Source: Verrucomicrobiota bacterium (GTDB taxonomy: Bacteria > Verrucomicrobiota > Verrucomicrobiia > Limisphaerales > UBA9464). Taken from it: a stretch of 37,554 nucleotides of DNA. Position 1 is the stretch's first letter. Each line of letters opens with the position of its first letter. The stretch spans positions 1 to 37,554 of the forward strand of contig CANIZL010000067.1 in assembly GCA_947471985.1 (NCBI GenBank), given 5' to 3'. The notes under the pieces were generated by a model. That model did not search any database. It had not been told where the DNA came from and saw nothing but the letters and a program-made list of their open reading frames with translations. A program made the translations under genes and the position numbers. Shown here piece by piece: positions 1 to 37,554 of the stretch.

Positions 1-339
1 ACCAGACTCCCAAAGCGGCCCTGCCGGTTCTCAGCGGATGAAAATCCGGCGACGGGAGCGCTTGATCTGAAAAAACGGAGCCGGAGGTGGTCGGAAATCG
101 CCCGCCACGGACTCGCCGTAGCTATTTGAACTCACGTTTTTAGGTTCAAATGTCCACCTCGGAGACCTTGGATAACTGTTTCCCCGGCGGTGAGGGGGGG
201 TGGCGTTTGAATGATCAGATTGATGTAGGCCAACTTTGCAGCCTTTCGCTGCGTTGATAGCCGAGAAGCTGCCTCAGTGACCCATCTTTGGCAGCTCGGA
301 TGCAATGGAGGGCCCGTGAGGTTCCATCTTTGTACTGAC
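1..339. other. Non-coding left edge
   Basis: I see no convincing gene here. The only structure I can point to is an inverted repeat at about 124-151, with 8-base arms (ATTTGAAC and GTTCAAAT) around a 12-base loop that contains a run of T. It could be a weak hairpin or chance. The stretch lies downstream of the minus-strand gene that ends at 340, so it may hold that gene's terminator, but no clear stem plus T-tract is present. Confidence 0.4.
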
Positions 340-753
340 TCAATCCGAGAAATCCTTGGCTCGATGAAACAGCACTACATCATCTTGGCATATTAATAGA
401 ATACGACGAGCGGAATGGCTTGGATTTTTCGGGGACGAATAATATAAAAGCACTTTAACTCCGTTGGTTCGCAAACATTCTTGTACAGATTCCAACGGCG
501 GATGGTACACCCTGTTCAACGAAATACTCATGCCATTAATGTTTTGATTTGCATCCATGTAAACTGGTTCGCCGTAATCGGAAAATATTGAGCTGAGACT
601 CCGGCCTTGGACAGAAGTACCCCAAAGTCGGTGAGCTCGCTCGTTGGCGTACTCGGTGTTAAACACCGGGCATAATGCAAGCATTTTGTTGATAATTAAA
701 GCGCATGCAAATAGCATTCCAATGAACAGCCAGAACTGCTTGGGATTCTTCAT
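340..753 (-). CDS. Hypothetical single-pass membrane or exported protein
   Basis: A 137-residue protein of unrecognised family. Residues about 8-28 (FWLFIGMLFACALIINKML) form one hydrophobic segment after a short basic start (MKNPK), so it is either membrane-anchored by its N-terminus or carries an uncleaved signal. The remainder is a soluble domain with no motif I can name. The start ATG at 751-753 fits the basic-then-hydrophobic layout. Base composition is clearly more AT-rich than the core genes further right, which suits an accessory or transferred gene. It is isolated, with no partner on its strand. That it is a real gene is inferred from the sensible N-terminus and codon use. Confidence 0.6.
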   Translation of the reverse strand: MKNPKQFWLFIGMLFACALIINKMLALCPVFNTEYANERAHRLWGTSVQGRSLSSIFSDYGEPVYMDANQNINGMSISLNRVYHPPLESVQECLRTNGVKVLLYYSSPKNPSHSARRILLICQDDVVLFHRAKDFSD

Positions 754-916
754 AAATCAATAGCCCGTACGAGCCAGCGAAGGGCACGATGCGCAAAGCG
801 CGATTGCTGGAATCACAATAATTAGTTGTAGCGATAATTTCATGCGTGTTACATCACGACCGAACGGAAGGCGCCCCCCCCGGCTGTTGGATGGAGCGAC
901 AAGTTGGGCTGCGTGT

Positions 917-1348
917 TCATCTGTTTGTAAATGCAACTTGATTTGTGGAGACTACTCCGTCCAAGGAGAAGGTAAGCGATTTCATGCCCGCTCGTTTCAT
1001 CGCCATCGCCGTTGAGCCGAGGGTTTTCGGAGTGGCGGACGCCTCGACTGAAATCCAGTTGGTACCGTTCACTCGGCCCACGGTGCCAAATACTGCGTCC
1101 CGGAGATGCTTCTTTCGCAGACGGACCGCGCCGAGTTGAGCCGTGCCATTAGAATCAATATTTATCCGGACGGAAGAAATCGGGTTTGGCGGCTCCCGGG
1201 TAGCTATCTGAGGGGCGGTTTTCCGTTGTCCGCGTGGTACCAAAGTCGAGGTAAACAGGCCGGTGACCCGCCAGGACTTGCCGACTAAAAGGTCAGCTTT
1301 ACAAGACGGCCCGACAGGATTCGCCGACTGAGGCGTCAGTCGGACCAC
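917..1348 (-). CDS. Possible ExbD-like small protein with repeat-derived 5' end
   Basis: An open frame of 143 codons. The C-terminal ~88 residues (from about PNPISSVRINID) look like a compact alpha/beta domain with the flow of the ExbD/TolR periplasmic domain: a strand (VRINID), a turn (SNG), a helix (RKKHLRDAVFGTV), a strand (WISVEAS), a helix (TAMAMKRAGMKS) and a final strand (LTFSLDG). No transmembrane helix precedes it, unlike a normal ExbD. The first ~28 codons (1265-1348) lie inside a copy of the dispersed repeat, and their translation resembles that of other copies, so they are unlikely to be ancestral coding sequence. The true start may be an internal TTG/GTG, or the gene may be a remnant whose 5' end was replaced by the repeat. 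The family assignment rests on pattern only. Confidence 0.35.
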   Translation of the reverse strand: MVRLTPQSANPVGPSCKADLLVGKSWRVTGLFTSTLVPRGQRKTAPQIATREPPNPISSVRINIDSNGTAQLGAVRLRKKHLRDAVFGTVGRVNGTNWISVEASATPKTLGSTAMAMKRAGMKSLTFSLDGVVSTNQVAFTNR

Positions 1349-1900
1349 CGCCGGGCCCGTGCATGAAACAGTCGGGTTTGGGGTGCGGGGGTTTCCAGTG
1401 GCGCGTTCTTCTTCGGGGCGCGGGATACAAAATGGCGGGCGGACGCGACTTGCCGACTGAGACGGCAGCGGTCGGTGGGGGCTGCTGCGGGTCGCAGGCC
1501 CGCGTTCCGTACCGCTGACTTTTCTGTCGGCGTGTTCCTTCTTTCTTGGGAGAGGGGACGGAGGCCTGCCATGACTTGCCGACTAGAAAGTCAGCGGTAC
1601 ATGGCAGGCCGGCAGGACTGGCCGGCTGAGGCGTCAGCGGTTCATCGGAGCAGCGGCGGGTCGCAGACCCGCGTTCCGTACCGCTGACTTTCCAGTCGGC
1701 GTGCTTCTTCTGTTTTGGGAGAGGGGACGGAAGACTGCCATGACTTGCCGACTAGAAAGTCAGCGGTACATGGCAGACTGACAGGACACACCGACTGACG
1801 CGTCAGTCGTATCTCCGCCGGGCCCGGGCACGAAAAAATCGGACGTGGGGTGGCGGTTTTTCCGGTGCGCGGGATCCAAAACGACGGGCGGCCTTGCGGT
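1265..1900. repeat. REP/BIME-like repeat cluster 1
   Basis: A cluster of a palindromic intergenic repeat. The unit GCCGACTAGAAAGTCAGCGG (then TAC) occurs in plus orientation at 1280-1302 (degenerate), 1578-1600 and 1747-1769, and as its reverse complement at 1509-1531 and 1678-1700. The inverted copies 1509-1531/1578-1600 and 1678-1700/1747-1769 pair as long hairpins with ~46-base spacers that are themselves similar (both contain GGGAGAGGGGACGGA). Further shared modules are 'GAGGCGTCAG', 'GGTCGCAGACCCGCGTTCCG' and 'GGGCGCGGGATACAAAAT'. The block 1265-1622 is duplicated at about 6340-6697, and a partial third copy lies at 1736-1889. Short open frames cross the cluster on both strands, but their translations follow the repeat and I do not regard them as genes. 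Confidence 0.85.
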
Positions 1901-2193
1901 TCGCCCGGCTTCGACACGGGTGCGCGATGGATCGGTAGCAAGCAGCGCCGCAGCGTCGCCGTTCCCACCGCTGTTGTCGGAGTCTACCGACGAACAGCTC
2001 GGTTCGCATTTAGTTTGGGCTGACATTTGAGCCGTCCGGTTTCGCGGGTTCATTAAAGAGCCGCGCTCGATACTTGAATAGCCCGAAACCTTATTCAAGT
2101 TTGGTTCATGAATCGCCCCAATCCGGGGGACTCACCTGGAACATTGCCCTGCCGGCGGCACTGACAGAACGTCCTCGGCTGTCCCAGGAATCC

Positions 2194-3315
2194 ATGAAGA
2201 AACATCCGACCCCAAAAGTGCCCGGCAAACCGAAGGCCAGGGCCGCCTCGCGGCCAGCCAAGTTATCCCCCAAGAAAGTCGCACCGGTGGCACGACTACT
2301 GCCGGTGCGGGGCAAGACCGGCAGGTTCGATGAGGTTCTGTTGCTCATCGCGGCAGCCAGGCAACGCGCTTATCAGGCGGTCAATACGGAGTTGGTCGGC
2401 CTCTATTGGGAACTCGGCGGCTACATCAGCCGGAAGATTGCCAGCGCCGAGTGGGGCGATGGCGTGGTCGACGAGTTGGCGGCGACGATTGCCCGGGAGT
2501 ATCCGGGGCAGCGTGGATTCACCCGCCCCAACCTTTTCCGGATGCGGCGGTTCTTCGAGGCCTACCAGAGCGACGCAAAAGTCTCGGCACTGCTGAGACA
2601 ATTGCCGTGGACCCATCACCTGCTGATCCTCGGTCAAGCCAAGCTGCCGGAGGAGCGCAAGTACTACATGCTCGCGGCCATCAAGCATGGCTGGAGTTCT
2701 CGGGAGCTGGAACGTCAGATCCGAGCCGGTGCCGCACTCCGTAGCGTACCGACCACGAAGAAAGTGTCGGCGCTGGTGGCTCAAATCCATCCGACGGCAG
2801 TGGACGAGTTCAAGAGCGCCTACAGCTTGGAGTTCCTCGGACTCGGGCAAGACCACTCCGAATCGGATCTCCACGGCGCCCTGCTGGGGAATCTGGGCCG
2901 GTTCATTAGCGAGCTGGGGCGGGACTTCTGCTTCGTCGCTTCGGAATACCCGGTTCAGGTGGGCAACCAGGACTTTGCCATCGACCTGGTGTTTTTCCAT
3001 CGCGGTCTGACCTGCCTGGTGGCCTTCGAGTTGAAGGTTCGCGAGTTCCGTCCCGAAGATCTGGGCAAGCTGAATTTCTACCTCGAAGCCCTCGACCGCG
3101 ACGTGAAGAAGGCGCACGAGCGCCCATCCATCGGTGTGTTGCTCTGCGCCAGCAAAGACAACGAGGTTGTGGAATATGCCCTGAGCCGAAGCCTCTCGCC
3201 CACCTTGGTCGCGGAATACCGGACGGCCCTGCCATCCAAAGCACTGCTACGGCGGAAACTCCACGAACTCTACGCCCTCCTGGCCCCCGACACTGCCGAT
3301 TCGCCGAACCCGTGA
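2194..3315 (+). CDS. YhcG-family PDDEXK nuclease (DUF1016)
   Basis: A 373-residue protein of the YhcG/DUF1016 family: an N-terminal helical DNA-binding region followed by a PDDEXK nuclease fold. After a basic, Pro/Lys/Ala-rich tail (residues 1-35) come the family hallmarks: NTELVGLYWELGGYI, RGFTRPNLFRMRRFFEAY and LPWTHHLLIL. The nuclease core has the acidic residue in DFAIDLVFFH and the E-x-K in VAFELKV, followed by GKLNFYLEALD. These match the metal-binding pattern of the superfamily. The frame is open 40 codons further upstream to 2074, but I chose ATG 2194 because AGGA at 2186-2189 precedes it and the extra residues look non-homologous. Family members often sit near restriction or mobile loci. 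Here it stands alone, immediately after a repeat cluster and with no methylase or restriction partner. Confidence 0.85.
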   Translation: MKKHPTPKVPGKPKARAASRPAKLSPKKVAPVARLLPVRGKTGRFDEVLLLIAAARQRAYQAVNTELVGLYWELGGYISRKIASAEWGDGVVDELAATIAREYPGQRGFTRPNLFRMRRFFEAYQSDAKVSALLRQLPWTHHLLILGQAKLPEERKYYMLAAIKHGWSSRELERQIRAGAALRSVPTTKKVSALVAQIHPTAVDEFKSAYSLEFLGLGQDHSESDLHGALLGNLGRFISELGRDFCFVASEYPVQVGNQDFAIDLVFFHRGLTCLVAFELKVREFRPEDLGKLNFYLEALDRDVKKAHERPSIGVLLCASKDNEVVEYALSRSLSPTLVAEYRTALPSKALLRRKLHELYALLAPDTADSPNP

Positions 3316-3582
3316 TCCTTCGAATCCTCAGCCCCCGAGACATACGACTGAAGCCCTGCCGCCGTCTCAACGTGCCTATCCCCTTCGTCTTGCCGGCGAC
3401 AACATGGGATGCCGCGATGGCCTTTGGCGGAAATTTTGGCAACCAATGGCACGCTTGGTAAGCGGAGTTGTTATGAACGTTATTGACGCTCGCGGTGATG
3501 GTTCGGTTGGTTTTTACCGGCCGGGTCTTGTCTTCATGCACCACGGACCGTTTTCGATACAGAAGTACTGCGGCGCTGCGAA

Positions 3583-3933
3583 ATGAAAGTCCCTCGAATT
3601 CAGGAGCGACCCAATACGTTTTGTGCTCTATATGTGCTCGGCGTTGTTGGGTATTTTTGCGCATCCGCTGGTTGTTTGGCTGCAATGGTATATTTTAAAT
3701 CTGTATTTGCAGTAGTATTTGCGGCTAATTTTTACTTTATTAGCAGTTTGGCCATGTGGTCCATTCCATTTTTGTCTGCTTATTGCGGTTCCGTTAGCTT
3801 TCGTGAGCACGGTTCCAAGTCCAGCGGCAGTAAGTTTGCCACCGTTGTACTGTCGGTTTTGGTGCCAGCCTTCTACTTTGTAGGCGGTGTTGCAATTACT
3901 TATGGGGTATGGCGGTTTGTATACTCAAGATAG
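3583..3933 (+). CDS. Hypothetical multi-pass membrane protein
   Basis: A 116-residue protein with three hydrophobic stretches: about residues 14-36 (FCALYVLGVVGYFCASAGCL), 40-66 (SVFAVVFAANFYFISSLAMW) and 86-112 (FATVVLSVLVPAFYFVGGVA). It is probably a small inner-membrane protein with three passes. I recognise no family. Base composition is more AT-rich than the core genes. There is no clear ribosome-binding site before ATG 3583. It is not linked to a partner: 267 bases separate it from the nuclease gene upstream and more than 600 from the next gene. The coding call rests on length, composition and consistent hydrophobicity. Confidence 0.5.
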   Translation: MKVPRIQERPNTFCALYVLGVVGYFCASAGCLAAMVYFKSVFAVVFAANFYFISSLAMWSIPFLSAYCGSVSFREHGSKSSGSKFATVVLSVLVPAFYFVGGVAITYGVWRFVYSR

Positions 3934-4608
3934 TGGCCACGGGCAACTGCAGGGCTTTGCGACACACCCTTTCGTAAACGTGGCCGACATCCGCTTCATC
4001 GTATCCGTCTGGGCAGTTTTGTCTGCCGCCGGTGTCAGGCGGCAATCACCTGCCCGGGTGTCAGCGGCTGTTCGCTGCTTCCCGAGTCGTTGGTTTTCCA
4101 CAATGGAGAGGACAGCAGCCATCTCATCAGGTTTGCTTCCCCCTCCCGCGCCTCGACTGCCTCACTAGGTTTGGTTGAGGGGGGGAGATGGTCCGCTGGG
4201 CATCCGCCAGGATCCGGCGACTGAGGCGTCAGTGGTACATGGAATCGGCAGCGGGTCACATACCCGCGCCCGTCTAGCTGACGTTCGAGTCGTCGTCGCA
4301 GTGCCTCGCAGTCGGTGGCCGGAGGATCAACGAACTCGAGAACCAGCGCGGGTTGTTGAAAGCGGCGGTGAGCCTGGAGCGATTAGCGACGGCCGGTGTC
4401 CTCGCTTGCCAATCCCATTTGTCATCGATACGGTCGGTCGAAGTCAATCCATGAAGCCTTTTATGATCTCACAGTACCAATTCGACAACCCTGGATGCGT
4501 CGGTATTCGTGATCGTTGGAGCTTTGATGGAGATCGTGGTTTAAGTCATTCCCAGAGCGTCCTCACTTTGTCATTTTGAATCCGATCCGAAGCAAACGTC
4601 CGAAACGT
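3934..4608. other. Gene-free stretch with a degenerate repeat copy
   Basis: No reading frame here is convincing. Around 4201-4295 lies an eroded copy of the dispersed repeat: GCGACTGAGGCGTCAG near 4217, an AGCGGGTCACATACCCGCG module, and then a damaged inverse arm around 4271-4293. The rest, about 4300-4608, shows nothing I can name and presumably holds the promoter of the PEP-CTERM gene starting at 4609. Confidence 0.5.
4201..4295. repeat. Degenerate REP-like repeat copy (locus 2)
   Basis: A single eroded unit of the same repeat found at 1265-1900 and 6255-6745. It keeps the GACTGAGGCGTCAG module followed by a GGTACATGG match, the AGCGGGTC...ACCCGCG palindrome, and a decayed inverse arm (CTGACGTTCGAGTCG). 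The order of modules is the same as in the better preserved clusters. Confidence 0.6.
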
Positions 4609-5304
4609 ATGAATGCTGTTCGAGTTTTGGCTTTGGTTTCGCTGCTTTGCTTCGAGCTGCGCATCGCCACCTCCGCCGAGTTTGTGAATCTGGGTTTTGA
4701 TCAGGCGAATACGGATAATCCACAGCCGGATAGATCGGATCCGCATGGTGAGTTGCTTCAGGGTACAATGGAAGACCTATTACCTGGGTGGACGGCATTC
4801 TATGACCAGCAGATTTATCGCGGAATAGTGTATTATCCATATCAGATTGTAAATTCACCGAATTTAGGTAAGTTCGGCCCTAATGTGCCGTATGCTCATG
4901 AAGGTTATTTCAGCTTTGTGCCTGATATTATTAAAAATAGCACGCATAAATTTAGCCTGCAGCAGACGGGTGTCGTACCTTTGGATGCATGGTACCTGCG
5001 CACATATGGTGGTGGTGGAATTTATTTAAATGGCGTTAAACTTTCCTTCGAATTGGTTCCAGGATTTAACCAGGCGCAATTTGATGTTCACAACTTTGCC
5101 GGGCAGGAGGTGTTGCTGGAGATTCGTAATTACGACAAAGCGGGGCGGGCTGGTGGAGTTGAAATTGATATTTTAGGATTTGCCACACCGGAACCATCTG
5201 TCTCGATGTTGTTAATGTTTGGAGGCGGGAGTTTGCTGCTGCTGGCTTTGCGTCGAAGGAGTAGCAGACGTGTAACAAAGCTGAATTGCAAAGGCGAAGT
5301 TTGA
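4609..5304 (+). CDS. PEP-CTERM sorting-domain protein
   Basis: An exported protein of 231 residues. It starts with a signal peptide (MNAVRVLALVSLLCFELRIATSA, cleavage expected after the Ala) and ends with a PEP-CTERM sorting signal: PEPSVSMLLMFGGG, a hydrophobic helix SLLLLALRRR, then a basic tail. Known PEP-CTERM proteins are processed by an exosortase and moved to the outer surface or matrix. No exosortase gene is in this window. The middle (FVNLGFDQAN..., LLPGWTAFYD, ...VLLEIRNYD) looks like a jelly-roll or DUF-type beta-sandwich, as in other Verrucomicrobia PEP-CTERM proteins. A TTG eleven codons upstream also opens the frame. I prefer ATG 4609 because the signal peptide begins there. The gene is moderately AT-rich. 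Confidence 0.85.
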   Translation: MNAVRVLALVSLLCFELRIATSAEFVNLGFDQANTDNPQPDRSDPHGELLQGTMEDLLPGWTAFYDQQIYRGIVYYPYQIVNSPNLGKFGPNVPYAHEGYFSFVPDIIKNSTHKFSLQQTGVVPLDAWYLRTYGGGGIYLNGVKLSFELVPGFNQAQFDVHNFAGQEVLLEIRNYDKAGRAGGVEIDILGFATPEPSVSMLLMFGGGSLLLLALRRRSSRRVTKLNCKGEV

Positions 5305-5312
5305 AGAGGGAG

Positions 5313-5585
5313 ATGAAAGAAAAAGTGCTTCCCGTTGTTTGCGCCGTTGTTTGTCTGTATGTCGTTGGTTATTGTTTAGTCATGGTGCGGAACTGTTCGG
5401 CGGTACGAGATGGCGTCGTAGTGTTTCAGTCTTGTTATATATTCTCGCCCAACGAAGATTTGAGGAATATCGAGCCTTCACCCATCTATATAACCGTTGG
5501 TAAGGTGTCGATTTTCAATTATGTATTCTATCCGGCGGACGTGGTGTATTACGGAATCAAAAGCTGGATGGAATCCGGGCGTTGA
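5313..5585 (+). CDS. Small hypothetical membrane-anchored protein
   Basis: A 90-residue protein with one N-terminal hydrophobic segment (VLPVVCAVVCLYVVGYCLVMV, about residues 5-25) after MKEK, then a short exported part of unknown family with two cysteines (NCSAV, QSCYIF). ATG 5313 was chosen because the purine-rich AAGAGGGAG lies directly before it; a TTG nine codons earlier is the alternative. It begins 8 bases after the PEP-CTERM gene stops, so the two are probably co-transcribed. No function can be assigned. Confidence 0.5.
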   Translation: MKEKVLPVVCAVVCLYVVGYCLVMVRNCSAVRDGVVVFQSCYIFSPNEDLRNIEPSPIYITVGKVSIFNYVFYPADVVYYGIKSWMESGR

Positions 5586-5676
5586 GGCAGTGTTGCTTCG
5601 TGGTGAAAATGGGATTTGATTAAGGAATGGATAGCTGTTTGGGTGTTCATCGATAGGTAGGTGAGGGTAATGCTAA

Positions 5677-6159
5677 ATGAAGCTGAAACGATTTCTGCTC
5701 GTGGGAGTGGTACTGTTTGGTCTTGGTGGCTGTCACAGGCACCCAACGGACGCGGCTCTTCAAACTGCCTTCCGAAGCAACTACCCCGCCTTTTCCAACA
5801 TCGTGGCGGACCTGAGACTTGCGCCTGATCGCACCCAAATCGAGTGGAATGGTTCTGCATGTGTCTTCGGTGACACTCTGACGAATCAGGCCGTGGTGAC
5901 GACGAGACTTCTTTCCCACTTCAAGACAATCGGACAACCCCTGTTTGTAGTTGCCACCCAAACACGTGCGGGGCCACAGGTCATCTTCTATTTCTCGCGA
6001 AGAGGTATCTCGGTAAGTGGAAGCGCAAAGGGTATTATTTACATGGAGACTGAACCTATGCGTATCGTGCCGGACACGGACGCATCGTCGCAGACCAACG
6101 CCCCATTTACAGTGGTTCGACCCCTGGATAAAAACTGGTTCATTTTTTACAGTAGGTGA
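5677..6159 (+). CDS. Hypothetical lipoprotein
   Basis: A 160-residue protein with a lipoprotein signal: MKLKR, hydrophobic FLLVGVVLFG, then the lipobox LGGC with the lipidated Cys at about residue 19. The mature part begins with HRHPTDAALQTAFRSNYPAF, typical of a short secreted domain in which a helix follows the lipobox. I recognise no named family. It follows the 90-residue membrane protein by about 90 bases on the same strand. The lipobox and the aligned start make it a credible gene. Its role is unknown. Confidence 0.65.
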   Translation: MKLKRFLLVGVVLFGLGGCHRHPTDAALQTAFRSNYPAFSNIVADLRLAPDRTQIEWNGSACVFGDTLTNQAVVTTRLLSHFKTIGQPLFVVATQTRAGPQVIFYFSRRGISVSGSAKGIIYMETEPMRIVPDTDASSQTNAPFTVVRPLDKNWFIFYSR

Positions 6160-6254
6160 TTGGGTCTGCGGCGTGACTGATGTTATGCGGCAGAGCGCTG
6201 GTTGGTTGGGGCTTGTGAATGGATGAATGGTGCTCCCGCTGAGTTTGTGGCGGT

Positions 6255-6745
6255 GGGCGGGCCTGGTTGCACACCCGCGTTCCGTACCGCTGACTTTCGA
6301 GTCGGCGTGTTTCGTCTGTTTCGGGAGAGGGGACGGAAGACTGCCATGACTTGCCGACTAGAAAGTCAGCGGTACATGGCAGGCCGGCAGGACTGGCCGA
6401 TTGAGGCGGTAGTCGGGCCTCGGCCGGGCCGGTGCACGAAACCGTCGGGATTGGGGTGCGGGGGCCTTCCGGTGGCGCGTTTTTCTTCGGGGCGCGGGAT
6501 ACAAAATAGGATACAAAATGGCGGGAGGGCGCGACTCGCCGACGGAGACGTCAGCGGTGCGCGGAGGCTGCAGCGGGTCGCAGACCCGCGTTCCGTACCG
6601 CTGACTTTCCAGTCGGCGTATGCCTTCTGTTTTGGAAGTTAGGACAGAGGCCCGCCATGACTTGCCGACTAGAAAGTCAGCGGTACCTGGCAGTCCGACG
6701 TGAATCGCCTTGCGAGACGTCAGCGGTGCATGGGGGGGCAGGGGC
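6255..6745. repeat. REP/BIME-like repeat cluster 3
   Basis: The third cluster of the palindromic repeat. Plus-orientation units are at 6353-6375 and 6664-6686, and reverse-complement units at 6284-6306 and 6595-6617. They form two inverted pairs (6284-6306/6353-6375 and 6595-6617/6664-6686) with ~46-base spacers, the same geometry as at 1509-1769. The stretch 6340-6697 is a diverged duplicate of 1265-1622. It differs by a 12-base tandem duplication at 6497-6520 (GGATACAAAATA then GGATACAAAATG). The cluster fills the gap between the lipoprotein gene and tRNA-Ser. Open frames across it are repeat translations, not genes. Confidence 0.85.
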
Positions 6746-6820
6746 CTGGAAATCTGCGGGGGGACTTGAGCGAAACTTGCGGGGGTGGGGTCCAGTTGGC
6801 TTATTCGGCCTTCGAGTCGC

Positions 6821-6910
6821 GGAAGGGTGGCTGAGTGGTTGAAGGCACCTGACTCGAAATCAGGCGTACTCGCAAGGGTACCGGGGGTTCAAATCCCTCC
6901 CCTTCCGCCA
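6821..6910 (+). tRNA. tRNA-Ser (anticodon CGA)
   Basis: A full class II tRNA of 90 bases. The acceptor arm GGAAGGG at 6821-6827 pairs with CCCTTCC, followed by G and an encoded CCA at 6908-6910. The anticodon stem CCTGA/TCAGG encloses CTCGAAA, so the anticodon is CGA (6855-6857), reading UCG serine codons. The long variable arm (GTACTCGCAAGGGTACC) and T-loop TTCAAAT are as expected for tRNA-Ser. It lies directly after repeat cluster 3. No integrase or attachment-site duplication is visible next to it. Confidence 0.97.
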
Positions 6911-7003
6911 TCTCTTTTCTCAAAATTTCCCAATCCCCGCAGTGGCCGTTTTGCAAAAACGGCGAGCGTTCCGGGCAGGGCAATCCCGGTCAATGGGCCC
7001 AAG

Positions 7004-8794
7004 TCACTCGCAGGTTTTCCAGAGCGCGTGTTCCGGGGCGGCTTCGCTTTGGCCAGCGGGCGCGAGCGGCCAGGGGAGCAGGGAGTACATTCGGCGGGCT
7101 TCCGTGGCGGCGAAGAGTTCATCGCAGAGGGCCTCGGTAACGTCGACGGGGAGATCGCCGCAGCGGAAGATCCATTCGCCCTGACGTCGCAGTGCTCCCA
7201 ACAGCCATTCGGGCCGCGCCAGCCAGCCGCCAATAGTTTCCCGGTTGTAGAGCCAGATGCCGAGGCAGCAGATCGCGCTGTGCAGTGAACAGAATCGTTC
7301 CGCCAGCGCGAAGCGGGGGGCGGTGTTGGGTTGGCCGGGAAGTCGCGGTGTGCGCGCCACGGTGTCCCGCAGTGTTCCTACCGCCCGTTCCAATTGATCG
7401 GCGGCGTCCTGGAGCCGGGGCCAGAGTGTTGCTGCGGCGTGCGCAGGGGCGGGGAGGGCGGCGAGTTGGCGGCGGAGTTCGGGCAGGCTTTGGAAGATCA
7501 CATCCGGGGCGCGACCCCATACGGTGAAGGCGCGGAAATCCACGGGGGGCAAAGGCTGATGCAGATCGAACAGCGCGGCGAGGCGGTCCGGATCCGGTGG
7601 GTCATTGCGTCGGCGGCAGAGGGCGGGGAGCAGGGCGGCCAGGCGATCGAGGCAGACAATGTTATTGCCGTCGAAGACCGAGACGATGGCGCCGTCGCGC
7701 AGAAATTTTTGGAAGAGGCCCACGCCGGGTTGTTCCCGCAGGTAGGAACGGGCACCGAGGATTCCGGCGAGCTGCTGGAGGGAGTAGTCCGTCAATCGGG
7801 TGGCCTGGACCTTGGCGATCGAGGACCAGGCGGAGAATTGCGCGGGGAAAAGCTGCAGCGCCCGGGCGGAAACCAGACTCACGCATTCGCTGATGAGCAG
7901 GGAAAGAAAGGCGTCGGCGAGCGTCGCTCGGCAGTGGGGGAGGGCGGCGATGGGTTGGCCGTAGAGTTGGCGGGTGCGGGCGAATTCGGCGGTCAGGCGC
8001 AGGCCGCTGTCCGCGACTCCCAGGGACAAGCCGGTGCAAAAGGTGCGGGTGATCTGAAAACCCTTCTGCGCGAGTTCCACGCCGGCGCCGTCGGCGCCAA
8101 TTTGGGACTCCGGCGGTAGCGGGCAGTCCTCGAAACGCAGACCGCTGATATCGCACCCGCGCAGGCCGTGGGTTTTCACGGCGGGTAGGTGGGCGAATCG
8201 GCCCGGGTCGAGGGCGGCCTTTTCGATCAGGAACAGTGATTGATTACGGAGATGGTTTTCCTTCTGGTGCCGGGCCAATAGCACGATCCACTCCGAGCGG
8301 GTGGCCCGGTTGATCGGCCATTTCGTGCCGTCGAGGCGGAGTGCGCCGGATGCGTCGCGGCGGACCCGGGTTTCATTGGCGATCAGGTCCGCGCCGTGGG
8401 CTTCCTCCGAGTAGGCGAGACAGGGGAATTGGCCGTCCTCCAAAACCGCGCGGGCGATCCGGCGTTGTTGGGCGGGAGATCCACCCAGCCACGCGAGCAC
8501 CGTCCAGAGGAGCGTGCTGTAGCTGACGGCGACGGTCAGATCGCGGCGCGCCACGACCCGGGCGAGGGCGACGAGCGTCTCGCAGTCGGCAAACTCCCCG
8601 CCCCATTGCGCTGGGACAAAGGCGCGGTGCACGCCGAGGTGCTGGAGTCGCGCCAGGGCGGCGGCGGGGAAGGTTTCGGCTTCGTCGTGGGCGAGGGCGC
8701 GAGGAAAGGAAACCACGTTCGCCGCGTTCCCGGGATCGCCGAGCAACGACTCAAGGCGAAGGGCCGCCTGATACTGGGAAGGAATCGACTTCAT
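7004..8794 (-). CDS. Acyl-CoA dehydrogenase-like flavoprotein
   Basis: A protein of about 596 residues with the acyl-CoA dehydrogenase fold, expected to be an FAD enzyme acting on an acyl thioester. The all-alpha N-domain runs to about residue 120. The beta domain includes the FAD-contact segment (PCLAYSEEAHGADL). The C-terminal helical domain has RTFCTGLSLGVADSGLRL, FARTRQLYGQPI and LAGILGARSYL, then RDGAIVSVFDGNNI. The last motif is where many family members have Y-E-G-T with the catalytic Glu; here the position reads F-D-G-N. A further ~190 residues follow, making it longer than the usual 380-400. The start is set at ATG 8794; the frame is open 28 codons further up, but that part looks non-homologous. 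The substrate is unknown and the gene stands alone. Confidence 0.8.
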   Translation of the reverse strand: MKSIPSQYQAALRLESLLGDPGNAANVVSFPRALAHDEAETFPAAALARLQHLGVHRAFVPAQWGGEFADCETLVALARVVARRDLTVAVSYSTLLWTVLAWLGGSPAQQRRIARAVLEDGQFPCLAYSEEAHGADLIANETRVRRDASGALRLDGTKWPINRATRSEWIVLLARHQKENHLRNQSLFLIEKAALDPGRFAHLPAVKTHGLRGCDISGLRFEDCPLPPESQIGADGAGVELAQKGFQITRTFCTGLSLGVADSGLRLTAEFARTRQLYGQPIAALPHCRATLADAFLSLLISECVSLVSARALQLFPAQFSAWSSIAKVQATRLTDYSLQQLAGILGARSYLREQPGVGLFQKFLRDGAIVSVFDGNNIVCLDRLAALLPALCRRRNDPPDPDRLAALFDLHQPLPPVDFRAFTVWGRAPDVIFQSLPELRRQLAALPAPAHAAATLWPRLQDAADQLERAVGTLRDTVARTPRLPGQPNTAPRFALAERFCSLHSAICCLGIWLYNRETIGGWLARPEWLLGALRRQGEWIFRCGDLPVDVTEALCDELFAATEARRMYSLLPWPLAPAGQSEAAPEHALWKTCE

Positions 8795-9290
8795 CGCATC
8801 CGGCTTTCGTGGCCGCGGGGGGAGAGTTGAGCACCGATGGGCTGTCGCGGCATCCCGGTCGGCGAAGTGCTGCTGCAAGGACCTTCCGGCAGCGCTGCGG
8901 TCGGTGCAAGCGTGTCTGACGCTCCGTCAGAAGACCTGAGTTGGTGTTACCTCAGGACGCCAAGGAAACGAAGAATCCGTGAGTTGGCCGCGACTGTCCG
9001 GGGTCGGTGCTTCGCCCGCGCGATGATCCTTTTCGTGGCGAAACGCCGTTCGGCCGGTGGTGGGTCTTGGTTTCCTTCCCTTCCTTCAGTGAAAGGAAAC
9101 TCGCCGCCTTCCGGCTTTCGGCGCTTCTTTTGTTTGGTGGACCGGCAATCGGATCCAAGGTCGGGACGTCACTTCCGGCAGGCTGGCCCGTCGTTCCGTC
9201 AAAATCCGGTGCATCAATGGCAAGGATGGAGGACAGGCGGCGTTGGCTGTGGGAAGGGGGTCACATAACGTGCCGGTGCTGAAAGCTACT
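8795..9290. other. Divergent intergenic region with small inverted repeats
   Basis: No convincing gene. There is a tight 7-base hairpin at 8915-8931 (TCTGACG, loop CTC, CGTCAGA). GCCAAGGAAACGAAG at 8959-8973 is loosely inverted at about 9066-9080 (CTTGGTTTCCTTCCC). The same pair of words, in the same arrangement, recurs at 31861-32222, so this is probably a decayed copy of a second dispersed repeat family. The region must also hold the promoters of the two diverging genes, which I could not pinpoint. Confidence 0.45.
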
Positions 9291-9686
9291 ATGAAGAAAA
9301 CCAAGTCCGAGCCGAAAGCCGTCGGGTCTGCCGTAGCCGCCGGGTCGACGGCGGGTGGGCCTGTTCGGACCGAGGATTCCCGCGCTTCCGAGCTGCATCG
9401 GGTCCATTTCGAGTACTTCAATCCGACGGCCCGGGATGTCCGTGTGGCGGGGTCCTTCAATGACTGGAACGTTCGTTCCATGCCGATGAAGGCCCATGAG
9501 GGCGGACGATGGTCGATCGAATTTCAGCTGAAGCCGGGTCACTATGAGTACCGGTTTGTGGTGGATGACCATTGGATCAACGATCCGACGGCGGAGACGT
9601 TTGTGACCAATCCTTACAACGGATTGAACTGTGTGGTGGAGGTGATTGCCAGTACGCCGCACGCGCCAGTGGCTGGGGCCAGCTGA
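9291..9686 (+). CDS. CBM48/E-set glycogen-binding domain protein
   Basis: A 131-residue protein made of one early-set domain of the CBM48/AMPK glycogen-binding type after a low-complexity Lys/Ala/Gly tail of about 40 residues. Diagnostic segments are VHFEYFNPTARDVRVAGSFN (the classic V-x-V-x-G-x-F-N/N-W start), DWNVRSMPM, then W-S-I-E-F-x-L and PGHYEYRFVVDDHWINDP, and finally FVTNPYNGLNCVVEV. In this family such stand-alone domains bind alpha-glucans or act as scaffolds. No catalytic part is present. ATG 9291 is preferred over a TTG 16 codons upstream. No glycogen genes are adjacent, so its partner is unknown. Confidence 0.85.
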   Translation: MKKTKSEPKAVGSAVAAGSTAGGPVRTEDSRASELHRVHFEYFNPTARDVRVAGSFNDWNVRSMPMKAHEGGRWSIEFQLKPGHYEYRFVVDDHWINDPTAETFVTNPYNGLNCVVEVIASTPHAPVAGAS

Positions 9687-9807
9687 AGGGGGAGCGTGAG
9701 CGGAGGAGGGGGCGTGGCTGCGGAGTGAACCCGCGGAAGGAAGAAGCGGCGGGACGCCGCTGCCACCTTGGTGCGGCGGGCACGTTGCGGCCGCTGGGAA
9801 AAAGCGG

Positions 9808-12800
9808 ATGCCGAGCGGCGGGAATATTGCTAAGCTGGGCGCAGTGATCCATCCGGCTTTCTTTCTGCGGCGCACGCTTGGCGCCCTTGGTCTCGGTTTT
9901 CTGGCCCTTGCTGCGAGCCTGCTGTGGGGGCAGGACATTCAGATTCCGATCGATCCGCCGATCATTTTCCCGCCGCAGCTGTCCGAATTTCCGGTGCAGT
10001 TCGGCGAGAGCTGGCGGCTATGGAAGGGTTTGGCGGAGCCCAGCACCAATCCGCCGGCCTGGTACGCGCGGGAGTTCACGGAGACGGACTGGTCGGGCAC
10101 GCGATTGCCGCTGGCGTCCGGGGTTACCGGTCTGGGCGGCACCGTGCTGCGGGACATGCGCGGGGCCTACACGACTGCATACCTCCGGAAATCCTTTCAA
10201 CTGGACGACCCGGGAAGCATCAATCAGCTGATCGTCCATGTGCGGGCCAGCGATGGCTTCGTGGTGTGGCTGAACGGGGTGGAGGTCGCCCGCAACAATG
10301 TTCGGTTGGGGGCTTTGAGCCGCACCAATACGGCGACCGTCAATGGATCGTCGGTGTTCAACTACTTCGACTTTCCGGTGGCGGATATCGATGCCGCGTT
10401 GCGCTCCGGCACGAATCAACTGGCGGTGTTGGGGCTGAGTGGATCGCTGAACGACACCGCGTGGGTCATCGATGCGAGTCTGGAATTGGAGCGGGATCTG
10501 ACCAGCCCGGTGGTGGATCGGACAGTTCCCGAAGGCGGCGCGCTGGTGCGGCAGCTCACCACCTTTGAGGTGCTCTTGAGTGAGGCGGTTCAGGGGGTGG
10601 ATGCCGCGGACCTGCGGATCAATGGGTTGGCGGCGACCAACGTGCTGGTGGTGGCGCCCGATGATTATGTCTTCGAGTTCGCGCCGCTTCCTGATGGACC
10701 GGCCGAAGTGACCTTTCGCCCGGACCACGGAATCACCGATCTATCACGGCGGAAGAATCCGCTGACGCTGGCGACCTGGACCGTTCAGGTGGATTCCCAC
10801 GCGCCGCCGGACGGCTTGCAGATCAGTGAGTTCATGGCGGATAACTCCCATACGCTGCGGGATGAGGATGGGGACCGGCCGGATTGGATTGAGATCCGCA
10901 ATACGGGCAGCACCCCGGCCTCGTTGGATCAGTGGGGGCTGAGTGTGGATCCCACCCAGCCGTTGGCGTGGCGCTTTCCGGCGGTGGTGGTGCCCAAGGG
11001 GGGATTTCTGGTGGTTTTCGCCTCCGGCAAGAATCGACGCCAGGTGAATCAGCCGTTGCACACGAATTTCAAACTGCCCAAGGCCGGCGGTTACCTCGCG
11101 CTGGCGTCACCGTCGGGGGAGCCAGTCTCAGTGTTTGCCGCGTATCCGGCCCAGACCGCGGATGTTTCTTACGGGCGGGTTTCCGGCAATGTCCGGGTGG
11201 TGGGATTCTTTCCGCAGCCGACCCCCGGGGCCCGCAATTCCGAATCCGGTCCCGGTTTTGCGCCGGCGGTGGAGTTCAGCGATGCGAGTCAGACGTTTCG
11301 CGGAACGTTGACGCTGAGTCTGGCGACGCCGGATCCGAATGCGGTCATTCGTTACACCACGAATCATCTGGAACCCGACGCGTTGTCTTCGCTGTACACG
11401 GGACCGCTGGCGCTGACGAGTTCGGTGGAGATCCGGGCGCGGGCCTTTTTGCCGGATCTGCTGCCGGGGCCGGTTCAGAGCGAGACCTATATGCCGCTGG
11501 CAGACGACGTGGTGGCCTTTTCCTCCGATCTGCCAGTGCTGCTGCTCAATGATTTCAATGCCGGCCGGCCGGGACTCGGGGTGGCGACGCCGGCGCATCT
11601 CCAGGTGTTTGCGGCGGGATCCAATTTGTTCGGCAATCTGCCGCTGCTGGCCAAGCGGGCGACGATCGCCGCCCGCGGCTCCAGCACGGCGGGGGAGTCG
11701 AAGGTCAGTATGAAGCTCGAGCTGCAGGATGAATTTGGCAACGATTCGGGCGAATCCCTGCTGGGATTGCCGAAGGATTCCGATTGGATCCTCTATGCCC
11801 CGAATTTGTTTGAGCCGATCCTGATTCACAACCCCTTCGCCCATCAGCTCAGCCGGGACATCGGTCGCTATTCGCCGCGGACGCGTTTCGTGGTGGTTTA
11901 TCTGGTCACCAAGGGCAGTGGTCCGGTGCAGGCGTTGCACTATAGCGGCATCTATGTGTTGGAGGAACAGATCAAGCCGGGTCCGCACCGGGTGGATGTG
12001 GACAAACTTTCGCCGGAAGTCACGAGCCCGAATCTGATCACGGGCGGCTACATGTTCAAGATCGACCGCGGTGGACCGAGCGATGGCTATATCGGGACGA
12101 CGCATCAGACGGTGCTGGTGACCGATCCCAAGGGATACGAATTAAATACGGAACAGTACCAGTATTTGAACACGTATTTTCAGAACTTCGATCAGGCGCT
12201 TTATGCGACGAATTTCCGGGATCCGGTGAAGGGCTATGCCCCGTACGTGGATGTGCCGTCGTGGATTGATCACCATTTGTTGAACGTGCTGACATTCAAC
12301 GTGGATGCCCTGCGGCTGAGCGCCTATTTCTACAAACCGCGCGACGGCAAGCTGCATTTCGGACCGCTGTGGGACTTCGATCGCGCGTTGCGTTCGACCG
12401 ACGGCCGGGACTTCAGTCCGCGGACCTGGCAGAGCACCTCGGGTGATCTGGGGACGGATTTCTTCAATTATACCTGGTGGGATCGGCTCTTTCGGGATCC
12501 GGATTTCTTCCAACGTTATATTGATCGCTATGATGAACTGCGGACGAATCAATTCAGCCTGCCGCATCTGTTTGACCTGGTGGACACGCTGACGACGGAG
12601 GTTCGGAGCGAACAGCCGCGGGAACTGAAGAAGTGGCGCATTGCGCCGCGGGGTGGCTTCAACGGGGAAATTCGGGATCTCAAACTTTGGCTGTCGAACC
12701 GACTGGATTTCATCGACACGCAGTTCGTGCGACCGCCGGCGTGGGGCGGACCGGGCGGGTTGGCGGATCTGGATTTTGCGGCCCGGACCAACGCGACGAT

Positions 12801-13731
12801 TTATTTTACGACGGACGGAACGGATCCGCGGCTGCCGGGCGGCGGCGTGAATTCGAACGCCCTGATTTTTGGCGGACCGCTGACCTTTAACACCAACACG
12901 TTGATCCGCGCGCGGGCCTACAATCCGGATCACAAATCGAAGACGGGCTCGCACAATCCGCCGTTGAGGAGTCTCTGGTCGGCGCCCATACAGCGGGCGC
13001 TGGTGGTTCGGCCGCTGCCGTTGGTGATTTCTGAAATCATGTTTCATCCGGCGGATCCCGGGCCGGGCGTGGATCCGCAGGATTTGGAGTTTGTCGAGTT
13101 GCTGAACCGGGGCAGCGAGCCGCTGGATCTGCGCGGGGTGGTGCTGGAGGGCGGGATTCAGTATGCCTTCGCTGCCGTGAAGTCCCGGATGCTGGCGCCG
13201 CGGGAACGGGTGGTGCTGGTGCACAACCTCGCCGTGTTTGCGCAGTTTTATCCGGGAGTCACCAACGTGGCGGGCGTCTTCACGAATTCCCTCGGCAATG
13301 GGGGGGATCGCCTGTGGGTGACGGGGCCGCTCGGGGAAACCGTGATGGATTTCCGGTATGAAGGCAGTTGGGAATCCGCGGCGGATGGCGCGGGGAAGAG
13401 CCTGGTCCTGGAGTATGAAGGGACGCCGACGGAGGCGCTGGGTGGGGCCCCGAAGTGGCGAGCGAGTGCCTTCCGTGGAGGGTCCCCGGGCGCGGCAGAT
13501 GCGGCCTCGGTGCCCGACATGGCGGTGAAGATGACGCGGGATCGCACGGGGATGACGCTGCGTTTCCAGGCCGCACGGGCCCGTTCCTACCGGCTTTGGA
13601 CGCGCACTGAATTGGGCGAGGATCCGTGGCGGTTGGAGCAGATCCTGTCGGCGTCGAATCAGGATGGGGAGCGGGTGATCAGTCTCACGCCGGGAGAACA
13701 ACCTCAGAACTACCGGGTGACGTCGCCGTAA
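9808..13731 (+). CDS. Secreted CotH-kinase-family protein with lamin-tail domains
   Basis: A 1,307-residue exported protein. A signal segment (RTLGALGLGFLALAASLLWG) is followed by a galactose-binding-like beta domain (to ~230), a lamin-tail domain (~334-450, starting LQISEFMADN), a chitobiase-C-like strand domain (~480-560, AVIRYTTN), a CotH kinase domain (~573-900) and a second chitobiase-C-like repeat (~978-1060, IYFTTDGTDP). A second lamin-tail domain follows (~1070-1205, LVISEIMFHP), then a short C-terminal domain (RARSYRLWTRTEL) common in Verrucomicrobia secreted proteins. CotH proteins are atypical protein kinases. Here HFGPLWDFDRA keeps the metal-binding Asp, while the catalytic-loop motif reads D-A-L-R-L-S, with Ser where D-x4-N is expected. 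The start is ATG 9808; GTG 9844 is an alternative. Substrates are unknown. Confidence 0.88.
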   Translation: MPSGGNIAKLGAVIHPAFFLRRTLGALGLGFLALAASLLWGQDIQIPIDPPIIFPPQLSEFPVQFGESWRLWKGLAEPSTNPPAWYAREFTETDWSGTRLPLASGVTGLGGTVLRDMRGAYTTAYLRKSFQLDDPGSINQLIVHVRASDGFVVWLNGVEVARNNVRLGALSRTNTATVNGSSVFNYFDFPVADIDAALRSGTNQLAVLGLSGSLNDTAWVIDASLELERDLTSPVVDRTVPEGGALVRQLTTFEVLLSEAVQGVDAADLRINGLAATNVLVVAPDDYVFEFAPLPDGPAEVTFRPDHGITDLSRRKNPLTLATWTVQVDSHAPPDGLQISEFMADNSHTLRDEDGDRPDWIEIRNTGSTPASLDQWGLSVDPTQPLAWRFPAVVVPKGGFLVVFASGKNRRQVNQPLHTNFKLPKAGGYLALASPSGEPVSVFAAYPAQTADVSYGRVSGNVRVVGFFPQPTPGARNSESGPGFAPAVEFSDASQTFRGTLTLSLATPDPNAVIRYTTNHLEPDALSSLYTGPLALTSSVEIRARAFLPDLLPGPVQSETYMPLADDVVAFSSDLPVLLLNDFNAGRPGLGVATPAHLQVFAAGSNLFGNLPLLAKRATIAARGSSTAGESKVSMKLELQDEFGNDSGESLLGLPKDSDWILYAPNLFEPILIHNPFAHQLSRDIGRYSPRTRFVVVYLVTKGSGPVQALHYSGIYVLEEQIKPGPHRVDVDKLSPEVTSPNLITGGYMFKIDRGGPSDGYIGTTHQTVLVTDPKGYELNTEQYQYLNTYFQNFDQALYATNFRDPVKGYAPYVDVPSWIDHHLLNVLTFNVDALRLSAYFYKPRDGKLHFGPLWDFDRALRSTDGRDFSPRTWQSTSGDLGTDFFNYTWWDRLFRDPDFFQRYIDRYDELRTNQFSLPHLFDLVDTLTTEVRSEQPRELKKWRIAPRGGFNGEIRDLKLWLSNRLDFIDTQFVRPPAWGGPGGLADLDFAARTNATIYFTTDGTDPRLPGGGVNSNALIFGGPLTFNTNTLIRARAYNPDHKSKTGSHNPPLRSLWSAPIQRALVVRPLPLVISEIMFHPADPGPGVDPQDLEFVELLNRGSEPLDLRGVVLEGGIQYAFAAVKSRMLAPRERVVLVHNLAVFAQFYPGVTNVAGVFTNSLGNGGDRLWVTGPLGETVMDFRYEGSWESAADGAGKSLVLEYEGTPTEALGGAPKWRASAFRGGSPGAADAASVPDMAVKMTRDRTGMTLRFQAARARSYRLWTRTELGEDPWRLEQILSASNQDGERVISLTPGEQPQNYRVTSP

Positions 13732-13745
13732 CGCCGGCTGCGGCA

Positions 13746-13772
13746 GGCGGGTCGAGACACCCTCGGCCCGCC
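13746..13772 (+). terminator. Possible terminator hairpin after the CotH/lamin-tail gene
   Basis: Fifteen bases after the stop codon lies an 11-base-pair stem (GGCGGGTCGAG with CTCGGCCCGCC, one G-U pair) around a 5-base loop. No T-tract follows, so it is not a canonical rho-independent terminator. It could stabilise the transcript 3' end or terminate weakly. Confidence 0.35.
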
Positions 13773-13927
13773 CAAAACGCCTCAATGCGAGGCGACTGTC
13801 GGGAGTGACCGGCCGGGGTGGCGTGCGGTGAAGTTGGGCTGTCGTCGGGGGCGACTCCGATCGCGGTTAAGTTTTTTGCGAGAGTTTGTAATCGGGAGGG
13901 AAATTCTCCTGAGAAGGGGGGGAAGAC

Positions 13928-16900
13928 ATGAAAACTTCCTCCACGCACTCGCCATTGCGCCGGGCCGTTTGGCTGGCCTTGGGAATCGGATCACTGACCC
14001 GGGTTTGGGGCGGCCAGCTGATCTTCAACACGGACACCGGCCTGGTGACGCTGGACGACGTGCCCGTGAGCAGCGTTCGGGGCTACGCGGTCACCTATGC
14101 CGAGACGACGGGTGGCGTGGCGCGTTTCAAGGTGGCGGGCGATCTCGCCCTGCGGGTCGGCGCGGCCGGACTCAATGGCACCAAGGATTCCCTCACCGCG
14201 CGCGGCGCCCAGGCGCTGCATCTGCTGGTGGCGAATGATTTCATTCAGGAGCCCGGCACCTGGGTGGATGTGTCGCCGCAATTCCTGGCAGGAGTATTTG
14301 TGCCGGTGGCCGGGGGTGGTTGGGGCGGCGAAGTGACCACCGCGCGGGGGACCGGCGGTCAGGGCGGGGCGGGCGGGGGCAACGGCAAGCCCGGCGGATC
14401 GGTTCCGGGCAGCGGCCAGGTTGCTGGGGCGACGACTTTGCCGCAAGGGGGTGATGGCGGCCATCCGGCCAGTCCCAATAACGGTTTCAACGCGGGCAGC
14501 GGGACGCCCGGGGAGGATCGAATCGGCTCCGCGCCGGGTGGCAGCGGGATATTCGGCTTCACGGGCACGGGCGGGCTCGCGGGGGTTAACAATGTCGGAG
14601 TCTTGAGCGGTTTGGGCGGACTGGCCGGCGTGAGTGTCGGGAGCCCCGGGGCGGCGGCGTCGCCGGGCGGTGGGGGTGGGGCGGGCGGCGCTGCTGGGCA
14701 TTCGATCATCAATGCCGATTCGGGCGAGCCCGGAGGCAATGGTTTGAACGGCCTGGGCGGAGGCAATGGAACGGACGGCGGTCCCGGCGCGAGTGGCGAG
14801 GGTGGGAAGCAAAGCTTCGTTGGCCCAGCGGAACTGTTGCTCACGGGCGGCGGCGGCGGCGGAGCCGGTGGATCGGGTGCCGGCGGGGGCGGCGGCGCGG
14901 GTGGCTCCAGTGGGGGTGGCGGCGGCGGGGGCGGCGGGGCGGGCATGGACACCGGAGCGTCCTTTTCGGGTGCGGGCGGTGGGGGCGGCGGAGCGGGGGG
15001 CACGGGTGGGCATGGCGCGTATGGTGGCGAGGGCGGCGCCGGGGGCAGCGGCGGCGGCGCGATCCAGATCACGGCCCTCGGACGACTTGACTTGCAGGGC
15101 GGGCTTTCGGCGGCGGGCGGACCGGGCCTGAGCGGGTACAACGGCGGCGCGGGCGAACCCGGGTTGCTGGGATACTCCGGAGGCAAGGGCGGTCAGCAGA
15201 ACGTGGTGTTTCCCAACTCGCGCAACGGGAGTATCGGCGGCGACGGTGGGGTCGGGGGCGTTGGCGGAAGCGGTGGCGGCGGCGGTCGGGGTGGCGATGG
15301 CAGTGGTGGTGCCGGCGGCACCATCAAGTTGATCGGAACCTATATTGACGCCGGCCAAGGCCAATTGAGCACGCGTCGGGGACCGGGCGGACCCTTGGGC
15401 AACGGAGGAGTCGATGGGCGATTGGTCCTGGGCCACGCGGCCGTGGATTCGATCGATTTCGCGGTGACGACCGGGGTCAGCCTCGTGAGCCAAGTGGGGC
15501 TCCGCGCGCCCTATGATCAGGTGCCGCGGATGGACAATCCTTATGTCCAAGGAGCCACGCCTCGGATCGCCCCAAGGGTAGCGGGCGTGAGCGGACTCCT
15601 CGGGGGTGCCTCCGCGTATGGGCTCCTGCCCGCCAGTGTTTATAGCGATCCCCAGATTGCCGCCGCGATTGCCGCCGCTCCGGCCGGAGCCACGGCCATG
15701 ATCCTGCGACTCCCGCGTGGGCCGGTGGGATTCGATCAGCTCCTCGATGGTTTCTCGGTGTTGCTTTATATCAATTTCGGGGCCGCCGGTGGATTGCCGC
15801 AGCCCAAATTGAATGCGGGCGGGGATGTGGACCCGCAGCCGTTGGCCACCCTGGGATGGGCGCGGGAAATGGAGTTCGGGGGCAATGGCATTCCGCTGCC
15901 CCTCACCTCGCTGACGATGGGCAGCGTGTTTGCGGTGCTGGTGGAAAAGGATGCGGATCGACCCGGCCGCTATGCCTTCAACGATGGGACCAAAACGTTT
16001 TACGCTCAACTCGGCGACGGGGAGGCGCGGTATAATGTGGACCTCCTGCCGGTCCCGCCGGCGGCGTGTCTGGGCTATATTGATTTCGGTGCCGGCTTCT
16101 GTCCGACCGGTGTCTCCGCCGGTCAGATGGTGGGGCAGCGCAATGGCGATCCGGTGTGGGTGTCCGAGAACAAGTTCTGGCGAAATCTTCCGGTGAGTTC
16201 GCCCGGGGCCGAAGTGGTGAACGGGGTCAGCTTTGGACCCGTGGTTGGGTTGGTGGGTGGGAAGGGATTGGCCGCGGGCGAACGACCGGGCAGCCCCGCC
16301 GCCGTGGCCTGGGTGGACTCGCTGTTCGGCGGACTCGGGACGCTGATGGAGCTGGATAACCCGAACAATCAGGACGCTCGCGCGGTCGCGGCTTGGACGG
16401 ACAACACGACGTTCCGCGTGGTCGGGGAAACGGTCGAGAGTGCCTTTTATCCGCACGCGGCTTTGTGGAATATCGCCGCGGGAAATTCCACTCTCACCGA
16501 CCTCCATCAGCAGCTCGACGGGCTGCTCCGGGCCCCTCCGGCGATCAGTCGTGCGTTGGCCGTGCACGGCACTACGACGGCGGGAGTCTGGTACGGCAAC
16601 ACCATCGATGACCAACGGGCCGTCGGCTGGTTCGGTGGACCCGGGGGGATCGGACGTGCCCTGCCCATCGGTGGCAATTTGGTCAGCCTGGCCAGCGGGG
16701 TCAGTGCGAATTTCATCGTCGGGTACGTGGCCGCCGCCGGTTTCCAGCCGCATCACGCCTGCGCCTGGGATGCTGTGGGGGATAATTTCACTCTGCTCGA
16801 GCCGCCGGGTTTCGTGAGTTCGGAAGCGGTGGCTTGCAATGGCACCCAAATCATCGGGTTTGGCCGTGATGCCGCGGGTGGGCAGCACCTGTTGCGGTGG

Positions 16901-17890
16901 ACCGGTCGCACGGCCGCCACCGCGGAGGATCTCACGGGAGTTGTGGCCGACTGGGGCGGTACGCCGTTTCCCACCGGGATCGATGACGCGGGCAATATCA
17001 GTGTCTGTCTCAATTCCGAAGGCCCGCATCACGGCTATCTGCTGACGGCGAATTTTGTGGAAGTGGTCGGCGCGCAGGTGACGACGAGCCTGCAGCCGCG
17101 CGGGGGAACGTTCACGGCGCAGGTCCGGCCCAATTGCACGGCCACGGCGGCGCACTGGCATTATACAAGCCAGAACAATGTTTTTACGGACAGCCCCGAC
17201 GTGCCGCTGACGGGTGGCTCCACGTTGACGACGCTTTCGTTGCCCCTGCTCGGGGTGTCGCCGGGTGAGAGCCGCTCCGCGCAATTGGTGGTTCGCTACG
17301 GCAATGATCAGCTGGCGTTTTCCAGTTTCGCGGGGTTCACGGTGCCGCCCAATCAGCCGCCCGAGCCCCGGGACTTCGGGGGCGAACGGTTGCGCGGTCA
17401 GGAATTTCGCATCCCGATCGGCAAGCTCCTCGCCATGGCCAAGGATCCGGAAGGCGACGCGCTGAGCCTGGATAGCGTGACTCCGGATCCCAATGGGAGT
17501 ACGGCCGTCATGGATGGGGGCTTTGTTGTTTACCGTCCGCCCGGTTTCGGGGTCGATCCCGATCCGGGGCTGGGGGATTATTTTACCTATACGATTCGCG
17601 ACAGCTTGGGCGCGACGGCGGAAGGGGTTTTGACGTTGGTCGTCCGCCAGGACGGGACGCCGCCCCCAAACCTGATCTCAATTACGCCGGGTACCGCGGG
17701 CGCGGTGGTCTTGCAATTCGTCGGCATCCCGGGTCGGACGTATCGCGTGCAAGCCACGGACACGCTCGCGTATCCGGTGGCGTGGCTGGATCTCGGCTCC
17801 GTGCCGGTCGGCGCGAACGGCATCTTTTCCTTCACCGACACGGACGCGGGCAACCATCCCGTTCGCTACTACCGCACCGTCACCCCCTGA
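13928..17890 (+). CDS. Giant glycine-rich secreted protein with HAF-like and cadherin-like parts
   Basis: A 1,320-residue exported protein. The start ATG 13928 has a strong ribosome-binding site (GAGAAGGGGGGGAAG). A signal peptide (RRAVWLALGIGSLTRVWG) leads into a beta domain (~30-128), then about 340 residues (129-469) dominated by Gly in GG-x-GG repeats. Next comes a region with HAF-type extracellular repeats (~715-1041; for example AVAAWTDN, AVGWFGGPGG, IIGFGRDAAGG, GIDDAGNI), as in proteins forming beta-propeller-like folds. A cadherin/tandem-95-like domain follows (~1143-1233; NQPPEPRDF, AKDPEGDALSL, DYFTYTIRDS), and then a short C-terminal domain (GRTYRVQATDT ... VRYYRTVTP). I see no membrane anchor, sortase signal or PEP-CTERM tail. 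The high GC of the Gly tract creates long false frames on the other strand. It probably forms a surface or matrix layer. Confidence 0.8.
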   Translation: MKTSSTHSPLRRAVWLALGIGSLTRVWGGQLIFNTDTGLVTLDDVPVSSVRGYAVTYAETTGGVARFKVAGDLALRVGAAGLNGTKDSLTARGAQALHLLVANDFIQEPGTWVDVSPQFLAGVFVPVAGGGWGGEVTTARGTGGQGGAGGGNGKPGGSVPGSGQVAGATTLPQGGDGGHPASPNNGFNAGSGTPGEDRIGSAPGGSGIFGFTGTGGLAGVNNVGVLSGLGGLAGVSVGSPGAAASPGGGGGAGGAAGHSIINADSGEPGGNGLNGLGGGNGTDGGPGASGEGGKQSFVGPAELLLTGGGGGGAGGSGAGGGGGAGGSSGGGGGGGGGAGMDTGASFSGAGGGGGGAGGTGGHGAYGGEGGAGGSGGGAIQITALGRLDLQGGLSAAGGPGLSGYNGGAGEPGLLGYSGGKGGQQNVVFPNSRNGSIGGDGGVGGVGGSGGGGGRGGDGSGGAGGTIKLIGTYIDAGQGQLSTRRGPGGPLGNGGVDGRLVLGHAAVDSIDFAVTTGVSLVSQVGLRAPYDQVPRMDNPYVQGATPRIAPRVAGVSGLLGGASAYGLLPASVYSDPQIAAAIAAAPAGATAMILRLPRGPVGFDQLLDGFSVLLYINFGAAGGLPQPKLNAGGDVDPQPLATLGWAREMEFGGNGIPLPLTSLTMGSVFAVLVEKDADRPGRYAFNDGTKTFYAQLGDGEARYNVDLLPVPPAACLGYIDFGAGFCPTGVSAGQMVGQRNGDPVWVSENKFWRNLPVSSPGAEVVNGVSFGPVVGLVGGKGLAAGERPGSPAAVAWVDSLFGGLGTLMELDNPNNQDARAVAAWTDNTTFRVVGETVESAFYPHAALWNIAAGNSTLTDLHQQLDGLLRAPPAISRALAVHGTTTAGVWYGNTIDDQRAVGWFGGPGGIGRALPIGGNLVSLASGVSANFIVGYVAAAGFQPHHACAWDAVGDNFTLLEPPGFVSSEAVACNGTQIIGFGRDAAGGQHLLRWTGRTAATAEDLTGVVADWGGTPFPTGIDDAGNISVCLNSEGPHHGYLLTANFVEVVGAQVTTSLQPRGGTFTAQVRPNCTATAAHWHYTSQNNVFTDSPDVPLTGGSTLTTLSLPLLGVSPGESRSAQLVVRYGNDQLAFSSFAGFTVPPNQPPEPRDFGGERLRGQEFRIPIGKLLAMAKDPEGDALSLDSVTPDPNGSTAVMDGGFVVYRPPGFGVDPDPGLGDYFTYTIRDSLGATAEGVLTLVVRQDGTPPPNLISITPGTAGAVVLQFVGIPGRTYRVQATDTLAYPVAWLDLGSVPVGANGIFSFTDTDAGNHPVRYYRTVTP

Positions 17891-17927
17891 TTCCCCGTCC
17901 CTGCGTTTGCCTTCAACTCCTGCTTCC

Positions 17928-18653
17928 ATGAAATCCCTCTCTCTCGTGTCCCTGGTCCTCGCCGGCGCGGCGTTTGGCCTGCACGCGGCGCCCATCGACT
18001 ACAGCTTCGCTGGCGTCGGTAAATCGGTGCCGGATGGCGATGCCGCCGGCGTGGCGGACACTCAAATCATCAGCACGCCGTTCACGCAGATCACGAGCCT
18101 GACCCTGATGCTTACCATCACGGGCCGCGATGACTTCGACCCCTTCAACGGTGATCTTTATGCGACGTTGGTTCATGGCGCTGGCTATGCGGTCCTGCTC
18201 AATCGACCGGGTCGGACGGCGGCCCATCCGTTTGGCAATCCGGATAATGGAATGTCGGTCACCTTCAACGACTTCGCCGCCTTGGGGAACATCCACGGCT
18301 ATGCCGACGTGGTTTCACCCGCTCCGGGCAGCCCGTTGACGGGCATCTGGATGCCCGATGGCCGCGCGGCGGATCCGGGAGTGGTCCTGGATACCTCACC
18401 GATCTCCGCGCTGCTTTCGAGTTTCACCGGGCTCGATCCGAACGGCTCGTGGACGTTGTTTGTCGCGGACCTGGAAACCGGAGGACTGGCGGCGTTGGAA
18501 TCGTGGAGCCTCCAGATCGACGGGATCAATGAGGTTCCGGAGAGCGGAACCTATGGGGTGTTGGGGCTGGTGCTGCTGCCGTCGCTCTGGATGGGCCGAA
18601 GAAGTCTGGCGGCGTGGAGGCGTCGACGCAGCGAAGTGGGGAAAGCGGATTAG
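17928..18653 (+). CDS. P-domain-like PEP-CTERM protein
   Basis: A 241-residue exported protein. A signal peptide (MKSLSLVSLVLAGAAFGLHA) is followed by a beta-sandwich resembling the proprotein-convertase P domain: ITSLTLMLTITGRDDFDPF, GDLYATLVHG, and near the end GSWTLFVADLETGGLAALES then WSLQI. The C-terminus is a PEP-CTERM-type sorting signal: VPESGTYGVLGLVLLPSLW followed by a basic cluster. It begins 37 bases after the glycine-rich gene stops, on the same strand, so the two are likely one transcript and may be partners at the cell surface. A TTG seven codons earlier also opens the frame; ATG 17928 fits the signal peptide better. No exosortase is in the window, and the sorting role is inferred from the tail. 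Confidence 0.82.
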   Translation: MKSLSLVSLVLAGAAFGLHAAPIDYSFAGVGKSVPDGDAAGVADTQIISTPFTQITSLTLMLTITGRDDFDPFNGDLYATLVHGAGYAVLLNRPGRTAAHPFGNPDNGMSVTFNDFAALGNIHGYADVVSPAPGSPLTGIWMPDGRAADPGVVLDTSPISALLSSFTGLDPNGSWTLFVADLETGGLAALESWSLQIDGINEVPESGTYGVLGLVLLPSLWMGRRSLAAWRRRRSEVGKAD

Positions 18654-18732
18654 GGCCTCGGGAAGAGAGCCGCAGGAAGAAAGCAAAAACCGAAGGTTCC
18701 CGCCGATGCGGTGACGGCCACGGCGTCTACCA

Positions 18733-18779
18733 GCTTAAACGAAAACGGGCACTGGAGACGATGGGTGCTCCAGTGCCCG
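18733..18779 (-). terminator. Rho-independent terminator of the beta-propeller gene
   Basis: A perfect 12-base-pair stem (CGGGCACTGGAG with CTCCAGTGCCCG at 18746-18757 and 18768-18779) around a 10-base loop. On the minus strand the stem is followed at once by TTTTCGTTTAAG. It sits 26 bases past the stop of the minus-strand gene that ends at 18806. The plus strand has no T-tract after the stem, so it works on the minus strand only. Confidence 0.85.
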
Positions 18780-18805
18780 GAATTACGGGTGCGGGAATCA
18801 GGGAA

Positions 18806-20029
18806 TCAATCCGGCAGGTTGACCAACTTGATGGCGCCGATGCCGCCGGGATTCCAGTTGGTGAACACCACGTAGACTTCCTGCTTCGAGCCCTTGCCGG
18901 TCACGTACCAGCAGGCGTCGTGGATGTGCAACGCCTTTTCGTATCCCAGATCGTCCATGACCTTGAGGGTGGCGACGACGGTGTGTTTTTTGAGATTGAT
19001 GATGTAGATCGGACCATGGCTTTGCTTGGCGCCGTCGAGGCAGGGAGCCAGGGCGTAGTCACCCCAAATATCCACGTCGCAAACGGTGCTGCCCGCGGGC
19101 AGGCCATCGATGTTGTGCACGTGCTCGTGCTTGAGATCGAACTGCTTCACCAAGCCTTCGGGACGGGCGGAGACGAGCATCGATTTGGTGCGGGGGTCGT
19201 AAGTGATGCCGTGCGGCGTTCCCGAGAACGCTTTGCCGCCAAAATATTTATCCTGATATTTGAACGGCGAAACGGTCGCCGGCATGAACCACGCCTTGCC
19301 GTAGCCATCCGTGACCCATACTTCGTGATCATTGAGGAACGCGACGTCCGTCGGCGCAAAGCCCTTTTTATCCGCGTAGGGTTGACCGCTCGGGATGGGC
19401 AGGACCTCGGCCTTTTTGAAGGTGGTATCCGTCAGATATACCTGACCGTTCATGTTGTCGGCGGCCGCGATGAGCGGACGTTGACCGCGCCGCGGATAGA
19501 TGTCGGCGCCGTGCAGGTTGCCTTTGGCCAGAATCGGATCGCCCGCGACCACCCAGGATTGGGAGAGTTTGTTGCTGAAGGCGACGAATCCCACTTGCTG
19601 CAGGCCCCAGTAAACCGTGTCGGTGGCTTGGTCGACGATCAGGGTGCCGTGAGCGGGGGTGAGTTTGGACTGGATTTCGGCGGGTACCGGGACGAGGTCG
19701 GTTGCGGCCACGAATTTCCAGAATCCCTGACCGGTGACCTTGAGTCCCGGTTGCGGTTTCATGGCCTTGGGCGCGCGCACCGGGCCGGCGTGTTCCACCA
19801 CGAAGGGCAGCGGCGTGGCCGTCGTGACCTCGTCGGAGTGGTTGTGCCCGCCGGCGACTTCGTGCGCGAAGGTCGCGGGGGCGGTGGTCAGGACCGCGAG
19901 CGCGAGGACCGCGGCGCGGGCGAGGCTGATTCCGTTCGACTCCGGGTGGAAAGCAGAGTGAGCGGACCGACTGGGGTGTGCGGGAGAGTTCAAGCCAAAA
20001 GCCTGTAAGAGGCCCCGCGGGTGCGCCAC
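18806..20029 (-). CDS. Secreted beta-propeller (NHL-like) protein
   Basis: Up to 407 residues. A hydrophobic export segment (ARAAVLALAVLTTAPATFA) lies at about residues 37-55, with a His-rich mature start (HEVAGGHNHSDE). The body consists of repeated four-strand blades of the NHL/propeller kind: LIVDQATDTVYWG, PTDVAFLNDHEVWVTDGYG, PHGITYDPRTKSMLVSARPEG, then VCDVDIWGDYALAPCL. Such propellers bind ligands or partners; no catalytic site can be named. The frame opens with GTG at 20029, which would give an unusually long 36-residue lead before the signal core. No in-frame ATG lies near the signal, so a later TTG may be the real start (for example L12). It lies 96 bases downstream of the CBM9-like gene on the same strand, probably in one operon ending at the terminator 18733-18779. 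Confidence 0.75.
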   Translation of the reverse strand: MAHPRGLLQAFGLNSPAHPSRSAHSAFHPESNGISLARAAVLALAVLTTAPATFAHEVAGGHNHSDEVTTATPLPFVVEHAGPVRAPKAMKPQPGLKVTGQGFWKFVAATDLVPVPAEIQSKLTPAHGTLIVDQATDTVYWGLQQVGFVAFSNKLSQSWVVAGDPILAKGNLHGADIYPRRGQRPLIAAADNMNGQVYLTDTTFKKAEVLPIPSGQPYADKKGFAPTDVAFLNDHEVWVTDGYGKAWFMPATVSPFKYQDKYFGGKAFSGTPHGITYDPRTKSMLVSARPEGLVKQFDLKHEHVHNIDGLPAGSTVCDVDIWGDYALAPCLDGAKQSHGPIYIINLKKHTVVATLKVMDDLGYEKALHIHDACWYVTGKGSKQEVYVVFTNWNPGGIGAIKLVNLPD

Positions 20030-20125
20030 TGAAACGAGCGCAAAAATTGATAAAGTTTTGGGGCGCGGGCGCCGGTGCCGGGGTGGCTTAAAGGGACGGA
20101 TTCAACGGCAACGGGCGCTCCGGCA

Positions 20126-21187
20126 TTACTCCAAGCGGAACAACGCGTCCTGACGGAGGGTGGCGTACCGCATCCGCTTACCAACTTTCACCGGCAGCGT
20201 CGCCTGCCAGCCATCGGCCGTCAGGTGGAGCTTCAGATGGGGTGGCAGTTTCTTCAAACCCAACTCCTCAGCCTGGTCGCTGAAGCGCTTCGCCTGCTCG
20301 TGGAAGACCCTCTCGGCGTAATAAATCTCCTGCAGAACATCGCGCGCGGCTTCCATCGGTCCGGGCCGGACGGGATACGCTTTTTTCTCCGTGGTGAACT
20401 CCACCAGGCCCCATTTTTCCGGCCGATGCATATCCACGATGCCCGTGGGCGACCAGACCCAGTTGTTCTCCGGGGTGTTGGGGACCTTGCGATACCCGCC
20501 GGCCGTGGTGATCTGCCATTCGACGCGGGAGAAATTGATCCGCCAGCGGTCGCGGTTTTTCGGCGGGCACGCCTGCCGCGAATATTCCTTCAGGGCCGCC
20601 CACGGCATGGCGATCTCCAAGGTCCAGGAACGATCCACATCACTCGGGTCGTTCAACGTCCCGTTGACGTGGACCGCGGTTTTGAGGCCGGCGATGTCCC
20701 ACTCGTTCAACGCCGGACCGCCGTCCTTGTACGCCTTCACCAGGCGCAGGTCCCAGACGGTGTTGAGGGCGTTCATCTCGAATTCGTAGTACTGATGGCT
20801 GTCGCCATCGGGATCGATGAACACCTCGAAGTCGGGATCCTGAAAGATCACGGCATCGCGTTGCCGGATGGTGCCCCACACGTGGGGTTCGGTCAGCTCG
20901 GCGGCGATGTAGAAGTACTGGTCATCCCAGAGCATTTTGGCGCGGGTCCGGAAGCGCGGTACGGGCTTGGCGGAGCCTTCGATGTCGGCGAAATCCTGCG
21001 TCCAGGCGGCCTTTTGCCAGGCGGGGTCGTCGAGTTGGCCGTCCACCTGGATCGGTGTGGCGGTGTGACCGCAGAGATAGCCGCGGGGCACCATCGGCTT
21101 CATGCGCGCCCATTCCGGCGCGGGTTGAGCCAGACAGGAAAGGAAGCACAGCACTCCGGAAAATCGGGTCACGCAGGCACGCCACAT
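20126..21187 (-). CDS. Secreted carbohydrate-binding family 9-like protein
   Basis: A 353-residue exported protein with a CBM9-like sandwich. Signal peptide residues 1-21 (VTRFSGVLCFLSCLAQPA). The opening motif TPIQVDGQLDDPAWQKAAW is diagnostic, as are AKMLWDDQYFYIAAEL, DPDFEVFIDPDGD, and YYEFEMNALN followed by TVWDL. Later come the SWTLEIAMPWAAL segment and the WRINFSRVEW strand. The C-terminal ~90 residues are helical (AARDVLQEIYYAERVFHEQA). Such domains bind polysaccharide ends, and full-length members of this kind often have no known enzyme activity. It leads a probable two-gene operon with the propeller gene. ATG 21187 fits the signal peptide. Confidence 0.85.
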   Translation of the reverse strand: MWRACVTRFSGVLCFLSCLAQPAPEWARMKPMVPRGYLCGHTATPIQVDGQLDDPAWQKAAWTQDFADIEGSAKPVPRFRTRAKMLWDDQYFYIAAELTEPHVWGTIRQRDAVIFQDPDFEVFIDPDGDSHQYYEFEMNALNTVWDLRLVKAYKDGGPALNEWDIAGLKTAVHVNGTLNDPSDVDRSWTLEIAMPWAALKEYSRQACPPKNRDRWRINFSRVEWQITTAGGYRKVPNTPENNWVWSPTGIVDMHRPEKWGLVEFTTEKKAYPVRPGPMEAARDVLQEIYYAERVFHEQAKRFSDQAEELGLKKLPPHLKLHLTADGWQATLPVKVGKRMRYATLRQDALFRLE

Positions 21188-21434
21188 AATTCGGGTCGGA
21201 GCATCCTAGGTGGGGGCGGGATTGCCAAATCAATGTCCCGCCCCGTGGCGCACCGGCCGGGCCCGTGTGCGGCAATGGGGCACCTATCCCATGGACACAC
21301 CGGGCACCCGGGCCGAGCGTTGGGACATCACCCCGGTGTCGGTGCCCGAAAGACCGCGAACAGACGGTGGAATCGGCTTCACAAACCCGCTGGGGACTCA
21401 CGGATGGTGCGGTCGTTGGAAAGGCTTCAGGCTT
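21188..21434. other. Divergent promoter region
   Basis: A 247-base gap between the minus-strand CBM9-like gene and the plus-strand acidic protein. A frame is open across it in phase with the acidic protein, but it shows no domain and I attribute no coding role to it. The promoters of both genes should lie here; I found no convincing -35/-10 pair. Confidence 0.35.
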
Positions 21435-21848
21435 ATGAAAATGAATCCCCTCAAGGAAGGCACGCTCACGGCGCATTCGGTCGGCATCGGCACGGTGACG
21501 CGCACGATGGTCGAAGTTCGGGCCCGGGAGCTGGCCGTCATCAATGGGCACGCCGCGGAAGAGGTTTCGCCCACGGATTTCGAACAGGCCCTGCGGGAAT
21601 TGACCGGGGAATCCGAGGTGGATCCCCTGACGGCGATCCTGGAAGCCGCACCGGAGGGGGAACGTTGGGATCCGTTGCCTGGGTCGGTGGGGCACCGGAT
21701 TGAGCCGGCGCCCAGTGAGGACGAGGACGAAGAAGGTCGAAGTGATCGGGAACGCTTGGTGGAGGAGGGCGTGGCCGGGGCCGAGCACGATCAAATGCTG
21801 CAGGCGGCCCGGGCCGCTTCCACGGCGGACGCGGCGGACGAAGCGTGA
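21435..21848 (+). CDS. Hypothetical acidic protein, weakly DUF2934-like
   Basis: A 137-residue protein. The N-terminal half (MVEVRARELAVINGHAAEEV, then TDFEQALRELTG) has the R-A-x-E-L ... G ... D-x-x-x-A-x-x-E-L spacing of the DUF2934 family, though I would not insist on it. The second half is low-complexity and acidic (PSEDEDEEGRSDRERLVEEG). There is no signal peptide or membrane segment, so it is probably cytoplasmic. ATG 21435 follows GGAAAGGCTTCAGG. The frame is open upstream to 21210, but that part is not credible. It converges on the aldo/keto reductase gene with 31 bases between the stops. Confidence 0.55.
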   Translation: MKMNPLKEGTLTAHSVGIGTVTRTMVEVRARELAVINGHAAEEVSPTDFEQALRELTGESEVDPLTAILEAAPEGERWDPLPGSVGHRIEPAPSEDEDEEGRSDRERLVEEGVAGAEHDQMLQAARAASTADAADEA

Positions 21849-21879
21849 GGGGCCTTCGGTCTGCGTCCGCCCCGCCGGA

Positions 21880-22896
21880 TCAGACCTCGTGACCCGCGGT
21901 GTTGGCCGCGGTGATTTGCATCCACTCGTGGGGATATCCCGGAGCGAACGGCACAACGTCGGCCAGTTGCCGTTGTTGCTCGTCGGTGAGGTTCCAATCT
22001 CCGCAGACGAGGGCGTCTGACAATTGCTCCACCCGACGGGTGCCCACAATCACGCTGGTCACGCGGCGATCGTGCAGCAGCCAGCTGAGGGCCACCTGGC
22101 CGGGAGTTTTAGCGGTGGCGGCGGCAATGGATTGCACGCACTCGATGATGCGGAAACTGGCGTCGTTCCAGTACCGGGGCATGTCGATGGCCGCGCGCAG
22201 GCCGACCCGTGAGTCCTTGGCGGGACCGCCTTGGGCGTCGTATTTGCCGGTCAACAAGCCGCTGGCCAGCGGGCTCCAGCACAACACCCCGAGGCCTTGA
22301 TCGGCGCAGGCGGGCAGGATTTCACGTTCGATGTCCCGGCGCAGGAGGTTGTAAAGATGTTGGCCGCTGATCAGCGGGCTGAATCCGCGGGCGGTGGCGA
22401 GGGCGTTGGCTTTGACGATCTGCCAGCCGTGGAAATTGCTGCAACCCACGTAGCGCACCTTGCCGCTGCGCACGAGATCATCCATCGCCCGCAGGGTTTC
22501 CTCCAGCGGGGTGTACGGATCGGGGCCGTGCAGCTGATAGAGATCGAGATAGTCAGTGCCCAGGCGCCGCAGGCTCGCCTCGGCAGCCTCCATAATGTGT
22601 TTGCGGGAGAGGCCCTTGTTGTTCGGCGTCGGGCCCATGCGGAACCAGCATTTGGAAGCGATGACCAGATCATCCCGCCGATGCCGGGCGATCGCCTTGC
22701 CGAGAAATTCCTCGGAGACCCCGGCGCTGTACATGTCGGCGGTGTCGATGAAGTTGCCGCCGCCTTCGATGAAGCGATCGGTAATCGCGGTCGAAGTGGC
22801 GAGGTCACAGCCCCAGTCCTTCATCCCGAACGTCATGGTCCCGAGGCAGACGCGCGAAACCAGCAGCCCGGAGCGGCCCAGATAGCGATATTTCAT
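21880..22896 (-). CDS. Aldo/keto reductase
   Basis: A 338-residue NAD(P)H-dependent oxidoreductase of the aldo/keto reductase superfamily, a TIM barrel reducing carbonyl groups. The tetrad is visible: Asp and Tyr in FIDTADMYSAG, Lys in VIASKCW, His in YQLHGPDP. The start MKYRYLGRSGLLVSRVCLGT and VGCSNFHGWQ are classic, and the C-terminal cofactor loop (SVIVGTRRVEQL) is present. Length and layout match the YajO/Tas-like branch. ATG 22896 was chosen because the family's normal N-terminus begins there; the frame is open 35 codons further up. It is transcribed away from the 372-residue beta-domain gene, with a 159-base shared upstream region. The substrate cannot be read from sequence. Confidence 0.93.
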   Translation of the reverse strand: MKYRYLGRSGLLVSRVCLGTMTFGMKDWGCDLATSTAITDRFIEGGGNFIDTADMYSAGVSEEFLGKAIARHRRDDLVIASKCWFRMGPTPNNKGLSRKHIMEAAEASLRRLGTDYLDLYQLHGPDPYTPLEETLRAMDDLVRSGKVRYVGCSNFHGWQIVKANALATARGFSPLISGQHLYNLLRRDIEREILPACADQGLGVLCWSPLASGLLTGKYDAQGGPAKDSRVGLRAAIDMPRYWNDASFRIIECVQSIAAATAKTPGQVALSWLLHDRRVTSVIVGTRRVEQLSDALVCGDWNLTDEQQRQLADVVPFAPGYPHEWMQITAANTAGHEV

Positions 22897-23055
22897 TGGG
22901 CGGATTATTGAGTGGGAGATGGGGTGCCGGCAAACGACGGGTGCGGCGCCGGTGACGTTTTTGAAACATTCCGGTGTCGATGAGGGTCCCTTCGGCGACA
23001 TTGACCGTCAATTTTCCGGGGTGACCGCCCTGGTTGCGCACTTTTATCGCCTGTC

Positions 23056-24174
23056 ATGAAATCGTTCACCGCCTGGATTGTTTTGGCCTGGTTTTGTCTC
23101 AGCCCCGTGTGTCGGGGCGCGGCGCGGACGAGTCTGGATCTGGTGGGCCGATGGAACGGGGTCGTGGAGTTTGGGCAGTTTAAATTCAAGATGAATCTCC
23201 GGGTCGCGCCGGTGGACAATGGACGCCATCTCAAGGTCACGCTGAGCAACGCCGAGCAGGGCATCCAGGATATGCCCATCAATGCCCTGCTGTTCAACCC
23301 GCCGACGGTGCGGATCGAGATGGATATGTTTGGCACGGCTTTTGTGGGGAAGTTGAGTGACGACGGGAATTCCATCGTGGGGGAATTGGAAGAGGGCCCG
23401 GGTGGACGCCCGGTGCCGGTGACGTATCAGCGGGATCTGAAACCGGACCCGGCGGATCTGCCCCGCACCTATACGTTTGCCGCCGGGGAAGCCGCGGACA
23501 TCCGGGGCTATTGGCAGTCCACTCTGGAGGTTGAACCCGGGCTGACCCTGCCGGTGAGTTTGCGGGTCGGTCGCCTGCCGGACGGCACCTTCGATGTGGC
23601 GCTCGACAGTTTTGAGCAAGGACGCACGGGGATCGCGGCCAAGACGGCGGTTTGGACGAATGCTCAGGCGACGCTGACCTGGGAGTCGCCGGAGTTGGTG
23701 GTCACGGGAGTTTTGGACGCGAAAAACCAGTCGTTGCAGGGCGAATGGAAGCGGGGCAAGGCCAGTGGCCCGGTCCGATTCGAGCGATTGGAAACCGCGG
23801 CCACGGCGCTGCCGTCGAACGCCTCGTCGACGCCGGGGGCCGATCTGACGGGCGATTACCGGGGTAGTTGGAGCGGGGTATTGGAGCCGCCCGGCGCGGG
23901 CAAGATTCGCGTGGTGTTCAAATTGGCGCAGCTGCCCGACCGGAGTTTTGTCGGCACGCTGGGGAGTCCGGACCAGGGACCGATGGAATTCCGGCTCAGC
24001 ACGGTGGCGGTTACGAATAACACCGTGCATGTCGAATCCCGCGGCCTTCACGGCAGCTATCACGGCACGGTGAATCCGGCCGGCCGGGAGATTATCGGCA
24101 AGTGGGACCAAAATGGACAGGCTCTGAAACTGAACCTGCAACGGGAAACCTCGCCCACCGAGCCGCGGAAATGA
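23056..24174 (+). CDS. Secreted protein with three repeated beta domains
   Basis: A 372-residue exported protein. A signal peptide (MKSFTAWIVLAWFCLSPVCRGA) is followed by three copies of a ~100-residue all-beta domain at about 28-137, 153-257 and 268-366. Each opens with G-x-W/Y-x-G/S (GRWNGVVEFG, GYWQSTLEVE, GSWSGVLEPP). Each then has a charged strand (KFKMNLRVAPVDNG; LPVSLRVGRLPDG; IRVVFKLAQLPDR) and a turn around Q-G (NAEQGIQDM, SFEQGRTGI, SPDQGPMEF). Each closes with G-x-W/L. The same domain is known in front of secreted alpha/beta hydrolases; here no hydrolase is attached. A CotH-family gene begins 40 bases downstream on the same strand, so the two are probably expressed together. Confidence 0.8.
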   Translation: MKSFTAWIVLAWFCLSPVCRGAARTSLDLVGRWNGVVEFGQFKFKMNLRVAPVDNGRHLKVTLSNAEQGIQDMPINALLFNPPTVRIEMDMFGTAFVGKLSDDGNSIVGELEEGPGGRPVPVTYQRDLKPDPADLPRTYTFAAGEAADIRGYWQSTLEVEPGLTLPVSLRVGRLPDGTFDVALDSFEQGRTGIAAKTAVWTNAQATLTWESPELVVTGVLDAKNQSLQGEWKRGKASGPVRFERLETAATALPSNASSTPGADLTGDYRGSWSGVLEPPGAGKIRVVFKLAQLPDRSFVGTLGSPDQGPMEFRLSTVAVTNNTVHVESRGLHGSYHGTVNPAGREIIGKWDQNGQALKLNLQRETSPTEPRK

Positions 24175-24214
24175 CGCCCGACGCCTCGTTTTAATCTCAG
24201 CGAATCTCGCCTTC

Positions 24215-25867
24215 ATGAATCCCTCTTTCTTCGTGCGGAATCGATTTTGCGCTCTGCTGCCGCTGCTGTGGGTGGCGGCATTTCTGTCATTGCGCGCGAC
24301 CGCGGCCAAGCCGCGGCCGGCCGATGCCGCCGCCGCACTTTTTGCGGCCACCAACGTCCTGCGGATCGAAATCGAAATTCCGCCGCCCGCGCTGGAGTCA
24401 CTCCGGTCCCAGCGGGGGTTCTTTGATCGCTCGACCAATCGGGAAAAGGTCCAGGTGACGATCCGCGAAGGCGGGCGCGTGTATACCAACGTGACGGCGC
24501 AACTGAAGGGCGCGGCGGGGAGTTTTCGGGCGATCGACACCAAGCCCGCGTTCACCTTGAATTTTGAGAAGCTGGCGAACGGGCAGAATTTTCACGGGCT
24601 CGAAAAATTGAGTCTGAACAACTCGGTGCAGGATCCGACGTACGCGAGCGAGCAGGTTTGCCGGGAGATTTTCCTCCAGGCGGGCGTCCCGGTGCCGCGG
24701 GCCACGCCGGTGCGGGTCGCGCTGAACGGGCACGATCTCGGCGCTTATGTGCTCGTGGAGGGTTGGGATAAACGTTTCCTGCGAAACCATTTCGACGAGC
24801 CCCTGGGGCACCTCTACGACGGCGGCTTTGTCAAAGACGTCAGTGAGAAGCTGTCCTTGAATTCGGGCAAGAATCCCGACGATCAATCCGATCGGGAAGC
24901 CCTGCTTCGGGCCGCGAACGAGCCCGATCCCGCGCGTCGCAAGGTGGAATTGGAGAAGCTGCTCGACGTGGATCGGTTTCTAACCTTTGTGGCCCTCGAC
25001 GTCATTCTGTGGAATTGGGATGGCTACGCGATGAACCGGAACAACTGGCGGTTGTATCACGATGCCGCGCGGGGCCGGATGGTATTCATGCCGCACGGGA
25101 TGGATCAGATGTTCTGGAAACCGGACGGCCCCATCCTGCCGTCGATGAGTGGACTGGTGGCCAAGGCCGTCCTGGGTGTGCCGGAGTGGCGGCAACGGTA
25201 TTTGAAGCGGGTGGCGGAATTACAGGTGTCGGCGTTGCCGGTGCCCGCAATCACCAATCGGATCCGGGGGATTTCCGCCCGGGTGCGCCCGATCCTGGCG
25301 GAGACCGAGGCCGCGAGTCTGCCGGAATTCGATCGGTCTGTCGCTGCGTTGTGTGACGCGGTGAGCCGTCGTCACGCGAGTCTTACCCGGCAGTTATCCC
25401 AACCGATTGAGCCGGGTAAATTCGACGCCGCAGGCCGGTCGTCGCTGGCGGGTTGGCGGGCGTCGGTGGATTTTGGCACGCCGGTGCTGACGCCGTCCGC
25501 GGCGCCGGGCGCGGGGCAGCCGCTGGTGATTGGCACAACGAACGGGAGTAGTATCGGTACCTGGCGGCTCACCCGCTGGTTGGAGCAGGGTTCGTACCGC
25601 CTGGAAGGCCGGATTCGCACCCGGGGCTTGGCGGGAGATCCCGGTGATACGCGGGCGGGCGCGGGCTTGCGCGTCGGCAAGGCGCGACCGGAGGGCTATC
25701 GCACGGGCGATTCCGAATGGGTGCTCTTCCAGCGGGAATTCCAAGTGGAGGAACCCCTGACGGAAGTGCCGTTTTTCTGCGAATTCCGCGGCCAGACCGG
25801 CCAGGCGGAATTCGATCTCGAAACCCTGCGACTGGTGCGGCTGCCGAGTCCGTCGCCGTCGCAATAA
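24215..25867 (+). CDS. Secreted CotH-kinase-family protein (short form)
   Basis: A 550-residue exported protein with a signal peptide (CALLPLLWVAAFLSLRATAA). The CotH domain spans about 45-330: LRIEIEIPPPALESLR, KPAFTLNFEKLANGQ, LEKLSLNNSVQDPT, ARV-type strands, and the kinase-like core ILWNWDGYAMNRNNWRLYHD. That core keeps D-x4-N (Asp in NWD, Asn five residues later), as in the catalytic loop of the kinase fold, and a downstream Asp in PHGMDQMFW. The C-terminal ~150 residues look like a carbohydrate-binding sandwich (SYRLEGRIRTRG, TEVPFFCEFRGQTGQAEFDL). Unlike the long CotH protein at 9808 there are no lamin-tail domains. It follows the triple beta-domain gene by 40 bases, and its stop is 7 bases from the stop of proA on the other strand. 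Confidence 0.87.
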   Translation: MNPSFFVRNRFCALLPLLWVAAFLSLRATAAKPRPADAAAALFAATNVLRIEIEIPPPALESLRSQRGFFDRSTNREKVQVTIREGGRVYTNVTAQLKGAAGSFRAIDTKPAFTLNFEKLANGQNFHGLEKLSLNNSVQDPTYASEQVCREIFLQAGVPVPRATPVRVALNGHDLGAYVLVEGWDKRFLRNHFDEPLGHLYDGGFVKDVSEKLSLNSGKNPDDQSDREALLRAANEPDPARRKVELEKLLDVDRFLTFVALDVILWNWDGYAMNRNNWRLYHDAARGRMVFMPHGMDQMFWKPDGPILPSMSGLVAKAVLGVPEWRQRYLKRVAELQVSALPVPAITNRIRGISARVRPILAETEAASLPEFDRSVAALCDAVSRRHASLTRQLSQPIEPGKFDAAGRSSLAGWRASVDFGTPVLTPSAAPGAGQPLVIGTTNGSSIGTWRLTRWLEQGSYRLEGRIRTRGLAGDPGDTRAGAGLRVGKARPEGYRTGDSEWVLFQREFQVEEPLTEVPFFCEFRGQTGQAEFDLETLRLVRLPSPSPSQ

Positions 25868-25874
25868 TAGCGGC

Positions 25875-27146
25875 CTAAGCCCGGACCTGGCCGGTACCGA
25901 AGCCGAGCCACTTGTAGGAACAGAGTTCCTCCAGGCCCATCGGGCCGCGGGCGCCGATCTTGTCGGTGCTGATGCCAATCTCCGCGCCCATGCCGAACTC
26001 ACCGCCGTCGGTGAAACGGGTGGAGGCGTTCCAGTAGACGGCGGCCGAGTCGACGGCCGCCTGGAATCGCGCCGCGGTGTCGGCATCGCGAGTCACGATG
26101 GCCTCGCTGTGGCCGGAGCCGTAACGGTTGATGTGTTCGATCGCCGCGGCAGCGTCAGGCACGACGCGGACGTTCAGGACGTAGTCGTTGTATTCGGTGG
26201 ACCAATCCGCCTCGGTGGCCAGGCGGGCCCGTGCGGGAGAGCCCAACGCGGCCAGGGCTTCCGGATCCGCATGGAATTCGACGTCCTTGGTGGCGAGTCG
26301 GGCGGCGACGCGCGGCAGGAATTCGGCGGCGACGCTCCGATCCACCAGCAGGGTTTCCGCGGCGTTGCAGGTGGACGGCCGTTGGCACTTGGCGTTGAAG
26401 AGGATTTCCTCCGCCATGGCGAGGTCCGCGGCGCGATCCACCACCACGTGACAGACACCCTTGTAGTGTTTGATCACGGGCACCTTGCTGCATTCGGTCA
26501 CGGCGCGGATCAAACCCTCGCCGCCGCGGGGCATGCACAGGTCGACGTACTGGGTCAGTGAAAGCAGCGCGGGAATGGCCTCGCGATCCGCCGTGGGCAC
26601 GACCTGGATGGCGTGGGCAGGAAAGCCGGGAACTGCGGCCTGGGCGGCAGCGATCAGGATGCGGGCGATGAGTTGGTTGGAATTCAGCGCTTCCTTGCCG
26701 CCGCGCAGGATGGTGGCGTTGCCGGTCTTGAAGCACAGGCTGGCGGCTTCCGCGGTGACGTTGGGGCGGGATTCGTAGATGATGACGACCACGCCGATCG
26801 GAGTGGAGATCTTGCGCAGGCGCAGGCCGTTGGGCCGGGTGCGTTCGTCGAGGACCCGGCCTACGGGATCGGGCAGGGCGGCGACTTCGCGCAGGCCGGC
26901 GGCCATGGCGGCGATCCGCTTGGGGTCCAGGGCCAGGCGATCCATCATCGCCGCGGAAAGTCCCAACTGGTGGCCCACGGCGAGATCCAGCGTGTTCGCG
27001 GCGACCAGCTCGGCGGAGGCGCCTTCGATGGCCTGGGCCATCGCGAGCAGGGCCTGCGACTTCTGGGCGGACGAAAGCAGCGCCAACTCCCGGGAGGCAT
27101 CCCGGGCTTGTCGGGCCAGTACGGTCATTTGCTCCAACAGAGTCAT
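25875..27146 (-). CDS. proA: Glutamate-5-semialdehyde dehydrogenase (ProA)
   Basis: A 423-residue enzyme that reduces gamma-glutamyl phosphate to glutamate-5-semialdehyde with NADPH, the second step of proline synthesis, in the cytoplasm. The family signature is clear: RKISTPIGVVVIIYESRPNV, TGNATILRGGKEALNSN, PRGGEGLI, and the catalytic Cys in STCNAAETLL. The C-terminal end has GGEFGMGAEIGISTDKIGAR then GPMGLEEL. The length matches the usual ~420. ATG 27146 was chosen because the normal N-terminus (MTLLEQMTVLARQAR) starts there; an open extension of 84 codons upstream is not homologous. proB is not adjacent. Confidence 0.97.
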   Translation of the reverse strand: MTLLEQMTVLARQARDASRELALLSSAQKSQALLAMAQAIEGASAELVAANTLDLAVGHQLGLSAAMMDRLALDPKRIAAMAAGLREVAALPDPVGRVLDERTRPNGLRLRKISTPIGVVVIIYESRPNVTAEAASLCFKTGNATILRGGKEALNSNQLIARILIAAAQAAVPGFPAHAIQVVPTADREAIPALLSLTQYVDLCMPRGGEGLIRAVTECSKVPVIKHYKGVCHVVVDRAADLAMAEEILFNAKCQRPSTCNAAETLLVDRSVAAEFLPRVAARLATKDVEFHADPEALAALGSPARARLATEADWSTEYNDYVLNVRVVPDAAAAIEHINRYGSGHSEAIVTRDADTAARFQAAVDSAAVYWNASTRFTDGGEFGMGAEIGISTDKIGARGPMGLEELCSYKWLGFGTGQVRA

Positions 27147-27560
27147 CTTGAACGGGCAACCTAGCCGGTGTGGGGCGCGGAGTCGAATTCCCGGCACCGG
27201 ATAGCGGCCGGGCCCGTGCGGAAGGGCGGGGGAGGTGGTGGTGGCTTTCGCATCCGTGAGAAGAATTCCGCTTGGCAAGCAACTGGCTGTACGCGGGATG
27301 ACTGTCGGTTGATCCCGGCTGGGCGGTGACGGAGTCGTCAGTTCTACTGCGCTACTCAACCAACCTCCGTAACCGCGGGGGATCGGCCCGAAAGTCACTT
27401 ATGGAGCGGTGGTAATCCTTGGATTGCAGCCGCTCCGTTTTTTTGGGAGAGGCCAGCGGATGGACTGCTACGACCGGTCGGTTGGGCCATTCCACCCGAT
27501 TGGCTTGGGTTTAGGGACCCACTTGGGGCCAGGCTCGGGCCGAGGGCCTTCCGTGGTCGG
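27147..27560. other. Intergenic region upstream of proA
   Basis: A 414-base stretch between the start of proA and the stop of nadK, both on the minus strand. No gene-like frame is convincing. It probably contains the proA promoter and the 3' end of the tlyA-nadK transcript. I found no canonical terminator or riboswitch. Confidence 0.4.
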
Positions 27561-28469
27561 CTAAACGTTGCTGCCGCTCCAGGCGAGTTTTTGCCGGAGG
27601 GTGCTGAAGAAACTGGTGCCTTCGAGACGCATCAAACGCAGGGTGCGATCACTCCGACGAATGGTCACGGTGTCGCCCCGGCCAAGTTCCGTGGTGGTTT
27701 GGCCGTCGGCCGTGAGGGTGGCGATCAGGCGTTCGCTCAGGAGGGTGACCTGGACGGTGCTGTGCAGGTTCACCACGACCGGGCGGATGCTCAACGTGTG
27801 CGGGCAAATGGGCGTGAGGACGAACACCTGGGCGTCCGGGCTGACGATCGCTCCGCCGGCGGCCAGCGAATACGCCGTGGAACCGGTCGGCGAGCTGGCG
27901 ATGAAGCCGTCGCAGCGATAGCGCGTGAGGAGTTCCCCGTTCACTTTGACCTCCAACTCAATCAGTCGGGAGGCGGCGCCGCGGCTCAGGACGAAATCGT
28001 TCAGGGCCTTGTGGATGGTCCGTTCCGGGCCGCGTTGCACGGTGGCTTCCAGCAGGTCCCGCTCCTCCACCGCAAAGCGGCCGGCTGGGAGCTTCTTTAA
28101 GGCGGGAGCCAATTGCTCCGCCTGGACCGCGGTCAGAAAGCCCAAGTGTCCCGCATTGATGCCCAGCAAAGGGACCGGCATGCCGGCGATGTCGTGCGCC
28201 ACGCGCAACATTGTGCCGTCGCCCCCAAACACGAGCAGCAGATCCGAGCGTCGGCCGAGGTCGTCCAGGCTCATGGCGACAGGCAGTTCGCCAGGAATCA
28301 TTTCCGCGGTGGTGGGATCGCACCAGACCGCGCGTTTCTGGGCGCGCAGAATCTTCGCCGCGCGGCGCACCAAGTTGGCGCAATGATGGGCCTTTTCCGG
28401 ATTGGCGATCAGGCCCACCCGGCGAATGGAGGCGGCGAGTTTTTTCAAGAGGGGTTCCGCTGTAGCCAT
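27561..28469 (-). CDS. nadK: NAD kinase
   Basis: A 302-residue ATP-dependent NAD kinase that makes NADP+ in the cytoplasm. Diagnostic parts: GLIANPEKAHH at the start, the catalytic GGDG loop (LLLVFGGDGTMLR), GINAGHLGFL, NDFVLSRGAASRLIEL, and the substrate loop SSPTGSTAYSLAAGGAIVSP. ATG 28469 is preceded on its strand by AAGGAA at the right distance. The start lies 25 bases inside tlyA, so the two are translationally coupled, an arrangement seen in many bacteria. Confidence 0.96.
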   Translation of the reverse strand: MATAEPLLKKLAASIRRVGLIANPEKAHHCANLVRRAAKILRAQKRAVWCDPTTAEMIPGELPVAMSLDDLGRRSDLLLVFGGDGTMLRVAHDIAGMPVPLLGINAGHLGFLTAVQAEQLAPALKKLPAGRFAVEERDLLEATVQRGPERTIHKALNDFVLSRGAASRLIELEVKVNGELLTRYRCDGFIASSPTGSTAYSLAAGGAIVSPDAQVFVLTPICPHTLSIRPVVVNLHSTVQVTLLSERLIATLTADGQTTTELGRGDTVTIRRSDRTLRLMRLEGTSFFSTLRQKLAWSGSNV

Positions 28470-29221
28470 GCCAGAAATTCCTTGTTTCCGGCGGGGCCTA
28501 GCAACGGGGATGTCGTCACGCCCCGCCACTTTAATGCCGGCAATTCCTTCTCCACAAACGCCTCCAATTCCGCCAGGACGCGGGCGTGGACCGCCGGATC
28601 GAGAATGACGCCTTCGCCGCGGTCCGCCTCTTCCTTGCCGGCCTCAAATTGGGGCTTCACCAGCGCCACCATCGATCCCCCTTCACGGAGCAGGGCGGGC
28701 ACCGGCGGCAGAATGCGTTGCAGCGAAATGAAGGAGCAATCCGCCACGATCAGATCGCAGGGCCGCCAGTCCGCGCCGAGCTGCGCGGGGGTCAGGTGAC
28801 GGGCGTTGGTTTGTTCCAGCGAGACGACGCGGGGATCGGCGCGAAGTTTCCAGGCCAACTGGTTGGTGCCGACGTCCACGGCCCACACCCGTTCCGCGCC
28901 CCGTTGGAGCAAGCAATCGGTAAAGCCGCCCGTGCTGGCCCCCAAATCGAGGCAACGGGCCCCGGTAACGGCGAGGCCGAAGTGTTCCAAGCCGTGTTCG
29001 AGTTTGTGACCGCCCCGGCTGACGAAGCGGTCCCCGGCGAGCAATTCCAGTTGGTCCCCGTCGCGCACGGTATCGCTGGCCTTGCGGGCGGGATGCCCGT
29101 TGATGCGGACTTGTCCGGCCATGATCGACCGCTGGGCCCGCGCCCGGCTTTCGCACAGCCCGCGGTCCACCAGAGCCTGATCCACTCGCACCTTCACCGG
29201 CGCCAAGAAGGCAGGCGGCAC
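28445..29221 (-). CDS. tlyA: TlyA-family rRNA 2'-O-methyltransferase
   Basis: A 258-residue RNA methyltransferase. An N-terminal S4 RNA-binding domain (about 8-70: VRVDQALVDRGLCESRARAQ, AGQVRINGHPARKASD) is followed by an FtsJ-like SAM domain with motif I CLDLGASTGGFTDCLL, D in VWAVDVGTNQL, ADCSFISLQ, and the catalytic Lys region VALVKPQFEAGK. In mycobacteria the family methylates a cytidine in 16S and/or 23S rRNA; which is modified here cannot be told from sequence. The frame opens at GTG 29221. Another GTG eight codons in (VKVRV) is also possible. It overlaps nadK by 25 bases. Confidence 0.92.
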   Translation of the reverse strand: MPPAFLAPVKVRVDQALVDRGLCESRARAQRSIMAGQVRINGHPARKASDTVRDGDQLELLAGDRFVSRGGHKLEHGLEHFGLAVTGARCLDLGASTGGFTDCLLQRGAERVWAVDVGTNQLAWKLRADPRVVSLEQTNARHLTPAQLGADWRPCDLIVADCSFISLQRILPPVPALLREGGSMVALVKPQFEAGKEEADRGEGVILDPAVHARVLAELEAFVEKELPALKWRGVTTSPLLGPAGNKEFLAWLQRNPS

Positions 29222-29316
29222 GGGAAAGGCGAGGAATCCGTGGTGGGGAATGCGTCTCCAGTAAGGTCTGACACGGAATTGGCACGAAGGGCATCCATCT
29301 GTCAGGGTAGCGTCCC

Positions 29317-30939
29317 GTGAAATACATCTTCGTTACGGGTGGCGTGATCAGTTCTCTGGGCAAAGGCTTGACCGCCGCCGCCCTGGGAACCTTGCTGGAG
29401 AATCGCGGCCTCACCGTGACCCTGCAGAAGTTTGACCCCTACCTCAATGTCGATCCCGGCACCATGAGCCCGTACCAGCACGGCGAGGTGTACGTGCTGG
29501 ATGATGGCGCCGAGACGGATCTGGATCTGGGTCATTACGAACGCTTTACGAACACGTCGCTCTCCCGGGCGAACGCCACCACGAGCGGTCAGGTGTACAA
29601 GCAGGTGCTCGAAAACGAGCGCGAAGGCGTTTATCTCGGCAAGACGGTCCAAGTTATCCCGCACGTCACGGACGAGATCCAGCGGCGCATTCACGCGCTG
29701 GCGGAAAGCACCAAGACCGACGTCATGATCACCGAGATCGGCGGCACGGTGGGCGACATCGAAGGGTTGCCCTTTCTGGAAGCGATTCGCGAATTCGCGC
29801 AGGAAGTGGGGCCGGGCAATGTGTGCTTCATCCACGTCACGTACGTGCCGTTCATCAAGGCGGCCGGCGAGTTGAAGACCAAGCCGACCCAGCAGTCGGT
29901 GGCCAAACTGCGGGAGATCGGTCTGGCGCCGCACGTTTTGGTGTGTCGCTGCGAATATCCCCTCGGAAAGGAGCTGCGAAGCAAGCTGTCGATGTTCTGC
30001 AATGTGCCGTACGAGGCGGTGATCGAGGAAAAGGACGTCGAGCACACGATTTACGAGGTGCCGCTGATGTTGCAGCGGGAGCGCATGGACGATCTCGTCT
30101 GCCAGACGCTGCGCCTGGATTGCCCGCCCGCCCAGATGGGGCCCTGGCAGGACATTCTCCGGCGGATGATCGCCCCCCAGCACCGCGTGCGCATCGGCGT
30201 GGTGGGCAAATACATTGAACTGCAGGACGCCTACAAGTCCGTCTACGAAGCCCTCAAGCATGCCGGCGTGGCCACCGATTGCGGGGTGCAGATCGATCAG
30301 ATCGAGGCCGAGGAAGTGGAGAAGCCCGGCGGCGAGTTGTTGCTCAAGGATCTGGGCGGCATTCTGGTGCCCGGCGGTTTTGGGGATCGCGGCACGGAAG
30401 GCAAGATCAAGGCGGCACAATACGCGCGGGAAAAGGGCATCCCGTATCTGGGCCTGTGCCTGGGGTTGCAGATTGCGACCATCGAGTTCGCGCGGAACGT
30501 GCTGGGCTTGAAGCTGGCCAATTCGACGGAATTCGACACGGAAGGACGGAAGACGCCGGACCCGGTGATCCACCTGCAGGAAACCCAGCGCCACGTGAAG
30601 CGCAAGGGGGGCTCGATGCGGCTGGGGGCGCAGGAATGCGTGTTGAAGCCGGGATCGCTCGCGGCGAAATTGTATGGCAAGTCCAGTGTGATGGAGCGGC
30701 ATCGCCATCGGTACGAATTCAACCAGGACTATCGCGCCCGTTTCGAAGCCGCGGGCTTGAGCATCAGTGGCACGACGCTCAATGATCAGTTGGTGGAGAT
30801 GGTGGAGATCCCTACGCACCCGTTCTTCATTTCCACCCAGGCGCACCCGGAGTTTTTGTCGAAGCCCACGCGGCCGCATCCGTTGTTCGTCGGGTTCATC
30901 GCGGCCGCGCATCAACGGCTGCATAAGAAAGCGATCTGA
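29317..30939 (+). CDS. pyrG: CTP synthase
   Basis: A 540-residue enzyme that aminates UTP to CTP using glutamine and ATP, in the cytoplasm. The synthetase half starts with the hallmark [20 protein letters not shown] and [20 protein letters not shown]. The glutamine amidotransferase half (about 290-540) has the catalytic Cys in LGLCLGLQ and the His-Glu pair in QAHPEF. Length is standard. The start is GTG 29317 with AGGG upstream. It is transcribed away from tlyA, with 95 bases between them. Confidence 0.98.
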
Positions 30940-30956
30940 GGCCGTTTGCTTGACGT

Positions 30957-30974
30957 CGGGGCGGCGACGCCCCG
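30957..30974 (+). terminator. Hairpin after pyrG, possible terminator
   Basis: Seventeen bases past the pyrG stop, CGGGGCG and CGCCCCG form a 7-base-pair stem closed by a GCGA tetraloop. The T-run (GTCTTTTTT) lies about 25 bases further on, not directly after the stem, so the call as a terminator is weak. Confidence 0.35.
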
Positions 30975-31018
30975 AGTCTGCGCCGACACCACCGGATCGT
31001 CTTTTTTAAACTACGTTT

Positions 31019-31783
31019 ATGCCTTCGCCGATGCCCGCTTCCCGTCCCTGGTCGCAACAAACCGCGTTCATTACCGGCGCCGCGGGCGGCCTCGGTCAGG
31101 TGCTCGCCCGACGGTTGGTGGCCCGCGGGGTCACGGTCGCGATCGTGGACCTGGCAGCGGATCGCGTGGCTTCGGTGGCGGCGTCGCTCGGCCCGCTGGC
31201 CCGCGGTTTGGTGGTGGACGTCACGCAGCCCGCTTCGGTGGCGGCGGCGGTGGAAGGGTTGGTCCGGGAGCGCGGCGGCATTGACATCCTCGTCAACGCG
31301 GCCGGCATCACCGGCCAGACGAACATCAAGAGCCACGAGGTGGACCTGGCGGATTTCGACCGGGTGCTCGCCCTCAATCTGCGCGGCAGCTTCATTACGT
31401 CGCAGGTGATCCTGCCGCACATGCTGCGGGCCGGTTACGGCCGCATCCTGCACATCGCGTCCATCGCCGGCAAGGAAGGCAACGCCGGCATGGTGGCCTA
31501 TTCGGCGTCCAAGGCGGCGGTCATCGGCATGACCAAGAGTCAGGGCAAGGAATACGCGGAGACCGGGGTGACCATCAACACCATCGCCCCGGCGGTGATC
31601 CGCACGGCGATGCACGACACGATGCCGGTGGAGCAGTTCAAGTACATGACGGACAAGATCCCCATGCACCGCTGCTGTTCGCTGGAGGAATTTGCGGTGA
31701 TGGCGGAGTTTATCGTCTCGCCGGAGAACAGTTTCACCACCGGCTTCTGCTTCGACCTGTCGGGTGGCCGGGCGACGTACTGA
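31019..31783 (+). CDS. SDR-family oxidoreductase
   Basis: A 254-residue short-chain dehydrogenase/reductase of the classical FabG-like type. The NAD(P) loop is TGAAGGLG (G-x3-G-x-G), the structural motif is NAAG (in VNAAGITGQ), the catalytic Ser is in HIASIAGKEG, and the catalytic pair is Y-S-A-S-K. An Asp at the end of the second strand (AIVDLAADR) suggests NAD(H) preference. The C-terminal loop ends in FDLSGGRATY, typical of sugar- or polyol-oxidising members, but the substrate is not known. It starts 79 bases after pyrG, without a clear functional link. Confidence 0.9.
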   Translation: MPSPMPASRPWSQQTAFITGAAGGLGQVLARRLVARGVTVAIVDLAADRVASVAASLGPLARGLVVDVTQPASVAAAVEGLVRERGGIDILVNAAGITGQTNIKSHEVDLADFDRVLALNLRGSFITSQVILPHMLRAGYGRILHIASIAGKEGNAGMVAYSASKAAVIGMTKSQGKEYAETGVTINTIAPAVIRTAMHDTMPVEQFKYMTDKIPMHRCCSLEEFAVMAEFIVSPENSFTTGFCFDLSGGRATY

Positions 31784-32243
31784 AGTCCGTTGCCGCGCGC
31801 GGGGCGCCTGGTTCGGAACGATGCGGCGTAGCCGCAAGAATTCAGACCGTTTACAGAAGGGAACCAAGGAAACGAAGGCAGAGAAGGCCTTTGTTGGGAT
31901 TGAGCGCCTCACCAAAGGGTCGCCGTGCGGTGACTCAAACGGGGTGGGTGACCGAAATGTTCTGCTGAAGGAACCCGACGCGATCGGACCGTGTTCGGTG
32001 TCCAAGAGGCCTCGCCAAAAAAGCAACGGACGGGGTCACGCGGAGGCGCGGGGAACGCGGAGGAGTCCCCCAGAAACCATCCTTTTTCCCTCTCCGCGCC
32101 TCCGTGCCTCCGCGTGCACCTGCCTACCCTCAGTAGAATTTTGTCGCACCCTTCTCTCCCAGGGTTAGCAAAGGCCCATTTCCGGTACGGCTTGGCCTTC
32201 GTTCTCTTTGTTTCCTTCGGTGAATCCACCGCATGGACACGCC
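31784..32243. repeat. Intergenic nested inverted repeats
   Basis: No gene. Two nested pairs of inverted words fill the space between convergent genes. The outer arms are at 31861-31889 (ACCAAGGAAACGAAGG core) and 32194-32222 (the imperfect inverse, CTTTGTTTCCTTCGG). The inner arms are at about 32035-32063 (CACGCGGAGGCGCGG) and 32089-32116 (CCGCGCCTCCGTGCCTCCGCG is the inverse region). Words of this kind are widespread in environmental genomes as dispersed repeats. A weaker relative lies at 8959-9085. The transcript from either flanking gene would fold into a long hairpin here. Confidence 0.6.
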
Positions 32244-33209
32244 TTAACGGGCCAGCACGTGCCGCAGGTAAAGGTACATCAACGGCGCGTTGAAGAGCAG
32301 GGAGTCGAGCAGGTCCAGAATCCCGCCGATGCCCGGGAAGAATTTTCCGGAATCCTTCGCTCCGGCTTCGCGCTTGAAGATGGATTCGATCAGGTCGCCC
32401 ACGACGGCGGCCAGACTGAGGATCACGCCCAGGATGATCGCATGGGTCAGGTTCATGCCCGCCAGTTTCGGCCCGGCCAGATGGGCGAACAGGATGCTGG
32501 CGAGGGTGGAAACGACCACCGCACCGCCGAGCCCTTCCCACGTTTTTCCCGGACTGATACGCGGGATCATCTTGTGTCGACCGATCAAGGACCCGGTGCA
32601 ATAGGCGCCGAGATCGCTGAATTTGGTGACGACGATGAAATACAGAACGTAGAAGCGGCCATCGACCAGGGGATGCCCGGGCAGGGTGGGCAGGAAGTTG
32701 ATTTTCTGGATGAAATTCAGCAACCACGGCACGTACATGAACCCGAGCAGGGTGGTGGACATGGTGGTGAAGGCGACGGCCTGACGTTCCTTCGAAATGA
32801 ATTCCCGCACGCACAGCCCGAGGAAGAAGAAGATCAGGACGGTGGTTTCGAAGTCATTCGCCTTGGCCGGCATGGTGCTAAAGCCGGCCGCCCGCTGATA
32901 GGAGGTGACGTAGAAAAAGGTTCCCGCCATCAGGACGCTTCCACTGACCAGGCCCCAGCCCTTGAAGCAGGGCAGACCCCGCAGGGCTACGAGACCGTAG
33001 AATTCAATCAATCCGGTGGTGGCGAGCAACAGCATCAGGGCGAGGAACACGTATTCCCGGATGAACAAATTGCCGGAGAACATGGCGGTCAGCACGATGC
33101 CCCACAGGACGGTGGTGCTGGCGAGACGACGCAGGAAGACCTGCCCCTTGGAGAGGGCGGGCGGGGACGGGGCGGGATTGGATCCGGCAGCCACGGTCGG
33201 AACGGACAT
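32244..33209 (-). CDS. cdsA: Phosphatidate cytidylyltransferase
   Basis: A 321-residue integral membrane enzyme making CDP-diacylglycerol from phosphatidate and CTP, the branch point of phospholipid synthesis. Several membrane helices are visible (TVLWGIVLTAMFSG, EYVFLALMLLLATTGLIEF, VLIFFFLGLCV, FYVLYFIVVTKFSDLGAYC, IILGVILSLAAVVGDLI). The C-terminal CDS signature is intact: SPGKTWEGLGGA, then GDLIESIFKREAGAKDSG and PGIGGILDLLDSLLF. ATG 33209 fits. Its substrate CTP is made by pyrG, about 2 kb away on the other strand. Confidence 0.96.
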   Translation of the reverse strand: MSVPTVAAGSNPAPSPPALSKGQVFLRRLASTTVLWGIVLTAMFSGNLFIREYVFLALMLLLATTGLIEFYGLVALRGLPCFKGWGLVSGSVLMAGTFFYVTSYQRAAGFSTMPAKANDFETTVLIFFFLGLCVREFISKERQAVAFTTMSTTLLGFMYVPWLLNFIQKINFLPTLPGHPLVDGRFYVLYFIVVTKFSDLGAYCTGSLIGRHKMIPRISPGKTWEGLGGAVVVSTLASILFAHLAGPKLAGMNLTHAIILGVILSLAAVVGDLIESIFKREAGAKDSGKFFPGIGGILDLLDSLLFNAPLMYLYLRHVLAR

Positions 33210-33678
33210 GCGCCGACGCTAGCCCGACTTTCGGCCCTGGCGCCTATTTTTGTGCAGAAACTGCGGATTCATTGGCGAAACAGCCCCCGCTCGCTCCCAG
33301 GTCTGCACGACAGAATTGAGTTCAGCCGACCACTTCACACTACCTTCTGGCCGCGGATCTGCGGGGGCGGTGGTTCCGGAAAGGTCTTCCTACTGCCGTC
33401 CAGCCGAAACCCTACGCGCCCACGCCATCACCCAAACGGTCCGCGGGCCCCAAAAGCTTTTGCGGCGCCTGCCCCATCGCCGCAATTCCTCATCAAATGT
33501 ACCAATCCAAGAATCCAAATCTCCCTTTCCGCGGAGCGTCGAGAAAGCAATTTGCTGCCAGTAGTTCCCCCGGAGTTTGAAAGGGAGCCCCTTCGACACA
33601 AACCATCTGTGCCGGTCCGATCGGAAAATATTTACGGGTAGCAGTTCGTTTTTGCGGTTGGGTGGTGGTTAGCTGGCG
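33210..33678. other. Divergent upstream region of cdsA and the sigma-fusion gene
   Basis: A 469-base gap with no convincing gene. It must hold promoters for both divergent genes. The one candidate I can point to is described separately at 33623-33650. The middle part (33290-33600) shows nothing I can name. Confidence 0.4.
33623..33650 (+). promoter_or_regulatory. Candidate ECF-type promoter of the sigma-fusion gene
   Basis: GGAAAAT at 33623-33629 and CGTT at 33647-33650, 17 bases apart, match the general ECF sigma promoter layout (GGAA-type -35, CGT-type -10). Transcription would start near 33657, leaving about 22 bases before ATG 33679. ECF genes often activate themselves. The match is short, so chance is possible. 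Confidence 0.3.
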
Positions 33679-36600
33679 ATGAAAGAATTCGTTCCCGAAA
33701 CTGCGGAAACGCTCCTGGCGCGATTTGCCAGCGAACGTGACGAAGGCGCATTCCAGAGTTTGGTACACCGGCACTTGCCCTTTGTCTATCACGCGGCGTT
33801 GCGCCAGCTCAATGGCGATCACGCCGCGGCAGAGGATGTTTCGATCGGCGTGTTTGCGGATTTGGCCACCAAAGCCACTTCCGTTGTCAGTCACCCATCT
33901 CTCGCGGGTTGGCTGTTCACTGCCATTCGCCAACGAACCAGCAACGTCCGTCGCGATAACGCCCGCCGTCGTCTCCGTGAAACTCTCGCCGCCGAACTCA
34001 TGCATCCCACTGCAACCTCCGAGCCCCATTGGAATGAACTCCGACCGCTAATCGATGATGCCTTGGAAGAGCTCTCAGAGGCCGATCGCGCGGCGGTCCT
34101 CGGGCGGTACTTCGAGGATCAGCCGCATACCCAACTCGGTGAACGCTGGGGTGTATCCGAAAGCGCGGCGAGAATGCGGGTGGAACGGGCCACCGATCGA
34201 TTGCGCATCGTGTTGGGCCGCCGCGGCGTCACTTCAACCACCGCCGCCGTCGGTGCCGCCTTGGCCGGTCACGCCTATTGCGCCGACCTACCCTCAGGAA
34301 TCGCGGACCGAGTTGTTGATCGCGCCTTGGCGGGTCTGGCGCCATCAGCAAGCCTCGTGGTGGCGGTCACGACGGGATCCAGAGCAACGATTTGGCAGGG
34401 ACTGGCAACGGCAGCGTTCGTAGCCATCTTGGTCGCGGTGACGGTTTATCGAAGTAGCGCGGCCAGGGCGGAATTAAACGCGGCGGCAGACAACCTACCC
34501 AGGTCAACGCCGGTTGGTTCAGGGTCAGAGTTTTCAGCAAGGCCGACTGTCACCGGCACTGTTGACATCTCGAATCAGGACCAAAGCATGATCAGCGGTG
34601 GGCTTACTTTGAATGTCCTCAATCTCGATTTCCGTACGGCCGAGGGCCAGCCGGTCGGGGACGTGCGGATGGATGTTCACTACTACAGCCCAGACGGGAC
34701 AGGTGGCCGAGTCCTGACGAACAACCTGCATGGAATGACCCTGGTTGAGTATCCCACCAACACGACTCGACTGGAAATATTCACGGCGCGAGACGGTTGG
34801 GGTGACATGACTCTCCGATGGGACATCGCGCGACAGGAACTTATTCCCGAACGCCAAACGGTGATCGTGGAGCCGGGTGTCTTCCTCGGCGGGGTAGTCA
34901 CCGATTTCAACGGAAAGGGTATGCCCGGTATCATCGTAACATTTTATAACGGCCAGAACGGAGAAGCTGAAGAAAAGAACCTACGTTCAACTTTAAAGGT
35001 CCTTGAGACCACCACGGATTCGGCGGGCCGGTGGGAGACTCGGCGTGTCCCGAAATCCTTGCGGGAACGAGCCATACTTTCCTTTGCCGGGCCAGAACTC
35101 ACGCAGGATCAAAAATACCGGAGCGAAAAATACGGTGCTGACCGAAAGGTGGAATTGGCGGCGGCAATGGCCAATCAACATCAAGCGAGAATGCAGTCCA
35201 CCGACACACTTGTCGGCCGTGTTCTTGACGACTTGGGACGTCCGGTTGCCGGGGCGCTGGCTGCCTGGGGGGACCCGGGAATTATTCAAGATTGCGAGAC
35301 TTGCCTGAGGGCACGTTCGGAGATTGACGGCAATTTTTCCCTGGCCGGACGATTTTCCGATAGTGCCCCAATTTTCATTCACGCACCGGAATGGGCGCTG
35401 AGCATAAATGTAGTCACCAACTCCGGCCCAACGACAATTAAACTAAATCGCGGCCGACCGCTGTCCCTCCGATTCACCGAATTGGACGGAAAGTTGATTT
35501 CCAACGCCATTGTAGATCGGATATATGTCGATCTTGATCAGAATAATACAGTTTTTCTTCAACGGTGGTTTCATCCGGATTCCAATGGGCAACTTTGCTG
35601 GACGAATGCCCCCAATTATCCTTTGACCTTGGAGGTGTCCAGTCCGGGCCATCAGCGACGCACCGTTACGGTCAGTGCGAATTGGGCGGGCGAGCAGGCG
35701 ATAACTCTGAGTCCGGAAGCGGCATTGCAAGGAGTCGTTGTCGACGATCAGACCGATGAACCGATACCGCGCTTCTTGATCAAGATTGGCGTATTGCGGG
35801 AAATGCCGGGCTCTAGCAATATTTTCTGGCCGCAGTTTGTCTATGAAATGCCCGTCTTCAACAATGGCCTCTATCGCGCCAGCGCCAATGACTCGTTCAA
35901 TGCGACACAGGGAGGAGTCGGGATCAGCGGCGTTTTCTTCCGTTTTGAATCTGAGGGCTACGAGCCGCTCATCTCGAAATTGATTCGACTGGATGCCGGT
36001 ACGGTCACGATGAATCAACGGCTGCATCGCGCCACGACCGCTGATATTTGGATAATGGATGCCGAGTCTCATCCGGTTCCGTCAGCGCGGATTGGCCTCG
36101 CACGGAACCGCACCGCACTCACTTTGGCAAGTGGTCGGCTAAGTTCCGGTCGCGGCGCCGACCAGGAGACCATGATCGACGCTGATCCCCGGGGCGTATT
36201 TCGCGCGAGTTCTGATTCCTACATCACGCGCTATCTGGTTACGGCACCTGCCGGATTTGCGAGCGTGGACGCAGAAATGGCGCGCAAATCCCGACGCATC
36301 GATCTACAGCCTTGGGGAAAGGTGCGTGGCACAGTCCTGTGGAGCGGAGTCGCGGCATCCGGTGAAGTAATTGTTCGCGACGGGGCGACCTTTGAACTCG
36401 GAGGTTCATCCCTATCTGAATCCGTAACCCGGGCCGCGTTAAGTGTCGATGGATCCTTTCTTGTGCCACAGGTCGCTCCTGGAACTCATGTGATTCAATT
36501 GCGCATGGGGGATCAAACTCAGTATCTCGGCGAGGTCGTGGTCCGGCCGGGTGAGACCGCTACCTTTGATTTTCGGCCAGCGTTCCGTCCGGTGGCCGTA

Positions 36601-36966
36601 AGAGTAAGTTGGCCAGCGGCGTTGGTGGCGAGCGCGTCGATTCGGCGCTACGTCGTTCTGGAAACTCAAAACATGTTGCCACCCGATAGTCCGAACATGG
36701 ACGCTGCAACGCAGGAATGGGTGGCCCGACCTGAGGTCCATGCGGCTCGTTTGCGTCAACGTCGTTTCGTGGCGGACGAAGCATCGCCGGGGCAGTACAT
36801 ATTTCCCCATGTCCCGCCGGATCGATACGAGTTGGTCGTCCTGATCACCACCGGAGAGAGCCCAAACTATCACTTTCAAACGCCAGTGCGGCGGGTTCTC
36901 GATCTCGAGTCGGCTCCCCATGGGGAGTTGCTGGACGCGGGCGTGCTGGAATTTCAAGGCAACTGA
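33679..36966 (+). CDS. ECF sigma factor fused to a membrane anchor and large beta-repeat domain
   Basis: A 1,095-residue protein. Residues ~10-90 are sigma-70 region 2 (LLARFASERDEGAFQSLVHR, AAEDVSIGVFADLATKA). Residues ~125-185 are region 4 (ALEELSEADRAAVLGRYFED, then a helix-turn-helix TQLGERWGVSESAARMRVER). A linker (RRGVTSTTAAVGAAL) leads to one transmembrane helix at about 239-257 (WQGLATAAFVAILVAVTVY). Beyond it lie ~835 residues of beta-sandwich repeats of the carboxypeptidase-regulatory type, opening near 401 (GVFLGGVVTDFNGKGMPG), 509 (DTLVGRVLDDLGRPVAG), 682 (ALQGVVVDDQTDEPIPR), 787 (ADIWIMDAESHPVPSARI) and 880 (GKVRGTVLWSG). Topology predicts a cytoplasmic sigma part and a periplasmic rest. 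Comparable sigma-TM fusions are known in planctomycetes and verrucomicrobia. No separate anti-sigma gene is adjacent. Release by proteolysis is inferred only. Confidence 0.88.
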   Translation: MKEFVPETAETLLARFASERDEGAFQSLVHRHLPFVYHAALRQLNGDHAAAEDVSIGVFADLATKATSVVSHPSLAGWLFTAIRQRTSNVRRDNARRRLRETLAAELMHPTATSEPHWNELRPLIDDALEELSEADRAAVLGRYFEDQPHTQLGERWGVSESAARMRVERATDRLRIVLGRRGVTSTTAAVGAALAGHAYCADLPSGIADRVVDRALAGLAPSASLVVAVTTGSRATIWQGLATAAFVAILVAVTVYRSSAARAELNAAADNLPRSTPVGSGSEFSARPTVTGTVDISNQDQSMISGGLTLNVLNLDFRTAEGQPVGDVRMDVHYYSPDGTGGRVLTNNLHGMTLVEYPTNTTRLEIFTARDGWGDMTLRWDIARQELIPERQTVIVEPGVFLGGVVTDFNGKGMPGIIVTFYNGQNGEAEEKNLRSTLKVLETTTDSAGRWETRRVPKSLRERAILSFAGPELTQDQKYRSEKYGADRKVELAAAMANQHQARMQSTDTLVGRVLDDLGRPVAGALAAWGDPGIIQDCETCLRARSEIDGNFSLAGRFSDSAPIFIHAPEWALSINVVTNSGPTTIKLNRGRPLSLRFTELDGKLISNAIVDRIYVDLDQNNTVFLQRWFHPDSNGQLCWTNAPNYPLTLEVSSPGHQRRTVTVSANWAGEQAITLSPEAALQGVVVDDQTDEPIPRFLIKIGVLREMPGSSNIFWPQFVYEMPVFNNGLYRASANDSFNATQGGVGISGVFFRFESEGYEPLISKLIRLDAGTVTMNQRLHRATTADIWIMDAESHPVPSARIGLARNRTALTLASGRLSSGRGADQETMIDADPRGVFRASSDSYITRYLVTAPAGFASVDAEMARKSRRIDLQPWGKVRGTVLWSGVAASGEVIVRDGATFELGGSSLSESVTRAALSVDGSFLVPQVAPGTHVIQLRMGDQTQYLGEVVVRPGETATFDFRPAFRPVAVRVSWPAALVASASIRRYVVLETQNMLPPDSPNMDAATQEWVARPEVHAARLRQRRFVADEASPGQYIFPHVPPDRYELVVLITTGESPNYHFQTPVRRVLDLESAPHGELLDAGVLEFQGN

Positions 36967-36970
36967 ATAA

Positions 36971-37037
36971 CGCTGCCGAGGTTGGCAGCGACTGCCCCAC
37001 CGGAATGACACCACCCAATCGCACAACGATTGGGTGG
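36971..37037 (+). terminator. Two tandem hairpins after the sigma-fusion gene
   Basis: The first stem is CGCTGCC/GGCAGCG (36971-36977 and 36984-36990, 6-base loop), starting 4 bases past the stop codon. The second is a perfect 11-base-pair stem CCACCCAATCG/CGATTGGGTGG (37011-37021 and 37027-37037, loop CACAA). Neither is followed by a T-run, so termination is uncertain. They may instead protect the mRNA 3' end, or belong to the repeat debris around the transposase remnant. Confidence 0.45.
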
Positions 37038-37215
37038 CCAAAATTTGATGGGGCGTCCGCTGCCGCGACGACTCAATTTCTCTTCATACACTGCCGAGCA
37101 GGTGACTCATTATCCAGAACCCAAGATCTCCAAACGAAGGTATTTGGTTGGAAGCAACGAGGTCAGATCCACGCAGTTGACAATAGGATCAGGGTCGAAG
37201 CGGCTCGATGGATTC

Positions 37216-37437
37216 ATGGCCAGACCGTTGCGACGACTCGTGGTGGGACGGTGGTGTCACGTAACCGTTCGCGGCAATCGGCGGAATTCGCTGTTTTGCG
37301 ATGAGCAGGATCGGCGGGGATTTCTCGGATTGGTGGCGGCATGGCCGGGGTACTCTGGCATCGATGTTCCCGCCTTCGTGCGGATGGACAATCAGTACCA
37401 CCTGCTGCTGCGGACGCCCGAGCCCAATCTCCTTTAG
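37216..37437 (+). pseudogene. Truncated REP-associated Y1 transposase remnant
   Basis: Only the N-terminal ~73 residues of an IS200/REP-type (RAYT) HUH nuclease remain. The start MARPLRRLVVGRWCHVTVRG, then NRRNSLFCDEQDRRGFLGLV, follows the family's N-terminus closely, and VRMDNQYHLLLRTPEPNL is its HUH strand. The normal N-H-x-H here reads N-Q-Y-H, so the first metal-binding His is lost. A TAG at 37435 stops the frame right after PEPNLL, where full proteins run on for ~150-250 residues with the catalytic Tyr. No homologous continuation is seen in the remaining 117 bases. It is therefore a dead copy. Intact relatives cut and move REP-type repeats, like those at 1265-1900 and 6255-6745. Confidence 0.8.
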
Positions 37438-37554
37438 TTCTATCTTTCCCCGTTCGCGTGTCCCTCCCTCGCACGCATACGATAACTGTAGCGGCCCGAA
37501 ATGATTCCCAGCGCCCCAAAAGCGCTCGTGGCGCCGACGACGCCGCCGCAAGGT

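Follow-up and report, generated by a model that had tools for sequence, protein, structure and literature searches.

A candidate family of membrane-tethered, probably self-transcribing ECF sigma factors in Verrucomicrobiota

One-piece membrane ECF sigma factors with outer parts have been described before. According to PMC8999054 and PMC5826349, ECF48, ECF52, ECF53 and IutY (ECF243) are all of this kind, so that novelty of the arrangement itself is not supported for the gene described here, which was picked out in an earlier note on the present DNA. In the ECF52 protein SCO4117 of Streptomyces coelicolor, sigma, membrane helix and outer region share one polypeptide (PMC5826349), and PMC5826349 and PMC10766802 report autoregulation once the tail is removed. 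In IutY of Pseudomonas putida, according to PMC8999054, the sigma is fused to a membrane regulator and is freed by Prc and RseP, a truncated form being active. Knowledge of membrane-fused ECFs comes largely from predictions, and their targets are yet to be settled. ECFs with long C-terminal extensions also occur in planctomycetes (ECF01-Gob and relatives). No description of verrucomicrobial membrane-fused ECFs was found in the open-access literature; the main classification papers lie beyond that scope, and absence is unproven.

The window, by which we mean the whole stretch of 37,554 nucleotides analysed, carries such a gene from a Verrucomicrobiota bacterium. The open reading frame at 33679-36966 (+) begins with ATG and runs through 1095 codons without an internal stop, and its product comprises, in order, ECF region 2, region 4, a conserved linker, a single membrane helix and outer beta-sandwich repeats (about 790 residues). 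The features are located as follows.

33639..33674, + strand: self-promoter-like motif TAGCAGTTCGTTTTTGCGGTTGGGTGGTGGTTAGCT, 4 nt before the ATG (PWM)
33644-33652, + strand: -35-like GTTCGTTTT, within motif 33639..33674
33667-33671, + strand: -10-like GGTTA, within motif 33639..33674
33679..36966, + strand: whole gene, predicted membrane-tethered ECF sigma factor, 1095 aa (ORF, Pfam, NCBIfam)
33712..33981, + strand: sigma region 2, residues 12-101, residue 56 being Ile (Pfam/NCBIfam, AlphaFold)
34051..34206, + strand: sigma region 4, residues 125-176, recognition helix with S162, R165 and M166 (Pfam, covariation)
34222..34344, + strand: conserved linker, residues 182-222 (conservation, AlphaFold)
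34390..34446, + strand: single transmembrane helix, residues 238-256 (hydropathy; N-terminal model)
34447..34593, + strand: outer stalk, low-confidence and poorly conserved, residues 257-305 (pLDDT, identity)
34594..36963, + strand: outer beta-sandwich repeat string, residues 306-1095, CarboxypepD_reg / CnaB / macroglobulin-like (Pfam, AlphaFold, Foldseek)

The earlier note had proposed that sigma, anchor and outer domain form one polypeptide, with regions 2 and 4 and one transmembrane helix in an unbroken frame. Pfam, NCBIfam and hydropathy agree with this layout, and the fused frame is kept in relatives. The window protein is not a chance frame, because 12 full-length relatives from other genera and families, each a single frame, align with it (25-30% identity). 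The fusion of sigma and tail is old, since 104 of 105 sequences (window counted) keep at least 100 residues past the helix. A split into a short sigma and an outer protein with its own start, which the same note had named as one outcome that would undo its claim, was looked for. In the region of one relative, L128, the same promoter is followed by a membrane protein that consists of the tail alone, as such a split would lead one to expect, but the frame is single in the aligned full-length relatives, GC3 is alike across its segments (0.58-0.66) and a search of 33200-37554 for promoters of the sigma-70-like type returned none. Two proteins are extremely improbable on this evidence, and as two separate genes the arrangement is ruled out by the full-length relatives, the conservation of the fused frame and the lack of a sigma-70-like internal promoter.

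The N-terminal part has the layout of an ECF (group 4) sigma factor, with regions 2 and 4, a short loop (102-117) between them and no large extra domains. Sigma70_r4 (Pfam) matches residues 128-176 at 2e-8 and Sigma70_r2 residues 28-97 at 5e-5, the 23.4 bits of the latter lying slightly below the cut-off of 24; TIGR02937 sigma70-ECF (NCBIfam) is matched at 9e-17, with 61.1 bits against a cut-off of 42.9. The family profile finds the solved ECFs SigE (1e-22), SigW (2e-16) and RpoE (2e-13), and in the AlphaFold models the pLDDT of region 2 is mostly about 90 or above.

Immediately before their start codons, members of the family carry an ECF-type motif, approximately TGTGCGGTTT and then CGGCGGgtgcTAT. 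Upstream regions score between 14.9 and 42.1 bits in 71 of 72 cases (window counted) and 3.7 bits in one. Among 780 shuffled control regions, seven reach 14.9 bits and the maximum is 19.4, a value exceeded by 66 of the 72 real regions. In 1.12 Mb of loci, a count that takes in the training set and some DNA twice, 99 sites lie above 25 bits versus one in a shuffled copy, and 92 of the 99 stand directly before a family gene. As relatives carry a matching promoter before their own genes, each member most likely switches itself on through it.

This idea gains weight from the covariation between promoter bases and sigma residues. Across 131 pairs, -35 base 7 covaries most strongly with residues 166, 162 and 165 (z 56, 41 and 31), and the -10 bases pair best with residues 89 and 82, then 61, 86 and 85. 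N162-R165-M166 goes with TGTGCG, D162-R165-M166 with TGTTCG, and K166 with TGTC or TGGC. Residues 162 and 166 together predict the -35 base in 147 of 149 genes (nearest-relative baseline, 116 of 149) and in all 18 held-out pairs, taken from loci outside the derivation of the rule. In a sister-pair control (63 pairs, 200 columns), residues 162 (p 2e-7) and 166 (p 1e-5) lead for base 7 and residue 165 (p 1e-5) for base 8. No recognition-helix residue leads for -35 base 10, where residue 161 comes third (p 0.02); at the -10 element, residue 89 leads for one base (p 5e-4), whereas the following three are headed by residues 138, 43 and 148, and 86, 82, 61 or 89 come close behind, all these leads for base 10 and the -10 bases being at most marginal after correction for 200 columns. 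Base 4, in the first block, pairs most strongly with residues away from the DNA contacts (z 13, 131 pairs), an effect that probably stems from a few false internal sites. At 8 loci, adjacent family genes differ in promoter class, and there the promoter fits the sigma of its own gene in 19 of 19 cases (shuffle P 0.001). Statistically, the family's promoters thus appear to be recognised by regions 4.2 and 2, a conclusion that is firm at -35 bases 7 and 8, weaker at the -10 bases, and for the window copy itself only indirect.

One could envision that the upstream motif is bound instead by another shared regulator, and its GGCGG part, conserved and showing little covariation, would suit such a protein; the covariation of the motif with the region 4.2 and region 2 residues of each gene's own product, neighbouring genes included, makes this very unlikely. 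The same covariation rules out a degenerate sigma at the level of the family. Degeneracy of regions 2 and 4 across homologues, the other outcome singled out beforehand as fatal, was sought and not seen, the DNA-contact residues varying with the gene's own promoter. Given the motif and its covariation with their own sigma residues, family members look like working, self-transcribing sigma factors. That two residues predict the -35 base of each member amounts to a promoter code, through which orphan copies gain a testable start site.

Whether the window copy itself still works like its relatives is a separate matter. At residue 56, in region 2.2, 103 of 105 sequences have Gln, the exceptions being the window protein with Ile and its nearest paralog with Leu; we take this Gln to be a core contact, matching Q406 of sigma-70. 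Of 58 conserved sigma positions, the window protein departs from the family at 10, the third highest count of 105 (the mean for the family is 4.0, sd 2.6). Its promoter motif is weak, with a score ninth from the bottom among 149, and the nearest paralog, in the same genome, is interrupted by a stop and an insertion. These traits, along with the region 2 match below the Pfam cut-off, would be expected of a copy that is decaying and has become a poor sigma factor in a functional family. We consider this unlikely. The frame of 1095 codons is intact, and there are signs that the promoter still follows the protein. The window and the paralog (L011) differ in the -35 base, T versus G, as they do in residue 162, S versus N, and the N162-G combination agrees with the rule (judged by eye); the window itself fits the rule through the default class only, S162 being unique among 149. 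All 12 sites with the window's -10 T (window counted) belong to proteins with N89, and the window pairs N89 with T. The window motif, at 19.8 bits, is the sole PWM match above 17 bits on either strand of the whole window. In the window's genome, its promoter type at up to three mismatches lies before the window gene and the paralog only, the promoter of the latter scoring below 17 bits. A looser pattern search of that genome returned the window only, and has little power because its reversed control gave three matches.

Of 116 genomes sampled from the window's order, 63 contain the family, with a maximum of 30 copies per genome, whereas a phylum-wide sample has it in 10 of 145 genomes. A contig scan with the single window protein as query returned no relative. 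At 24 full-length-gene loci (window counted; flanks of up to 6 kb), no conserved partner gene was found, no neighbour family occurring at more than three, nor any separate anti-sigma candidate among conserved neighbours; a second family gene lies in the flank at 15 of 81 loci. The size of this lineage-limited family, the self-promoter and the loss of Q56 in the window copy were absent from the earlier note. Together with the covariation, the data indicate that Verrucomicrobiota retain a large, lineage-limited family of tethered sigma factors that still work in transcription, with no conserved separate anti-sigma gene next to them.

Our preferred reading, to which we give a probability of roughly 70%, is that of a one-component, membrane-tethered ECF sigma factor that is freed, most likely by cleavage, upon an outer signal and activates its own gene. 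The N-terminal sigma would lie in the cytoplasm, tied to the inner membrane through the conserved linker and one helix, and the C-terminal beta-sandwich string would lie outside, standing in for a separate membrane anti-sigma. The only strong hydrophobic 19-mer is 238-256 (mean hydropathy 2.05; the N-terminal model puts the helix at 243-261), and no tail in the 105 sequences has a second 19-mer above 2.0. The positive-inside signal is weak, the N-side being more positive in 59, less in 26 and equal in 20 of the 105. TonB_C and SLBB, present in 4 and 1 of the tails of 52 relatives, fit with an envelope location.

Of the 839 residues after the helix, about 49 form the low-confidence stalk; the earlier figures of some 835 outer residues and at least five repeats were about right. 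CarboxypepD_reg (Pfam) is matched at 2.4e-15 overall, two stretches being significant individually, and five CarboxypepD-like stretches begin at residues 316, 405, 513, 597 and 790, a repeat being counted at 7 or more of 9 signature positions, with the signature set by hand from the alignment. AlphaFold models beta-sandwich-type strands from residue 307 to the C-terminus. The structural check that had been proposed for this part showed a beta-sandwich string and gave no support for one single fold or for a pocket that would bind a ligand. Among the 50 Foldseek matches listed, macroglobulins, pilins and further sandwich strings predominate, with TM <0.3, and we therefore name no ligand.

On the preferred reading, the tethered sigma would be kept inactive by the linker until a signal at the outer part most likely triggered cleavage, of the site-2 protease type, within the membrane or close to it. 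The window's genome encodes M50 proteases, as do 14 of 14 control genomes. The freed sigma-plus-linker would join RNA polymerase and read the ECF-type promoter before its own gene, with a start very near the ATG, giving positive feedback. Conceivably the sigma is never released, being active while tethered, with a conformational change passing through the helix and the promoter brought to the membrane. The linker motif, RG(V/I)TST..AL...AV.AAP.GL, is well conserved (of 105 sequences, 104 have G183 and 103 have P205) and modelled by AlphaFold as two helices (188-198 and 208-218), linker residue 200 couples with region-2 residue 38 (z 7.7; sister-pair p 2e-4, rank 2 of 205), and no conserved protease partner gene lies near (24 loci, flanks of up to 6 kb), all of which would suit a sigma that stays attached. 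In the sister-pair control, however, a further coupling, 34-204, holds up poorly (rank 17, p 0.007), and the flank of the helix and the stalk (263-305) are the least conserved parts (mean pairwise identity in 13 proteins, 18% and 14%), unlike a rigid signalling rod; pLDDT is below 50 over residues 222-305. The fused ECF studied experimentally, IutY, is activated by proteolysis (PMC8999054). We therefore judge permanent tethering to be improbable and retain release by cleavage.

Over its whole length, the N-terminal model is most similar to anti-sigma-bound SigW (Z 10.0, rmsd 8.2 A) and CnrH (Z 9.5, rmsd 6.7 A). Its rmsd is about 7-9 A to SigW, CnrH and NepR-bound RpoE, 13 A to SigK and 22-28 A to many holoenzyme-bound chains. 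At a pTM of 0.64, the compact arrangement of the model is not taken as a sign of autoinhibition, and the residue couplings give at most a hint of the linker as an intramolecular anti-sigma.

It is tempting to speculate that the circuits are closed, the sigma's own gene being its main target and its job the metering of its own outer domain, a suggestion we make tentatively, with more doubt than conviction. A promoter-model search of 20 genomes, in which 150 candidates per genome were scored and which had themselves supplied 14 or more of the 68 training sites, gave 151 matches (84 at E ≤1, 67 at E ≤0.3). The 60 loci returned comprise 43 before family genes and 17 elsewhere, a classification that covers these 60; nine places were also read. 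At E <0.05, 41 of 48 loci lie before family genes, and at E <0.005 all 24 do (at a distance of up to 104 bases in 23 cases and of 321 in the other); the sole match at E <0.005 outside the new loci, at L140, likewise precedes a family gene. Candidates resembling non-self targets are found at L187 and L190 (secreted proteins) and L217 (pseudopilin-like). A degenerate pattern search of 8 genomes gave 25 matches, 12 of them before family genes, versus 18 in the reversed control. If the circuits were closed, the sensor would be the product, and contact or load at the surface would free the sigma to make more string; with its own promoter type for each copy, a cell could run up to 30 such circuits in parallel with little cross-talk. 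The data suggest, at any rate, many parallel self-activating surface circuits per cell.

One-piece membrane ECFs are already known, then, in ECF52 and IutY, and the window family differs in detail. It shares with ECF52 and ECF53 a membrane helix and a long outer C-terminal part (hydropathy, AlphaFold). In ECF52, ECF48 and ECF53, a zinc finger separates the sigma part from the helix (PMC5826349), whereas none was found here, either among the window protein's six Pfam matches (E ≤1), in 23 families of 52 relatives (0.001) or in the matches listed for 37 others. ECF52 is further marked by a proline-rich segment and by a carbohydrate-binding module, and PMC5826349 describes it as exclusive to Actinobacteria; the window protein has no Pfam match to such a module (E ≤1), and its family has a linker with its own motif and tails made of beta-sandwich strings or other modules. 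IutY differs in serving iron cell-surface signalling and in its fused anti-sigma (PMC8999054). The window protein has no match to a FecR-type domain (Pfam, E ≤1). In ECF243, the fused anti-sigma domain is of the FecR type. SigW-RsiW and RpoE-RseA, finally, have region 2 and 4 folds like those found here and a separate membrane anti-sigma, whereas the window family carries anchor and outer part in cis.

The reading frame at 33679-36966 (+) runs uninterrupted from ATG to stop over 1095 codons. The earlier note had placed sigma regions 2 and 4, one membrane helix and a set of repeats in this single frame, and the open reading frame, the Pfam/NCBIfam matches and the hydrophobicity profile agree on that arrangement, with residues 238-256 forming the sole strong hydrophobic helix. 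The features of the protein and of its surroundings are as follows.

Features of the membrane-tethered ECF protein and of the window
Residues 28-97 (+): ECF region 2 (Pfam, NCBIfam)
Residues 125-176 (+): ECF region 4 (Pfam, NCBIfam)
C-terminal to region 4 (+): carboxypeptidase-regulatory-like repeats (Pfam, NCBIfam)
Residues 188-198 and 208-218 (+): two linker helices (AlphaFold model)
33639-33674 (+): promoter motif of the window gene, 19.8 bits
9808-13731: CotH-kinase-domain protein with lamin-tail and chitobiase C-terminal domains
24215-25867: second CotH-kinase-domain protein

The full-length AlphaFold model (mean pLDDT 80, pTM 0.61) is confident in the sigma domains and of low confidence at 222-305, around the membrane helix, beyond which it continues as a series of beta-sandwich domains. 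The top Foldseek rows are strings of alpha-2-macroglobulin-type and pilin-type sandwiches; since none of the best rows gives a good global superposition, the modelled outer part resembles a string of separate beads. Elsewhere in the window, a 1320-aa Big_9 protein is encoded between the two CotH-kinase-domain genes, and the frame at 37030-37437, near the contig end, resembles by eye the N-terminal part of a REP-associated tyrosine transposase.

The general region-2 family matches 43 places in the protein's own genome, and a profile of the region-4 end, linker and helix (A6) matches 10. With this profile, 63 of 116 sampled genomes of the order were positive, with at most 30 copies per genome (E up to 1e-10), as were 10 of 145 genomes sampled across the phylum (E up to 1e-6), both samples including the own genome. 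A search of named genomes returned 556 candidate stretches, among them 406 relatives; 74 of the 80 retained are verrucomicrobial by name (Verrucomicrobia, Pedosphaera, Limisphaerales, Opitutae, Akkermansia), five are titled just "bacterium" and one "Proteobacteria", which makes the verrucomicrobial phylum the very likely source of the window. Mean pairwise identity among 13 full-length proteins reaches 54% for region 2 and 56% for region 4; it is 42% for the linker, 33% for the outer part, 18% for the helix with its flank and 14% for the stalk. The outer repeats are common to 12 full-length relatives (about 1000-1100 aa, 25-30% identity); other members have only sigma, linker and helix in common and carry different tails (TonB_C in 4/52 family proteins, SLBB in 1/52). 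Linker residues G183 (104/105 sequences) and P205 (103/105) are, judged by sequence, a family mark beyond the sigma domains.

The family genes also share a strong promoter motif. GTGCGGT occurs in 21 of 73 upstream regions (1.6 expected from shuffles), and a matrix of two blocks at near-fixed spacing, mostly 5-14 bases 5' of the ATG, gives 14.9-42.1 bits for all but one of 72 non-redundant regions, the window's included. Of 780 shuffled regions treated identically, 7 reach 14.9 and the maximum is 19.4, a value exceeded by 66 of the 72 real regions. The single low scorer, locus L115 (3.7 bits), probably reflects a wrongly chosen start, because a later scan located the motif further upstream. 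Across 1.12 Mb of loci, which contain the training set and some DNA in duplicate, 99 sites exceed 25 bits (one in a shuffled copy), 92 of them before a family gene. A sequence-only model, at least 14 of whose 68 training sites come from the 20 whole genomes searched, gave 151 matches there; of the 60 returned as loci, 43 lie before family genes, including all 24 with E < 0.005. A cruder degenerate pattern performed worse: it had 25 matches in 8 genomes, 12 of them before family genes, versus 18 for its reversed control. The motif-to-ATG distance is short in dozens of genes, which implies nearly leaderless transcripts.

Covariation has reportedly been used by Todor et al. (2020) for reading ECF specificity. 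Here, mutual information pairs -35 base 7 with residues 166, 162 and 165 of the region 4 recognition helix, and three -10 bases with residues 89, 82, 61, 86 and 85, in the -10-reading part of region 2. A flanking base (block 1, base 4) had partner columns outside the contacts (z 13); we attribute this pairing to a few false internal sites, which a start filter later removed. Among 131 pairs, G at -35 base 7 goes with N162, R165 and M166 (53/53), T with D162 (28/31), C with K166 (47/47), and the TGTCGG form with Q165 (26/26), making the -35 code nearly fixed. A rule on residues 162 and 166 is correct for 147 of 149, where copying the base from the nearest relative would fit 116; it also fits all 18 pairs from loci outside its derivation, each less than 90% identical to earlier pairs. 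Among 63 disjoint sister pairs, base 7 changes together with residues 162 (p 2e-7) and 166 (p 1e-5), and base 8 together with residue 165 (p 1e-5), these being the best of 200 columns. Elsewhere the same control is mixed: at -35 base 10 the leading column is not in the recognition helix; of the -10 bases, one has residue 89 first (p 5e-4), and the other three have 138, 43 and 148, with 86, 82, 61 or 89 close behind. Where adjacent family genes differ in promoter class (8 of 16 loci with more than one family gene), the promoter matches its own sigma's class in 19/19 genes (shuffle P 0.001). Read most simply, these data mean that each member recognises its own gene's promoter.

The window's motif is the sole site above 17 bits in the window and ranks ninth lowest of 149. 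The protein has S162, R165 and M166, with T at -35 base 7; the rule covers it as default class only, because S162 is absent from all the others of the 149. T at block 2 base 6 goes with N89 in 12/12, the window counted. The closest paralog, L011 (51% identity across the first 461 residues), has N162 with, by eye, G at base 7, and a motif below 17 bits. Allowing up to 3 mismatches, a pattern from these two promoters had no match in the own genome beyond the two genes themselves (reversed control, 0); a looser one found the window alone, versus 3 control matches. Position 56, which we take to be equivalent to sigma-70 Q406, a core contact, is Gln in 103/105, Ile in the window and Leu in L011, and the window deviates at 10 of 58 positions conserved at 80% or more, third highest of 105. 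By sequence, Q56I would stand against full function of the window copy. L011 is itself disrupted: its frame stops at residue 459, at the end of contig C11 (L011, L194), whose final 149 bases are identical to the first 149 of contig C91 (L010, L193), and its outer domain picks up about 1.6 kb into C91, after a minus-strand open frame of 449 residues, transposase-like by eye.

Some motifs precede other genes. At L187 (G156), a good family promoter at about 1518-1548 (E 0.029) lies before a secreted protein of 134 aa that by eye resembles TonB_C, a domain that also forms the tail of some family members; this protein is a possible non-self target. At about 1990-2100 of L190 (G278), two family promoters stand back to back: the first precedes a family sigma gene, and the second (E 0.69) a divergent 323-aa protein that looks secreted. 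In L128, at about 1596, a tail-only relative lacking a sigma domain, with a membrane helix and a coiled coil by eye, lies downstream of a 33.5-bit family promoter.

The tether and the feedback have good support at the level of the family; that the sigma is released from the membrane we infer. The N-terminal sigma, once released, would act on the promoter of its own gene, giving positive feedback. An M50 protease is encoded in the own genome, as in 14/14 control genomes. We found no conserved neighbour gene around the family loci, and therefore see no separate anti-sigma. This role may fall to the linker in cis, as hinted by coupling 38-200, weaker coupling 34-204 and the compact arrangement of the model.

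One-piece membrane ECFs are an already known kind. According to a review, Prc and RseP release IutY, and ECF52 is probably cleaved (PMC8999054). For SCO4117, the original study records own-gene activation in a truncated-sigma strain and terms positive autoregulation common in ECFs (PMC5826349). Unlike ECF48, ECF52 and ECF53, which have a zinc finger, the present family shows none among its Pfam matches; it differs from the known one-piece proteins further in its own conserved linker, its lineage-limited expansion and its readable self-promoter code.
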